A stretch of DNA of 51,771 nucleotides from Dehalococcoidia bacterium. Lineage in GTDB: Bacteria; Chloroflexota; Dehalococcoidia; GIF9; AB-539-J10. Positions 1-51,771 of this stretch are shown piece by piece (position 1 is the stretch's first letter; each line of letters opens with the position of its first letter). The stretch is taken from the NCBI GenBank assembly GCA_021157895.1, contig JAGGVQ010000001.1:1-51771 (forward strand), read 5' to 3'. The notes under the pieces were generated by a model. That model did not search any database. It saw nothing but the letters and a program-made list of their open reading frames with translations, and was not told the DNA's origin. The translations under genes were made by a program, and so were the position numbers.

Positions 1-119
1 ACGCGCCGGGTTATCTTTTGTTTGTCCAGATACTCCATGAGCGCCAGCGCGTACTTGCGGCTGGTGCCAAAGAGGTCGCGCACCTGGGCCACGGTTATAC
101 TGCCATGAGATATGTGAGC
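1..119 (-). pseudogene. selB: C-terminal fragment of selenocysteine-specific elongation factor SelB
   Basis: Read on the minus strand from 119, the frame gives ITVAQVRDLFGTSRKYALAL followed by MEYLDKQKITRR, which I recognise as the last winged-helix domain of SelB, the domain that binds the SECIS element. An in-frame TAG at 120-122 precedes it, so the GTPase part is not joined here, and the frame runs off the window edge. It is either a decayed remnant or the tail of a gene broken by a stop. No start codon with a ribosome-binding site is visible. Confidence 0.55.
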
Positions 120-235
120 CTAGTCCTACAAAGTCGTCTCTTTCACCCATTGAGCGGAATGCTAAGGCAGTATATCTGCACATTCTGACGAAAAGTGCAA
201 CCGACAAGTAACATCCTGATAGAAAGTTACCCATC

Positions 236-263
236 TTGTATTCTAGTCCCTCTGATATATAAT
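236..263 (+). promoter_or_regulatory. Probable sigma-70 promoter
   Basis: TTGTAT at 236-241 and TATAAT at 258-263 are separated by 16 bases. It points at the small gene starting at 303, leaving a leader of about 33 bases. Confidence 0.45.
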
Positions 264-302
264 GTGGTCTATAAGATATTACGAGAGGGCAGGTAGCGCA
301 AC

Positions 303-656
303 ATGGCAGAGGGAAAACAGGAAGGCTTAGGCGACGAACTGCTTGGCACAAGGCCAGGTGAGTTACGTGATGCCTCCGGTCCAACCAAGGGTGAATTTGT
401 CCCCCCACCTGATGTATCTAGCACAGAGGAAATAGAAGAAGCTCTTCCTGAGCAAGAAGAGTTCTGGTATCCTCCAGCTCGCTTTGGCACCGTACCCGTA
501 GAAGCAAACCCGTCAGGCTGGAATTCACACCATGGCTTTCGCAAACTCTACCCTCAAGTCATGCTACCTACTCAACAGGAATCTACGAGGGCTAGCAATT
601 ATAGCTCCGCTATCTGGCCATGCATTTCCTGCAAGTCGATCAGCGCAACTGTTTGA
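303..656 (+). CDS. Hypothetical protein, 117 aa
   Basis: Unrecognised protein. The N-terminal half is acidic and rich in Pro and Glu and looks disordered; the middle has several Trp, Tyr and His residues. A promoter-like TTGTAT-N16-TATAAT lies upstream and a weak GAGGGCAGG precedes the ATG. Its 3' end overlaps the convergent phosphoesterase gene by 58 bases, so the last ~20 residues are read antisense to a conserved gene, which lowers confidence. It could be a short accessory gene or a chance frame. Confidence 0.35.
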   Translation: MAEGKQEGLGDELLGTRPGELRDASGPTKGEFVPPPDVSSTEEIEEALPEQEEFWYPPARFGTVPVEANPSGWNSHHGFRKLYPQVMLPTQQESTRASNYSSAIWPCISCKSISATV

Positions 657-1090
657 CGACCGGTAAGGTAACCACAGACTTCGCCGGGGTTAACCACCAG
701 AGTTTCGCGTTCAATAATCTCTGCCTTATGATTATGCCCACGGACAACTAGGGCATAACAGCCGCACTTGATTAGTGAATCGACAATTTGCTCATCTGTG
801 CCGTGGATCAGAGCAATTTTCTTCCCACCCAATTGCAGCATAGCGAAATCACCTAGAGGTGTAACTCCAATATCGGCAAATCTCACTTTAACGAAATCGC
901 GGTCACCTTCATTATTTCCCCAGACGAAGTGTAACTTTGCCTTCAGCTTGGAGAATAGTGGCACTACAAATGGGGATACCAGGTCGCCAGCATGCAAGAC
1001 ATCGGTCACCCCCTGAGAGTTAAAAAAACTGATGGCTTTATCAACTGCATCGAGCCTATCATGAGTATCTGCCATGGCCCCAATTATCAT
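599..1090 (-). CDS. YfcE/MJ0936-type metallophosphoesterase
   Basis: 163 aa, the full length of the YfcE/MJ0936 branch of calcineurin-like phosphoesterases, which hydrolyse phosphodiesters with a two-metal centre. The metal-site motifs are all visible: D8-x-H10, GD36, GNNE at 58-61 (N59), H96-G and GHNH at 118-121 (H119, H121). GNNE replaces the commoner GNCD. The start is preceded by ACGGAGGCAACAA, a good ribosome-binding site. Its physiological substrate cannot be told from the sequence. It stands alone, with a lipoprotein gene upstream on the same strand and a convergent hypothetical gene downstream. Confidence 0.88.
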   Translation of the reverse strand: MIIGAMADTHDRLDAVDKAISFFNSQGVTDVLHAGDLVSPFVVPLFSKLKAKLHFVWGNNEGDRDFVKVRFADIGVTPLGDFAMLQLGGKKIALIHGTDEQIVDSLIKCGCYALVVRGHNHKAEIIERETLVVNPGEVCGYLTGRQTVALIDLQEMHGQIAEL

Positions 1091-1143
1091 TTGTTGCCTC
1101 CGTTTATTATTTCACCTCTAATCATAGCAATAGCACCAGCTAA

Positions 1144-1194
1144 ACAAAAAGCCATTTTGTGATATTGTTGAGAGGACGGAATATTGGCTTTTGT
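1144..1194 (-). terminator. Inverted repeat after the lipoprotein gene, possible terminator
   Basis: ACAAAAAGCCA (1144-1154) and TGGCTTTTGT (1185-1194) can pair, with a 30-base loop, just after the stop of the coiled-coil lipoprotein. On the minus strand the distal arm carries a T run. The large loop makes it a weak terminator candidate. Confidence 0.3.
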
Positions 1195-1203
1195 GACTGT
1201 TTC

Positions 1204-3246
1204 TTAGTAACAGCTAATACCGGTACACCTCGCTGACCGTAACACAGCTTCTATGGCAGAAATAGCAGCATCCCTTGTTTCTTCTGGAAGTTCGTCGACT
1301 ATTTCAGCGAGACCGAGTGCTGTTGCTGTCCTTGCAGTTGGAATTTCAGGAAGCCCCGATATCTCATGCCAGAAATGGACGAACGCGTCAGCATAGGCAG
1401 CGGCCTCGAAATAATTCCGCGAAGTTAGCATAAACTTCATCATCATCAGTGCGCAGCAGGCATTCTTTTGCTGGTCACCAATTAACTTACCTGCCTCTAT
1501 TGCCTGAACTATAGCGGAGGGTATCTTGCCCAGTTCCCCGATTGCCTGTAAGCCCATATTCTTCTCAAAATCAACGAGCTCTTCCACACTCCCAAGACCC
1601 TCATCATCTCCAGGAATATCCGGGTAAGTGATGACCATATGATCAGCACACGCCTTCTTCAGCGCCTCATAGACTGCCTTTGCCAGCTCCTGTTTATATA
1701 GGCAAGCATAACATGCAGCCCGCGCATCCTCTACATCATCATTAATGAGTTCCTCTCTAGCCTGGTCGCAACACTCTTTTAGTTTTGCCAGCGCTTCCTC
1801 AGCCTCACGGAAATGAGTGGACTCGCCACAGTTATCTCTCCTGCTCTCCACACTTTGTGAGCATAGCTCATATGCTTTGTAGCAATTCGCAAGGCAGATA
1901 TTAGCCAACCAGTACTTGCTCAACCTTATTTTCTCCCGCTCTACTTCACGTGCAAGGTCATTGGCCTCGCTCTTTGCCTCTTCTACTTTTTTCTCATCAA
2001 GCTCAGAGGAGCCTGCCCCCATTTCCTTTTTTATCTCTTCAAGTCCTTTTCGATATTCCCCCACCTCACCGGGATAGACCCCATTAGGAAACCGCTCCTT
2101 GAATTTTTCATATTTCTCTTCCAGTTCGTTAACCTTATGCTCAGCATCTTCTGCAGTATGCTCCGCTTTCCGGCGAGCGGCATCTACCCGGTTTTCCAGC
2201 TTCTCTAGTTCCTCCAGATCATCGAGGCATACCTTGTAACGCGCTTTGATTTGCCCTATCTTTCTACTCAGCTCGGCAATCTCCACAGCAAGGCTTTCAG
2301 TATCCTCTTCGTATTTCTGTATCGCTTGATTTAGTTTCGTAAGCTTCGGCGTGATGCTTAAGTGTATTCTCGAATCTAGGGCAACACACTCCTGCTGCAG
2401 CCTGTTAAGAGACTCTTGTTTGGCTGCAAGTTCACTCCTCAATGCCTGTAGCCTCTGATATACCCAACCTACACGGTCCAAATAACCCTTACATCGTGAG
2501 GGCGCCGAAGGATTACGCAACTTACAATCATGGTAGAAACTAACGTCCTGCTTCAAGGCCTCCACCATTCCTTCAATCCTGCCCTCGATAATCGGTACCT
2601 CATTCTGCAAAGCAGTAATATCATCGGGGCAAGTGGCCTTCTTAGCTTCAAGGTTTTCCTTCTCTACTTCAAGCTTCTCCTTTTCTATCCTGGCGTTATT
2701 TAATTTGTCCTCCAGTTCATTTTTCTTGTCCTTCATCTCAGTCAGCTTGTTCTCCAACTCGGCAATCTGATCTTTTAGCTTCTTGCACTTCTCCTCTAAT
2801 TCCTCAGGTAAAACCACAACATCGGCAACATCTGGTATAACACTAGCTTCTTCCGACAGCATCGAATCTGCCAGTTCTTGCCACTGGTAGTCTGGTAGTT
2901 CATATTCGCCTAGGTATTCCTCAAGGTCCGCCGTATCCTCAGCATTCTCCCCAGCAATAAAGAACCAGGTCTCACTACCATAGCCTGCACTATCCTTGAT
3001 TAGGTAACAGCTTTCCCCTTGCCCAAGATAAAGCGTCAGAAGATCAACTTCCCCTAGATACCCTTGAAAAGAAATTTCCTCTTCCGAGAGTCCAAGCAAC
3101 TCAAGGGCTTTCGCTAAATCATCTGTACCTTCAGTTTCTGTCACAGTATTTTCATCTTCATGCACTCCTGTTCCAACACAGCCGGTTATCCCCAGAATAA
3201 GCGAGCTTATTATCAGCATCGTAAGAGGAATATAGAGTCTTTTCAT
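1204..3246 (-). CDS. Large coiled-coil lipoprotein of unknown function
   Basis: 680 aa. The N-terminus is a lipoprotein signal: K2-R3, a hydrophobic stretch to residue 19 and a lipobox ITGC with the acylated cysteine at C23, so the protein should be anchored on the outer face of the membrane. After an acidic linker, residues about 150-455 are dense in Glu, Lys and Leu with heptad-like spacing, a long coiled coil split by a short Cys/Pro-containing stretch. The C-terminal ~220 residues are helical and rich in cysteine (for example NICLANC, CCDQ, CYACLY, ACCALM), suggesting disulfides or metal binding outside the cell. I do not recognise a family. It has its own promoter at 3294-3322. Confidence 0.8.
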   Translation of the reverse strand: MKRLYIPLTMLIISSLILGITGCVGTGVHEDENTVTETEGTDDLAKALELLGLSEEEISFQGYLGEVDLLTLYLGQGESCYLIKDSAGYGSETWFFIAGENAEDTADLEEYLGEYELPDYQWQELADSMLSEEASVIPDVADVVVLPEELEEKCKKLKDQIAELENKLTEMKDKKNELEDKLNNARIEKEKLEVEKENLEAKKATCPDDITALQNEVPIIEGRIEGMVEALKQDVSFYHDCKLRNPSAPSRCKGYLDRVGWVYQRLQALRSELAAKQESLNRLQQECVALDSRIHLSITPKLTKLNQAIQKYEEDTESLAVEIAELSRKIGQIKARYKVCLDDLEELEKLENRVDAARRKAEHTAEDAEHKVNELEEKYEKFKERFPNGVYPGEVGEYRKGLEEIKKEMGAGSSELDEKKVEEAKSEANDLAREVEREKIRLSKYWLANICLANCYKAYELCSQSVESRRDNCGESTHFREAEEALAKLKECCDQAREELINDDVEDARAACYACLYKQELAKAVYEALKKACADHMVITYPDIPGDDEGLGSVEELVDFEKNMGLQAIGELGKIPSAIVQAIEAGKLIGDQQKNACCALMMMKFMLTSRNYFEAAAYADAFVHFWHEISGLPEIPTARTATALGLAEIVDELPEETRDAAISAIEAVLRSARCTGISCY

Positions 3247-3293
3247 TTCAAACCCACCTTTAACTCTAACTCTATGCCAAGCTTATTTTCATG

Positions 3294-3322
3294 ACTATAT
3301 AATCTACAATAGAGGTCTGCAA
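3294..3322 (-). promoter_or_regulatory. Promoter of the coiled-coil lipoprotein gene
   Basis: On the minus strand TTGCAG (3322-3317) is followed 17 bases later by TATAGT (3299-3294). The start codon at 3246 lies about 40 bases beyond the expected transcription start. Confidence 0.55.
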
Positions 3323-3644
3323 TATGTCTATATATGAAGGATAGTAAGGTCTTGTCGAGAAATAAGTTAAGACATTTTCGTCTAGAACAAGACGGCCTGC
3401 TAAACCTTTCATCGTATTGCTGGCTATCGGGTGCATTGCCAGCCCTTTTTATTGCCACAATCACCTTCGGCAAGAGTGTTGGGGGCACATGCTGAGGCTA
3501 AAAGCCAGTTCAAAAGTTCTGTCTATCGTCCGCCACCCACCAGGTAATAATACTACCTTCAACTAGCTAACAGATAGCAATTCCAAGTGTCCAGAAATTG
3601 TTATTCTCGTTTACTGGTTGGCAATCGTGTTTTCCAAGTTAGCC
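3323..3644. other. Intergenic stretch without a supported gene
   Basis: No conserved reading frame is seen here. An open frame on the minus strand (3243-3488) spans the lipoprotein promoter and has no recognisable family, so I treat it as chance. No repeat or RNA gene was found. Confidence 0.5.
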
Positions 3645-3992
3645 CTAAACTTCCAGGCAGTTTTCCCATACGCCGTGGATATTGCAGTAGGCAAGGGCAC
3701 AGAAAGCCTTGAATTCTGCCACCGGCACCTGAAACCTGACGTTGGGGTTGGTATAAGCAGGTGCAAAGGTAGATCGCCCCAGGTTGATTACCTGTCCATT
3801 CTGCTTCACCCCGAATAGCTCAATCCAATCAATATGGTGCTCCACGGTGTTGGGGTGCGGCGTTTCTTTTCCCACCACCACGTGGACAATATCCGCACCA
3901 GCTTCTCCTTTACCCCTGGCAATTTCAATAACAGGGACATGCTTTTCTTTGCCCTCAGCTTCTTTGCTTTTTAAGATGTCTCCAAACTTCAT
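3645..3992 (-). CDS. Superoxide reductase (neelaredoxin, 1Fe class)
   Basis: 115 aa. It reduces superoxide to hydrogen peroxide at a mononuclear Fe(His)4Cys centre in the cytoplasm, usually taking electrons from rubredoxin. The iron ligand motifs are complete: E16-K17-H18, HPN at 46-48, EHH at 51-53, and C103-N-I-H106. The desulforedoxin-type N-terminal iron domain of class I enzymes is absent. AAAGGAGGTGAGGGA precedes the ATG and lies at the end of the upstream ferritin gene. It is the last gene of a five-gene oxygen-defence operon whose rubredoxin could be its electron donor. Confidence 0.95.
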   Translation of the reverse strand: MKFGDILKSKEAEGKEKHVPVIEIARGKGEAGADIVHVVVGKETPHPNTVEHHIDWIELFGVKQNGQVINLGRSTFAPAYTNPNVRFQVPVAEFKAFCALAYCNIHGVWENCLEV

Positions 3993-3996
3993 TCCC

Positions 3997-4494
3997 TCAC
4001 CTCCTTTTCATCATTTCCCCTACATCCTCCAGGAGGGATTGAAGGTCTTCTTCATGTTCTATTTCATCCTGGAGAATCTGGAGCGCAATGTTGTAGGTGA
4101 CTGGGTCTTTATCCCTGGTGGCTTCAAGCAGCCGATTATACCCATCAATTGCACATCGCTCGCCCTTTATATTCTGTTCCAGGATAACCTTTACAGAAGG
4201 ATCTTCAGGGGCATCATATCCACAGTTCGTCATCTTATACCAGTCTTCTGGTTTTAGAATAGGTGTGCCACCAAGTTGTATTATCCTCCCCGTGAGCATG
4301 CCAGCATGTCTGAGCTCATCCCCAGCATGTTGTATGAGTTCCGCAATAACCGCTTCCTTCATCGGCCCTTTAACTACCTTTGCCCCTATCCAGTACTGGT
4401 AATAGGCCAGCCACTCATCCGCAAACGCCCTGTTAAGTTCATCGATTAACTTATTGATGTCCATCTTGACGATTTCTTTTCCTTTGCTACCCAT
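3997..4494 (-). CDS. Dps-like ferritin (thioferritin, DPSL type)
   Basis: 165 aa four-helix ferritin-like protein that should oxidise and store iron while consuming peroxide. The di-iron ligands appear as E27 (ADEW), E60-x-x-H63 (DELRH), E112 (GER) and E144-x-x-H147 (DEIEH). C91 and C114 resemble the cysteine pair that marks the DPSL or thioferritin subfamily and is absent from classical Dps. An AAAAGGAGGTAG sequence eight bases before the first ATG supports this start over M11. It lies between the flavodiiron and superoxide reductase genes, so iron sequestration is coupled to peroxide and superoxide removal. Confidence 0.88.
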   Translation of the reverse strand: MGSKGKEIVKMDINKLIDELNRAFADEWLAYYQYWIGAKVVKGPMKEAVIAELIQHAGDELRHAGMLTGRIIQLGGTPILKPEDWYKMTNCGYDAPEDPSVKVILEQNIKGERCAIDGYNRLLEATRDKDPVTYNIALQILQDEIEHEEDLQSLLEDVGEMMKRR

Positions 4495-4599
4495 TTTTAT
4501 CTACCTCCTTTTCTCATAACAATATTGGCCTGTGATTTTCAGGCACGATATAATATTCCCTGGGTTTACTTCCCTAAACCATCCTTCCGCAAAGCATCA

Positions 4600-5784
4600 T
4601 CACGCAAAGCCACTCTCCTTGTGTTTTTCGGCAATAGTATCTGCCAGATTATCCAGTGCCTTGAAATCGGCTTCTTTCGGGAAACCTTTGCTCAACACCG
4701 GCTCCAGTATTTCTACCTTCAGGTTGGGAACCATGGCAGCGAGTTGCTCCACTGCCTTACCTCCCCAACTATAGGAACCAATGATGGAGATAAATTTAAG
4801 ATTGGGTCTCAGGGCATTCGCCAAGATGGCAGCGTAGGCAACATTCGGGTGGGGACCGACGAGAACAGTAGGGGTTCCGATAACAACTGTCGCCGCATCC
4901 ACCAGGGCCATCGCCAGCTTCCCAATGTCCGTTACGGCTAGGTCAAACTGCTTCACCGTCACGCCTCTCTCAGCTAAGGCTCCGACAAGGTATTCCACCA
5001 TCTTGCGGGTGCTGCCGTGCATCGAGACATAAGGCAGCACCACAATGTTTTTCGGTTCGTCGAATGCCCAGCTATGATACGCTTTCAGGATGAACTCTGG
5101 TTTATCATACATGGGCCCATGGCTGGGAGCAATGATGTCAATTGCGTAGCCCTTTACCTTCTCCAGGTTCTTCTGAATAGAGGTTCGGAAAGGCATCATG
5201 ATTTCCGCATAATACCTCTTGGCGGCCTCATAGACTTGCCCCTCATCCCTGGCATACATGTCGGTTGTAGCCAGGTGAGAGCCGAAGAAATCACAGGGAA
5301 AAAGCATCTTATCCTCCCGCAAGTAAGTCAGCATTGTCTCCGGCCAGTGAACCCAGGGGGCATAGACAAACTCCAGTGTTCTATCTCCCAGCGAGATGGC
5401 CTCCCTGTCGTTGACGGTGATGAATCTCTCTTCCGGAATCATGAGCAGGTCGATGAGCATCCCTTTACACTTGGGCGTGCATACCACTTTCGCCTCAGGG
5501 TATTTCTCCAGCACCTGGGGGATAGCGCCGGAATGGTCCTGCTCGGCATGGTTGGCAATAACATAATCTATACTTTTAACTCCGAGTTCACTCAGGTGAT
5601 TTAGCAGCACATCCTGCATCGAGGGGTCAACGGTATCAATAAGTATTGTTTTCTCACTGCCCTTAATTAAATATGAGTTATAACTTGTGCCATCGGGCAG
5701 CGGTATCAGCGAGTCAAATAGCCGCCGGTCCCAGTCAATAGCTCCGACTGAATAAATCTCTGGCTTTATCTCTCTTGGTTTCAT
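4600..5784 (-). CDS. Flavodiiron protein (FprA/ROO family)
   Basis: 394 aa. It reduces oxygen to water, or nitric oxide to nitrous oxide, with electrons from rubredoxin. The N-terminal metallo-beta-lactamase-like domain has the di-iron motif H79-x-E81-x-D83-H84. The C-terminal half is a flavodoxin domain with an FMN-loop sequence (SMHGSTRKM). I place the start at 5784: GGAAGAGTAAG precedes that ATG, and a longer open frame to 5859 only overlaps the rubredoxin gene without family similarity. The start falls one base after the rubredoxin stop, so the two genes are probably translationally coupled. Confidence 0.95.
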   Translation of the reverse strand: MKPREIKPEIYSVGAIDWDRRLFDSLIPLPDGTSYNSYLIKGSEKTILIDTVDPSMQDVLLNHLSELGVKSIDYVIANHAEQDHSGAIPQVLEKYPEAKVVCTPKCKGMLIDLLMIPEERFITVNDREAISLGDRTLEFVYAPWVHWPETMLTYLREDKMLFPCDFFGSHLATTDMYARDEGQVYEAAKRYYAEIMMPFRTSIQKNLEKVKGYAIDIIAPSHGPMYDKPEFILKAYHSWAFDEPKNIVVLPYVSMHGSTRKMVEYLVGALAERGVTVKQFDLAVTDIGKLAMALVDAATVVIGTPTVLVGPHPNVAYAAILANALRPNLKFISIIGSYSWGGKAVEQLAAMVPNLKVEILEPVLSKGFPKEADFKALDNLADTIAEKHKESGFA

Positions 5785-5785
5785 C

Positions 5786-5959
5786 TTACTCTTCCTTTTC
5801 AAAATCACTCTTGGCCGCCCCGCACACAGGGCACACCCAGTCATCAGGGATATCTTCAAAGGGGGTACCCGGTTTTATGCCGCCATCGCGGTCTCCCATC
5901 TCCAGGTCATAGACCCAGCCACAAAATGCTCCTGGGCTTTTATCCTGCTCAGTTATCAT
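5786..5959 (-). CDS. Rubredoxin with three of four iron-ligand cysteines
   Basis: 57 aa small electron carrier. The second half is canonical: the [20 protein letters not shown] stretch, then C43-P-V-C46-G. The first CxxCG motif reads GAFCG, so the first cysteine is replaced by G10 and only C13 remains. The codons around it are clear and no single-base frameshift restores the motif. The ATG at 5959 follows GAAAGGAAATAAACAG; a GTG at 5977 is an alternative. It lies between the rubrerythrin fusion and the flavodiiron protein. It may carry a three-cysteine iron site or another ligand. Confidence 0.9.
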
Positions 5960-5973
5960 CTGTTTATTTCCTT

Positions 5974-6840
5974 TCACTTTCCTGCTTTCGCTTTCCGGGA
6001 TTCATATCTCGCCAGAGCCTCATTAAAAAGACTTTCCTCCTCCTCGGTACTAACTATAAGTGGCGGCACCTCCATAGCTTTTCCACTAGTATCTAAAGCT
6101 ATCATTATGTAGGAAGCAGTTAACGCACGAAGCTTCTTTCCAACAAAAAGGTCCTCAGTATCAACCTCTATTCGAACCTCCACGGATGAGCGACTTGTGA
6201 AAATGATCTTGCTGTGGACAATAACCAGCTCCCCGACACGCACCGGGTTATAGAAATTAATATCATCCACCCTGGCAGTTACGACATTAGCTCGACTATG
6301 GCGGACAGCCACCACATAGGCAGCGTTGTCCATTAACTTCATTAACTCCCCTCCATGTACAAATCCCGCTGGATTGGCCTGGTCAGGCAACATTATCTGC
6401 GCCATATCAAGTGCTGAATGCCCAACTGTCTCTCCTCTAAAAGTCCCCGCCTTATCTAACGTCCCCAGCACCTCAAGAAAGCTCTTCTCATGTTTCCCCT
6501 CAACCTTCCCCATCCTGCGGAAGAAATCAGCAACCTCAACAAAACCCTCTTCCTCAGCTACCTCCGCCGCTGCCGGATACAATTTAGTTGACTCCTCGTG
6601 TTCACGGCTAATCGCTGTCTTCAAATTTGTCCTGATATCCTTAATACCACCAAGGAACTCAAACTCATGCCTGGCATGCTCTGCCTCATTCTCAGCCGTC
6701 GCTAAAAATATATCAGCTACTTGTTCCAACCCCTCTTCCCTGGCTGCGGAAGCAAAATACTTATAGCTAGCCTGGGCTTGTAATTCCCTAGCAAACGCTT
6801 TGCTCAATCTTTCCCCGGTTTTACTGCTCTTAAGCTGCAT
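5974..6840 (-). CDS. Rubrerythrin domain fused to hotdog acyl-CoA thioesterase
   Basis: 288 aa. Residues 1-130 are a rubrerythrin/ferritin-like four-helix domain with candidate di-iron ligands E19, E52-x-x-H55 and E114-x-x-H117. In place of the usual C-terminal rubredoxin domain, residues about 140-265 form a hotdog acyl-CoA hydrolase of the YciA/BFIT type, with N156 in [10 protein letters not shown] and D171 in KLMD at the positions of the catalytic Asn and Asp. GGAGGAGAGTT directly precedes the ATG at 6840, which decides the start over an upstream frame to 6870. It is the first gene of the oxygen-defence operon. The peroxidase role is inferred from the family; why a thioesterase is attached is unknown. 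Confidence 0.9.
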
Positions 6841-6870
6841 AACTCTCCTCCATTGAGGCCCCCTGAACAC

Positions 6871-6899
6871 AATATATCTTTATCTTACTTTAAATTCAA
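6871..6899 (-). promoter_or_regulatory. Promoter of the oxygen-defence operon
   Basis: On the minus strand TTGAAT (6899-6894) and TATATT (6876-6871) are 17 bases apart, about 30 bases before the rubrerythrin fusion start. I see no clear PerR-type palindrome. Confidence 0.6.
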
Positions 6900-6917
6900 C
6901 TCGTTGCCGTCTCGCAT

Positions 6918-7091
6918 TTAGCTGTTTTTCCTGGGAAACCTGGGGAAGAACATCCCCACAACATCCTGGTATCTTTCATACTCTTCACCAAAAGCTTCAA
7001 CATAAACCGCGGGTATCAAGGCAAATAAAATCAGGAACCAGTTTACAGGTTTCCTCATATGCCTGTTAAGGGCAAGTCGCCGATAAATTCT
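6918..7091 (-). pseudogene. C-terminal remnant resembling an isoprenylcysteine methyltransferase-like membrane protein
   Basis: The minus frame after an in-frame TGA encodes about 57 residues including NWFLILFALIPAVYVEAFG, then EEYERYQDVVGMFFPRF. A hydrophobic helix followed by FGEEYERY and a basic Pro-rich end resembles the C-terminus of ICMT/NnrU-type membrane methyltransferases. The rest of the gene is missing. The first ATG at 7058 would give 46 aa. The family assignment is tentative. Confidence 0.35.
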
Positions 7092-7211
7092 TCAGCCGAG
7101 TCAACAGAATCTCATTCTGCGGTCAATGATCCGGGCGACAAAGACTCAAGCCCATCGGAAGATATATCCCAATAAAATATCGCATCTGGCTACAAAAAAT
7201 ATATCCAATTG

Positions 7212-7240
7212 TTGCAAATACAGACAGTTGAATTTAAAAT
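7212..7240 (+). promoter_or_regulatory. Promoter of the helical-repeat protein gene
   Basis: TTGCAA (7212-7217) and TAAAAT (7235-7240) are 17 bases apart, about 30 bases before the ATG at 7277. Confidence 0.5.
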
Positions 7241-7276
7241 GAAGGTAAGTGGGGGTATGTCCACCGCAAGGTTGAG

Positions 7277-8863
7277 ATGCCAAAAAAAATATTATCCGCA
7301 ACTCCAACAGAATTAAGTCCTCTTGAGAAAGCCATCGCCCGGGCAGAGGAACTGGGAAGATCTGCCTCGGCGGCGGCCCAGGAGTCCGAAAGAATATCTC
7401 AAGCGGCAATCAAGAGGGTAGAAGAAATAAGCCGCAGGGCCTTAGAAATTGCCGAGGAAGCCAAGAAAGCCTCCCAGGAGGCGATAAGCCGCGCCGAGGA
7501 GATGAGCAAAATTTCCCAGGATGCTGTGGAAAGCGCCAGGGAGAGCCAGAACGCTGAGGTTTCCGCCAATAATTTTGCCCAGACCGTGGCTGAGTCTCAT
7601 GCCCTGGCCATGGCGGCTCAAAAAGCCTCCAGTGATGCCATCCAGGCATCCCAATCACAACTACAGGATATAAAGGAAACGACAGACTTGGCTCTGCAAA
7701 CAGCTAGGGAGGCAACAAGGAAATCTGAGGAAATAAGCAAGGTAGCTATAAGATCAGCAAAGGAATCAAAAAAGGCATCTGAGGAGGCAGTAAAGAAAGC
7801 GGGCCAGGTAACTCGACAAGCCCAAAAAGGAATTGAAGAATCAACTAGGAGATTCCAAGATGCCATCACGAGGGCAGAAAACTCAAGCCAAGCAGCACAA
7901 ACAACAGTAGCAGAGACAATAAAAACATTTAACGAGGCGATAGAAAAATCTGAGGAAATCACCAGAACATCGCGACAATTACTGGACACTGCGAAGGCTG
8001 CCCTCAAGGACGCAACGAGCAGCGCTGATAAAACCAGTAAATTAGCTATGTCGGCTTCCGAACAGGTAAAAAAGACATCCGCAGAGGTAATAGCCAGGAC
8101 TGAGGAAGTTAACCAAGCTATTAAGGAAAGGATGGAGGAAGCAAAAACCCAGGTTGAAGAGATAGTACGCAGGGCTGAAGCTGCCAACAAATCAGCCCAA
8201 GAAGTGGTGGAAACAGCTACTAAAAGGGCCCTGGAGGCAAGCAACCGGGCTGAAGAAATCAGCAAGGCGGCCAGGGAGGCAGAAGAAGAAGCCACCAGAG
8301 CAACCCAGGAAGCTGTGAATAAAATGAAGCAGATATCACAATCAGCCATTGATGCCGCAGAAGAAGCTAAAAAGACCTCGGAGGAGGAGGTCAGGAAAGC
8401 ACTACACGCAACCGAGGAAACCCTGACAGCAGCGATAAACCTGCTCAATGAAACAATAAGCGGAAGCGAGAAAACAAGCAAAGGAGCTCAAAAGGTTGCC
8501 AGGACACTGATGCAGATGTTCAACCAAACAAAGGGCAGAGCAGATATCGTAATCCCGCAGGAAACCACAAGTGTTCCGGAAAAAGATGAGGTGGTAATAG
8601 AAGATGTACTAAAAGAAATACCCAGTCCAACCGGGGAAGTAGATAGAGGGACACCTCCTGATGCAGTGCTTGCAGTTGAAGAAGCAATAGGGAGAACATC
8701 TCAGAACACAAGTGAGGATAAGGAATCACCCGATATCAAGAGTGAAATTGAGACTCGCTTAAAATCCCTGAGGCAGATGTACTCACCTAATACATCCAAG
8801 AATGACGACCAGAAAACCCGAAATCAGAACAGTCCCTACCGTAAAGCACCGCATGATAAATAG
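7277..8863 (+). CDS. Long Ala/Ser/Glu/Lys-rich helical-repeat protein
   Basis: 528 aa with no signal peptide or membrane segment. Residues about 15-415 are an almost unbroken helix-forming stretch. A degenerate motif (for example KKASQEA, SKISQDA, TRATQEA, KQISQSA, KKTSEEE) recurs at steps of 11 and 14 residues, as in hendecad/heptad coiled coils, LEA proteins and apolipoprotein-like amphipathic helices. Cysteine is absent. The last ~110 residues are Pro/Ser/Asp-rich and probably disordered. AAGGTTGAG precedes the ATG. The next gene on the strand encodes another helical-repeat protein, and a CetZ-like GTPase faces both. It may be a cytoskeletal or membrane-surface filament protein; its true function is unknown. 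Confidence 0.85.
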   Translation: MPKKILSATPTELSPLEKAIARAEELGRSASAAAQESERISQAAIKRVEEISRRALEIAEEAKKASQEAISRAEEMSKISQDAVESARESQNAEVSANNFAQTVAESHALAMAAQKASSDAIQASQSQLQDIKETTDLALQTAREATRKSEEISKVAIRSAKESKKASEEAVKKAGQVTRQAQKGIEESTRRFQDAITRAENSSQAAQTTVAETIKTFNEAIEKSEEITRTSRQLLDTAKAALKDATSSADKTSKLAMSASEQVKKTSAEVIARTEEVNQAIKERMEEAKTQVEEIVRRAEAANKSAQEVVETATKRALEASNRAEEISKAAREAEEEATRATQEAVNKMKQISQSAIDAAEEAKKTSEEEVRKALHATEETLTAAINLLNETISGSEKTSKGAQKVARTLMQMFNQTKGRADIVIPQETTSVPEKDEVVIEDVLKEIPSPTGEVDRGTPPDAVLAVEEAIGRTSQNTSEDKESPDIKSEIETRLKSLRQMYSPNTSKNDDQKTRNQNSPYRKAPHDK

Positions 8864-8953
8864 CGTTCTGGTAGAAGACTGAAGAGACATATGCTAGAAT
8901 GCCATACGCAAAACAAATAATAAAAGCAGGTCATAAAAAGGAGGGAGATCAAG

Positions 8954-9415
8954 ATGTCCATGAAGGAGAATCAACCAGTATTTAAGAAAGAGGGAAGATT
9001 TGAGCGACAGGAAGAAGCGCCCAAGAAGCCCCCTCAGGAACCAACTCCTCCCGCGCCAGTAGCCCCTGAGGTACAGGCAGGAGGTTCTCTGGACCAGGTT
9101 CGCCAGAAGGCTATGTCTGCTTACGCCGCATACGTGGAGGCTGAGAGACAAGTAGCCAACGCCTACAAGGAACAGGAAAAGCAGGTGGACAGCACCTACA
9201 TCAAGGCGCTGGAGCAAGCTCAGAAGACATATGAAGAAAATGTCCTGCGGGCAAGCAGGACTCGAGATGCAGCTGTGGCGCAGGCCAATAGAGCATACGA
9301 GGAGAATGCTACACGCGCAGCAAAAGCTCGAGAGGAAAGCATTGCGCAGGCCTGGAAAGCTCGCGAAGATACTCTATCCAGTGCCTGGAATATCTATATC
9401 AAGACCCGGCAATAA
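8954..9415 (+). CDS. Small protein with 22-residue amphipathic repeats
   Basis: 153 aa. Residues 1-45 are Pro/Glu/Lys-rich and disordered. Residues 69-134 hold three 22-residue units (69-90, 91-112, 113-134) with a conserved third-position Tyr (NAYKEQ, KTYEEN, RAYEEN) and A-Q near the end; a shorter partial unit follows. This is the 2x11 period of apolipoprotein-like or hendecad coiled-coil helices. AAGGAGGGAGATCAAG precedes the ATG. It follows the 528-aa helical protein and converges on the CetZ-like GTPase gene. No known family is recognised. Confidence 0.85.
   Translation: MSMKENQPVFKKEGRFERQEEAPKKPPQEPTPPAPVAPEVQAGGSLDQVRQKAMSAYAAYVEAERQVANAYKEQEKQVDSTYIKALEQAQKTYEENVLRASRTRDAAVAQANRAYEENATRAAKAREESIAQAWKAREDTLSSAWNIYIKTRQ
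9158..9355 (+). repeat. Three tandem 66-bp units coding 22-residue repeats
   Basis: The three units encode segments beginning NAYKE, KTYEE and RAYEE and ending in Ala-Gln plus one or two residues. They are similar at protein level but diverged at DNA level, so the expansion is old or under selection for helix period. Confidence 0.7.
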
Positions 9416-9426
9416 ACTTGAGGAAA

Positions 9427-9512
9427 AGCAATAACGCCTCTGGTACACATCACTTGCTATACATCACATATCGTAGGTATAGAGAGAAGGTGATGCAAAG
9501 AGGTGTTTTGCT
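9427..9512. repeat. Imperfect inverted repeat between convergent genes
   Basis: AGCAATAACGCCTCT at 9427-9441 pairs with AGAGGTGTTTTGCT at 9499-9512, with one bulge and one G-T pair around a 57-base loop. Its position between convergent genes suits a transcription end signal, but the loop is too long for a classical terminator. Confidence 0.3.
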
Positions 9513-9522
9513 ATAAGAATAG

Positions 9523-10698
9523 CTACAAGAGTACCGGAATATCTTCAAAGATGTCTTCAATCTTTCTATCAGCGTACTCTATTCTACCCTGTCTGGCTTT
9601 TACCAGCTTAATTAGCTCTATCGCCCTGTTGAAGTAGTTGGTTATTTTCTGGACCCTGGTGAATTCAGATAGAATCACAGCCACATCCAGAGAACCCTTC
9701 GTCCTGGGATAGTCGCCATAGCGGATCAATGCATTAGGAGCTACCATCCGCAAGCTGCCAGCGACATCACTCAGCATCCCCATATTTATCTCATCGCGAG
9801 GAGCGGAGACCAGAAACAGTCCCCTCCTGGCATCTCTGGGATCACATGTAAGCGATAACTCACCAAGGGCTTCATCCATCGCACGAGTTCCCCTGCTATC
9901 TTCAATCGCCCTACCTCTAAAATTACTACTCCTGCCAAAGCTGAAAGCACTGCGCGAAATATTGATCCTGCCCTCGCCCAGAACCGTCCAACCTGCCAGA
10001 GTTTCTGTAATGTCGCCAGCATCGACAACCTTGGCTCCCACATACTGGGCAATCCTCTCCTCTCCAGCACAAAGCAAGTTATAAAACGGCTGAACCAGCC
10101 TCTCATTAATATCCATCAGGTTATTTATGATCGTGATGTCCTTGTTAACATACCTTTGGTTATCAACAAGAAATACAGCATCTGCCACTAGGTAGGTCGA
10201 TTTCAGGCACACGGCAGTGTTGTAAATTGTCCTGGCCTCCGTCCTCTCCTCCTGTTGAAATGGCAGTACAATAAGATTATATACTGGCTTATCGAAATAA
10301 CGTTCCTTTAACTGCCGGGTCAACTCTGCTATTGAGCCGGAACCAGTACCTCCTGAAGCTCCAGCAACCAGCAATATGGCATCTGAATCAGCAAACCCCC
10401 GCGTCTTTCTGACAGCATCAATAATCTTATCACCACTTTCCTTCGCTATGTCAGCCCCAATTTCACTTAACTTGCCTACCCCATGACCATGGGTCTTTTG
10501 GCCACCAATGGAAATCCGATGGCTAGAATCAGCTTTAATGGTATTCAGGCCACTTAAATCAGTGATGTCCGTGTTGATAGCAAAAGCATCCAGGATGATA
10601 TCAACTTTTCTCCGGGCACGCGCCCTCTTATTCAATCTGGCGAAGGCATCGGCAACACGACCACCACATTGCCCCAAACCCATAACTACTAGTTTCAT
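9523..10698 (-). CDS. CetZ-like tubulin/FtsZ-superfamily GTPase
   Basis: 391 aa. The N-terminal GTPase fold carries G7-x-G-x-C-G-G (nucleotide loop 1), FAINTD at 39-44, GHGVG at 71-75 and the tubulin signature GGTGSG at 116-121. Downstream, NNLMDINERL matches the T7-loop region that completes the GTP site of the next subunit. GHGVG and the overall pattern resemble archaeal CetZ and TubZ-like groups more than cell-division FtsZ, and the variable C-terminal tail of FtsZ is absent. It should form GTP-dependent cytoplasmic filaments. The promoter at 10706-10735 places transcription start at the ATG, so the mRNA is probably leaderless. The facing genes encode helical-repeat proteins. Confidence 0.88.
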   Translation of the reverse strand: MKLVVMGLGQCGGRVADAFARLNKRARARRKVDIILDAFAINTDITDLSGLNTIKADSSHRISIGGQKTHGHGVGKLSEIGADIAKESGDKIIDAVRKTRGFADSDAILLVAGASGGTGSGSIAELTRQLKERYFDKPVYNLIVLPFQQEERTEARTIYNTAVCLKSTYLVADAVFLVDNQRYVNKDITIINNLMDINERLVQPFYNLLCAGEERIAQYVGAKVVDAGDITETLAGWTVLGEGRINISRSAFSFGRSSNFRGRAIEDSRGTRAMDEALGELSLTCDPRDARRGLFLVSAPRDEINMGMLSDVAGSLRMVAPNALIRYGDYPRTKGSLDVAVILSEFTRVQKITNYFNRAIELIKLVKARQGRIEYADRKIEDIFEDIPVLL

Positions 10699-10705
10699 CT
10701 AGCTA

Positions 10706-10735
10706 ATTGTAGATAAGCTTGCATGAATATGTCAA
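10706..10735 (-). promoter_or_regulatory. Promoter of the CetZ-like gene, predicted leaderless
   Basis: On the minus strand TTGACA (10735-10730) and TACAAT (10711-10706) are 18 bases apart. Only seven bases lie between the -10 box and the ATG, so transcription should begin at or one base before the start codon. No ribosome-binding site is present. Confidence 0.75.
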
Positions 10736-10785
10736 CTAAGTCTTAAAGTTTAACACCAAAAGTAGCACTTTACCACAATAATCAC

Positions 10786-10791
10786 TATAAT
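10786..10791 (+). promoter_or_regulatory. -10 box upstream of the tRNA cluster
   Basis: A TATAAT lies 11 bases before tRNA-Leu. No convincing -35 hexamer is seen at the right distance. Confidence 0.4.
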
Positions 10792-10801
10792 TGTTTTACT
10801 T

Positions 10802-10887
10802 GCCGAAGTGGCGGAAAGGCAGACGCGCTACGTTCAGGGCGTAGTACCCTTAAGGGCGTGTGGGTTCAAATCCCACCTTCGGCACCA
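10802..10887 (+). tRNA. tRNA-Leu (anticodon CAG)
   Basis: Acceptor arms GCCGAAG and CTTCGGC pair. The anticodon stem CTACG/CGTAG encloses TTCAGGG with anticodon CAG. A long variable arm (GTACCCTTAAGGGCGTG region) is typical of class II tRNA-Leu, the T loop is GGTTCAAATCC, and the terminal CCA is encoded. Confidence 0.95.
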
Positions 10888-10888
10888 T

Positions 10889-10962
10889 GCGCCTGTGGCT
10901 CAGCTGGATAGAGCGCAGCCCTGCGGAGGCTGAGGTCGCGGGTTCGAATCCCGCCAGGCGTA
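10889..10962 (+). tRNA. tRNA-Arg (anticodon GCG)
   Basis: Acceptor GCGCCTG pairs with CAGGCGT, with a G-T pair at the first position. The anticodon stem CAGCC/GGCTG encloses CTGCGGA with anticodon GCG, and the T arm is GCGGGTTCGAATCCCGC. CCA is not encoded. It begins one base after tRNA-Leu. Confidence 0.93.
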
Positions 10963-10967
10963 TTTTT

Positions 10968-11040
10968 GGGCGGTTAGCTCAGTGGTTAGAGCACCTGCTT
11001 TACACGCAGGGGGTCAGAGGTTCAAGTCCTCTACCGCCCA
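10968..11040 (+). tRNA. tRNA-Val (anticodon TAC)
   Basis: Acceptor GGGCGGT pairs with ACCGCCC. The anticodon stem CCTGC/GCAGG encloses TTTACAC with anticodon TAC, and the T arm is AGAGGTTCAAGTCCTCT. It is the third gene of the cluster; CCA is not encoded. Confidence 0.95.
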
Positions 11041-11194
11041 TTTTAACAGCCTGCCCTAGCTCAAAGAAGCAAGGCAGCACTGAAAGTTCTTCGCTGATAA
11101 CCACACACTACAATGACAGGATAACCAACACCCATGAGCGTGACACCTTTATCACAACCGGAAAACGGAGGAGATAGGGACATCAAGGTGTTAA

Positions 11195-11350
11195 TTAGAA
11201 GAGATACGAGATGATGGCCACAGTCCCCACTATGATGAGATAAATTCCCACCAGATAATTAAGTATCTTGGGGAAAACCATTACGATAATACCAAATATC
11301 AGGCTGGTAATCCCTACCAGCAGACCTAAGGATCCAATACTAATGGGCAT
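11195..11350 (-). CDS. DUF3096-like small membrane protein
   Basis: 51 aa. Two hydrophobic helices, residues about 6-25 and 31-49, flank FPKILNY, the pattern of the DUF3096 family of tiny two-helix membrane proteins of unknown role. CACAGGAGGTGAGATTTT precedes the ATG, an excellent ribosome-binding site. It is a single gene between the tRNA cluster and apgM on the opposite strand. Confidence 0.8.
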   Translation of the reverse strand: MPISIGSLGLLVGITSLIFGIIVMVFPKILNYLVGIYLIIVGTVAIISYLF

Positions 11351-11471
11351 AAAATCTCACCTCCTGTGATTTTATCAGTGGGTTGCTACCACCAATGTCA
11401 CTACATACATTCCTATAGTTGGATCCAGATGTCAATACCATCCCGCATTCTTCCTCATCATGATGTCCTGC

Positions 11472-11500
11472 TTGCCAAGTGTATACACACATATTACAAT
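11472..11500 (+). promoter_or_regulatory. Promoter of apgM-galU, predicted leaderless
   Basis: TTGCCA (11472-11477) and TACAAT (11495-11500) are 17 bases apart. The -10 box overlaps the ATG at 11499. Seven bases after the box lies an in-frame GTG at 11508, which would be the first codon of a leaderless mRNA. Confidence 0.6.
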
Positions 11501-11507
11501 GCAAATA

Positions 11508-12713
11508 GTGATCGGCCTGGAAAATCTCAAGAAAATATCTCGTGCGTCCTCATCCAGAATAGTGTTTCTGGTAATCGACGGGGTTGGCGGCCTGCCTCAC
11601 CCCAAAACAGGCATGACTGAGCTGGAGGCAGCCAGAAAACCAAACCTAGACAGGATAGCACAAGAATCAATCACCGGTCTTATCAACCCTGTAAGCATGG
11701 GTATCACGCCAGGAAGCCCCGCGGGGCATTTAGGCTTGTTCGGATACGACCCGGTTAAGTTCAACATGGGGCGAGGGGTCATTGAGGCAGTGGGAATAGG
11801 CCTTGAACTAGGCTCCACAGACATTGCCGCCCGTGGCAATTTTTGCACCGTTGACAACCAGGGTGTCATTACTGATAGGAGAGCAGGTCGCATTTCCACA
11901 GAAAAGAATGCCGAGCTATGCCGTATGTTGGGCAACATCACCATCCCCGGCATTCAAATCAGGGTAACACCAGTAAGGGAACACAGGTTCGTGCTTACCC
12001 TGCAAGGTGATGGTTTGTCCCCAGAGGTTACAGATTCCGATCCCCAGGAGGTCGGGAAGACTCCTCTCACGGTAAAATGCTGGTCTTCACAGGCGCAGAA
12101 AACAGTAGATATTGTCAATGAATTCATTATCCAGGCGGGGAAGCGCTTGCAGCATGAGGTTCCCGCCAATATGTTTCTCCTGCGTGGCTTTTCCCGCCTC
12201 CCCCATATGCCATCCCTGCATGAAATCTACAAGTTGACGCCGGCAGCTATCGCCGTCTATCCTATGTATCGCGGCCTGGCCCGATTAGCTGGCATGGAAA
12301 TTCTGCCAGCAGGTAATGATATAAGCAGCGAGATGCAATCATTGGTTCAGCACTATGCCAACTACGATTTCTTCTTCGTACATTTTAAGACTACTGACTC
12401 TCGTGGCGAAGATGGTAACTTCACAGCCAAGGTCCAGGCTATAGAGGAATTGGATAATGCTCTGCCCGCACTCCTTAAGCTTGATCCAGAAGTCCTGGTG
12501 GTCACCGGAGATCATTCCACCCCCGCTGTGCTGGCAATGCATAGCTGGCATCCCGTGCCTTTCATGCTTCGCTCGAAATGGTGTTTCCCCGACCAGGTAA
12601 GCGATTTTTCCGAACGAGCTTGCTTGAGGGGCGGACTGGGACAATTTCCCGCCGTGGAAATCATTCCTCTGGCTATGGCCAATGCCCAGAAGCTAAATAA
12701 GTTTGGTGCTTAG
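11508..12713 (+). CDS. apgM: Cofactor-independent phosphoglycerate mutase, archaeal (ApgM) type
   Basis: About 401 aa. It interconverts 3- and 2-phosphoglycerate in glycolysis and gluconeogenesis. Alkaline-phosphatase-superfamily motifs are present: IDGVGG near the N-terminus, MGITPGSPAGHLGLFGYDP (phospho-acceptor region), KTTDSRGEDGNF, GDHSTP for metal binding, and a final WHPVPF. Open frame continues upstream to 11460, but no ribosome-binding site precedes either ATG there, and the promoter overlaps the ATG at 11499; I therefore favour GTG 11508. galU follows after three bases. Function is sure, the start is not. Confidence 0.88.
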   Translation: MIGLENLKKISRASSSRIVFLVIDGVGGLPHPKTGMTELEAARKPNLDRIAQESITGLINPVSMGITPGSPAGHLGLFGYDPVKFNMGRGVIEAVGIGLELGSTDIAARGNFCTVDNQGVITDRRAGRISTEKNAELCRMLGNITIPGIQIRVTPVREHRFVLTLQGDGLSPEVTDSDPQEVGKTPLTVKCWSSQAQKTVDIVNEFIIQAGKRLQHEVPANMFLLRGFSRLPHMPSLHEIYKLTPAAIAVYPMYRGLARLAGMEILPAGNDISSEMQSLVQHYANYDFFFVHFKTTDSRGEDGNFTAKVQAIEELDNALPALLKLDPEVLVVTGDHSTPAVLAMHSWHPVPFMLRSKWCFPDQVSDFSERACLRGGLGQFPAVEIIPLAMANAQKLNKFGA

Positions 12714-12716
12714 AAA

Positions 12717-13580
12717 ATGCTGATATCAAAAGCCGTCATCGCTGCCGCAGGCATGGGAACAAGGTTCCTCCCCATTACCAGGTCCATCCCCAAGGAGATG
12801 TTGCCGCTGGTCGACAGGCCGGTTATTCAATATGCGGTAGAGGAAGCTGTTGCCTGTGGAATTAATCTCGTGGTCATGATAACAGCACAGGGGAAGGCAT
12901 CTCTCGAGGAGTACTTCGACAGAAATATAGAACTGGAACGTTCTCTGCAACAGAGGGGAAAGAAAAACCTGTGGGAGAAAATACACCGCCTGCCCGACAT
13001 GGCAAACATCTGCTTTATCCACCAGAAGGAGCAACTAGGGCTGGGACACGCCGTGCTCTCTACCAAAGAGGTAATTGGCAAAGAGCCTTTCGTCCTCATC
13101 CTGCCCGATGATCTCTTCGAGCAGAAAGAGATAATACTCCAGAAAATGCTGGGCATATACCAGAAATTTCATGGGAGTGTCATTGCCCTGCGCCAGGTAA
13201 GCCACGAATCAATAGGGAGATATGGTGTGATCCGGGCAAAACACATAGATGGCAATATATACCAGGTGCTGGATCTCGTTGAGAAACCAAGGCCAGAGAA
13301 CGCTCCTTCCGACCTTGCCGTAATGGGCAGGTATATCCTCACTCCCGAAATCTTCCCCGAACTGGAGGCAACCGCTCCCGGCAGTGGAGGGGAAATTCAG
13401 TTAACTGATGCCCTCAGGAGCCTATTGGAAAAGCAAGAGATATACGGATATGTGACTGAAGGTGATTACTACGATGCGGGCACCATACCGGGGTGGCTGC
13501 ACGCTACAATATCCCTGGCACTAAAACACCCCGAATTCGGCCCGGAACTAAGGAAAAATTTCTTCGTCTCTCCAGAATAA
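12717..13580 (+). CDS. galU: UTP-glucose-1-phosphate uridylyltransferase
   Basis: 287 aa, normal length for bacterial GalU, which makes UDP-glucose for cell-surface polysaccharides and glycosylation. The nucleotidyltransferase signature AAGMGTRFLPIT (residues 10-21) is followed by KEMLPLVDRPVIQY, LGLGHAVL, LPDDLF (metal-binding Asp) and GEIQLTDAL. It is co-transcribed with apgM, separated by three bases. It ends eight bases before the convergent ftsK stop with no terminator visible. Confidence 0.95.
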   Translation: MLISKAVIAAAGMGTRFLPITRSIPKEMLPLVDRPVIQYAVEEAVACGINLVVMITAQGKASLEEYFDRNIELERSLQQRGKKNLWEKIHRLPDMANICFIHQKEQLGLGHAVLSTKEVIGKEPFVLILPDDLFEQKEIILQKMLGIYQKFHGSVIALRQVSHESIGRYGVIRAKHIDGNIYQVLDLVEKPRPENAPSDLAVMGRYILTPEIFPELEATAPGSGGEIQLTDALRSLLEKQEIYGYVTEGDYYDAGTIPGWLHATISLALKHPEFGPELRKNFFVSPE

Positions 13581-13588
13581 GCCGGATA

Positions 13589-15757
13589 TCAACTTTCCTG
13601 CCCGGGGTGATTCGAATCTGCCAGCCCCTCCTGGATCAAGGTTTCCATCAGCCGGGCGGCCCGTGGATACCCCACATGAAGGCGCCGCTGCAAGAATGAG
13701 GACGATATATGTCCATGCTCCCGTGCCAAGCGCCGGGCTTCATCGATAAGGGCATCAGGCGGCGATGATAATTTCTGGATCGAGATTGCCTCATCATCAA
13801 CCTCATCAAAATCAACAAAGCTTGCCTCCGGCCTCGCCTGGTTCCCCCAGAAATTCACGAGACGGTCCATCTCCACGTCAGAAATAAAGCTTCCCTGGAG
13901 ACGCTTGGGACGGCTAGCATCAGTGGGCATGTATAGCATATCTCCCTTGCCAAGCAATTTCTCGGCACCAACCATGTCCAGTATGGTCCTGGAGTCCACC
14001 TGTGAGGTCACAGCGAAGCTAATGCGCGTGGGGAAGTTGGCTTTAATAAGCCCTGTCACCACATCTACTGAAGGACGCTGTGTGGCAACTATCAGGTGAA
14101 TGCCGGTAGCGCGAGACAGCTGGGCCAACCGGCAGAGTGTACGTTCCACTTCGTCAAAGGCTAGCATCATCAGGTCAGCCAGCTCATCAATGACGAGTAC
14201 TAAATACGGCAGCTTTTCCTCAGGAGTACACTCTTTGTTATAACCCTCAATATTGCGCGCACCCGCCTGAGCAAAAAGGCGATATCGCTTATCCATTTGT
14301 CCGCTAAGCCATCTCAGCGCCTTTACGGCTTTATTGCTGTCGACCACCACCGGAGCAGCCAGATGAGGAATACTATTGAACACCACTAACTCCACCCTCT
14401 TGGGGTCAACCATGACAAATTTAACATCATCAGGGCTATTGCTTAACAGCAGGCAACAAATTATGGAGTCAAGGCAAACAGTTTTACCACTACCAGTGGC
14501 TCCAGCAATAAGCAGATGGGGCATTTTGGACAGATCGGCAGCAATTGCCTCTCCTCCAGCACCCTTCCCCAAAGCGATAGCCAGCCTCGACCGTCCCTCA
14601 ATCTTTTGAAACGCCGGAGTTTCTATGACGCTACGCAGTGCTACCGAGCCAAATACGGAATTAGGCACCTCGATTCCCACCATGGATTTCCCTGGTATGG
14701 GAGCCTCAATCCTGATGCTAGGAGCAGCTAAAGCTAAAGATAAATCATTAGCCAGAGAGGTAATGCGATCCACCCTGATTCTGGTCCGGGATATCTCCTC
14801 TACCTTCTCCTTCCCATTTTCCTTGAATTTCTTGTATTTGCGATCCCACCCGGGCTCAAGACCAAACTGGGTCACCGTAGGGCCCATGTTTATTTGTGAA
14901 ACCCTAGCCTCAACCCCATAGCTATCCAAGGCTTGCTCTATCAACCGGGCTTTTTTATCTACATCCTCCCGGTTTATTTCTATCTCAGCCGGTTTTTCCA
15001 GGATATCAATAGGAGGTAATTGCCAGCCACCTGCAGTTACAACCGGCCTGCGTTTCATCATTCCCGTCCCGGCCATAATACTTCTCTCCGACTGGGAAGT
15101 CACAACAGGAGTCCCTTCAGGTTCCGCAACTTCAGGCTGAGTGGCATCATGGCTTGTCTCAGAACTTATCATCTTAGCTGTGCTGGGTCTAGACGAAACA
15201 CCCCGGGGAACAGTAACCCGCGGCAAGGGGTGAGGTCTAAGTAATTTCGTAACTCCGTGCCAGGTCCACCGGGGAGCGATAAAAATAATGCCCAGCAGGG
15301 TTAATCCCGCTATCCGCAAAACTCCAACAGCGGCAACGTCTCCTATTATCCCCTGTCCGAATTCACCCCCAAGGGTGGCATGCTGCAAGATTCCAGCACC
15401 AGGGTGGAAGAAAGCCAGAGTTCCCCACAAGGCCAGGGCAAGGATAGCACCCCCCAGGTATCTATGCCCTCTCCTGATGAAAGTAAAGAAGTCTACCTTC
15501 CATACCTGCCACACTAGCAAGCCCAAGGCAGTTACCAGTATGCCCAACCCCACACCAAACATCTCCAGCAAATTGTGCCAAGCCTGGACTCCCAAGGCAG
15601 TCAAGCGAGGCATAAAGACATACAGCAACCCCACAACAACAGCAATAAGTGCTATTCTTCTTAGCAGTGGCGAAGTAATAAATCTGTGGGAGATATTCTT
15701 CCTGCGATTCTTATTCGTCCTGCCCTTCAGGCTTGTCTTGCGCCTCACTGCCGACAT
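13589..15757 (-). CDS. ftsK: FtsK/SpoIIIE DNA translocase
   Basis: About 722 aa. A basic N-terminus is followed by four membrane segments (to about residue 170), a Pro/Ser linker, then the alpha/beta motor with Walker A GATGSGKT near residue 420, Walker B LVIDELADLM and ATQRPSVDVVTG. The C-terminal gamma winged helix (SFLQRRLHVGYPRAARLME) reads KOPS-type sites. It pumps chromosome DNA through the division septum. I choose ATG 15757, which has GAGGGAT upstream; a TTG at 15772 would overlap the RNase J gene. It is the last gene of the minus-strand operon starting at tldD. Confidence 0.93.
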   Translation of the reverse strand: MSAVRRKTSLKGRTNKNRRKNISHRFITSPLLRRIALIAVVVGLLYVFMPRLTALGVQAWHNLLEMFGVGLGILVTALGLLVWQVWKVDFFTFIRRGHRYLGGAILALALWGTLAFFHPGAGILQHATLGGEFGQGIIGDVAAVGVLRIAGLTLLGIIFIAPRWTWHGVTKLLRPHPLPRVTVPRGVSSRPSTAKMISSETSHDATQPEVAEPEGTPVVTSQSERSIMAGTGMMKRRPVVTAGGWQLPPIDILEKPAEIEINREDVDKKARLIEQALDSYGVEARVSQINMGPTVTQFGLEPGWDRKYKKFKENGKEKVEEISRTRIRVDRITSLANDLSLALAAPSIRIEAPIPGKSMVGIEVPNSVFGSVALRSVIETPAFQKIEGRSRLAIALGKGAGGEAIAADLSKMPHLLIAGATGSGKTVCLDSIICCLLLSNSPDDVKFVMVDPKRVELVVFNSIPHLAAPVVVDSNKAVKALRWLSGQMDKRYRLFAQAGARNIEGYNKECTPEEKLPYLVLVIDELADLMMLAFDEVERTLCRLAQLSRATGIHLIVATQRPSVDVVTGLIKANFPTRISFAVTSQVDSRTILDMVGAEKLLGKGDMLYMPTDASRPKRLQGSFISDVEMDRLVNFWGNQARPEASFVDFDEVDDEAISIQKLSSPPDALIDEARRLAREHGHISSSFLQRRLHVGYPRAARLMETLIQEGLADSNHPGQES

Positions 15758-15761
15758 GGGC

Positions 15762-17423
15762 CTATCCCTCAAACACTACAGGCAGGATAACGGGATGGCG
15801 ACGAGTTTCATGGTATAAAAAATCTGCCAGGGATTTCTTCATCCTGGCCTCGATACTACTTTTCTTCTGCCAGTATTGACCATCAGAGTCCATGGCAGAC
15901 ATCACTGCCTCACATCCCCGTTTCAATAAAGCTTGTTTTTTAGCCCCATCCCCAATGAAACCCTGCATTATAATTTCAGGCCTTCCTATTAACTTTCGTT
16001 CCCTGGTATTCACCCTGCCCACTATGGTAACAGTCCCATCCTGCGCCAACAGCTTACGATCATGGAGCACAGCATCATTCAGGTTACCAGTCAACAAGCC
16101 GCTTAAGTAAACATTGCCTGACTGTACATGACCAGTAATCTTGCCAGCATCGCGATCCAATTCAAGAACATCCCCATCCTCCAGCACAAAGAGATTATCT
16201 CTGGGAATACCCATGGTCTCAGCTAATTTAGCATGCAGGCTGAGATGGCGGTACTCACCATGAACAGGCACAAAGAACTTCGGCCTGACCAGACTAAGCA
16301 ACAGCTTTAATTCCTCCTGGCTCCCATGTCCGTGGACATGAACTTGAGTCAATTTATCATACACTACACGTGCGCCCTGACGAAACAGCCTATCTATCGT
16401 CTGATTGACCAGCGCTTCATTACCCGGTATAGGCGTCGCCGATATCACCACCGTATCACCAGAAGCAATGTGAATCTGGCGGTGCTCACCATTAGCAATA
16501 CGCACCAGAGCCGAAGTCGGTTCCCCCTGGCTCCCTGTGGTCAAAAAGACAACCCTGTTATCCGGTAACTTCCTGACATCATCAAAATTACACAGAATGT
16601 CAGGAGGAACCGTAAGGTATCCCGTCTCCATCGCCATCTTCACTATCCCTATCATGCTACGCCCGGTAACAAATACACGGCGGTGATGCCTTGCAGCAGC
16701 ATCAATAACCTGCTGAATGCGTGACACCAAAGAGGCAAATGTAGTTACAATTACCCTTCCTGAAGCCTCTGCCATAATACGGTCCAGAGCATCTCCAACT
16801 ACCTTCTCAGAAGGAGTATAGCCCGGAAGTTCAACATATGTAGAATCGGAGAAAAGCAATAGAACCCCCCGCGTCCCCAATCGGGCCAGTCTGTTCAGAT
16901 CAGCAGGATCTCCAAGCACAGGGGTAAAGTCCATCTTAAAATCACCGCTGTGAACAACAACCCCAACAGGAGTGCTGACAACCAATCCCATAGCATCAGG
17001 AATGCTATGACAAACAGAAAAAAACTCTATCTTGAAATATCCTAAGGTGATCTCACTACCAGCATGGACTACATTTACCCTTGCTGCTTTCTTTAGCCCA
17101 CGCTGCTTAAGCTCTACAGAGATCAACCCTCCAGTCAGCTTGGAGGCATACACCGGCAGGTCAAGCCGGGACAAGATATAAGGTAAGGCTCCGATATGAT
17201 CCTCGTGCCCATGGGTAATAACAATTCCCTTTATCTTATGCCGTCTCTTTTCAAGATAGCTGATATCAGGCACAACCAGGTCCACCCCAAACATTTCCTC
17301 GTTAGGAAACATCAACCCAGCATCAATGATCACTATATCATCGGCATACTCCAGGATCATCATGTTTTTGCCGATCTCCCCCAGTCCACCCAGGGGTATC
17401 ACCTTTAATTTCTGATCAGGCAT
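15762..17423 (-). CDS. rnj: Ribonuclease J
   Basis: 553 aa. It is a metallo-beta-lactamase/beta-CASP nuclease with 5'-exonuclease and endonuclease activity on mRNA and rRNA precursors. The zinc motif H71-x-H73-E-D75-H76 lies in ITHGHEDHIGALPY. Later motifs are HSGDFKMDFTP, the beta-CASP motif SDSTYVELPGYTPSE, and PVHGEYRHL near residue 390. Length matches the family. The upstream ribosome-binding site is weak. It sits between a uracil-DNA glycosylase gene and ftsK in one operon. Confidence 0.95.
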   Translation of the reverse strand: MPDQKLKVIPLGGLGEIGKNMMILEYADDIVIIDAGLMFPNEEMFGVDLVVPDISYLEKRRHKIKGIVITHGHEDHIGALPYILSRLDLPVYASKLTGGLISVELKQRGLKKAARVNVVHAGSEITLGYFKIEFFSVCHSIPDAMGLVVSTPVGVVVHSGDFKMDFTPVLGDPADLNRLARLGTRGVLLLFSDSTYVELPGYTPSEKVVGDALDRIMAEASGRVIVTTFASLVSRIQQVIDAAARHHRRVFVTGRSMIGIVKMAMETGYLTVPPDILCNFDDVRKLPDNRVVFLTTGSQGEPTSALVRIANGEHRQIHIASGDTVVISATPIPGNEALVNQTIDRLFRQGARVVYDKLTQVHVHGHGSQEELKLLLSLVRPKFFVPVHGEYRHLSLHAKLAETMGIPRDNLFVLEDGDVLELDRDAGKITGHVQSGNVYLSGLLTGNLNDAVLHDRKLLAQDGTVTIVGRVNTRERKLIGRPEIIMQGFIGDGAKKQALLKRGCEAVMSAMDSDGQYWQKKSSIEARMKKSLADFLYHETRRHPVILPVVFEG

Positions 17424-17430
17424 CTCTTAA

Positions 17431-18027
17431 TCAAAATAGGCTAAGTTGCTGGGCTTCTATAGATGGCTCATTGAACTTCTCAGACTGAGCCAGCACCTGG
17501 GGAATGCGTCGCATATCAGATTCTATAACCTGGCGCAATCCCCCCCTGTGCAAGGCTGCTGCAGGATGATACATGGGATAAACAATAAGATTATTTAATC
17601 TCCTCTCCTTCCCATGAATCTTGCCAATGCTCTCTTGGGGAAAATACCTCGCCAGGGAATAACGCCCCAGGGTAACAATCATCTTTGGTTGGATAATCTC
17701 AATCTGGCGATCAAGCCACTTCTGACAGGATTGTATCTCCTGGGGAAGAGGATCACGGTTCCCTGGAGGACGACACTTCAATATATTAGCAATATAAATA
17801 TCTTCTCGGGATAAGCCTACGAGAGACAATAAGTGATTTAAGAACTCTCCCGCTGCCCCCACAAAGGGACGCCCTGCTTGGTCCTCATACCATCCTGGAG
17901 CTTCTCCAATAAATAGCAGCTTCGCGTTCTCAGAACCTTCACCAGGAACTACATGGGTGCGATGCTTGGCCAGATCACAATCCTGGCATTTGGCAATTTC
18001 ATAGTAAAGTTCTGTCAGGGTCGACAT
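17431..18027 (-). CDS. Family 4 uracil-DNA glycosylase with iron-sulfur cluster
   Basis: 198 aa. It removes uracil from DNA to begin base-excision repair. C14, C17, C85 and C101 match the four 4Fe-4S ligands of family 4. The catalytic segment GEAPGWYEDQAGRPFVG (41-57) and the C-terminal MYHPAAALH motif are intact. It is in the minus-strand operon between the PAC2 protein and RNase J. The final ~25 residues are an ordinary variable tail. Confidence 0.95.
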   Translation of the reverse strand: MSTLTELYYEIAKCQDCDLAKHRTHVVPGEGSENAKLLFIGEAPGWYEDQAGRPFVGAAGEFLNHLLSLVGLSREDIYIANILKCRPPGNRDPLPQEIQSCQKWLDRQIEIIQPKMIVTLGRYSLARYFPQESIGKIHGKERRLNNLIVYPMYHPAAALHRGGLRQVIESDMRRIPQVLAQSEKFNEPSIEAQQLSLF

Positions 18028-18061
18028 CTAAATTCGATAGTAGCATGACTACAACAGAGGG

Positions 18062-18865
18062 TCAATTATCCTCACTATTAATCTCATCGTCACCTCTTTC
18101 CCAGATAGGTTCGGTGAACTGGTCAATATATTCTGCCGTAGCTTGCTGGGCTGCCCTTTGCATCCTTTCCTCAGCCCGCTCAGCTAGCTCCACCAGCTCC
18201 ATCAAGTCAACATCAATCGCCAGCATCTCGGTCAGAGTCTTTGTCACCGCCACGGCTGCCTTGGGATTGGCCATTTGCGTGGCATAAGATGGGACTTCCC
18301 CCAACAGGCAAATGCCCTCAATATTGCGTTCCTCCAGCATTCCCAGCACCAGTCCATTCAAACCTGCAATACGAAGCTCTCCCTTGAGCTCCACATCATG
18401 TTTCTCCAGTTCACTAACCAGGTCATTGCTGGTCGCTGCCCCCCAAACGCTGGACTCCTCACTATAGTGAATCTGAGTGATGGCAGCAGCACAGCTGTAT
18501 AATCTCTGTACGTTAAATTTCTGGGCCACGTCCAAAACACAGTCAACCAGCTCACGACCCTTGGTGCTCGGCTGACTTTCACCAACGAACAACAATAATC
18601 CTCGTTTGGATTCAGCATCTTCCCAGTAATAAAATTTATTTTTTGGGAAGCGTGGGCTCTCCACAATGTTGTCCTTGACCACGACCCCCGTAGGTTCAAA
18701 GAATTGAGTAGAATCAATCTCTCCTATCTCCTCAGCCCCCAGTTTCTGTATCAGATAGCTTGCCACGATCAAAGATACATTCCCAATACCAGGCCATGAA
18801 GCCAGCATGCTACAACTCTCAGGATGTGGCTGCCAATACAATTTTACCGTCTTTTTCATATACAT
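18062..18865 (-). CDS. PAC2 family protein (proteasome-assembly-chaperone-like)
   Basis: 267 aa. PAC2 proteins (COG1938) share the fold of eukaryotic proteasome assembly chaperones; their bacterial role is unsettled. Visible hallmarks are ASWPGIGNVSLIVASYL near the N-terminus, FVGESQP, and GLNGLVLGMLEERNIEGICLLGEVP in the second half. The acidic C-terminus is variable. The ATG overlaps the stop of tldE, so the two are translationally coupled; this places a PAC2 protein beside the TldD/TldE protease. No proteasome genes are in the window. Confidence 0.85.
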   Translation of the reverse strand: MYMKKTVKLYWQPHPESCSMLASWPGIGNVSLIVASYLIQKLGAEEIGEIDSTQFFEPTGVVVKDNIVESPRFPKNKFYYWEDAESKRGLLLFVGESQPSTKGRELVDCVLDVAQKFNVQRLYSCAAAITQIHYSEESSVWGAATSNDLVSELEKHDVELKGELRIAGLNGLVLGMLEERNIEGICLLGEVPSYATQMANPKAAVAVTKTLTEMLAIDVDLMELVELAERAEERMQRAAQQATAEYIDQFTEPIWERGDDEINSEDN

Positions 18866-20169
18866 CAGACCCCTTTAGCCGATACTGATATTCTGGGGGA
18901 ATATATCCACGGAGTACGCAGGCTGCTTCCAACCCAACGCGCTTCGTCTCCAAGCACTATCTCGCGCAGATCCCGATAAACATTGCCGGCAACCATAGTA
19001 TCCTTTACCCTGCCAACCATCTCTCCATTCTCTACTTTATACCCCAGTAACACATTGCCTCCAAAATCACCGCTCAACGCATCCCCCTGCCCCCCACCAA
19101 TAAGATGTTCTACGACCAACCCTTCTTTCATGCCAGCTACCATGGATCCCAGGGAAACATCGCCCTCTCCAATAATCAGAGAGGTCGGACCTGGTTTCGG
19201 AAAACCCCCTCCTCCTCTTCCCCCACTTCCAGTGCTCCTCGTGCCAGCCAGGGCAGCTGTGTGTAAATCATAGAGAAAATGGGATACAACCCCTTTATCA
19301 ATCAGGGATATACGCTGGCTGGGCACTCCCTCATCATCACAAGGCCGACTGCCGACTCCATATTCAACAGTGGCATCATCCCACAAGCTTAGTTTCCTGT
19401 CAAAAACCTGTTTTCCTAGCTTGCCCTTCAGCGCCGAAGCTCCTTCATACACCAGCTTACCATTAAACGCCGATGATAACGGTACCATGAAGGCACTGGC
19501 AATGGCATGAGGAGTAAAGACTACCGGCAGCACTTTGGTAGAAACAGCAGCGTTGCGAGCAGCCAGATCAAGCTGTCTAATCACTCTCTCCACCAGGATA
19601 TCAACGCCCGCAGATAAACAGCCCGAACTCTCATCCTCACCAACAAAAAGCATATCGGTATCCTTCACCAGCATGCCCTCCACTCCCATAGCAAAAATAC
19701 TCTTGTTATAGCTCATGTGACAGCCCTGAGAATTAACTATACCTATCGTGTGCATCGACTTAATTATCTCAGCATCACATAGTAGCCCCGGGGAATACCC
19801 CGTCAACCTACTCACAAGCTCCCTGCCAAGCTCAATCATGTGCTCCGTGGCAATTTTCTCCACCTGAGAATCAAAAGTATCCACCTCGGGATAGCTTCCA
19901 AGGCCAGGAAACTGGAAATCAACAGGTATGCCAAACTGAGAGGTCTCGATGGCCATATCAAGCAAAGCTGCACTGTCTCCTGTCCCATTCCCCGCAGCAA
20001 GACCAATCCTGCCATCCTTCATAACTCGCAACACCTTCATGGCGCTTTCTTTGGAATGTACCTGTTTTAGCTGGTTGGCTTCAAAATGAACTGTTGTTTC
20101 CCGGGAGGAAACTGAAAAAACCTCAGCCTGCTGTACCTTCATCTTTGCCAGGGATAAGAGACCTTCCAT
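18865..20169 (-). CDS. tldE: TldE/PmbA metalloprotease subunit
   Basis: 434 aa, normal for TldE/PmbA. It is the non-catalytic partner in the TldD-TldE heterodimer that degrades unfolded peptides through a narrow channel. The Gly/Pro-rich segment TGSGGRGGGGFPKPGPT and the following GDVSLGSMVAGMKEGLVV are typical of the conserved C-terminal part. The HExxxH zinc motif of TldD is absent, as expected. It begins one base after tldD and is coupled to the PAC2 gene. Confidence 0.93.
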   Translation of the reverse strand: MEGLLSLAKMKVQQAEVFSVSSRETTVHFEANQLKQVHSKESAMKVLRVMKDGRIGLAAGNGTGDSAALLDMAIETSQFGIPVDFQFPGLGSYPEVDTFDSQVEKIATEHMIELGRELVSRLTGYSPGLLCDAEIIKSMHTIGIVNSQGCHMSYNKSIFAMGVEGMLVKDTDMLFVGEDESSGCLSAGVDILVERVIRQLDLAARNAAVSTKVLPVVFTPHAIASAFMVPLSSAFNGKLVYEGASALKGKLGKQVFDRKLSLWDDATVEYGVGSRPCDDEGVPSQRISLIDKGVVSHFLYDLHTAALAGTRSTGSGGRGGGGFPKPGPTSLIIGEGDVSLGSMVAGMKEGLVVEHLIGGGQGDALSGDFGGNVLLGYKVENGEMVGRVKDTMVAGNVYRDLREIVLGDEARWVGSSLRTPWIYSPRISVSAKGV

Positions 20170-20170
20170 A

Positions 20171-21529
20171 TTATTTACCTCCTACCAGGCAGTGCTGGAT
20201 TCTGATGTGAGGGCTGCCGTTGGAAACAGGTAGCGGTGATTGCCCCCCCTTGCCACAACCTCCTCCTTGATTCATCTCAAGATCATCTCCTATGGCATCA
20301 ATATTCGCCAGGGTGGTGAAAACATTGCCGGTCAGTACCAGAGAAGATAATAATTCCTCCACCTTGCCATTTCGAATCATGTAGGCTTCTCCAGAAGAGA
20401 AGGTAAACATCTCCAGGCTCGTCATACCACCGTACCAATCCTTAACATAAACACCTTCCTTGATCTCGCTGAGCATATCGGCAAAGGATGACCCGCCCGG
20501 TTCTATAAAGGTATTCGTCATTCGCACTATCGGGGGAAAGAGATAGTTAATGGCACGCGCATTACCCGTGGGAGCCTCACTCATCCTGGATGCTGTCTCC
20601 CTAGAATGCAGTCTCCCCACCAAGATCCCTTCATGAATAAGGTATGTCCTTGCCCCTGGTGTGCCCTCATCATCATACTTGTAGCTTCCTCGCAATTCAG
20701 GAATAGTGGCATCATCGACAATGTTGAGCCCCTTATCTCCAAACCTTCTGCCCAAAGCCATAAGCTGGCGCAATTCCTTATTCTGGTAAACGAAATCTGA
20801 CTCAGATAGATGTCCAAAGGCTTCATGAGTAAAAACGCCAGCCAGAACAGGGTCAAGAATCACGGTATACTCACCTCCTTTTAGCTGAGGAGCATATAAT
20901 AACGCTTCAGCACGCCGAGCCACATTTCTCACCTGATCATCCAAGCCTTCTATCTCAGTGAAATCTCCCCTGCTTCCCAAGCTCAAACCTGCTTGTCGAA
21001 CTTTGCCCGCGCCGCTGGCTATAGCCGTGATCCGCAAACTGAGGTCTGGCTTCTCCTGCTCTATGTAGCTACCCTCAGAATTGGCAAATATCGTCGTGCG
21101 CTGAACATCACGATAGTTTATGGCTGAGCTCTGGATACTTGGACTGCTCAGAATAATATCATTGTAGTTATCCAGCAATTGTTTCTTGGAGGCTAGCATC
21201 ACACTGGATGCATATTTGCGCGGGGACCAGCTAACCTTGTCCATCACTGGTTCTGCCGGAGAAAACCAGGCATCTCCTCCACCAGCTAGCCTAGCCTCCA
21301 TCACAGCCAGCGCTACTTTTTCCCGAAGTCCAGCAAACCCATCGAAACTGGCAAATCCCCAGCTACCCCTGACCAACGCTCGAACATTGCCTCCTCGTAC
21401 GGAGGTTCTCCCTATCTCCTCCAGCCTGTTCCCCTGGTAAACCATTCCCGTGGACTGGCTTTGTTCAAGGTGAATTTCAATATAATCAGATTCATGTCCC
21501 TTGAGGGCATCAGTAATTTGCTCACGCAT
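20171..21529 (-). CDS. tldD: TldD metalloprotease catalytic subunit
   Basis: 452 aa. The zinc motif HEAFGH (HExxxH) lies near residues 235-240, followed by the conserved ESDFVYQN region and the C-terminal GGGCGKGGQSPLPVSNGSPH. With TldE it forms a cytoplasmic peptidase; known roles include microcin maturation and antitoxin turnover. AAAAAGGGAGGGAAACAT precedes the ATG. It is the first gene of the operon tldD-tldE-PAC2-UDG-rnj-ftsK. A TATAAT is present about 65 bases upstream, but a good -35 is not clear. Confidence 0.95.
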   Translation of the reverse strand: MREQITDALKGHESDYIEIHLEQSQSTGMVYQGNRLEEIGRTSVRGGNVRALVRGSWGFASFDGFAGLREKVALAVMEARLAGGGDAWFSPAEPVMDKVSWSPRKYASSVMLASKKQLLDNYNDIILSSPSIQSSAINYRDVQRTTIFANSEGSYIEQEKPDLSLRITAIASGAGKVRQAGLSLGSRGDFTEIEGLDDQVRNVARRAEALLYAPQLKGGEYTVILDPVLAGVFTHEAFGHLSESDFVYQNKELRQLMALGRRFGDKGLNIVDDATIPELRGSYKYDDEGTPGARTYLIHEGILVGRLHSRETASRMSEAPTGNARAINYLFPPIVRMTNTFIEPGGSSFADMLSEIKEGVYVKDWYGGMTSLEMFTFSSGEAYMIRNGKVEELLSSLVLTGNVFTTLANIDAIGDDLEMNQGGGCGKGGQSPLPVSNGSPHIRIQHCLVGGK

Positions 21530-21645
21530 ATGTTTCCCTCCCTTTTTTAGAGATTAAGGGGAAATAGACTTTTGCCACCCCCTATTATATACTCCAGCTA
21601 CACTATGAGAAAAATAAGCAATCACTTACAAAAGGGGGCAGGCCT

Positions 21646-21909
21646 ATGAAATCCAGCTTCATCGGAAAAGTAGAGAAGGCGAAAAGATATGCCCAAGAAC
21701 CACAACGCGTCACTTTCTCCGGTTTCGCCGCAGAGTTTCGCGGAGAGAACAGTACTCACCAGGTAAGCTATGCCAACGAAAAATGGCACTGCACCTGCAG
21801 GTTTTTTGCTCAATGGGGAACATGTAGCCACATCATGGCACTCCAGCAAGTCATGGCCAGTATGCTCCCCCAAGAAGCCCTCGCATCACCAGAAGAGCTC
21901 AAGGGGTAA
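21646..21909 (+). CDS. SWIM zinc-finger protein
   Basis: 87 aa. The SWIM motif is visible as C-T-C-R followed by W-G-T-C-S-H (CxCx8CxH), a zinc-binding module used for DNA or protein contact. The remaining sequence holds basic and aromatic residues only. GGGGGCAGGCCT precedes the ATG. Its 3' end overlaps the convergent folC gene by 11 bases. It is divergent from tldD. No partner such as a SWI2/SNF2 helicase is nearby, so function is unknown. Confidence 0.82.
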   Translation: MKSSFIGKVEKAKRYAQEPQRVTFSGFAAEFRGENSTHQVSYANEKWHCTCRFFAQWGTCSHIMALQQVMASMLPQEALASPEELKG

Positions 21910-23233
21910 AAAGGGCAACCCTGCGAACATGGTCTAATGCCTCGGCAACAACAAATAGGGATCCGGTAATACATATCACATCCTCCGGGGATGCTTCATG
22001 AGAAACTTGATCGAGAGCATCACATACCGCAGGAATAATGCGAGTGTCTATTGCGCGGCGCGAAAATTCAGCAGATAGTACAAATGGAGAAGCAGCCCGG
22101 GGGTGGTGGGACTGAGTCACAATAACCCGCGAAGACAGAACAAGTAATTCCTGCACGATCCCAGCAATATCTTTATCCTGAGACACGCCCAGTATAAGAT
22201 AAATGTGATCGTAGCAAAAACTAGCCTTTAGATTTTCCACAAGCCTTCTCATCGATTCCACATTATGGGCTCCATCAACTACCAGAAAGGGATGGCGATG
22301 CAAAATCTGGAACCTCCCCGGCCATTGCACGCAAGACAGTCCCTGGATGATATCTTCACGTGATATGTTATAACCCTGGACACTGAGGGCAGCCAGCGTC
22401 GCCACTGCAACAGTTGCATTCTCAACCTGAAAATCTCCCAGGAGAGGAATTGTGACTGGAATACTCCCCAGAGCGCACTCAACCACAAAGGACTGGTACG
22501 ACAAGGTGGCATTTACCTCATGCCAGATAACATCTCTGCCTACCTGAATTAACCTGGCCCCCCGAGCACAACTAACCTCTCTGATCACACTTGCCACACC
22601 TGCCACCTGCGGAGAGCTTACCACCACGCTTCCAGCCTTAATGATGCCGGCCTTCTCGAAAGCTATCTTATCTACACTATCACCCAAAACCTGCATGTGG
22701 TCCCTGCTGATGGGAGCAATAACACACACCTGTGGAGCCACCACATTGGTAGCATCGAGCCTCCCCCCCAAGCCCACCTCCAGAACCTGAAACTCGACCT
22801 CTCTCTGGCGAAAATAAGCGAAGGCAAGCACAGTTAACGCCTCAAAAAAACTTAATCGCTGACAGGGAGAAAAACTGCCTACTGCGTCAAAGTAAGGCTT
22901 GAGATCAGTCACCAGAGCCGAAAACTCGCTTGATGAAATCATCCTGTCGTCTACCTTAATGCGCTCTCGCAGGACGTGAAGATGCGGCGAGGTGTACAGG
23001 CCTGTTTTATATCCCGATACCGTCAAGACCCGAGCTATCATGGCCGCTATGCTCCCTTTGCCCTTCGTGCCAGCAATATGAATTGTCTTCCTGCGCCGGT
23101 GAGGACTACCTATACGACGTAACAACTGCTTCACATGTTCCAGGCTGTATCCCAACGGTGCATATGTCGTCCCGGAAACCTGCTCATAATCAGTAAAACT
23201 CTGGAGATACGCTTCAGATTGACTATAATTCAC
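21899..23233 (-). CDS. folC: Folylpolyglutamate synthase / dihydrofolate synthase
   Basis: 444 aa. It adds glutamates to folate, and in many bacteria also makes dihydrofolate. Mur-ligase-type motifs are present: P-loop GTKGKGSIAAM (about residues 55-65), TGLYTSPHLH, LEVGLGGRLDATN, and VDGAHN with NVESMRRL in the C-terminal domain. Length is normal. A TATAAT lies about 25 bases upstream on the minus strand with only a weak -35. It is flanked by the convergent SWIM gene and divergent clpC. Confidence 0.95.
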   Translation of the reverse strand: MNYSQSEAYLQSFTDYEQVSGTTYAPLGYSLEHVKQLLRRIGSPHRRRKTIHIAGTKGKGSIAAMIARVLTVSGYKTGLYTSPHLHVLRERIKVDDRMISSSEFSALVTDLKPYFDAVGSFSPCQRLSFFEALTVLAFAYFRQREVEFQVLEVGLGGRLDATNVVAPQVCVIAPISRDHMQVLGDSVDKIAFEKAGIIKAGSVVVSSPQVAGVASVIREVSCARGARLIQVGRDVIWHEVNATLSYQSFVVECALGSIPVTIPLLGDFQVENATVAVATLAALSVQGYNISREDIIQGLSCVQWPGRFQILHRHPFLVVDGAHNVESMRRLVENLKASFCYDHIYLILGVSQDKDIAGIVQELLVLSSRVIVTQSHHPRAASPFVLSAEFSRRAIDTRIIPAVCDALDQVSHEASPEDVICITGSLFVVAEALDHVRRVALFTP

Positions 23234-23425
23234 TTTGCCTCAATCACATGATAATTATAGCGTCTATCATCAGTTTATTCGCTAACAGTAAATATATAAA
23301 ACTGTCCACGATTTCTCTGCAAAAGACCACCTGCCCGAGATAAGAAACCCTCCACAATGCTGCGCTGTGCCATTCTCTATCAACCACGCACTCTACAGAA
23401 ACCGCCTCGTGGGCAATCAGATTGA

Positions 23426-23454
23426 TTGACCACCTCAGGGAGATACTCTATAAT
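23426..23454 (+). promoter_or_regulatory. Promoter of clpC
   Basis: TTGACC (23426-23431) and TATAAT (23449-23454) are 17 bases apart. Transcription would start near 23461, which excludes upstream in-frame starts and fixes the ATG at 23476, preceded by CTAGGAATCACA. No CtsR or CIRCE-like repeat is seen. Confidence 0.8.
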
Positions 23455-23475
23455 GATATGAAGCTAGGAATCACA

Positions 23476-25950
23476 ATGGCAGCAGCATTTGAAAGATTTT
23501 CGGAGCGTGCACGTAGAGTATTAACCAAGGCTCAGACTGAAGCGCAGCGTCTGGGTCATGGATATATTGATACCGAACACATACTCTTAGGCCTATCCCA
23601 GGAAGAAACGGGAACGGCGTATAGAGCGCTGACCAACATGGGCATATCGGCTAACAAGTTGCGCTCGGCAATAGAATTCGTTGCCGGCAGGGGGTCCAAA
23701 CAACCCAGCAGCAGAGAAATCAGTCTGGCCCCACAAGCTAAGAAGGCAATCGAGCTTGCTGTGGATGAAGCACGCCAGCTCCACTCCAATTACATTGGCA
23801 CTGAGCATCTCCTGCTCGGCTTACTTAAAGAAGGCGGAGGTTCAGCCAACAGTGTGCTGCAGAGTTTTAATGTAACGCTGGAAGGCACACGCGAAGAGAT
23901 AGCCCGCATCGCCCGACAGGAGGCACATAGGGGAGGGCGTGCAGTTCGTAGCACCTCTCGCACACCCATGCTGGATCAGTTGGGCACAGATCTAACTGCC
24001 CTGGCCCGTGAAGGGAAGCTTGATCCTATCATTGGTCGCCACAAAGAGATCGAGCGGGTGATTCAAGTACTCAGCCGCCGTACCAAGAGTAATCCCGCGC
24101 TCGTAGGTGAAGCTGGTGTGGGCAAGACAGCTATCGTTGAGGGTTTGGCCCAACGCATCGTTGCCGGTGAGGTTCCCGAAGCACTCCAGTCTAAAAGAAT
24201 AATTGCCCTAGATATAGGAGGCCTGGTAGCGGGCACTAAATATCGCGGAGAGTTCGAGGAGAGATTGAAGAAAGTCATCGAGGAGCAGAAATCAGCCGGA
24301 AATTGCATCCTTTTCATTGACGAGATGCAAACCATCGTGGGGGCAGGCGCTGCAGAAGGGGCAGTAGATGCCGCCAACATTCTCAAACCGCCACTATCGC
24401 GCAGGGAAATACAATGCATCGGTGCTACCACTCATGACGATTATCGCAAGTACATCGAGAAGGATCCGGCATTAGAACGACGGTTCCAGTCTATCTTAGT
24501 AGCTGAGCCTACCGTCGAGGAAACCCTGGAGATTCTGCGGGGAATCAAACACAGGTATGAAGAGTTTCATCACTTAACCATAAGCGATGAATCCCTCCAA
24601 GAAGCCGCTACTCTGGCATCCAGATATATTCCTGACCGCTTTTTGCCCGACAAGGCCATCGACCTGATAGATGAAGCTAGTTCTCGGGTTCATATCAAGC
24701 GTGGTGAAGCTCCTATAGATTTAGCACAAGCAAAACGAGCATTGGAAAGTGTACAGAGGGAAAAAGAGGAAGCCATCGCAGCCCAAGAATATGAACATTC
24801 CAGTGAGCTGCGCGACCGCGAACTACAGTTGATAGAAAAAGTCACAGCTCTGGGGGAGGACTGGCATAAAAAACAGGAAGAGGAGAAACCCACAGTCAAC
24901 CCGGATGATATCGCTGAGGCTGCCAGTATGTGGACTGGGATTCCCATAGTACGGTTAACTACAGACGAGAGCAGCCGTCTACTTCACATGGAGGAAGAGA
25001 TACACAAGCGTATCATCGGGCAGGATGAAGCTATCAACACCCTAGCCAAGGCAGTACGAAGATCTCGATCTGGACTGAAAGATATACGCCATCCCATCGG
25101 GGCCTTCATGTTCTTAGGACCCACTGGTGTAGGCAAAACCGAATTGGTGAGATCTCTGGCCGAATTCATGTTCGGTAGCGAAGATACTCTCGTCCGCCTA
25201 GACATGTCGGAGTTCATGGAGCGTCACACTGTGGCACGCCTGGTAGGAGCACCTCCAGGATATGTCGGCTACGAAGAAGGGGGGCAATTAACTGAGGCAG
25301 TAAGGCGGAAGTCTTACTGTGTTATCCTGCTAGATGAAATAGAGAAGGCCCATTACGATGTATTCAATATTCTGCTCCAGATTTTCGACGATGGACATCT
25401 CACGGATGCCAAAGGCCGGCGCGTTGATTTCCGCAACACTATCATAGTGATGACCAGCAATGTTGGTGCCGAAATGATCAAACGAGAGATGAATATCGGT
25501 TTCACCACTCATGCTGATACTAACAAGAAGGAACACGCAGAATATCAGAAGATGAAAGATAAAGTCCTCGGGGAAATGAAGAAAACGTTCCGTCCTGAGT
25601 TCTTAAATCGAATTGACGAGACCATTGTATTCCACGCATTAAGCAAAGAAAACATACGCGGGATCGTTAACCTGTTGCTTGAGCAAGTTGCCCTCCTGCT
25701 CAAGGAAAAGAGCATAAACTTGGAAGTAACCGATGTCGCCAAGGACTTCTTGGGCAATAAGGGCTATGACCCTGTGTTTGGAGCACGGCCTCTGCGCAGG
25801 GTAATCAGAAAGATGGTAGAGGATCCCCTATCCGAATCTCTGCTTAGTGGTAAATTCGCATCAGGTGAAACTGTGATAGTAGATTGCGAGGAAGATAAGA
25901 TAATACTACGTTCAGCAGCGCTTGCGGGAGCTACTCCCGCAAAAAATTAA
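23476..25950 (+). CDS. clpC: ATP-dependent Clp protease ATPase subunit ClpC
   Basis: 824 aa Hsp100 unfoldase that feeds proteins to ClpP. Order of domains: N-terminal double Clp-N repeat (FSERARRVLTKAQ, GTEHLLLGLL); AAA1 with Walker A GEAGVGKT near residue 211; a UVR/M segment near 430-460 (AAQEYEHSSELRDRE); AAA2 with GPTGVGKT near 547, FDDGHLTDAKGR and a C-terminal D2-small domain. UVR plus a double N-repeat marks ClpC rather than ClpA or ClpB. The start at 23476 is set by the promoter. No mcsA, mcsB or ctsR is adjacent. The downstream genes run in the same direction. Confidence 0.95.
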   Translation: MAAAFERFSERARRVLTKAQTEAQRLGHGYIDTEHILLGLSQEETGTAYRALTNMGISANKLRSAIEFVAGRGSKQPSSREISLAPQAKKAIELAVDEARQLHSNYIGTEHLLLGLLKEGGGSANSVLQSFNVTLEGTREEIARIARQEAHRGGRAVRSTSRTPMLDQLGTDLTALAREGKLDPIIGRHKEIERVIQVLSRRTKSNPALVGEAGVGKTAIVEGLAQRIVAGEVPEALQSKRIIALDIGGLVAGTKYRGEFEERLKKVIEEQKSAGNCILFIDEMQTIVGAGAAEGAVDAANILKPPLSRREIQCIGATTHDDYRKYIEKDPALERRFQSILVAEPTVEETLEILRGIKHRYEEFHHLTISDESLQEAATLASRYIPDRFLPDKAIDLIDEASSRVHIKRGEAPIDLAQAKRALESVQREKEEAIAAQEYEHSSELRDRELQLIEKVTALGEDWHKKQEEEKPTVNPDDIAEAASMWTGIPIVRLTTDESSRLLHMEEEIHKRIIGQDEAINTLAKAVRRSRSGLKDIRHPIGAFMFLGPTGVGKTELVRSLAEFMFGSEDTLVRLDMSEFMERHTVARLVGAPPGYVGYEEGGQLTEAVRRKSYCVILLDEIEKAHYDVFNILLQIFDDGHLTDAKGRRVDFRNTIIVMTSNVGAEMIKREMNIGFTTHADTNKKEHAEYQKMKDKVLGEMKKTFRPEFLNRIDETIVFHALSKENIRGIVNLLLEQVALLLKEKSINLEVTDVAKDFLGNKGYDPVFGARPLRRVIRKMVEDPLSESLLSGKFASGETVIVDCEEDKIILRSAALAGATPAKN
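25922..25942 (+). other. Perfect hairpin at the 3' end of clpC
   Basis: TTGCGGGAG and CTCCCGCAA form a 9-bp perfect stem with a 3-base loop inside the last codons of clpC. An A run, not a T run, follows, so it is not an ordinary rho-independent terminator on this strand. It may modulate mRNA stability or coupling to the next gene. Confidence 0.6.
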
Positions 25951-25978
25951 GTGCTTTGCTGTAAAGGAGGATATTTCA

Positions 25979-26200
25979 ATGGCAAAAGAAACCATAGAGG
26001 CTCCAATGCCGGGGAGAGTAAGGAAAGTTAATGTTGCTGTGGGAGATAATGTAGATGAAGGTGCGGTAATATGCACCCTCGAAGCTATGAAGATGGAGAA
26101 CCCAATACTGTCCCCAATTAAAGGCTCAGTCACAGAGCTTGGCGTCTCCCCAGATCAGCATGTCGATATGGGAAACATGATAGCCGTTATCGAAGGCTAA
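25979..26200 (+). CDS. Stand-alone biotinyl carrier domain protein
   Basis: 73 aa, a single biotinyl/lipoyl domain. The biotin-attachment motif EAMKMEN is intact, with flanking APMPGRV and the closing MIAVIEG. It would carry CO2 for an acyl-CoA or pyruvate/oxaloacetate carboxylase whose other subunits are not in the window. AAAGGAGGATATTTCA precedes the ATG and decides it over an upstream frame start at 25922. Its place between clpC and radA is unusual; the gene may be expressed from the clpC promoter. Confidence 0.93.
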   Translation: MAKETIEAPMPGRVRKVNVAVGDNVDEGAVICTLEAMKMENPILSPIKGSVTELGVSPDQHVDMGNMIAVIEG

Positions 26201-26211
26201 ACTCAGATAGC

Positions 26212-27597
26212 TTGAGATCTGAAAGTCAAGTTAAATCAAAGATCACTTTCATTTGTCAGCAGTGTGGTAAGGAAAACCCCAAGTGGCTGGGGCGTTGCCC
26301 CAGCTGTGGGGCGTGGGGTAGTTTTGTCGAGACCAGAGTTAGTCCTCCTTCTCTCTCTTCCCATCATCACCAACTTGCCAACAACGCACCGCAGGAACTC
26401 TACACAGCCCAAAAGGGAGACATTCCCCGTTTCAATTTGGGCTTCAGTGAATTAAACCGTGTCCTTGGCGGCGGCCTGGTTCCGGGATCACTGGTACTCA
26501 TCGGAGGAGAACCGGGCATAGGCAAATCCACGCTCTTGCTCCAGACATCAGACAGCGTTGCCAGAAATAATAAACTGGTAGTCTACGTCTCCGGCGAGGA
26601 ATCCATCACCCAAGTCAAATTAAGAGCAGAGCGCCTGAAAATTAGCGGCAAGAACATTTATTTTCTGGCAGAGACCAATATGGAGCAGGTGCTACAACAT
26701 TTGGAAGAGATCTCGCCAGCCCTGGTGATGGTTGATTCTATCCAGACAGTGTTCCTGGATGATGTCACTGGTGTGCCAGGGAGCATCAGCCAGGTGAGGG
26801 AATGCACCCTCAGGTTAATGTACTGGGCTAAACAAAAAAATATCCCAGTATTCATTGCCGGGCATGTTACCAAGGAAGGCTCCATTGCAGGTCCCGGTAC
26901 ACTGGAGCATATCGTGGACGTGGTTCTGTATTTTGAGGGAGAACCGTTTCACAACTACCGTATGCTGCGCGGGGTAAAAAATCGCTTTGGGTCCACCAAT
27001 GAAGTAGGAGTCTTCGAAATGGGCAGTGATGGGCTAATAGAAGTGAATAACCCATCCCAAGCATTCCTCTCTCAACATGAGGATACCTCTATCGGATCAG
27101 TGGTGATCCCCACACTGGAAGGAAGCCGACCCCTGCTGGTGGAAGCACAAGCCCTGACCAGTTCCACCAGCTTTGGCCCACCGAGACGCATCGCCAACGG
27201 CATTGACTTCAACAGACTCCTCTTAATCAGTGCCGTCCTGGGCAAGCGTGCCAGGATAAAGCTATCCAACCAAGATATTATCATCAACGTTACCGGCGGG
27301 CTAAGAATCAACGAGCCTGCAGCAGACTTGGGCATCGCCCTGGCCATTGCATCCAGTGCACACGATATCCCGCCACTGGCCAAGCTGGCTGTTATGGGAG
27401 AAATAGGACTCAGCGGTGAGCTCAGAACAATCCCACAAATAGAACGACGAATTACTGAAGCTGTACGCCTGGGGTTTAATGCTTGTCTTCTACCAAAATC
27501 AAACTCCAACCCCCCTCTTCAGCACGCTGACATACACTTGCTCACAGCAGACTCCATAACCGAAGCATTAAGGCTGGGACTCAGCAAAAAAGGATAA
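26212..27597 (+). CDS. radA: DNA repair protein RadA/Sms
   Basis: 461 aa. It is a branch-migration and recombination ATPase. The N-terminal zinc finger has C15, C18, C29 and C32 (CQQCGKENPKWLGRCPSCG). Walker A GEPGIGKST is near residue 98 and the RadA-specific KNRFG motif near 255. The C-terminal third is the Lon-protease-like domain. The frame opens with TTG at 26212; no ATG lies between it and the zinc finger. It is followed after three bases by ispD. Confidence 0.95.
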   Translation: MRSESQVKSKITFICQQCGKENPKWLGRCPSCGAWGSFVETRVSPPSLSSHHHQLANNAPQELYTAQKGDIPRFNLGFSELNRVLGGGLVPGSLVLIGGEPGIGKSTLLLQTSDSVARNNKLVVYVSGEESITQVKLRAERLKISGKNIYFLAETNMEQVLQHLEEISPALVMVDSIQTVFLDDVTGVPGSISQVRECTLRLMYWAKQKNIPVFIAGHVTKEGSIAGPGTLEHIVDVVLYFEGEPFHNYRMLRGVKNRFGSTNEVGVFEMGSDGLIEVNNPSQAFLSQHEDTSIGSVVIPTLEGSRPLLVEAQALTSSTSFGPPRRIANGIDFNRLLLISAVLGKRARIKLSNQDIIINVTGGLRINEPAADLGIALAIASSAHDIPPLAKLAVMGEIGLSGELRTIPQIERRITEAVRLGFNACLLPKSNSNPPLQHADIHLLTADSITEALRLGLSKKG

Positions 27598-27600
27598 GCT

Positions 27601-28269
27601 TTGACCAACATATACAGTATAGGTGCAATTATCGTTGCTGCTGGCAGCAGTCAGAGGTTGGGCACAAGAGACAAGATTTTTTCCAAAATCAAACACAGAC
27701 CACTATTGTCCTGGTCGGGGGATGTCTGCCAGGCCTGCAATCTGGTAAAACAAATAATTATCGTCCTGAATGCCGCTAACCTAGAACAAGGGAAGAGGCT
27801 AATCGTAGAAAGGGGATGGTCCAAAGCCACTACCTGCCTGGGGGGGGTACGGCGGCAAGATTCAGTCCAGCAGGGATTATCCCAGATAGAGGATTGCAAT
27901 TGGGTTATGGTCCACGATGCCTCGCGCCCCTTTATCACCCAGGAGATAATCCACAATGGCCTGGATGCAGCCCAGGAAACTGGATCTGCCGTCGCTGCAA
28001 TACCCGTCACAGATACCATCAAGCTCACAGGTGAAGGCAATGTCGTCAGAGAAACACCACCGCGCGACATGCTATGGGCAGCACAGACTCCCCAGATCTT
28101 TCGGTACGACATATTACGCCAGGCTTATGACAATCTCACCACAAACATCACTGACGATGCCACCGCGGTAGAGCAGATCGGGTACACGGTGAAACTCTAT
28201 ATGGGAAGCTATCGCAACATAAAGGTCTCCACTCCCGAAGACCTGGCCCTGGCAGAGGTCATTGCATAA
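27601..28269 (+). CDS. ispD: 2-C-methyl-D-erythritol 4-phosphate cytidylyltransferase
   Basis: 222 aa. It is the third step of the non-mevalonate isoprenoid pathway, making CDP-methylerythritol. Motifs: AAGSSQRLG with K (the nucleotide loop, residues 14-25), GGVRRQDSVQQGL, VHDASRPF, TDTIK and the C-terminal KVSTPEDLALAE. Start codon TTG. It sits directly after radA and before ispF, so two pathway steps are co-transcribed although they are separate proteins. Confidence 0.95.
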   Translation: MTNIYSIGAIIVAAGSSQRLGTRDKIFSKIKHRPLLSWSGDVCQACNLVKQIIIVLNAANLEQGKRLIVERGWSKATTCLGGVRRQDSVQQGLSQIEDCNWVMVHDASRPFITQEIIHNGLDAAQETGSAVAAIPVTDTIKLTGEGNVVRETPPRDMLWAAQTPQIFRYDILRQAYDNLTTNITDDATAVEQIGYTVKLYMGSYRNIKVSTPEDLALAEVIA

Positions 28270-28270
28270 C

Positions 28271-28756
28271 ATGGCAGGAAAAGAGATAAGGGTTGGCATA
28301 GGATACGACACTCATCCCCTGGTTGAGGGCCGCAAGCTTATCCTGGGGGGAACACATATCCCCTATGATAAGGGTCTGCTGGGACATAGCGACGCCGACG
28401 TGGTAATTCATGCCATCATAGATGCCCTGTGCGGAGCTGCTAACATTGGAGATATCGGCACCCTGTTTCCCCCTGGAGAGAAAGAGTATGAGAACATTGC
28501 CAGCCTGGTGCTGTTGAGCAGGACGAGAGGTTTGCTCAGAAGCCAAGGGAGCAGCATAGTTAATATCGATGTTACTATCATAGCTCAACACCCACGCATT
28601 GCTCCATTTATTCCCGAGATGAAACAGCGTATCAGCCAGAGCCTGGAGATTGACTCAAAAAGGGTGTCCATCAAGGCCACGACCACCAACGGCCTGGGGT
28701 TTATCGGCAGGGGGGAGGGCATAGCTGCCCAGTCCGTAGCCCTGCTGCAAACCTAA
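28271..28756 (+). CDS. ispF: 2-C-methyl-D-erythritol 2,4-cyclodiphosphate synthase
   Basis: 161 aa, normal length. It closes the cyclodiphosphate ring in the non-mevalonate pathway. Zinc ligands are in GIGYDTH (D and H), and HSDADVVIHA supplies the third His. FPPGE, KATTTNGLGFIGRGEGIAAQSV complete the active site. The ATG at 28271 follows the ispD stop by one base; a TTG three codons upstream is an alternative. It ends in a 4-base overlap with a convergent small gene. Confidence 0.95.
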   Translation: MAGKEIRVGIGYDTHPLVEGRKLILGGTHIPYDKGLLGHSDADVVIHAIIDALCGAANIGDIGTLFPPGEKEYENIASLVLLSRTRGLLRSQGSSIVNIDVTIIAQHPRIAPFIPEMKQRISQSLEIDSKRVSIKATTTNGLGFIGRGEGIAAQSVALLQT

Positions 28757-29025
28757 GCAACCAGCATATCGTAAGCCAGATGTCCCTCCTGCCAATAAAT
28801 CTCGAACTTGACTGACTTACCCTGAATCAAATACTTTTCGCTCTCACAACGCAGCTTCTTGAAATCCGCTGTCTCTAAAAAGGCCTTGAGGAGTTCAAAC
28901 CTCTCCTCAAGGACATCACTATCGCTCGCACTCTGAATTATAGTGCGGGATACATTTCCAAATTCATCTCTGGCAGTAGCTTCTATGCAATGGGAGAGAA
29001 AGGGACTCAACTCAACGATATTCAT
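28753..29025 (-). CDS. Hypothetical protein, 90 aa, predicted leaderless mRNA
   Basis: No family recognised. The protein is small, acidic and soluble, with two helix-like parts and a C-terminal strand-rich segment (SVKFEIYWQEGHLAYDM). A convincing promoter, TTGAAA-N17-TACAAA, lies at 29033-29061 with seven bases between the -10 box and the ATG, so the gene is probably real and transcribed without a leader. It is divergent from the DUF134 operon and convergent with ispF. Confidence 0.65.
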   Translation of the reverse strand: MNIVELSPFLSHCIEATARDEFGNVSRTIIQSASDSDVLEERFELLKAFLETADFKKLRCESEKYLIQGKSVKFEIYWQEGHLAYDMLVA

Positions 29026-29032
29026 AGGCTAA

Positions 29033-29061
29033 TTTGTACCACTAATCGAGGGCACTTTCAA
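29033..29061 (-). promoter_or_regulatory. Promoter of the 90-aa hypothetical gene
   Basis: On the minus strand TTGAAA (29061-29056) and TACAAA (29038-29033) are 17 bases apart. The ATG at 29025 comes seven bases after the -10 box. Confidence 0.65.
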
Positions 29062-29064
29062 AAT

Positions 29065-29093
29065 TTGACAGCCTTCACAGCAAAGATTACAAT
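29065..29093 (+). promoter_or_regulatory. Promoter of the DUF134-MinD-Mrp operon
   Basis: TTGACA (29065-29070) and TACAAT (29088-29093) are 17 bases apart. Its -35 box is three bases from the -35 box of the divergent promoter, so the two are back to back and could be controlled together. Confidence 0.75.
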
Positions 29094-29134
29094 TATTACT
29101 GACATATGTCCATAACTTACGGGAAGGCAGGTGA

Positions 29135-29632
29135 TTGTATTTGTCAAGGCCAGCAAAATTACGGTATGTCTCCCAGCTACCCCAGGCGGCATTCTTCCGG
29201 CCGATAGGGGCGCCCCTGTACGAATTACAAGAGGTCCATCTATCAGTGGAAGAGATCGAAGCCATCCATCTCAAGGACTTGAAGGAACTGGAACAGGAGG
29301 AGTGTGCAAAAAGAATGCACATTTCCCGGCCCACCTTTCATCGTGTGGTAGCATCAGCCAGACGCAAGCTTGCTGATGCCTTAATCAACGGCAAGGCAAT
29401 TCAGATCGAGGGCGGTAATTTTGGACTATCACAACAGAGATTTCGCTGCAATAACGATGGACACGAATGGAATGTCCCCTTTGAGATGCTGGCGCGGGGA
29501 GCAGTGCCAGCATGCCCCATTTGTTCTGGTGTAAATGTTCAGCCCCTGACCGTTTTCGGTTTTCGGGGTAGATACTGGAGAGGTACTTGGGGAAGGCCGA
29601 GCGAGGAGCACAGAGGGAACAGAAGGAGGTGA
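29135..29632 (+). CDS. DUF134 family HTH DNA-binding protein
   Basis: 165 aa. DUF134 (COG1342) proteins are predicted regulators with a sigma-factor-like helix-turn-helix. Visible are EIEAIHLKDLKELEQEECAK then MHISRPTFHRVVASARRKLA (HTH and recognition helix), followed by KAIQIEGG, the usual end of the domain. A C-terminal extension holds CPICSG, part of a possible zinc-ribbon. Start is TTG with AAGGCAGG upstream. As first gene of the operon, it may regulate it. Confidence 0.85.
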   Translation: MYLSRPAKLRYVSQLPQAAFFRPIGAPLYELQEVHLSVEEIEAIHLKDLKELEQEECAKRMHISRPTFHRVVASARRKLADALINGKAIQIEGGNFGLSQQRFRCNNDGHEWNVPFEMLARGAVPACPICSGVNVQPLTVFGFRGRYWRGTWGRPSEEHRGNRRR

Positions 29633-29638
29633 TATAAC

Positions 29639-29842
29639 ATGCCATTTGGAAGAGCCTGGTTTGGTGGGAGAGGAGGATTTGGCAGGGGTTTCGGCCGAGG
29701 TTGGGGTGGAGGCTGGCGCGGTTGGGGTAATCCCTATCCCTGGAAATCATTAGGTTACGGTTACCCTCTCAGGAGATATGGATCGTATTATCCCTTCCGT
29801 GCTTACGTCACTCCCCGGTCCTATGGCTATTCCCCCTGGTAA
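29639..29842 (+). CDS. Gly/Arg/Tyr/Trp-rich small protein
   Basis: 67 aa, almost entirely Gly, Arg, Trp, Tyr, Phe and Pro (for example GRGFGRGWGGGWRGWG, then repeated Tyr-Gly). Such low-complexity composition suggests disorder and possible nucleic-acid or surface contact. AAGGAGGTGATATAAC precedes the ATG, six bases after the DUF134 stop. Related small Gly-rich proteins often sit beside DUF5320 genes; function unknown. Confidence 0.75.
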   Translation: MPFGRAWFGGRGGFGRGFGRGWGGGWRGWGNPYPWKSLGYGYPLRRYGSYYPFRAYVTPRSYGYSPW

Positions 29843-29939
29843 ATAAACACCATATGCTGGAAAGCGAAGGGAAAACAGGTAGAAATAACAGAGATAGATT
29901 AGTTCTGTGCAGACATTTTAATTGAAAAGGAGGTGAATT

Positions 29940-30305
29940 ATGCCAGGATTAGATGGAACAGGCCCTCTTGGTAGGGGGCCAATGACAGGGTGGGGACGTG
30001 GTATCTGCGGAGGAGGCTTCGGGCGAGGATATGGCTGGAGGGCTCCTTATACTACATCCGGTGCATGGCCGGACTATGGGGCAACAGGGAACTTTCCATA
30101 CGGGGGAAACCCTTACGCCGCGGGCCCTGCATATGGGTCTTATGGTAACCCGTTCATGGCCCCTGCTGCGACAAGCCCCTACTCCCCACAGATGACACGG
30201 GAACAGGAACTGGATTTCCTCACAAACCAGGCCCAGGCAATAAAAAGCCAGTTAGACCAGATTAATGCTAGAATAACCGACTTGGAGAAAGAAAAAGAAC
30301 AATAG
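29940..30305 (+). CDS. DUF5320 domain protein
   Basis: 121 aa. The start LDGTGPLGRGPMTGWGRGIC is the typical DUF5320 signature. A Gly/Pro/Tyr-rich middle is followed by a C-terminal helix about residues 80-120 with heptad spacing, ending in ITDLEKEKEQ, probably a coiled coil for oligomerisation. AAAAGGAGGTGAATT precedes the ATG. Family function is unknown; it is commonly next to NifX-like proteins and MinD/Mrp ATPases, as here. Confidence 0.82.
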   Translation: MPGLDGTGPLGRGPMTGWGRGICGGGFGRGYGWRAPYTTSGAWPDYGATGNFPYGGNPYAAGPAYGSYGNPFMAPAATSPYSPQMTREQELDFLTNQAQAIKSQLDQINARITDLEKEKEQ

Positions 30306-30326
30306 AAAAATAGAAAAGGAGATCTT

Positions 30327-30896
30327 GTGAAAATAGCTGTCTCAGCAACAAGTCCCAGCATAGATGCTGATGTAAATCCTCGTTTCGGTAGGTGTGAGCA
30401 CTTTATCCTCGTCGACCCTGAAACGATGGAATTCGAACCCCTGGATAACACTAATCTCTCTGCCGGTGGTGCTGGCATTTCAACAGCACAGATGATTGCC
30501 AACCAGGGAGCAGCAGTGGTAATCACCGGTAGCTGTGGCCCCAATGCTTACCAAACATTATCTGCCGCCGGCATTGAGATAATCACAGGCGTCGCAGGCA
30601 AGATAAGGGCTGCCGTTGAATCCTACAAGGCAGGAAAACTCAAGCCTGGAGCTCAGCCTAATGTAGATAGCCACTACGGAATGGGGATGAACCAAAGGGT
30701 GGGTACAGGACGTGGAATGGGCATGGGCAGAGCAATGGGAACTAGACAGGGAATGTCATACCAAAGAGCACCAGCAAGTACATCAAGTGCCCCCCAAGAA
30801 AAAGAGGTAGAAACATTACGTAATCAGGTACAAACTATGTTGCAACAATTGAGAGAAGCTCAGCACCGGATCTCAGAGCTAGAAAAAGAGAAATAG
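30327..30896 (+). CDS. NifX/NafY-like (dinitrogenase FeMo-cofactor) domain protein with coiled coil
   Basis: 189 aa. Residues 1-110 form the dinitrogenase iron-molybdenum cofactor domain (NPRFGRCEHFILVD, SGGAGISTAQM-like region, ITGSCGPNAY), which in nitrogenase systems binds metal clusters or precursors. A Gly/Met/Arg-rich linker (about 112-150) and a C-terminal coiled coil follow. GTG start with AAAAGGAGATCTT upstream. There are no nitrogenase genes in the window, so it more likely holds an iron-sulfur or other metallocluster for the neighbouring ATPases. Confidence 0.85.
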   Translation: MKIAVSATSPSIDADVNPRFGRCEHFILVDPETMEFEPLDNTNLSAGGAGISTAQMIANQGAAVVITGSCGPNAYQTLSAAGIEIITGVAGKIRAAVESYKAGKLKPGAQPNVDSHYGMGMNQRVGTGRGMGMGRAMGTRQGMSYQRAPASTSSAPQEKEVETLRNQVQTMLQQLREAQHRISELEKEK

Positions 30897-31013
30897 CCTT
30901 TAGTTCTGAATAATCGTCTGCACGGCAGATATGAGCTTTCCCATAAATAGTCATATTTGCTACAGCTTGCCCTCGGAAGTAACAATAGAACAAAACAAAG
31001 GAGGAATAAATAT

Positions 31014-31244
31014 ATGCCTAGAGGAGATGGTACAGGCCCAGCCGGACAGGGACCAGGAACAGGAAGAGGCTTAGGGCGTAACCAGGGATCTGAGATGGGC
31101 AGAATGGGTGGAAACCGCCCGGGCTCAGGGCCCAGCGGATACTGTGTTTGTCCTAAATGCGGAGCGAAAATAGCCCACCAAATAGGCACTCCCTGCTACA
31201 ACCTGAGTTGTCCCAAGTGTGGTGCCAAGATGGTCCGAGAATAA
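31014..31244 (+). CDS. Small zinc-ribbon protein with GDGTGP N-terminus
   Basis: 76 aa. The first half, PRGDGTGPAGQGPGTGRG, matches the opening motif of the DUF5320 protein. The second half has CVCPKCG and CPKCG with C-YNLSC between, giving a two-knuckle zinc-ribbon. AAAGGAGGAATAAATAT precedes the ATG and fixes the start over a longer frame from 30957. It ends three bases before the first MinD-like ATPase gene. Confidence 0.8.
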   Translation: MPRGDGTGPAGQGPGTGRGLGRNQGSEMGRMGGNRPGSGPSGYCVCPKCGAKIAHQIGTPCYNLSCPKCGAKMVRE

Positions 31245-31247
31245 AAC

Positions 31248-32108
31248 ATGATAGTATCTGTCGCCAGTGGTAAAGGCGGTACCGGAAAGACACTAGTAGC
31301 CACCAGCCTAGCCCTTTCCTTAAGCGACCAGACAAAAGTCCAGTTGCTGGACTGCGATGTTGAGGAGCCAAATACTCACATATTCCTGGATATTAAGGAG
31401 GGGCAGAGCAGTCCTGCGTTGCTTCTTATCCCTCACATAGATGAGGATAAATGCACTCACTGCGGCGTATGTGCAGAGGTGTGTGCTTACAATGCCATAG
31501 CGGCGTTACCGAAAAAGGTGCTGGTATTTCCCGAGCTATGCCATGGATGTGGTGCCTGCTCTTATCTCTGCCCTGAGTCCGCCATCACCGAAGAAGGTAA
31601 GGAAATAGGGATAATAAGGCAGGGAAGCTCAAGGAACATCAGTCTGGTCGAAGGAGAACTAACCCTCGGCGAGGTAGCGGCTCCCACCGTGATCCGGGAG
31701 GTCAAGCGGCACATTGATACTGCTGGCGAAGTTATCATAGATGCTTCACCAGGAACTTCCTGTCCCGTGATCGAGGCAATCAAGGACAGCGACTTCTGCC
31801 TGCTGGTAACCGAACCTACCCCATTCGGACTCAATGATCTCTCTCTCGCGGTGGAAATGACAAGGAAGCTAGGTATCCCTGCTGGTGTTATCATAAACCG
31901 TGCGGGGGAGGGTGACCAGTTGATTGAACAATATTGCCAGGAACAAGACATACCAATTTTATTACGAATTCCCCTGGATAGAAACATAGCTGTGCTGTAC
32001 TCCAAAGGCATACCCCTGGTAGAGGGAATGCCTGACTGGCGGAGGAACTTCCTTCAGCTATTCCACAGGCTAAAAGAGATGCTACCAACCACCGAGGTAT
32101 CGCGATGA
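31248..32108 (+). CDS. MinD/Mrp-type P-loop ATPase with inserted 2[4Fe-4S] ferredoxin domain (first copy)
   Basis: 286 aa. The deviant Walker A GKGGTGKT lies at the N-terminus. A ferredoxin-like insertion follows (about residues 65-107) with two CxxCxxCxxxC sets (CTHCGVCAEVC, CHGCGACSYLC). SPGTSCPV, VTEPTPFG and VIINRAG belong to the ATPase core. This group (COG1149) is thought to act in iron-sulfur cluster handling, but the substrate is unknown. It overlaps the second copy by four bases (ATGA), indicating coupled translation and probably a heterodimer. Confidence 0.9.
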   Translation: MIVSVASGKGGTGKTLVATSLALSLSDQTKVQLLDCDVEEPNTHIFLDIKEGQSSPALLLIPHIDEDKCTHCGVCAEVCAYNAIAALPKKVLVFPELCHGCGACSYLCPESAITEEGKEIGIIRQGSSRNISLVEGELTLGEVAAPTVIREVKRHIDTAGEVIIDASPGTSCPVIEAIKDSDFCLLVTEPTPFGLNDLSLAVEMTRKLGIPAGVIINRAGEGDQLIEQYCQEQDIPILLRIPLDRNIAVLYSKGIPLVEGMPDWRRNFLQLFHRLKEMLPTTEVSR

Positions 32109-32989
32109 AAGAGCTAGTTATCATCAGTGGCAAGGGGGGAACAGGGAAAACAAGCATAGCAGCCTCGTTTGCCACACTGGCACAAAGAAAGCTGCTGGTA
32201 GATTGCGATGTCGATGCTGCTGATCTCCATCTCATCCTCAAACCACAGGTCAAGGAAAACAACGAGTTTTGGAGCGGACAAAGTGCGTTCATAGATAATG
32301 AAAAGTGCGTTCAGTGCGGACTCTGTGAGAAAGTATGTCGCTTCAATGCTATCACCAACAACTATGTGGTCGACCCTATCTCTTGCGAAGGCTGTGGGCT
32401 GTGTGCCCGTGTATGCCCCGTGGATGCCATCACCATGAAGGACAATATGCCCGGGCACTGGTTCGTTTCAGAGACGCGCTACGGGACTTTGGTGCACGCC
32501 AAGCTAGGCATTGCTGAGGACAATTCAGGAAAACTAGTTACACTGATAAGAACCAGGGCCAAAGCCATAGCCCAGGAACAAAACCTGGACTACATCATCA
32601 GTGATGGGCCCCCAGGCACAAGTTGTCCCGTTATCGCCTCTCTATCTGGAGCCGATGTAGCGTTGCTGGTAACAGAACCCACACTATCCGGCATCCATGA
32701 CCTCGAACGTGTCGCCAGCGTATGCCAGCACTTTGGCATCCCCGCACTGGTATGCATTAATAAATATGATATCAACGAGCAGAACACCGCAAAAATTGAA
32801 GGGTACTGTAATAGCAACAGTGTTAATATAGTAGCAAAAATCCCCTTCGACACCTCAATGATCCAGGCGCTGGAACATGAAATGCCGGTAGTAGAATTCT
32901 CAAATAGTACGGCAACCCAACATATCAGGACACTATGGCAAAACATAGTCCAGGCGTTGGATGACACCCGCACAGAGAAGCAATCCTGA
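32105..32989 (+). CDS. MinD/Mrp-type P-loop ATPase with inserted 2[4Fe-4S] ferredoxin domain (second copy)
   Basis: 294 aa paralogue of the upstream ATPase. It has GKGGTGKT at the N-terminus, CVQCGLCEKVC and CEGCGLCARVC ferredoxin motifs, PPGTSCPV and CINKYD. The two copies differ clearly in sequence, so this is an old duplication rather than a recent one. It is probably the partner subunit of the preceding protein. Three [Fe-S]-linked ATPases (with Mrp) now stand in a row. Confidence 0.9.
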   Translation: MKELVIISGKGGTGKTSIAASFATLAQRKLLVDCDVDAADLHLILKPQVKENNEFWSGQSAFIDNEKCVQCGLCEKVCRFNAITNNYVVDPISCEGCGLCARVCPVDAITMKDNMPGHWFVSETRYGTLVHAKLGIAEDNSGKLVTLIRTRAKAIAQEQNLDYIISDGPPGTSCPVIASLSGADVALLVTEPTLSGIHDLERVASVCQHFGIPALVCINKYDINEQNTAKIEGYCNSNSVNIVAKIPFDTSMIQALEHEMPVVEFSNSTATQHIRTLWQNIVQALDDTRTEKQS

Positions 32990-33032
32990 GTACCAGAAGA
33001 AAATAGAGATTCAGCACATAAGGAGAGAGAAA

Positions 33033-34040
33033 ATGCCAAGCAAACAGGAAGTAGAAGAAAGCCTCAGTCAAATATTTATCCCAGGAATAACGCGGAATCT
33101 CCTACAAATGAATTTGGTGCGAGATATAACTATCGATAATGGAAACGTAAAGATCTCTCTGGCAACAACCGCTGTGTCTGATAAAATACAGGATTGGTTA
33201 AAAGATAAAATAGCAGGGATGGTGAGCGATATCACCGATGTTCACGAGGTCACCACTGAGTTTGTTTCCTCCACTCCCAAGGAGCTTAACCAGATAGGAC
33301 GTATAATAGCAGTCATGAGTGGCAAGGGGGGGGTGGGCAAATCACTGGTAGCAGGATTATTGGCCGCAGATCTATCCCGAAGAGGAAACGATGTCGGTAT
33401 ACTCGATGCTGATATCACCGGACCCAGCATCCCCAAGATGTTCGGCTTAACTACTCGCCCCATCGGCAGCGATACAGGAATAATGCCCTTGCCTTCGACG
33501 CAGGGAATTGGAATCATGTCAATGAACCTGTTGTTACCCAGCGAAGACGAAGCAGTAATCTGGCGTGGCCCCCTCATGTCGAAAGCTATCACACAATTCT
33601 GGGAAGAGGTCCTCTGGGGCAAGCTTGACTACCTGATAATAGACCTCCCGCCAGGCACAGGAGATGCCGCACTCACCATCATGCAAACAGTGCCGCTCAA
33701 TGGCGTAGTTGAAGTTTTCACTTCCCAGGACCTGACAACAATGGTGGTGAGAAAAGCGATCAAGATGGCACAAAAAATGAACATCCGAGTGCTGGGCGTC
33801 ATTGAAAACATGAGTTACCTGCTCATACCAGAAACAGGTAAAAAGATAAACGTCTTCGGAAAAAGCAAGGGAGAGGAAATGGCTCAGGCATCAAACTCTC
33901 CCCTGTTGGGACAGATACCTATTGACCCCAAGGTTGCTGACCTGTGTGACCAGGGCAAAATTGAAAGCTATGAATCTGACGCCGTGTCCAGCATCGTGGC
34001 TAATATACTCACTGCACTGGACAAGAAAGGGAAAAACTAG
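33033..34040 (+). CDS. mrp: Mrp/NBP35 family iron-sulfur carrier ATPase
   Basis: 335 aa. The N-terminal MIP18/DUF59 domain (about residues 1-80) is joined to a P-loop ATPase with GKGGVGKS near residue 98, LDADITGPS and LPPGTGD. Mrp proteins bind a transient 4Fe-4S cluster and deliver it to apo-proteins, but the C-terminal CxxC of many members is not seen here. AAGGAGAGAGAAA precedes the ATG at 33033 and sets the start over a longer frame from 32961. Confidence 0.92.
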   Translation: MPSKQEVEESLSQIFIPGITRNLLQMNLVRDITIDNGNVKISLATTAVSDKIQDWLKDKIAGMVSDITDVHEVTTEFVSSTPKELNQIGRIIAVMSGKGGVGKSLVAGLLAADLSRRGNDVGILDADITGPSIPKMFGLTTRPIGSDTGIMPLPSTQGIGIMSMNLLLPSEDEAVIWRGPLMSKAITQFWEEVLWGKLDYLIIDLPPGTGDAALTIMQTVPLNGVVEVFTSQDLTTMVVRKAIKMAQKMNIRVLGVIENMSYLLIPETGKKINVFGKSKGEEMAQASNSPLLGQIPIDPKVADLCDQGKIESYESDAVSSIVANILTALDKKGKN

Positions 34041-34105
34041 TTCAGATCTGTCCATCCCAACCAACAATAACTTAATACGAAGTACTAGCGCAGCGGAAAA
34101 AGATA

Positions 34106-34966
34106 GTGAGAACATATCTGGATTGCATACCATGCTTCTTCAAGCAGGCTCTCATGTCAGCCAGGCTGGCTGGAGCCGATGAATCCACCCAGAAAAAGAT
34201 ACTGGACATGGTGGCTGCCGCGGTGCCTAGCTTTCCCCTATCTAACCCCCCCCCAGCGATGGGGAGGATTGTATACAGGCTAGTCAGAGAAGTCACCGGA
34301 AGCTATGACCCCTTCAAAGAAATAAAGGATAAATACAACAGGATGGCCCTTGACATCTACCCTGAGTTGAAAGAAAGGGTAGCCCAAACACCAGACAGGC
34401 TGCTCACAGCATTAAGGCTGGCTATAGCAGGCAACATCATTGACTTCGGGGTTGGCAAATCCTTTAACCTGGAAAAGGAGATAGACGAGGTATTTACCAG
34501 GGACTTCGCTATCTTTGACTATGAGAAATTCAAGCAGTCACTAAATAGCACAGACCAGATACTATATCTAGCCGATAATGCCGGAGAGGTAGTATTCGAC
34601 CGCATCCTAATCGAAGAGTTACATAAAGATGTTATCTACGCGGTAAGGGACAAGCCTGCCATAAATGATGCCCTGATAGAGGATGCCAATTTCTGTGGAA
34701 TAGATAAGCTAGCAAAGGTGGTCTCCAGTGGCTCCGATGCGCCAGGAACCATCTTGTCCTCGTGCTCCAATGAGTTTCTCAACTATTACCATCAGGCAAA
34801 GATGATTATCAGCAAGGGTCAGGGAAACCTCGAGGGTCTAATGGACAAGGATAACGCGCCCATCTTCTTCCTGCTGAAGATAAAATGCCAGATTATCGCC
34901 AATGTAGTCGGCTGTAGAGAAGGAGACATCGTGCTGAAGCATAACCATACGCAGGGCTCACGCTAG
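34106..34966 (+). CDS. DUF89 (ARMT1-like) damage-control phosphatase family protein
   Basis: 286 aa. Subfamily I members begin with the cysteine motif DCIPCFFKQA, seen here at residues 5-14, and have LYLADNAGEVVFDR with the metal-binding Asp-Asn of the phosphatase fold. These enzymes use Mn, Co or Ni to hydrolyse phosphometabolites, proposed to be house-cleaning. Start is GTG; the ribosome-binding site is weak. It ends the operon and overlaps the convergent SAM hydrolase gene by four bases. Confidence 0.85.
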   Translation: MRTYLDCIPCFFKQALMSARLAGADESTQKKILDMVAAAVPSFPLSNPPPAMGRIVYRLVREVTGSYDPFKEIKDKYNRMALDIYPELKERVAQTPDRLLTALRLAIAGNIIDFGVGKSFNLEKEIDEVFTRDFAIFDYEKFKQSLNSTDQILYLADNAGEVVFDRILIEELHKDVIYAVRDKPAINDALIEDANFCGIDKLAKVVSSGSDAPGTILSSCSNEFLNYYHQAKMIISKGQGNLEGLMDKDNAPIFFLLKIKCQIIANVVGCREGDIVLKHNHTQGSR

Positions 34967-35802
34967 GCTGTTGCCGTAACCCGTACCTCATCCCCTACGA
35001 TAGCTCCGGTGAAATCACTGGCGCGCCCATCCTTCAGGGCAATCTCCAGGTAGCCGTTGCTTCCCATGATAGCCATCAAACCCTCACCTTCCTCATAATA
35101 ACGATTTATCCCCTCGATCCTCAAGCCAGCTACCTCAATGACGACATCACTACGATACGCGACAGCCCCCCTGATATCAGTGATCAAGTTACCAAAGTGG
35201 TCAATATATACAACTTGGCCAATAACCTCCCCCGACTCATCCACACATGGTCTTGACACCGGAAAAACACGAACGGAGGAGACCTTCTCTCCAAACTCAT
35301 ACATGGATATTCCCAGCGATAGGCCGGCTGCCACTGGCGCAAAGATGTCCCTGCCATGGAATGTCGAACTCACAGGGTGCCGCCAGAAACGAGGGTCGGT
35401 GATAGCAACAGCCTCGATTCCCCCTCTCAAACTGACCTGATCAAAATGCTGGTAAGGATTGGATGCCGGCTCCTCCTTATGTGACAGGTCACTGATCACG
35501 TAGCTGAGAATTCCATTATTGGGAACAACAAAGAACGATGATTCGGCCCGCAGTATTATCCCCAGGCGTTCCCCGCCAACTCCAGGGTCCACAATAGCCA
35601 TATGAACAGCTTCTTTCGGAAAATAGTGATAGACCATATTGAGGACAAAGGCTGCCTGGGCAATATTATGGGGCTCGATGTCATGGGTCACATCAATAAT
35701 CCTGGCCTCAGGGTTGGTACTAATAATAACTCCCTTCATGGCAGCAACATAGATGTCTTTGCTGCCGAAATCTGTGGTCAGGGTTATGAGAGAATGCTTC
35801 AT
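34963..35802 (-). CDS. SAM hydrolase (DUF62 family, SAM hydroxide adenosyltransferase)
   Basis: 279 aa. The family (with fluorinase and chlorinase relatives) here most likely hydrolyses S-adenosylmethionine to adenosine and methionine. Motifs: LTTDFGSKDIYVAAMKG (N-terminal Asp), IVDPGVGG, VPNNGILSYV and, in the C-terminal domain, GQVVYIDHFGNLITDI. The ATG at 35802 comes seven bases after the secG stop; an upstream TTG at 35826 overlaps secG and is less likely. It is the last gene of gatB-secG-SAM hydrolase. Confidence 0.9.
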   Translation of the reverse strand: MKHSLITLTTDFGSKDIYVAAMKGVIISTNPEARIIDVTHDIEPHNIAQAAFVLNMVYHYFPKEAVHMAIVDPGVGGERLGIILRAESSFFVVPNNGILSYVISDLSHKEEPASNPYQHFDQVSLRGGIEAVAITDPRFWRHPVSSTFHGRDIFAPVAAGLSLGISMYEFGEKVSSVRVFPVSRPCVDESGEVIGQVVYIDHFGNLITDIRGAVAYRSDVVIEVAGLRIEGINRYYEEGEGLMAIMGSNGYLEIALKDGRASDFTGAIVGDEVRVTATA

Positions 35803-35809
35803 CGGATTA

Positions 35810-36028
35810 TCAAGAGAGCTTGACAATCAACACCGCGAGGATGACGAAGACAACCGCCAGCACAATGCTGAGATAAAACAATGTTCTCTCTATCCCCCGG
35901 CGAGTACGATAGACAGAATCCGCCTGTCCGAAAATGCTTCCCAATCCTCCCCCGCGGAGTTGCATCAGAATAGTAACAATCAGTGCAATAGATACCAGTA
36001 TCTGAGTAATAAGTAGATAAGTAGGCAA
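35810..36028 (-). CDS. secG: Preprotein translocase subunit SecG
   Basis: 72 aa. Two membrane helices (residues about 2-22 and 49-70) flank the conserved cytoplasmic loop MQLRGGGLGSIFG. SecG assists SecYE in protein export. The start is TTG at 36028, with GGAGGGAGAATAAA just before it, and lies one base after the gatB stop. A longer frame from 36055 lies inside gatB. Confidence 0.9.
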   Translation of the reverse strand: MPTYLLITQILVSIALIVTILMQLRGGGLGSIFGQADSVYRTRRGIERTLFYLSIVLAVVFVILAVLIVKLS

Positions 36029-36029
36029 T

Positions 36030-37469
36030 TTATTCTCCCTCCATCTCCCGTGCAAGAATTTCCTGGACCACAGCAGGATTAGCTCTACCCCTGGTAGCTT
36101 TCATCACCTGCCCGGTCATAAACTTCAATGCCTGATGCTTCCCGGACTTATAGTCGGCAACAACGCTAGGGTTGTTGGCTATCACCTGTGTTACCACGTC
36201 CAGCAATTGTGCTTCATCGCTAAGCTGGCTGAGCTTCTTCTGTTCCACGATATCGCGAGCTTCCTGTCCACTGCGGAACATCTCCTCCAACACCACCTTA
36301 GCCGCTGGCCCTCCAATAACGCCATTATCCAGCAGATCCAGCAGTCCCAGTAAGTGCCGTGGCCGCACCCTGGCATCGGCAATATCAATGCCATCCAGGT
36401 TTAGCAGGCGGCTGAAATCACCCAAAATCCAATTACTTAACTCCTTCGCCTTCCCCTTATCAGTCAGCTTGAGGCACTCGTCAAAGTAATCTGCCAGCGT
36501 CTTGGATCCAGTGAGTACGCTGGCATCATATAAAGACAAACCAAACTGGTTCATGAAACGATCTCTGCGCGCTTCAGGTAATTCCGGCAGATGGCTTCTG
36601 ATATCATCCAGCCATTTCTCATCCAGCATCAACGGTGGCAGGTCCGGCTCAGGGAAATAGCGATAGTCATCAGCATCTTCCTTACTTCTTTGCCCCACTG
36701 TTCTCCCCTTCTCCTCCAACCATCCCCTCGTCTCCTGCACCAGCTTGCCTCCCTCCTCCAACACCCCCACCTGTCGCTGAGCCTCATACTGCAACGCCTG
36801 GTACACCGCTTTGAAACTATTCAGATTCTTTAGTTCTGACTTGGGAAAAAGTTTCTTGCACCCCCGGGGACGAACGCTGATATTGGCATCACACCGAAAG
36901 CTTCCCTCCTCCATATTTCCCGTGGAGACCCCCAAGTAGCGCACGATGTTCCTCAGCTTGACAAGATAGTCTCGAGCATCTTCAGGAGAGCTTATCTCCG
37001 GCTCACTAACCATCTCCATCAAAGGAATCCCGGCACGATTGACATCAACCAAGCTATACCCTTCCCCATGCCAAAGCTTAGCCACATCCTCTTCTAAGTG
37101 CACCCTGGTAAGATTAATTCTCTTCTTGGTACCGTCATCCCCATCGATGTTCACCCAGCCCCCCATCCCTATAGGGGCATCATACTGCGAGATCTGATAG
37201 CCCTTCATCAAGTCAGGATAACAATAATTCTTGCGGTCAAACTTAGTATAGCGCGATATAGTGCTATTTAAGGCCATAGCAGTCATTATTGTATATTCTA
37301 CTGCCTTCTTGTTGATAACCGGCAGGGAACCGGGCATGCCCAAACAAACAGGACAAACATGGGTGTTAGGAGGAGCATCCCTGTAGTCAGCGCTGCAGGA
37401 GCAAAACATCTTACTCTCTGTCGCCAGCTGAGCATGCACCTCCAGACCGATAGCAACTTCGTAATCCAT
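36030..37469 (-). CDS. gatB: Aspartyl/glutamyl-tRNA amidotransferase subunit B
   Basis: 479 aa. It amidates misacylated Glu-tRNA(Gln) or Asp-tRNA(Asn) with subunits A and C, which are not in the window. Motifs: EVHAQLAT at the start, CPVCLGMPGSLPVINKKAVE, KNYCYPDLMKGYQISQYD, NRAGIPLMEMVSEPE and the GatB/YqeY C-terminal domain with GQVMKATRGRANP. Upstream is a TTGTCT-N17-TATACT promoter only ten bases from the ATG; no ribosome-binding site is seen, so the mRNA has almost no leader. Confidence 0.95.
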   Translation of the reverse strand: MDYEVAIGLEVHAQLATESKMFCSCSADYRDAPPNTHVCPVCLGMPGSLPVINKKAVEYTIMTAMALNSTISRYTKFDRKNYCYPDLMKGYQISQYDAPIGMGGWVNIDGDDGTKKRINLTRVHLEEDVAKLWHGEGYSLVDVNRAGIPLMEMVSEPEISSPEDARDYLVKLRNIVRYLGVSTGNMEEGSFRCDANISVRPRGCKKLFPKSELKNLNSFKAVYQALQYEAQRQVGVLEEGGKLVQETRGWLEEKGRTVGQRSKEDADDYRYFPEPDLPPLMLDEKWLDDIRSHLPELPEARRDRFMNQFGLSLYDASVLTGSKTLADYFDECLKLTDKGKAKELSNWILGDFSRLLNLDGIDIADARVRPRHLLGLLDLLDNGVIGGPAAKVVLEEMFRSGQEARDIVEQKKLSQLSDEAQLLDVVTQVIANNPSVVADYKSGKHQALKFMTGQVMKATRGRANPAVVQEILAREMEGE

Positions 37470-37479
37470 AACTCAAGGT

Positions 37480-37508
37480 AGTATAGCAACCACGCCGAAT
37501 CGAGACAA
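37480..37508 (-). promoter_or_regulatory. Promoter of gatB-secG operon, very short leader
   Basis: On the minus strand TTGTCT (37508-37503) and TATACT (37485-37480) are 17 bases apart; the ATG is ten bases past the -10 box. Confidence 0.6.
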
Positions 37509-37556
37509 GAATATCAGCTTGCCCCAAATTCCCAGGGTTGCTATCATTGAACTTAT

Positions 37557-37632
37557 GGGGATATAGCTCAGTTGGGAGAGCGCTGCGTTCGCATCGCAGA
37601 GGTTGGGGGTTCGAATCCCCCTATCTCCACCA
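37557..37632 (+). tRNA. tRNA-Ala (anticodon CGC)
   Basis: Acceptor GGGGATA pairs with TATCTCC (one G-T pair). The anticodon stem CTGCG/CGCAG encloses TTCGCAT with anticodon CGC; the T arm is GGGGGTTCGAATCCCCC and CCA is encoded. It stands alone between convergent and divergent genes. Confidence 0.95.
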
Positions 37633-37704
37633 CTTGCAATAACTCCCAAACCTTCAGCGCTGGCTGCGATAATAGCGAAAGGCACATTGACTCATGCAAT
37701 TCTC

Positions 37705-38238
37705 CTAGCCTATTTCGCCCAATAATTCAGACAACTTATCATTCGTTTTTTCTAAATCCTGAACCTCTTGCAATATGCTATTATAAAATGCTTTTTGCTT
37801 CGCCCCATTCGCACGCTCTCTCCATTTCATAAACTTCTCAGCATATTGTTTGTTATGGTCAGTCCAAGAGGTTAAGAGCACCTTAAGCCTGCCTTCTTCA
37901 TCAGTAGGGAACCTCCGAATGATACTATCAACCATAGCCCGGATTGTATTCTCGGGAACTGCGCCCAGGATCTCATCAACCTGCTGCCCGTCAACAAAGA
38001 ACTTCTGCATCGGTATGCTCATAATCTGATATTTCATTGCTGTCTGTTGGTTTTCATCCACATTAATCTTGCAAAACTTGAATTGGCCATCGTATTGCTC
38101 CGACAGCTTGTCATATATGGGTGAGACCATCCTGCACGGACCACACCAGGGCGCCCAGAAATCAATCTCTGTGGGCAGGTCCGACCTAAGAACCTCCTCA
38201 TCAAAATTTTGATCTGTAACTTCTATTACCTTGCTCAT
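37705..38238 (-). CDS. trx: Thioredoxin with C-terminal helical extension
   Basis: 177 aa. The first ~105 residues are a thioredoxin with active site W31-C32-G33-P34-C35, and SIPMQKFF in place of the usual cis-Pro segment (IPT). The remaining ~70 residues, about residues 108-177, are charged and helical, ending in a short coiled-coil-like stretch, and are absent from classical thioredoxin. AGAAGGAGAAAT precedes the ATG at 38238. Its likely reductase is encoded just upstream. Confidence 0.9.
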   Translation of the reverse strand: MSKVIEVTDQNFDEEVLRSDLPTEIDFWAPWCGPCRMVSPIYDKLSEQYDGQFKFCKINVDENQQTAMKYQIMSIPMQKFFVDGQQVDEILGAVPENTIRAMVDSIIRRFPTDEEGRLKVLLTSWTDHNKQYAEKFMKWRERANGAKQKAFYNSILQEVQDLEKTNDKLSELLGEIG

Positions 38239-38299
38239 ATTTCTCCTTCTATTCAATTTTAATTGCCCAAACGGCATTATTTTCTTTAATCCCGCTGAT

Positions 38300-39217
38300 T
38301 TATCTTGTCCCTTGAAGATACTCAAAGGCAGACATGGCAGCAGTGACACCATCACCTACAGCAGTGGCAACCTGGCGTGCTGAGTTCTTGCGCACATCTC
38401 CGGCAGCAAAGATACCATCAACCGAAGTGGCCATCGTCTCATCAGTGATAACATAGCCAGCATCGTCGAGTTCCAGAATGCTGGAAAAAATCTGACTATT
38501 GGGCGTGAGCCCTACTGCAACAAAAGCACCATCCACTTTTAAGATAGAATCCCGTCCTGTTTTCACATTGTGCAGTTTGAGGCCACTCACCATTTTCTCT
38601 CCTAAGACCTCCTCTACTACAGTACTCCAGATGAACTCTAACCTGGGGTGATCAAAAGCTCGTTGCTGGAGGACTTTCCCTGCCCGAAGCTGGTCTCGCC
38701 GATGTATTACATAGACTTTCTTAGCATATCGAGTTAATTCCAGGGCATCAGTGATGGCGGTATCACCTCCCCCAACTACCGCTACTTCCCGGTCACGAAA
38801 GAAAAAGCCATCACAGGTGGCACAGTAGGAAACCCCGTGCCCTGATAGTCTCTCCTCTCCAGTGACCCCTAGTTTGCGATACTCTGAGCCAGTGGCGATT
38901 ATTACAGCTGAAGTCTCAAAATCACCTTCAGTCGTAGAGACATTGTAGAGATCTCCCGGAGCAAGCCCTGTAACATCAGCAGTTACAACCTCCAATCCAT
39001 ACCTATCTGCCTGTTGGCGCATGAGCGAACCAAGCTCTGCCCCAGAGATACCTTCAGGAAAACCGGGGTAATTCTCTACCAGCGCAGCATTCATTATCTG
39101 GCCTCCCGTCGCTCCACGCTCGACCAGCAAACTCTTAAAGCCTCCACGCGAGGCGTAGAGCCCTGCAGTAAGCCCCGCAGCACCACCACCAATGATAATT
39201 ACTTCATATTGTGTCAT
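38300..39217 (-). CDS. trxB: Thioredoxin reductase
   Basis: 305 aa, FAD- and NADPH-dependent. FAD loop GGGAAGLTAG near the N-terminus, redox motif C-A-T-C (SYCATCDGFF, about residues 134-143), NADPH loop VGGGDTA, and the C-terminal FAD motif GIFAAGDVRKNSARQ. The start ATG overlaps the stop of the GroES gene. It follows GroES and precedes thioredoxin, so electrons can pass to the neighbouring gene product. Confidence 0.95.
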   Translation of the reverse strand: MTQYEVIIIGGGAAGLTAGLYASRGGFKSLLVERGATGGQIMNAALVENYPGFPEGISGAELGSLMRQQADRYGLEVVTADVTGLAPGDLYNVSTTEGDFETSAVIIATGSEYRKLGVTGEERLSGHGVSYCATCDGFFFRDREVAVVGGGDTAITDALELTRYAKKVYVIHRRDQLRAGKVLQQRAFDHPRLEFIWSTVVEEVLGEKMVSGLKLHNVKTGRDSILKVDGAFVAVGLTPNSQIFSSILELDDAGYVITDETMATSVDGIFAAGDVRKNSARQVATAVGDGVTAAMSAFEYLQGTR

Positions 39218-39489
39218 TACCTAATCACAGCGAGAATATCACTTCTGGAGACAATTAAATATTTTTTATCTTCAAATTCAATTTCATCCCCAGTAAACTT
39301 AGCATAAACTATCGTATCTCCTACCTTAACCTTCTCGGCAAGTTCCTCATCGTTTCCAACCCCTACAACCTTGCCTGACCTTGGCTTCTCCTTGGCGGTA
39401 TCAGGAAGGACCAACCCACTTTTAGTTTGCCTCTCAGTAGTCTCCTCTGGCTCAACCAAGACCCGGTCTTCAAATGGCTCAATCTTCAT
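39217..39489 (-). CDS. GroES-family co-chaperonin
   Basis: 90 aa, short GroES length. The opening KIEPFEDRVLVEPEE is the conserved roof and first strand; KSGLVLPDTAKEKPRSGKVVGVG is the mobile loop region, and VGDTIVYAKFTGDEIEF with ILAVIR completes the domain. AAGGAGGTTTTTAAAG precedes the ATG. No groEL is adjacent; the gene is inside the thiol-redox operon and overlaps trxB. Whether it serves a general chaperonin elsewhere or a specialised partner is not known. Confidence 0.85.
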   Translation of the reverse strand: MKIEPFEDRVLVEPEETTERQTKSGLVLPDTAKEKPRSGKVVGVGNDEELAEKVKVGDTIVYAKFTGDEIEFEDKKYLIVSRSDILAVIR

Positions 39490-39514
39490 CTTTAAAAACC
39501 TCCTTTCTTATTTA

Positions 39515-39763
39515 TTATTTGATGCCCAGTAATTTATCTATCTTCGCCTTATCAAACCCCACAATAGGGTGGTTGTTAATCAGAGCAACAGGGACCCCCA
39601 TTATATTTCTACGTTTCAACTCTCGGGCTCCTTCAGGATCCTTTTCTACATTTACATCCCTGAATCTAAATTTCTTTTCCCTCAAATATTGTTTGACTCT
39701 ATTACACCAAGGACATGAAGATGTCGTAAAAATTATTATCCTCGGCCGAGTAGAAGTAAGCAT
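39515..39763 (-). CDS. Glutaredoxin-like/NrdH-type thiol-redox protein
   Basis: 82 aa. Redox motif C17-P-W-C20 in a thioredoxin fold, GVPVALINNHPIVGFD with cis-Pro and the closing helix. CPWC and the small size resemble NrdH or bacterial glutaredoxin; without glutathione-binding residues confirmed, it may accept electrons from the thioredoxin reductase encoded downstream. AAAAAGGAGGTATCT precedes the ATG. Confidence 0.88.
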   Translation of the reverse strand: MLTSTRPRIIIFTTSSCPWCNRVKQYLREKKFRFRDVNVEKDPEGARELKRRNIMGVPVALINNHPIVGFDKAKIDKLLGIK

Positions 39764-39822
39764 AGATACCTCCTTTTTCTTCTGGCTTGCGAGTCCGATG
39801 ATTTGAGGAACATCCCTTCGTT

Positions 39823-40263
39823 TTAGGCCACCTTAGAAGAGGGCTTCTCTTCTTTCTTACAATCATGACAGTAGCCCTCCAGACACAACTCAACCCTTGT
39901 GACAGCAAAGTCATTTTTGCGCCGTATCTCTGCCACCAATCTGTGAATCAGGGGGCTCCCAAACTCAATAACATGCCCGCAGCCACGGCATACTAAATGA
40001 TAATGCTCTCCCGAACGCTTCATTTCATAGCAACAAGAGCGGGTATGACCGAAATGCCTTTCGTTTATTAACTCTTGCTCCTTAAAGAAACGCAAATTGC
40101 GGTAGACCGTGGCAAGACTAATACTGGCATCTCTCTCACTGGCTCGGCGATATAGCTCCTTAGCATCTAAAAGGCCTTTAGCCTCTCGGATAACACTCAA
40201 GAGGAGCTTTCTCTGCGATGTTGCTGGTCGAATATTTGCTGTGCGCATGCAACTGATTCGCAT
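39823..40263 (-). CDS. Fur/PerR-family transcriptional regulator
   Basis: 146 aa. The winged-helix N-terminus (LATVYRNLRFFKEQELI) is followed by the dimer domain with HYHLVCRGCGHVIEF, whose His and Cys pair form regulatory and structural zinc sites, and a second pair CLEGYCHDC. It resembles PerR or Fur rather than Zur, but I cannot tell which metal it senses. It is the first gene of the thiol-redox operon, so oxidative or iron control of that operon is likely. Near-consensus promoter at 40275-40303; almost no leader. Confidence 0.9.
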   Translation of the reverse strand: MRISCMRTANIRPATSQRKLLLSVIREAKGLLDAKELYRRASERDASISLATVYRNLRFFKEQELINERHFGHTRSCCYEMKRSGEHYHLVCRGCGHVIEFGSPLIHRLVAEIRRKNDFAVTRVELCLEGYCHDCKKEEKPSSKVA

Positions 40264-40274
40264 TTCAAACGACC

Positions 40275-40303
40275 ATTATAATAACCCTTTTTTACTTTGT
40301 CAA
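40275..40303 (-). promoter_or_regulatory. Consensus promoter of the fur-type thiol operon
   Basis: On the minus strand TTGACA (40303-40298) and TATAAT (40280-40275) are 17 bases apart, exact matches to the sigma-70 consensus. The -35 lies within the end of the upstream exporter gene. The ATG at 40263 is 11 bases past the -10 box. Confidence 0.85.
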
Positions 40304-41542
40304 AGCAACGTGCTCCCCTTCCTGAGATAAGACCCTATGGTATGGTTTAGTAAACCAGGCAAACAGAATAATCCCTGCAAATCCAATTCCTGCTCCAAAG
40401 TAGAACACGGAATTAATATAAGCAAAATCAGCTATCATTCCACTTATTATCGGCCCCACAGACATGCCTATACTCATTGCCACGGTAAATATAGCAATAG
40501 TTGAGCCCATACCAAATTTCCTGCCTTCCTCTACAGTTAAGGCTGAAGCAGCTGGCATAGAAATTGAGCCACCGACAGCAGCAATAGCGCAAATCCCCAA
40601 CAGCATCCAGAAGCTATGTCCAAAAGGAATTAAAGCCAGAGATGCGAAGTTTACAAGACTACCAAGAATTACTAGAATACGCCGATTGAACCTATCAGCA
40701 ATATTGCCACCATAGATCCCAAGAAGAGACATAGTCAAAATATTAACTGCCAGCAGCACCCCTATCAGTGTCGGGCTCAAACCAACATAAGCAGCAGCAA
40801 GAACAGGCAGAAAAGCAGCAAAAGATCCTCTGCCTAGCGAAAACACCAGCCGGTAGATAAAAAGCCCCTTTACCATACCACTGGAGCCCATCTTCCTAAA
40901 GGAGGAGTGGTATTTTGCTGTCTCTTTCCCCTGTTTAATATTGGGAAGGTAAAAAAGAACTACCAGAAACGCCAGCATATTAAGCCCCCCCATAGTAGAG
41001 AAGGCAACATTCATCCCGAAGTGATCAGTCAGAGCTCCCCCCATTAAAGGGCCAACGCCAAAGCCGGTGAAAAATGCAGCATTGAAATAACCCATCCAGA
41101 TCCCCTCCTTACCCTCGGGAGCAACATCCCCAATATAAGCTTGAGCAACAGGAATGATCATTCCAGCAGCAGCCCCCTGGATCAGGCGAACCAGGCTTAG
41201 CTGTAAGACACTACTCGCATATATATAGCCCAGCGAAATAATTGAATACCACAAGAGCCCCAAAGCGAAAAATGACTTCCGCCCATAGCGGTCAGAAAGG
41301 CTACCAGCAATAGGAGTAATTATGGCTCGAGAGATAGAGAATGCAGCAAAGATCACTCCTATCCAGATTCCCGTGGCCCCCATATTCTCAGCATAAAGAG
41401 GCAGCAATGGAGCTATTATGCCTACCCCTAACATGGAAGAGAAAACAGATATAGCAATAATGGGGAAAACTTTTTTTATCACGTGAATATTTAAATGGCT
41501 ATAGTGGCTCGATTCTAAATCTACCAATCCAGGTAGAGACAT
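40292..41542 (-). CDS. MFS drug/metabolite exporter (12 TM)
   Basis: 416 aa major facilitator with about 12 membrane helices. Signatures are GSLSDRYGRKSF after helix 2 (the A motif), QGAAAGMIIPVAQAYIGD and the repeat-like GGNIADRFNRRI. It resembles DHA1-type multidrug or metabolite efflux pumps, but the substrate is not readable. It is divergent from an ArsR-NifX fusion regulator with shared overlapping promoters, so it is probably induced by that regulator's ligand. A perfect hairpin sits just before its ATG. Confidence 0.9.
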   Translation of the reverse strand: MSLPGLVDLESSHYSHLNIHVIKKVFPIIAISVFSSMLGVGIIAPLLPLYAENMGATGIWIGVIFAAFSISRAIITPIAGSLSDRYGRKSFFALGLLWYSIISLGYIYASSVLQLSLVRLIQGAAAGMIIPVAQAYIGDVAPEGKEGIWMGYFNAAFFTGFGVGPLMGGALTDHFGMNVAFSTMGGLNMLAFLVVLFYLPNIKQGKETAKYHSSFRKMGSSGMVKGLFIYRLVFSLGRGSFAAFLPVLAAAYVGLSPTLIGVLLAVNILTMSLLGIYGGNIADRFNRRILVILGSLVNFASLALIPFGHSFWMLLGICAIAAVGGSISMPAASALTVEEGRKFGMGSTIAIFTVAMSIGMSVGPIISGMIADFAYINSVFYFGAGIGFAGIILFAWFTKPYHRVLSQEGEHVALTK

Positions 41543-41547
41543 ACAGA

Positions 41548-41567
41548 GAGGGAGTTATCTCTCCCTC
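41548..41567 (-). promoter_or_regulatory. Hairpin overlapping the exporter translation start region
   Basis: GAGGGAG and CTCCCTC form a perfect 7-bp stem with a 6-base loop, six bases before the exporter ATG. On the minus-strand mRNA the GAGGGAG arm holds the only purine-rich ribosome-binding-like sequence, so the hairpin may limit initiation. Confidence 0.45.
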
Positions 41568-41595
41568 GGCAAGCCATAATTTATCTGATGCCATC

Positions 41596-41624
41596 TTGAC
41601 AGAAAAAATATATCTTAATATAAT
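41596..41624 (+). promoter_or_regulatory. Promoter of the ArsR-NifX fusion gene
   Basis: TTGACA (41596-41601) and TATAAT (41619-41624) are 17 bases apart, exact consensus hexamers. The ATG at 41657 lies about 26 bases past the expected transcription start. Confidence 0.85.
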
Positions 41625-41645
41625 TATATCAACATATTTGAATAT
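41618..41645. promoter_or_regulatory. Candidate ArsR-family operator
   Basis: Two dyads lie together: ATATAATTATAT (41618-41629), a perfect palindrome over the -10 box, and ATATCAACATATTTGAATAT (41626-41645), which matches the ATAT-CAA...TTGAATAT pattern of ArsR/SmtB-type operators. Both promoters run through this region, so one bound dimer could block both. Confidence 0.6.
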
Positions 41646-41652
41646 AAGACAA
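41623..41652 (-). promoter_or_regulatory. Promoter of the MFS exporter
   Basis: On the minus strand TTGTCT (41652-41647) and TATAAT (41628-41623) are 18 bases apart. Its -10 box overlaps the plus-strand promoter, leaving a leader of about 75 bases before the exporter. Confidence 0.6.
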
Positions 41653-41656
41653 GCAT

Positions 41657-42574
41657 ATGATAAGAGATTTAGTTAAAATATTTAAGGCCCTATCTGATGA
41701 GACCAGGATTAGAATCCTGAAAATCCTCATGGAAAGAGAATGTTGTGTCTATGAGGTAATGCAAGCTCTGGAGATATCTCAGCCCAGTGCTTCCCGTAGC
41801 CTAAACATACTGGAGGACGCTGGCTTCGTCCGCTCCAGAAGAGACAGTGTCTGGGTAACCCATTACATCGACGAGGCCAGCATGAAGAAATACGCCGCTG
41901 AGATAGTCGAATTGGTAAACAAAGCACTTGAGGGTAATGCTCTGGCAGCCCATGATCGGGAGCAGCTACGGAAGATTGGTAAACTGGGGCCACAAACGAT
42001 ATGGAGACTGGAGCGAAAAACAAAATATCAACAAGTTTATGGAGGTGAACAGGTGAAAATAGCAGTAGCATCAGAAGGAAATCAGGGATTGGAAGCCACG
42101 ATAAGCCAGCACTTTGGCCGCTGCCCATATTACATCCTGGTGGATGTGGAGGAGGGAAAAATAAAAGAGGTAAAAGTGGCAGATAACCCCTTCTACGGTT
42201 CTCATGGCAATCCTGGCCAGGTGCCTGGGTTCATTCACAGCCAGGGGGCCCAGGTAATTATTGCCGGGGGAATGGGCCCTCGAGCTATAGCTTTCTTCAA
42301 CCAGTTCGGGATAGAGACAGTTACTGGCGCCTCTGGCCAAGTTAGAGATGCCCTAAACAGCTACCTGGGAGGGAGGCTCTCCGGTGCGCAGCCCTGCCAG
42401 GAGGATGATAGCCCTCAGGAGGGAACAGAATCAGATAACGATGAACTGCTCAGCCTCAAAAGGGAAATAGCAGCTCTACACCAAAAGTTTACAGAGACAC
42501 AAAATAAAATAGCAGAGCTGGAGCAGAAGCAATACCAGAGACCACCAGACGATACCAGCAGAGTTTCGCCGTGA
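41657..42574 (+). CDS. ArsR-type HTH regulator fused to NifX-like domain
   Basis: 305 aa. Residues 1-105 are an ArsR winged helix (DETRIRILKILMERECCVYEV, then SQPSASRSLNIL); C29-C30 sits where ArsR proteins bind metalloids. Residues 133-255 are a dinitrogenase-cofactor-like domain (HFGRCPYYILVDV, GGMGPRAIAFFNQFGIETVTG), followed by a short coiled coil. At the join, GGAGGTGAACAG precedes in-frame GTG at 42053, so the second domain may also be made alone. The related stand-alone protein at 30327 also starts GTG-AAA-ATA. It is divergent from an exporter and probably regulates it. Confidence 0.88.
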   Translation: MIRDLVKIFKALSDETRIRILKILMERECCVYEVMQALEISQPSASRSLNILEDAGFVRSRRDSVWVTHYIDEASMKKYAAEIVELVNKALEGNALAAHDREQLRKIGKLGPQTIWRLERKTKYQQVYGGEQVKIAVASEGNQGLEATISQHFGRCPYYILVDVEEGKIKEVKVADNPFYGSHGNPGQVPGFIHSQGAQVIIAGGMGPRAIAFFNQFGIETVTGASGQVRDALNSYLGGRLSGAQPCQEDDSPQEGTESDNDELLSLKREIAALHQKFTETQNKIAELEQKQYQRPPDDTSRVSP

Positions 42575-42616
42575 TGTTACTTCATCCATATTTAACCCAT
42601 TCGCTTCAGTACTATT

Positions 42617-44296
42617 CTACTCTAGCGAAATTATGTAATCGCAGTGAAGCTGTCCCCCGTAAGTCACCTCAACAGAAGCACGGTATTTCTTCTCAATTTC
42701 CTGAGCCAATCTTCCTGCCTCAAAAGCATCAGTGTTGTCTCCATAATAAACAGTTATCACCTCGGCTTCTTCCCCCTTTGCTTCGGTTAGGGCAGTAGAA
42801 ATAACATTCGACAGATTTTTATCACTGGTCAGTAGTTTTTCACCATCTAAAATGGCAACGGGATGTCCCTTCTTCAGCTTTAAACCCTTGAACTTTGAGT
42901 TGCGCACTGCCCTGGTGACTTTAATGCTTTTCACCCCTCTTATAGCCTCATTCATAAATTTAGTATTCTGCGGCAAATCAGCATCGCTGTTAAACGCAAG
43001 AGTGGCAGCTATCCCTTGAGGAATAGTTGTGGAGGGAATCATCTCTACCTTTTTTGAGCTTAAAGGATAAACTTCAGAGGCACTGAGAACGATGTTTTTA
43101 TTATTGGGCAATATGATGACATTATCGGATGGAGCTGCTTCCACAGCCTGCAATATCTCTTTAACGCTAGGATTCATTGTTTGCCCACCAGGAACAACAA
43201 TAGCGCCCAAGCCACTAAATATCTTGAAAAACCCCTCCCCTGAGACAACTGCTACTAGGGCAGTATTAACCTTGGGTATCCGTTCTCTTTGCTTCTTGAT
43301 AAATTCAGCATACTGGTCATCCATGTTGTCGATCTTTATCTCGTGCAGCTCGCCAAACTTCAGGGCATACTTAAGAATCTCACCAGGATTAAGTGTGTGG
43401 AGGTGAACTTTAATCACAGTATTATTCCTAGAAGTTACCAGTGAGTGCCCCTTTTTACCAAGGTGCTTTCTTATCTTTGGTAAATCAAGTTTCTCTCCCT
43501 CAAGAACAAAGCTGGTGCAATACCCATAAGGCAGTTCTGGTTCCCTCTGGATTGACTTAGGCACAGTATTATTCCCCACTAAATGAGGCTTCACTCTCTT
43601 TCTTCCCTTAAGGTAACAGAGAGCGCCATCTAACAAAACATATAACCCCTCTCCTCCAGCATCCACTACACCAGCTTCGCGCAGTACCGGGAGGAGTTCG
43701 GGGGTTTGAGCTACAGAATCAGCAGCAGCTTTTACTGCTGCTTCCAATATCAGGACCAGCTTGGAGTCAACTTGAGCCGTAACCTTCGCAGCTTCAGCGG
43801 CATCCTTGGCCACGGTTAATATGGTCCCTTCCACAGGGTTCATCGTGCTGGCATAAGCAGCATCCAGGGCTTTATCCAGGGCTACAGCAAAATCCTTGCC
43901 ATCGAATGAGCTTTTCCCTTGTAGCCCCTCAGCCAGACCCCTCAAGAATTGGGAGAGAATCACTCCAGAATTCCCCCTCGCCCCCATCAAAGAACCATGA
44001 GCCATCGATTCGGCCACAAGGGAAGCATCTCTGCTATGGTTTTTACTCACCCCCTCCAGTGCGGAGCGCATGGTGAGTAACATGTTGGTTCCGGTATCCC
44101 CATCAGGGACAGGGAAAACATTCATGGAGTCTATCTCAGGGAAAACTTTCTCCAGACAGCTAGTCCCTGAGATAAACATTCTCGCAAAAACTTTGCCATC
44201 AGCCACATCAGTCTTCATCTCTCCTCCTGCTATATTTTTTGCTACTCTTTGAGGTACATGGGCAGTAGAATCAGTCGTAAGAGCTACTTTACTCAT
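42617..44296 (-). CDS. fakA: DAK2/FakA-type kinase with a DegV-like N-terminal tag
   Basis: 559 aa. From M27 it is a typical FakA/YloV protein: the DhaL nucleotide domain has SMNVFPVPDGDTGTNMLLT, and GARGNSGVILSQFLRGL follows. A C-terminal DegV-like part completes the fold. It phosphorylates fatty acids held by a FakB partner, which is encoded upstream. Residues 1-26 (MSKVALTTDSTAHVPQRVAK) do not belong to FakA but align with the start of DegV. Both ATGs, 44296 (GGAAGGAAG) and 44218 (GGAGGAGAG), have good ribosome-binding sites, so two forms are possible. Confidence 0.88.
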   Translation of the reverse strand: MSKVALTTDSTAHVPQRVAKNIAGGEMKTDVADGKVFARMFISGTSCLEKVFPEIDSMNVFPVPDGDTGTNMLLTMRSALEGVSKNHSRDASLVAESMAHGSLMGARGNSGVILSQFLRGLAEGLQGKSSFDGKDFAVALDKALDAAYASTMNPVEGTILTVAKDAAEAAKVTAQVDSKLVLILEAAVKAAADSVAQTPELLPVLREAGVVDAGGEGLYVLLDGALCYLKGRKRVKPHLVGNNTVPKSIQREPELPYGYCTSFVLEGEKLDLPKIRKHLGKKGHSLVTSRNNTVIKVHLHTLNPGEILKYALKFGELHEIKIDNMDDQYAEFIKKQRERIPKVNTALVAVVSGEGFFKIFSGLGAIVVPGGQTMNPSVKEILQAVEAAPSDNVIILPNNKNIVLSASEVYPLSSKKVEMIPSTTIPQGIAATLAFNSDADLPQNTKFMNEAIRGVKSIKVTRAVRNSKFKGLKLKKGHPVAILDGEKLLTSDKNLSNVISTALTEAKGEEAEVITVYYGDNTDAFEAGRLAQEIEKKYRASVEVTYGGQLHCDYIISLE

Positions 44297-44319
44297 AGTG
44301 GCTTCCTTCCTGAATATCG

Positions 44320-45189
44320 TTAGTCGCTGCCGTAGAATCCGAATTCAACTAGGCCTTCTCCGTTCATAACTGCCGTTGCCCCCATGAGTTCAGTAACATA
44401 AATCTCTTCACACTGAAATTGCGACAGGACCATTTCTCTCAGCTGCTCAGCCTGAGCAGGGACATTAGTATGTCCTATAGCAACATGCAGCTTCTTATCA
44501 CCAACCCTTTCCTTGGCTAAGTCAACCATTTTGCTTATTACCTGAGTTTTAGTTCTCGCCCGGGCTACAGGTTTTGTTACTCCTCCTGTAGAAGCATCGA
44601 TCTCCACGACAGCTCTGAAGCTATTTAGAGACTCAGCTTCCGCCCAGGATTTAGCTTCGAATACTCTACCACCTTTATCAAGATAGAATAGAGTATCTCG
44701 TACTGAAAATTGATTTACTCGAGGGATCATGCTGTTAACGATTTGGATTACCTCATTGAGGCTCTTCCCCTGTGCTGCCGCCTTGGCTGCTTCCAAGATA
44801 ATAAATAGATCAGCACATGTAACGGTTTGGGAATCAATCACTTCAATCGCTGTTTGGGGTAATTCTTTGCGAGCTATTTTCCTAGCCTCTATAGCTGCCT
44901 CATATGTCTTGCTCATCCTGGAAGTCATAGAGATGAATAAGATTGCTGAGGCACTCTTACTTAACTCGTGGCAAGCTTCCAGAACTTGCCCCACAGAAAT
45001 AGCTGAGGTTGTGGGTAACTTTTTCTTCTCCTTAAGCCTAGCGTAGAGCTTTCCCATATCTACTTCCGTATCCAGGTAGTCCTTGCCCTCAATAATAACA
45101 TGGAGGGGAATTATTCTAATATCATATTGCTGCGCTACTTTCTGCGGTATAGCCGCTATAGAATCGGCCATAATGGCTACCTTTTTCAT
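44320..45189 (-). CDS. fakB: DegV/FakB family fatty-acid-binding protein
   Basis: 289 aa, normal for DegV. The family binds a fatty acid and presents it to FakA. Visible are VAIMADSIAAIPQKVAQQY, TTSAISVGQV, ISMTSRMSKTYEAA, and IDSQTVTCADL, followed by the C-terminal IGHTNVPAQAEQL and GEGLVEFGFYG. AGGGAGGGCAGC precedes the ATG. It precedes fakA by 23 bases, and a TTGACA-N17-TACAAT promoter lies upstream. Confidence 0.92.
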   Translation of the reverse strand: MKKVAIMADSIAAIPQKVAQQYDIRIIPLHVIIEGKDYLDTEVDMGKLYARLKEKKKLPTTSAISVGQVLEACHELSKSASAILFISMTSRMSKTYEAAIEARKIARKELPQTAIEVIDSQTVTCADLFIILEAAKAAAQGKSLNEVIQIVNSMIPRVNQFSVRDTLFYLDKGGRVFEAKSWAEAESLNSFRAVVEIDASTGGVTKPVARARTKTQVISKMVDLAKERVGDKKLHVAIGHTNVPAQAEQLREMVLSQFQCEEIYVTELMGATAVMNGEGLVEFGFYGSD

Positions 45190-45238
45190 GCTGCCCTCCC
45201 TGTGATTGCTACGTTAAGGATACATCGTAGCCCGATGC

Positions 45239-45267
45239 ATTGTAAAGATAGGGAAATATTCTGTCAA
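45239..45267 (-). promoter_or_regulatory. Promoter of fakB-fakA
   Basis: On the minus strand TTGACA (45267-45262) and TACAAT (45244-45239) are 17 bases apart, about 50 bases before the fakB ATG. Confidence 0.8.
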
Positions 45268-45308
45268 TCGCTGGACTCCTATCTCAGGTAGCAGACAGGG
45301 AGTTTGTA

Positions 45309-45428
45309 CTATCCCTCATTCTTTAGCGCCTTCACCCGTTTTACGTTTCGGATGAGAAAGCTCAGGTCTTTAAAGAATTCCTCAGGCCCACTATATGTTC
45401 TTCTATTAAATTTCACAGCTAGTATCAT
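45309..45428 (-). CDS. Possible small ORF, 39 aa
   Basis: An ATG-to-TAG frame encodes a charged, helix-like peptide ending SFLIRNVKRVKALKNEG. No ribosome-binding site is seen, and no family is recognised. It occupies part of the 330-base gap between the fakB promoter and the MFS gene; upstream in the same gap a hydrophobic fragment follows a stop. It may be a remnant. Confidence 0.2.
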   Translation of the reverse strand: MILAVKFNRRTYSGPEEFFKDLSFLIRNVKRVKALKNEG

Positions 45429-45520
45429 CAGACTCAGACAATTACACCAAGGTAAAGAACATAACGTTGATAGCTAAGAGTATAACCCCGAGCAAATATA
45501 AAAGTCATTCCAGGAAGGAG

Positions 45521-46912
45521 CTACCGCACCTTCCCCCTTGCCAACGACGTAAAGATGCCTCCGAAACACAGAGCGGAGAAAATAATGAACGATGTTCTGA
45601 TGCTTTCCAAGAAAAACGGATAGTGTTCCGGGGCAATTGGAACCCTCCCGATATATAGTGCAAACATCAGCATAACAACTCCCATGCTAAACACCATTCC
45701 AACCTGCCGCATTGTTGCCAGCGTTGCCGAAGCTACCCCATAAGCCCTCTTGGGGGCAGAACTCATAGCCGCATTTGTGTTGGGAGATGAGAAAAGAGCA
45801 ATACCAAAGCCAATCAGAATTAAACTGGCTACAATGAACCCCATGGGAGTTTCCCCGTTTAGAGAAATGAAGAGGACAAGCCCGGCGGTCGTCACCGCCA
45901 TCCCTGCCGAGGTAAGTACCCTGGGCTCAACTCTATCTGAAAGCCTGCCAGCAGCGGGCGAGAAAATGGCCTGCACCGCGGGCATAGTTACCAGAATCAA
46001 TCCGGCACTCTGAGGATTGAATCCTTTTATATACTGCAGATAGAGACTCATGAGGAACACCACGGCGAATGTAGCACTGTAGTTAATCAATGCTGTCAGA
46101 TTAGAAAAGGTGAATACTCTGCTATTCTTGAAAAGGTTCATATCCAGGATCGGATCTCTCGTTTTCATTTCCCATTTGACGAACACCGAAAGCCCGACGA
46201 CTCCTGTTACAACCATCCATACTCCCAACATCGCCGGCAAGACAGTAAACCCGTATACCAATGCTACGAGCGCAAGGCCATAGACTATGGAGCCAGCAAA
46301 ATCGAACTTCTCCCCTTTTGCCCCAACCCAATCCCCTTTCAGTTTCCATAAAATGATACCAATAAGCACCAGCCCCAGGGGCACATTTATGAAAAAAATG
46401 CTCCTCCAGCCACAATGCTGTGTTAGAACCCCTCCCAGAACCGGCCCCAGCGAAAGGCCAGCGTAAGTCGCAGCAACATTTATGCCGAGAGCTTTCCCTG
46501 TCTCGTCAGCAGGATATACTGAAGTAAGCAATGCTACTCCAGTTCCGGCAATCATAGCACCGCCAATTCCCTGCAAAACCCGAAAGGAGATAAGCATGGT
46601 CGCGGAGCTAGCAAGCCCCGAAAGTAGAGAGGAAACCGTGAAGACGATTATGCCGCATGTAAAAACCTTTTTCCTTCCATATATGTCTGCTATTCTGCCA
46701 AAGGGAATAAGCAAAGCTGCCGAGGCCAGTATGTACGCAGTAGCAACCCAGCTCAATGTGACTGCATCTAGTGATAGCTCCTTCCCAATTGAAGGAAGCG
46801 CAACATTGACAGAAGAACCCATGAAGGGAAAAAGAAAGGAAGCCATTGTAGCAACAAGAAGAACTGTTGTCTTGCTGGTATCTCCGCGCACGTGGTCACT
46901 CACGTCAGCCAT
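45521..46912 (-). CDS. MFS exporter of the DHA2 (EmrB/QacA, 14 TM) family
   Basis: 463 aa with about 14 membrane helices, typical of the DHA2 drug/H+ antiporters. Motifs: LSWVATAYILASAALLIPFG, IADIYGRKKVF (A motif), RVLQGIGGAMIAGTGVALL (C-like region) and GPVLGGVLTQHCGWR. No regulator is adjacent. TATAAT overlaps the ATG at 46912; seven bases after it comes an in-frame GTG at 46903, so a leaderless start there is possible, but the -35 is poor. The substrate is not known. Confidence 0.9.
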   Translation of the reverse strand: MADVSDHVRGDTSKTTVLLVATMASFLFPFMGSSVNVALPSIGKELSLDAVTLSWVATAYILASAALLIPFGRIADIYGRKKVFTCGIIVFTVSSLLSGLASSATMLISFRVLQGIGGAMIAGTGVALLTSVYPADETGKALGINVAATYAGLSLGPVLGGVLTQHCGWRSIFFINVPLGLVLIGIILWKLKGDWVGAKGEKFDFAGSIVYGLALVALVYGFTVLPAMLGVWMVVTGVVGLSVFVKWEMKTRDPILDMNLFKNSRVFTFSNLTALINYSATFAVVFLMSLYLQYIKGFNPQSAGLILVTMPAVQAIFSPAAGRLSDRVEPRVLTSAGMAVTTAGLVLFISLNGETPMGFIVASLILIGFGIALFSSPNTNAAMSSAPKRAYGVASATLATMRQVGMVFSMGVVMLMFALYIGRVPIAPEHYPFFLESIRTSFIIFSALCFGGIFTSLARGKVR

Positions 46913-47544
46913 TATAGCTTATCCAACGAGTGGTTCCCTGAAACCAAAGTGTCGTAATCACCCGGATGTCATCACAAAGCCCCTCTGTATGGAAAGTTAA
47001 AAGAAAACATCGATGCAGTACTGATTCTTCACACCATGATCGAATACTAAAATTACGATAAACTGTTAAAGTTGATAGGCCCGAATAAAAATAGATTCTC
47101 CTCACTATTGAGGAGGACGATGCCTCATATCGTGTTCATGAATAATCTCAGGGGTAGACTGGAGCTGTAGCACGATGCAGATACCAAAAGAGAGGCATTG
47201 CCACAGGACAGAATCCCGCAGATTGGCCTCTCATCGTGATTCTAGTGTAAGAATAACAAGCATCCTCATTATCGTCAACGAACCGCTGGTAGATTAACCA
47301 ATGGATAAACAAACCCCCCTTCAAAACTTGAACAAAGTCCCTTCTTCTCAAACAGAAATTCGAACACTGTTCCGAAAGGCCCACCAAGAGGTAATATTAT
47401 TACCACAAAACAGCTTGTACTCCGCTCTTCCTTTGCCATTCCCATTTACTTCCACGGAAAGATTTATTGAAAAGGCAGTGGCAATCCTGAATGTCAAAGA
47501 GTAATATTTGAATAATCCGTCTAGCTTTGAAGGAACCAAGGTTA
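46913..47544. other. Intergenic region before the restriction-modification gene
   Basis: 632 bases without a supported gene. A plus-strand 67-codon frame (47301-47504) has no good ribosome-binding site or recognisable family. A perfect hairpin CTCCTCA-CTAT-TGAGGAG lies at 47098-47115 without a T run. No transposase fragment or direct repeat was recognised. Confidence 0.4.
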
Positions 47545-50500
47545 ATGCCTGGAGACTTACCAAAGAACCAAAGTTTACCCGATGAGCCAGAAGCGTGGTT
47601 TCAAAACCGCGGCTTGTTTTCTGACCATTTCCTCAAGGCACGACTGCCTCAATGGAAAGAGTGGAAAGCTGATGAAGAGATTGTCACTTTCCGAGAGGAA
47701 CTTTTGTCCTTATATGAATCAAAAAAGGCCATCCTCCCAAATCTCAATGAGGCTCAGACAGAGAGGGAGTTTATACAGCCTGTCCTAGACCTATTAGACT
47801 ACAGCTATATAGTTCAGGCTTCTACAAAGATCGGTCAGAAAACGAATCGGCCCGACTATGCTTTATTCCCGGACGAAAAAACAAAGAATAATGCTTACCA
47901 GAAGCTCAAAGATAATGATTACACTCAGTCTATTGGCATTGCCGATGCCAAGTACTGGGAGAGAGAGCTTGACCTGGCCAAGTCAAGCGAGCGTGATACT
48001 TATACCAACCAGAATCCCTCCTTCCAAATAGCTGGCTATCTCACTGGCACAAAGCAGACATGGGGGATCCTCACTAATGGTCGCTTATGGAGGTTATACT
48101 CTACCAAGTCCCATTTACCCCTGGGGAATTATTACCAAGTTGACCTGGTTCAACTTCTAGAAGCCCCCAAGGAGAAACTCAAATATTTCTATCTCTTCTT
48201 CCGCAAGGCCGCTTTAATTCAAGTTGACAATAAGTCATTTCTCGACCACGTATTTGAAGGTAGTAATGAATATGCGGTTGAACTGGAAACCGATATTAAA
48301 GAACGCGCTTATGAAGTTGTAGAACTTCTGTGTCGTGGCTTTGCCGCCGGTTTCCCTCGTGAACAACTCGCTGAGCCAATTCTGAAAGATATCTACGACA
48401 ATTCCCTAACTCTTCTTTACCGTTTGCTCTTTGTCTTCTACGCCGAGGCAAGAGGGCTTCTGCCCTCGACTACCAGCATAAGCTATCGCGATAACTACAG
48501 CATGCACAAAATAACTCACGATATTGACGAGGTAAGGAAGAAAGGGCAGCAACTCACTTCTCAATCAACTATTTACTATCAAAGGATTGGTAGCCTGTTT
48601 AGCTTGATAAATACGGGCGATCCCAGCCTGAACGTACCGGAGTACAATGGTGGGCTTTTCAACTCAGAAGAACATCCTTTCCTTGAGAAACATGCTATTG
48701 CCGATACCTTTCTCGTTCCAGCAATCCACCAGTTATCACGGACTACGGATAAGAACCTCGGGCATGAGGTCTCCGTTGATTATAATACCCTGAGTGAGCG
48801 CCATTTAGGCAGTATCTATGAAGGCCTGCTGGAATTTAAGCCGCGCCTTGCTCCTTGCGATCTGGTAACAATAAAAGAAAAAGGCAGCATAAAATATACT
48901 CCTGCTAACAAATATCCTAAGAAGCAGATAGTTCACAAAAAGAGCGAGCTGTATCTTGCTAATGACAAGGGCGAACGCAAGGCCAGCGGCTCTTACTATA
49001 CCCCGGAATATATCGTTAATTACATTGTGGAGAACACTCTCGACCCACTGGTGAAGGAAGCCCAGGATAAGATAAAAACCCTAAAACCAGAGGTAGATAA
49101 AGGTGTTGAAAAGTGGCAAAAGTTAAAGGAACAGAAGCAAGGCTTAGAGCCAACAGGGAAATATGACCGCAAGATAGCTGAGGAGCGTGAGCGACTGCTT
49201 GAACCCTATCTTTCCCTGAAAGTGCTTGACCCTGCTATGGGCAGTGGCCACTTCTTGGCCCGTGCCACAGATTTTCTGGCTGAGGCCATAGCCACTGACC
49301 CCTCTATTGAGTCACCAACTGGACTTACTGAAGAATCGGAACTCACTTACTACCGCCGGCGGGTGGTAGAAAGCTGTATCTATGGGGTTGACTTAAACCC
49401 CTTAGCTGTTGAGCTTGCCAAGCTAACATTGTGGCTAGGAACTATGGCTAAGTCCAAGCCGCTCTCATTTCTAAACCATCACCTGCGCGTGGGCAACAGC
49501 CTCATTGGCGCTAAAGTGGCTGACCTCGATGAGATACCTAAAGCGAAAATGAAGAAGGGTAAATCCCTTGACCTCAGCCGTGCACCTGTACAGCTAGGAC
49601 TCTTCCATGAAGCTTTCAATAAGAAACTATATGTTTTACTTCAGAGCAGGGCACTGATTTCCCAATTACCTACCGAAACGCTGGAGGATATCCACAATAA
49701 AGAGAAATGGGAACGTGATTTTAAGTATAACGCCGAACGTTTCCGCACCCTTGCCGACCTGTGGGTCAGTACCTATTTTGATAATAATGTCAGGTGGGAT
49801 GAATACAACAGTTTGGTGGAGAACCTCCAGTCACCTCAGCCAGAATGGGAGAATCTCTTGCAAAAAGAGTGCATTCAGAGAGCCTTAACTATGAGTGGGG
49901 AAAAACACTTCTTTCACTGGGAGCTAGAGTTCCCCGAGATCTTCTACGATGAGCAGGGCAACCGTAAAGCCAATGCTGGTTTTGACGCTGTCATAGGGAA
50001 CCCGCCATATGTCGACTCTGAGGAAATGACTAGATCGCACGCTGAATTGAGACAATATTGTACAGCACAATGGATTTCTGCTTCAGGTAACTGGGACTTA
50101 TTCGTAGTGTTTGTTGAATTGGGACTTACCTTAGTTAGGGTAGGAGGTTACTCAAGTCTAATTGTTCCAAATAAGTTACTTGGCGCTGAATATAGCATTG
50201 TCGTACAATCACTAATTAAGACAAAACGCCCTATAGCTTTTAGAGATTACTCTCGGGCTAAAGTATTCGAAGCAGATGTTTATCCCATAGTATATTTTAT
50301 TCAATCGGTAAAAGGAGCAGACAGTGATAATGTAGCTCTTAGCAGTGCAATAAAGACGGAATCTGAACAACCCCAAATAACCCAGGAGGCACAGATTAAA
50401 CTGAAGGTTCTGGCTGCCCTACCAAATGGTTATTGGTGGCCAATATTTTCCGGAAATATCCAACCCATTGCGAAAGCAATTGAAGTTTCAAAGCCTCTCG

Positions 50501-51570
50501 CTGAATTCGCAGAGGTTTTTGGAGGTGCCTCGGTATCAGAATCATACAAGCTGATAGAGTTATTAAAACCACTCAATGACTGCCCGTTGAATAATGATGA
50601 GGATTTTGTTTTTATTAATACTGGCATGATAGATAGGTATGAATCATTATGGGATACGGGCCCAACTCAGTATATCAAGCAAAGCTACCAAAGACCTGTT
50701 GTTCCACAAGCAGCTTTATTGAAAGAGATGCCTGCAAGATATAACCAAGCCCGAGCAGCTAAATTGATACTGGCTGGCATGGTAAAGAGGTTGGAGGGGA
50801 TTAATGATCCGGATGGCGCAATTTTAGCTGGCAAGTCAACAGTCCTTGTTACGAACAGCCCATTATCACTTAGCTATATATTGGCGCTACTTAATAGCAA
50901 ATTATTGACGTTGCTATGTAAAGAAATATACGGGAGTTTGGCTTTATCTGGTGGGTTCTTATCAATCGGACCACCACAAGTTGCGAAACTACCTATCCGT
51001 ATTATCAATTTTACTTCCACAGACGAAGAGCGCAAGCAGCTGCTCGAGCAAGCTAAAAAACTATATCAGGAGTATCTCCATAGCCAGGATTGGGATAAGG
51101 TTCTCGCTTTTGTAGCTCAATGCTTGCCTCAAAAAACCGTTGGTACTCCGGACATGGAACACGAGCAATCAGATGTGATTCATGACCTGCTAGCTTTCCT
51201 GGCAGAGGAAATGACCCGGCTTAATAAGGAAAAGCAGGCGAAGATTAAAAACTTCCTTACTTGGCTGGAGAAGGAAATATTGAAAGGCTCTGTTGAAGAC
51301 CAGAAGAATAAAACCAAGATTAAAGGCTTTCACGAAAGCAGCTTCGAGGATTTATTGGGCATTCTTAAGAAAAACAAGATTGTCCTAGACCCCTGCCCCT
51401 CTAATATCAGGGATATCATAGCTGGTGAATTTAACACTGCTATGGATACCCTCACTCCCTTGAAGGCTCACATCAGGGCAACCGATGTCCTCATTGACCA
51501 GATAGTCTATAAGCTTTACAGCCTTACTGATGATGAAATCGCCATCGTGGAAGAGGGAAAGGCAGGATAA
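47545..51570 (+). CDS. Type IIG-like restriction-modification protein (Eco57I/BREX-like class)
   Basis: 1341 aa. The N-terminal part has a PD-(D/E)xK-like nuclease pattern: RPD104 followed by D134-A-K136. The adenine-specific methylase follows: motif I LDPAMGSGHFLARATDFLAEA at D562, and motif IV G-N819-PPY822. A TaqI-like C-terminal target-recognition part contains GGFLSIGPPQVAKLPIRII. Thus one chain would both methylate and cleave. The ATG at 47545 follows CCAAGG; TTG 47527 is an alternative. Whether it acts as restriction enzyme, BREX or DISARM-type methylase needs the neighbouring genes. Confidence 0.88.
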   Translation: MPGDLPKNQSLPDEPEAWFQNRGLFSDHFLKARLPQWKEWKADEEIVTFREELLSLYESKKAILPNLNEAQTEREFIQPVLDLLDYSYIVQASTKIGQKTNRPDYALFPDEKTKNNAYQKLKDNDYTQSIGIADAKYWERELDLAKSSERDTYTNQNPSFQIAGYLTGTKQTWGILTNGRLWRLYSTKSHLPLGNYYQVDLVQLLEAPKEKLKYFYLFFRKAALIQVDNKSFLDHVFEGSNEYAVELETDIKERAYEVVELLCRGFAAGFPREQLAEPILKDIYDNSLTLLYRLLFVFYAEARGLLPSTTSISYRDNYSMHKITHDIDEVRKKGQQLTSQSTIYYQRIGSLFSLINTGDPSLNVPEYNGGLFNSEEHPFLEKHAIADTFLVPAIHQLSRTTDKNLGHEVSVDYNTLSERHLGSIYEGLLEFKPRLAPCDLVTIKEKGSIKYTPANKYPKKQIVHKKSELYLANDKGERKASGSYYTPEYIVNYIVENTLDPLVKEAQDKIKTLKPEVDKGVEKWQKLKEQKQGLEPTGKYDRKIAEERERLLEPYLSLKVLDPAMGSGHFLARATDFLAEAIATDPSIESPTGLTEESELTYYRRRVVESCIYGVDLNPLAVELAKLTLWLGTMAKSKPLSFLNHHLRVGNSLIGAKVADLDEIPKAKMKKGKSLDLSRAPVQLGLFHEAFNKKLYVLLQSRALISQLPTETLEDIHNKEKWERDFKYNAERFRTLADLWVSTYFDNNVRWDEYNSLVENLQSPQPEWENLLQKECIQRALTMSGEKHFFHWELEFPEIFYDEQGNRKANAGFDAVIGNPPYVDSEEMTRSHAELRQYCTAQWISASGNWDLFVVFVELGLTLVRVGGYSSLIVPNKLLGAEYSIVVQSLIKTKRPIAFRDYSRAKVFEADVYPIVYFIQSVKGADSDNVALSSAIKTESEQPQITQEAQIKLKVLAALPNGYWWPIFSGNIQPIAKAIEVSKPLAEFAEVFGGASVSESYKLIELLKPLNDCPLNNDEDFVFINTGMIDRYESLWDTGPTQYIKQSYQRPVVPQAALLKEMPARYNQARAAKLILAGMVKRLEGINDPDGAILAGKSTVLVTNSPLSLSYILALLNSKLLTLLCKEIYGSLALSGGFLSIGPPQVAKLPIRIINFTSTDEERKQLLEQAKKLYQEYLHSQDWDKVLAFVAQCLPQKTVGTPDMEHEQSDVIHDLLAFLAEEMTRLNKEKQAKIKNFLTWLEKEILKGSVEDQKNKTKIKGFHESSFEDLLGILKKNKIVLDPCPSNIRDIIAGEFNTAMDTLTPLKAHIRATDVLIDQIVYKLYSLTDDEIAIVEEGKAG

Positions 51571-51578
51571 ATTTTAAT

Positions 51579-51771
51579 ATGAAAAACCTGCAAAGAGACC
51601 GAATACCTGCTCTATCCAAGTCCCGCTTTATGGCAGGCCTACAATGCCTCAAGCGGCTCTACCTTGAGAGCTATCACCGTGACCTGGCTGATCCTATTAC
51701 TGAACAGCAGCAGGCAATCTTTGACATAGGGAATGAAGTTGGTGAACTCGCGAGAGGGTTGTATCCCGGAG
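51579..51771 (+). CDS. DUF2779 family protein, N-terminal part (cut by window end)
   Basis: The first 64 codons are inside the window. The opening LSKSRFMAGLQCLKRLYLES, with GNEVGELARGLYPG, matches the start of DUF2779 proteins, which carry a Cas4/RecB-like nuclease region. The Cys in GLQC corresponds to the first iron-sulfur cysteine of such nucleases. It begins eight bases after the restriction-modification gene, so it is probably in the same operon and adds to a defence role. Confidence 0.8.
   Translation, partial: MKNLQRDRIPALSKSRFMAGLQCLKRLYLESYHRDLADPITEQQQAIFDIGNEVGELARGLYPG

Follow-up and report, generated by a model that had tools for sequence, protein, structure and literature searches.

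Whether bacteria of the Dehalococcoidia encode a tubulin-superfamily filament system with helical proteins dedicated to it is the question raised by a three-gene locus in the DNA analyzed here. The stretch as a whole (hereafter the window) spans 51,771 nucleotides and corresponds to contig C17 of a 737 kb genome that is 68% complete. As described in the initial annotation, the locus comprises three open reading frames: two on the forward strand, encoding proteins of 528 amino acids (H528; 7277..8863) and 153 amino acids (H153; 8954..9415), and one on the reverse strand, encoding a GTPase of 391 amino acids (CZb; 9523..10698). Gene coordinates and strands confirm that CZb is convergent to both H528 and H153, and the three genes do not form one operon. 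The GTPase gene had also been assigned a promoter of its own. A candidate sigma-70-like element 5' of the gene (TTGACA-18-TACAAT, 10706..10735, reverse strand) agrees with this assignment by consensus match only, at 11 of 12 positions, and it was the best of six promoter matches within the stretch, where shuffled sequence yields a mean of 4.4.

CZb belongs to the tubulin superfamily and resembles CetZ in both sequence and predicted fold. It exceeded the Pfam cut-offs for Tubulin (102.9 bits; cut-off 33) and CetZ_C (54.7 bits; cut-off 21.6), and its best match by sequence among solved structures was CetZ1 (125 bits, nearly full length), followed by CetZ2, with FtsZ at no more than 36 bits. A fold search with the AlphaFold model of CZb (pLDDT 86, pTM 0.87) placed CetZ1 (4b46) first (E 1.6e-29, TM 0.93 on the target); the TM for CetZ2 (4b45) was 0.92 and the best FtsZ reached only E 1.1e-22. 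Comparison with a genome of the same genus yielded a dN/dS of 0.09, indicating purifying selection. The two nucleotide-binding motifs noted initially, GGTGSG (the T4 phosphate-binding loop, residues 116-121; 10336..10353, reverse strand) and GHGVG (residues 71-75), are both there, the former invariant and the latter invariant or nearly so among 32 homologs. The T7 loop had to be relocated, since NNLMDINE, the segment initially likened to it, pairs with the preceding CetZ1 segment GYDEINE. The T7 position is filled by VVDAGD (residues 224-229; 10012..10029, reverse strand), which aligns with VVDSSE of CetZ1 (4b46) such that D226 and D229, invariant in the 32 homologs, are matched to D215 and E218.

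Phylogenetic reconstruction was conducted on 89 proteins, among them CetZ sequences of Archaea, taken from plasmids and the PDB, and FtsZ sequences of Chloroflexota. Because archaeal FtsZ, TubZ, and tubulin were absent from the tree, its root was assumed to lie between FtsZ and CetZ. FtsZ formed a single branch (SH-aLRT 100) that excludes CZb, contrary to the concern that the GTPase might group inside ordinary FtsZ, and archaeal CetZ together with five Dehalococcoidia sequences formed a separate branch (SH-aLRT 100) from which CZb is also excluded. CZb is instead found among Dehalococcoidia-specific CetZ-like proteins, in a subclade of its own that comprises 20 non-redundant sequences (support 98), and its named relatives in GTDB genomes are all from Dehalococcoidia, which places the host in this class of the Chloroflexota. 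An identity as FtsZ was rejected based on this separate branch and on the FtsZ equivalog model of NCBIfam (TIGR00065), for which CZb scored 49.7 bits relative to a cut-off of 295.2. CZb is thus separate from FtsZ and a relative of canonical CetZ; since it lies beyond the canonical archaeal clade, we refer to it as CetZ-like rather than CetZ. The term bacterial CetZ used in the initial annotation is apt with respect to the CetZ_C domain and the fold, but not with respect to membership in the canonical clade. Nor is the presence of such a protein in these bacteria new, as the portion of Santana-Molina et al. (2023; PMC9871819) covered here already reports sparse, paraphyletic CetZ-like sequences in Chloroflexota-Dehalococcoidia.

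The genome encodes three tubulin-superfamily proteins: FtsZ (contig C10), a CetZ-like paralog denoted CZa (contig C12), and CZb. This complement bears on whether CZb could be a division GTPase, that is, a divergent FtsZ that functions in or beside the Z-ring, with the helical proteins acting as bundling factors comparable to ZapA/ZapB or EzrA. The C-terminus of CZb ends in a conserved peptide, DIPVLL (9526..9543, reverse strand), that resembles the C-terminal peptide of FtsZ; the genome's own FtsZ carries LDVPSFI near its C-terminus. All but one of the 30 CZb tails match the consensus (D/E)IPxL(L/I/F), the exception being SIPSLLD. Moreover, FtsA is present and SepF was not found in 26 relatives, such that the tails of CZb and FtsZ could compete for FtsA; SepF itself was rejected as the tail partner due to its absence from these relatives. 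A role in division is nonetheless unlikely given the low equivalog score and the separate branch described above, the presence of an ordinary FtsZ that adjoins FtsA on its own contig away from CZb, and the many relatives that encode other CetZ-like paralogs without CZb. The tail is also not peculiar to CZb: 43 of the 65 remaining CetZ-like proteins carry a looser form of the pattern, many of the CZa type among them. As CZa has the tail peptide without having a rod-like neighbor, the tail sequences suggest that the partner of the CZb tail is more likely one shared with CZa than H528.

The two helical proteins were not assigned to a known family above cut-off in Pfam or NCBIfam, where matches were weak and generic only, and no solved structural relative of either was found. 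The description of H528 as a coiled-coil protein was accurate insofar as the protein is helical, but its architecture is that of a strict 25-residue repeat and not of heptads. The copy in the window contains 13 scored 25-residue units, 10 of them at a spacing of exactly 25, and an iterative profile recovered 482 such units across 29 orthologs, again mostly at exact spacing. In all 29 orthologs (425-900 amino acids), the helical period falls within 3.56-3.59 residues per turn, and its power greatly exceeds that of shuffled sequence; combined with the nearly fixed spacing, this indicates that 25 residues correspond to seven turns. Excess identity peaked at lags of 25 (0.19) and 50 (0.16), far above that at lag 7. 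An ordinary heptad coiled coil was rejected, as a 7-residue unit accounted for approximately 1% of the variance in hydrophobicity in three proteins when compared to 15-32% for a 25-residue unit. Near the C-terminus is a conserved motif (DIKSEIETRLKSLRQMY; 8732..8782, forward strand) that conforms to R(L/M)xxLxx(M/T)(Y/F/L) in 29 of 29 orthologs and that can be summarized as RLxFLxxMY (RLKSLRQMY in the window copy). The motif is followed by an acidic tail in most orthologs and by a more basic one in the window copy.

H153 is likewise a helical repeat protein, although the amphipathic unit is 11 residues long, at 3.67 residues per turn (range 3.65-3.69), and the 22-residue unit initially proposed represents two of these. 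Nearly all members share one 14-residue spacing, together with an invariant A-Y near the start of the helix and an invariant W near its end. The structural model consists of one straight helix (residues 45-152) with a pLDDT of about 97, and a dN/dS of 0.21 relative to the same-genus genome indicates purifying selection. Orthologs were identified in 27 of 61 relatives. H153 genes were called in most CZb loci, and in three loci without a called gene there is room for one and an ortholog search finds it there; five other loci (L104, L106, L115, L119, and L121) have CZb but no H153 next to it. In one genus CZb and H528 have been lost and H153 has been kept beside another helical protein, suggesting that the function of H153 does not depend wholly on CZb. 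H153 is accessory to a core that comprises the GTPase and the rod.

The pairing of these genes was first inferred from their neighborhood, and a comparative survey now supports it. Genes were called in 80 regions from across the Dehalococcoidia, nearly all of them surrounding CetZ_C matches, yielding 95 CetZ-type genes. A convergent helical gene was present within 1 kb downstream of 30 of these, which form one clade on the tree. In the CZb subclade, a long helical gene is located just downstream and in convergent orientation in 19 of 20 non-redundant sequences, with the 20th cut by the end of a contig, whereas none of 49 sequences from the class counted as lacking a helical gene (including the contig-cut CZb) shows this linkage. 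The stop codons of CZb and the helical gene are mostly separated by 70-115 nucleotides. The same association was recovered when starting from the rod: among 61 genomes of relatives, H528 was identified in 20, beside CZb in 19 of them and at the start of a contig in the 20th. Genes further out vary between genera while the pairing spans many genera and families, and neither CZa nor CZc, the paralogs that these genomes also encode, has such helical neighbors. Since the linkage is conserved and specific to CZb despite these changing outer flanks, we consider the GTPase and the long rod to be the core module. The initial annotation named a lack of conservation of the helical-repeat genes next to the GTPase as grounds for refutation, and this was not what the survey found. 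CZb and H528 stay together across related genomes, whereas H153 does so less consistently, given the five loci that lack it; similarly, H528 qualifies as a dedicated, clade-specific partner and H153, which persists without the GTPase in one genus, is accessory.

The helical proteins could, however, have roles separate from that of CZb, for example in stress, as phasin-like proteins, or in relation to the surface layer, with the linkage representing a convergent arrangement that is rarely disturbed. The orientation of the genes, which are convergent and not co-directional, is compatible with this, as are a weak phasin-like HMM match and the retention of H153 in a genus without CZb. Yet such an explanation is improbable in light of a linkage that tracks CZb to the exclusion of the other CetZ-like clades and that extends over many genera and families with differing flanks, and of an H528 for which every occurrence in the set of relatives either adjoins CZb or falls at the edge of a contig. 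TubZ and PhuZ are likewise tubulin-like GTPases of bacteria and phages, and a TubZ appears at rank 50 among the fold matches. A DNA-segregation system of that type, derived from a plasmid or phage, is nevertheless highly implausible, since none of 50,697 phage records matched, plasmids returned haloarchaeal CetZ only, CZb is surrounded by housekeeping genes and tRNAs, and neither a DNA-binding gene nor centromere-like repeats were noticed on inspection of its surroundings.

The distribution of CetZ-like proteins points to the setting in which a module of CZb and H528 would operate. We surveyed 118 Dehalococcoidia genomes that were at least 90% complete (the genome of the window being included as an exception) and found that strong MreB matches and FtsW/RodA matches coincide fully, marking 52 genomes. 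None of these 52 encodes a CetZ_C protein, as compared to 30 of the 66 that lack both; the associated p value (Fisher, 7e-10) counts related genomes as independent and, as peptidoglycan loss has been reconstructed as a single event (PMC10284905), describes one evolutionary coincidence and not 30. The association holds for CetZ generally and not for CZb alone, and 36 wall-less genomes are without CetZ. The Dehalococcoidales are reported to lack peptidoglycan and to possess an archaeal-like S-layer (PMC10608941), and their cells range in form from irregular discs to cocci, with the organohalide-respiring Dehalococcoides growing as irregular discs without peptidoglycan (PMC10284905). In Archaea, CetZ governs the shape of the cell rather than its division (Duggin 2015, cited in PMC12583498). 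That wall-less Dehalococcoidia encode a tubulin-like GTPase that always faces a rod gene makes an internal scaffold probable, and such a scaffold may help to shape the cells.

On balance, we favor by a modest measure a wall-independent cytoskeletal module in which CZb filaments, the H528 rod, and the accessory H153 serve cell shape or envelope organization in wall-less Dehalococcoidia. The analysis establishes the protein family, the active-site residues, the fold model, the geometry of the repeats, the conserved motifs, the linkage within one clade, and the distribution among wall-less genomes; polymerization, each binding step, contact with the membrane, and the role in shape are what we infer from these. 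CZb would assemble into GTP-dependent protofilaments, in which the T7 loop (D226, D229) of the next subunit would trigger GTP hydrolysis and turnover. H528 is predicted to be a long rod, of about 60 nm if it is a single helix, that presents a face repeating every 25 residues and that may run along CZb filaments or bridge them. Subunits in FtsZ and tubulin filaments are spaced by roughly 4.2-4.4 nm; because the H528 repeat of 25 residues is shorter, at about 3.7 nm, simple binding of one repeat per subunit is unlikely. The RLxFLxxMY peptide at the C-terminus of H528, which follows a flexible linker, is a candidate docking element, and the amphipathic helix of H153 may help to tether the assembly to H528 or the membrane while being dispensable in some lineages. 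By analogy to the tail of FtsZ, the DIPxLL tail of CZb would dock to the partner presumed to be shared with its sister paralog. The module would probably help to set cell shape or envelope organization where peptidoglycan and MreB are absent, with division left to the separate FtsZ/FtsA pair. A more ambitious version, in which H528 is a dedicated filament-binding rod that acts as a spectrin- or tropomyosin-like cross-linker and the whole forms a counterpart of the archaeal CetZ shape system that helps to shape bacteria lacking peptidoglycan and MreB, is conceivable but doubtful.

How bacterial form is maintained after loss of the wall is an open question, for which the Dehalococcoidia are a natural test case. 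The locus offers two to three named genes for such study, a new family of repeats whose helical geometry is unusually fixed, and a candidate docking motif, and it would extend CetZ-type biology, the partners of which are largely unknown, into Bacteria. While the GTPase group was already known from a single sentence, the module of CZb and H528 looks new: the text of the open-access literature, to which our search was confined, contained no description of a clade-specific rod partner, the 25-residue repeat, or the pattern of wall loss, although one may exist elsewhere. The CetZ-like proteins of Santana-Molina et al. (2023; PMC9871819) are almost certainly the same group as CZb, and the covered part of that paper does not describe paralog subclades, partners, repeats, or a link to wall loss.

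Among known systems, CZb has in common with CetZ1 and CetZ2 of Haloferax volcanii (4b46, 4b45) the GTPase fold, the CetZ_C domain, and an acidic pair in the T7 loop, and its hosts, like those of CetZ, also encode FtsZ and have no peptidoglycan. It differs from archaeal CetZ in being bacterial, in falling outside the canonical clade, in its DIPxLL end, and in having a dedicated convergent rod, none being described for archaeal CetZ in the parts of the literature covered. The putative combination of a GTPase filament with helical adaptors and a C-terminal docking peptide recalls FtsZ with SepF, ZapA/ZapB, or EzrA, although CZb is not FtsZ and neither H528 nor H153 is homologous to those adaptors as judged by Pfam and NCBIfam. 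TubZ and PhuZ, which function in plasmid and phage DNA segregation, are, like CZb, tubulin-like GTPases other than FtsZ that occur outside the Archaea, whereas CZb is chromosomal and has other partners. In Prosthecobacter, bKLC is a helical-repeat (TPR) protein that is genetically linked to BtubA/BtubB. As in the locus described here, a bacterial relative of tubulin is thereby linked to a gene for a helical-repeat protein; BtubA/BtubB, however, are true tubulins, and bKLC is built of TPRs rather than being a rod of 25-residue repeats.

At about 20 loci across the order, the gene immediately upstream of the CetZ-like paralog CZa, on the same strand, encodes a secreted protein (cluster c1) that spans the membrane once and carries TIG/Ig-like repeats. 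In the genome that yielded the window, CZa is located on a separate contig (C12; L034:10106-11827), and further loci were identified order-wide. This recurrent gene order suggests that CZa and the c1 surface protein form a second conserved CetZ-like partnership.

A third CetZ-like paralog of about 370 aa, CZc, was identified in families f2-f4 (L054-L059), where it is convergent with CZa at a distance of 6-9 kb and is adjoined by AmmeMemoRadiSam/AMMECR1-type genes. Each of four single-contig genomes (G070, G099, G116, and G130) encoded two FtsZ-type genes and one to three CetZ-like genes.

Homologs of H153, the short helical-repeat protein, were retained in genus g9 (L182:3814-4284, L183:3806-4276, and L184:4018-4488) in the absence of both CZb, the CetZ-like GTPase of the window, and its convergent helical rod protein, H528. 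These homologs adjoin a helical protein of 346-383 aa, the N-terminus of which resembles DivIVA by eye, without a Pfam match.

Among the 118 genomes of the class-wide sample, true MreB and FtsW/RodA marked an identical set of 52, and the two are a clean marker pair for walled Dehalococcoidia lineages.

Elsewhere in the window, a lipoprotein-like ORF of 680 aa with long coiled-coil stretches was observed (1204-3246, minus strand), as was a 1347-aa ORF (47527-51570, plus strand) that, judged by eye, resembles a fused type II restriction-modification enzyme.

Some Dehalococcoidia also encode CetZ that grouped with archaeal CetZ in phylogenetic reconstruction (L040, L123, L124, L127, and L128; SH-aLRT 100), with CetZ_C scores of ~95-137 bits, possibly reflecting a separate transfer.
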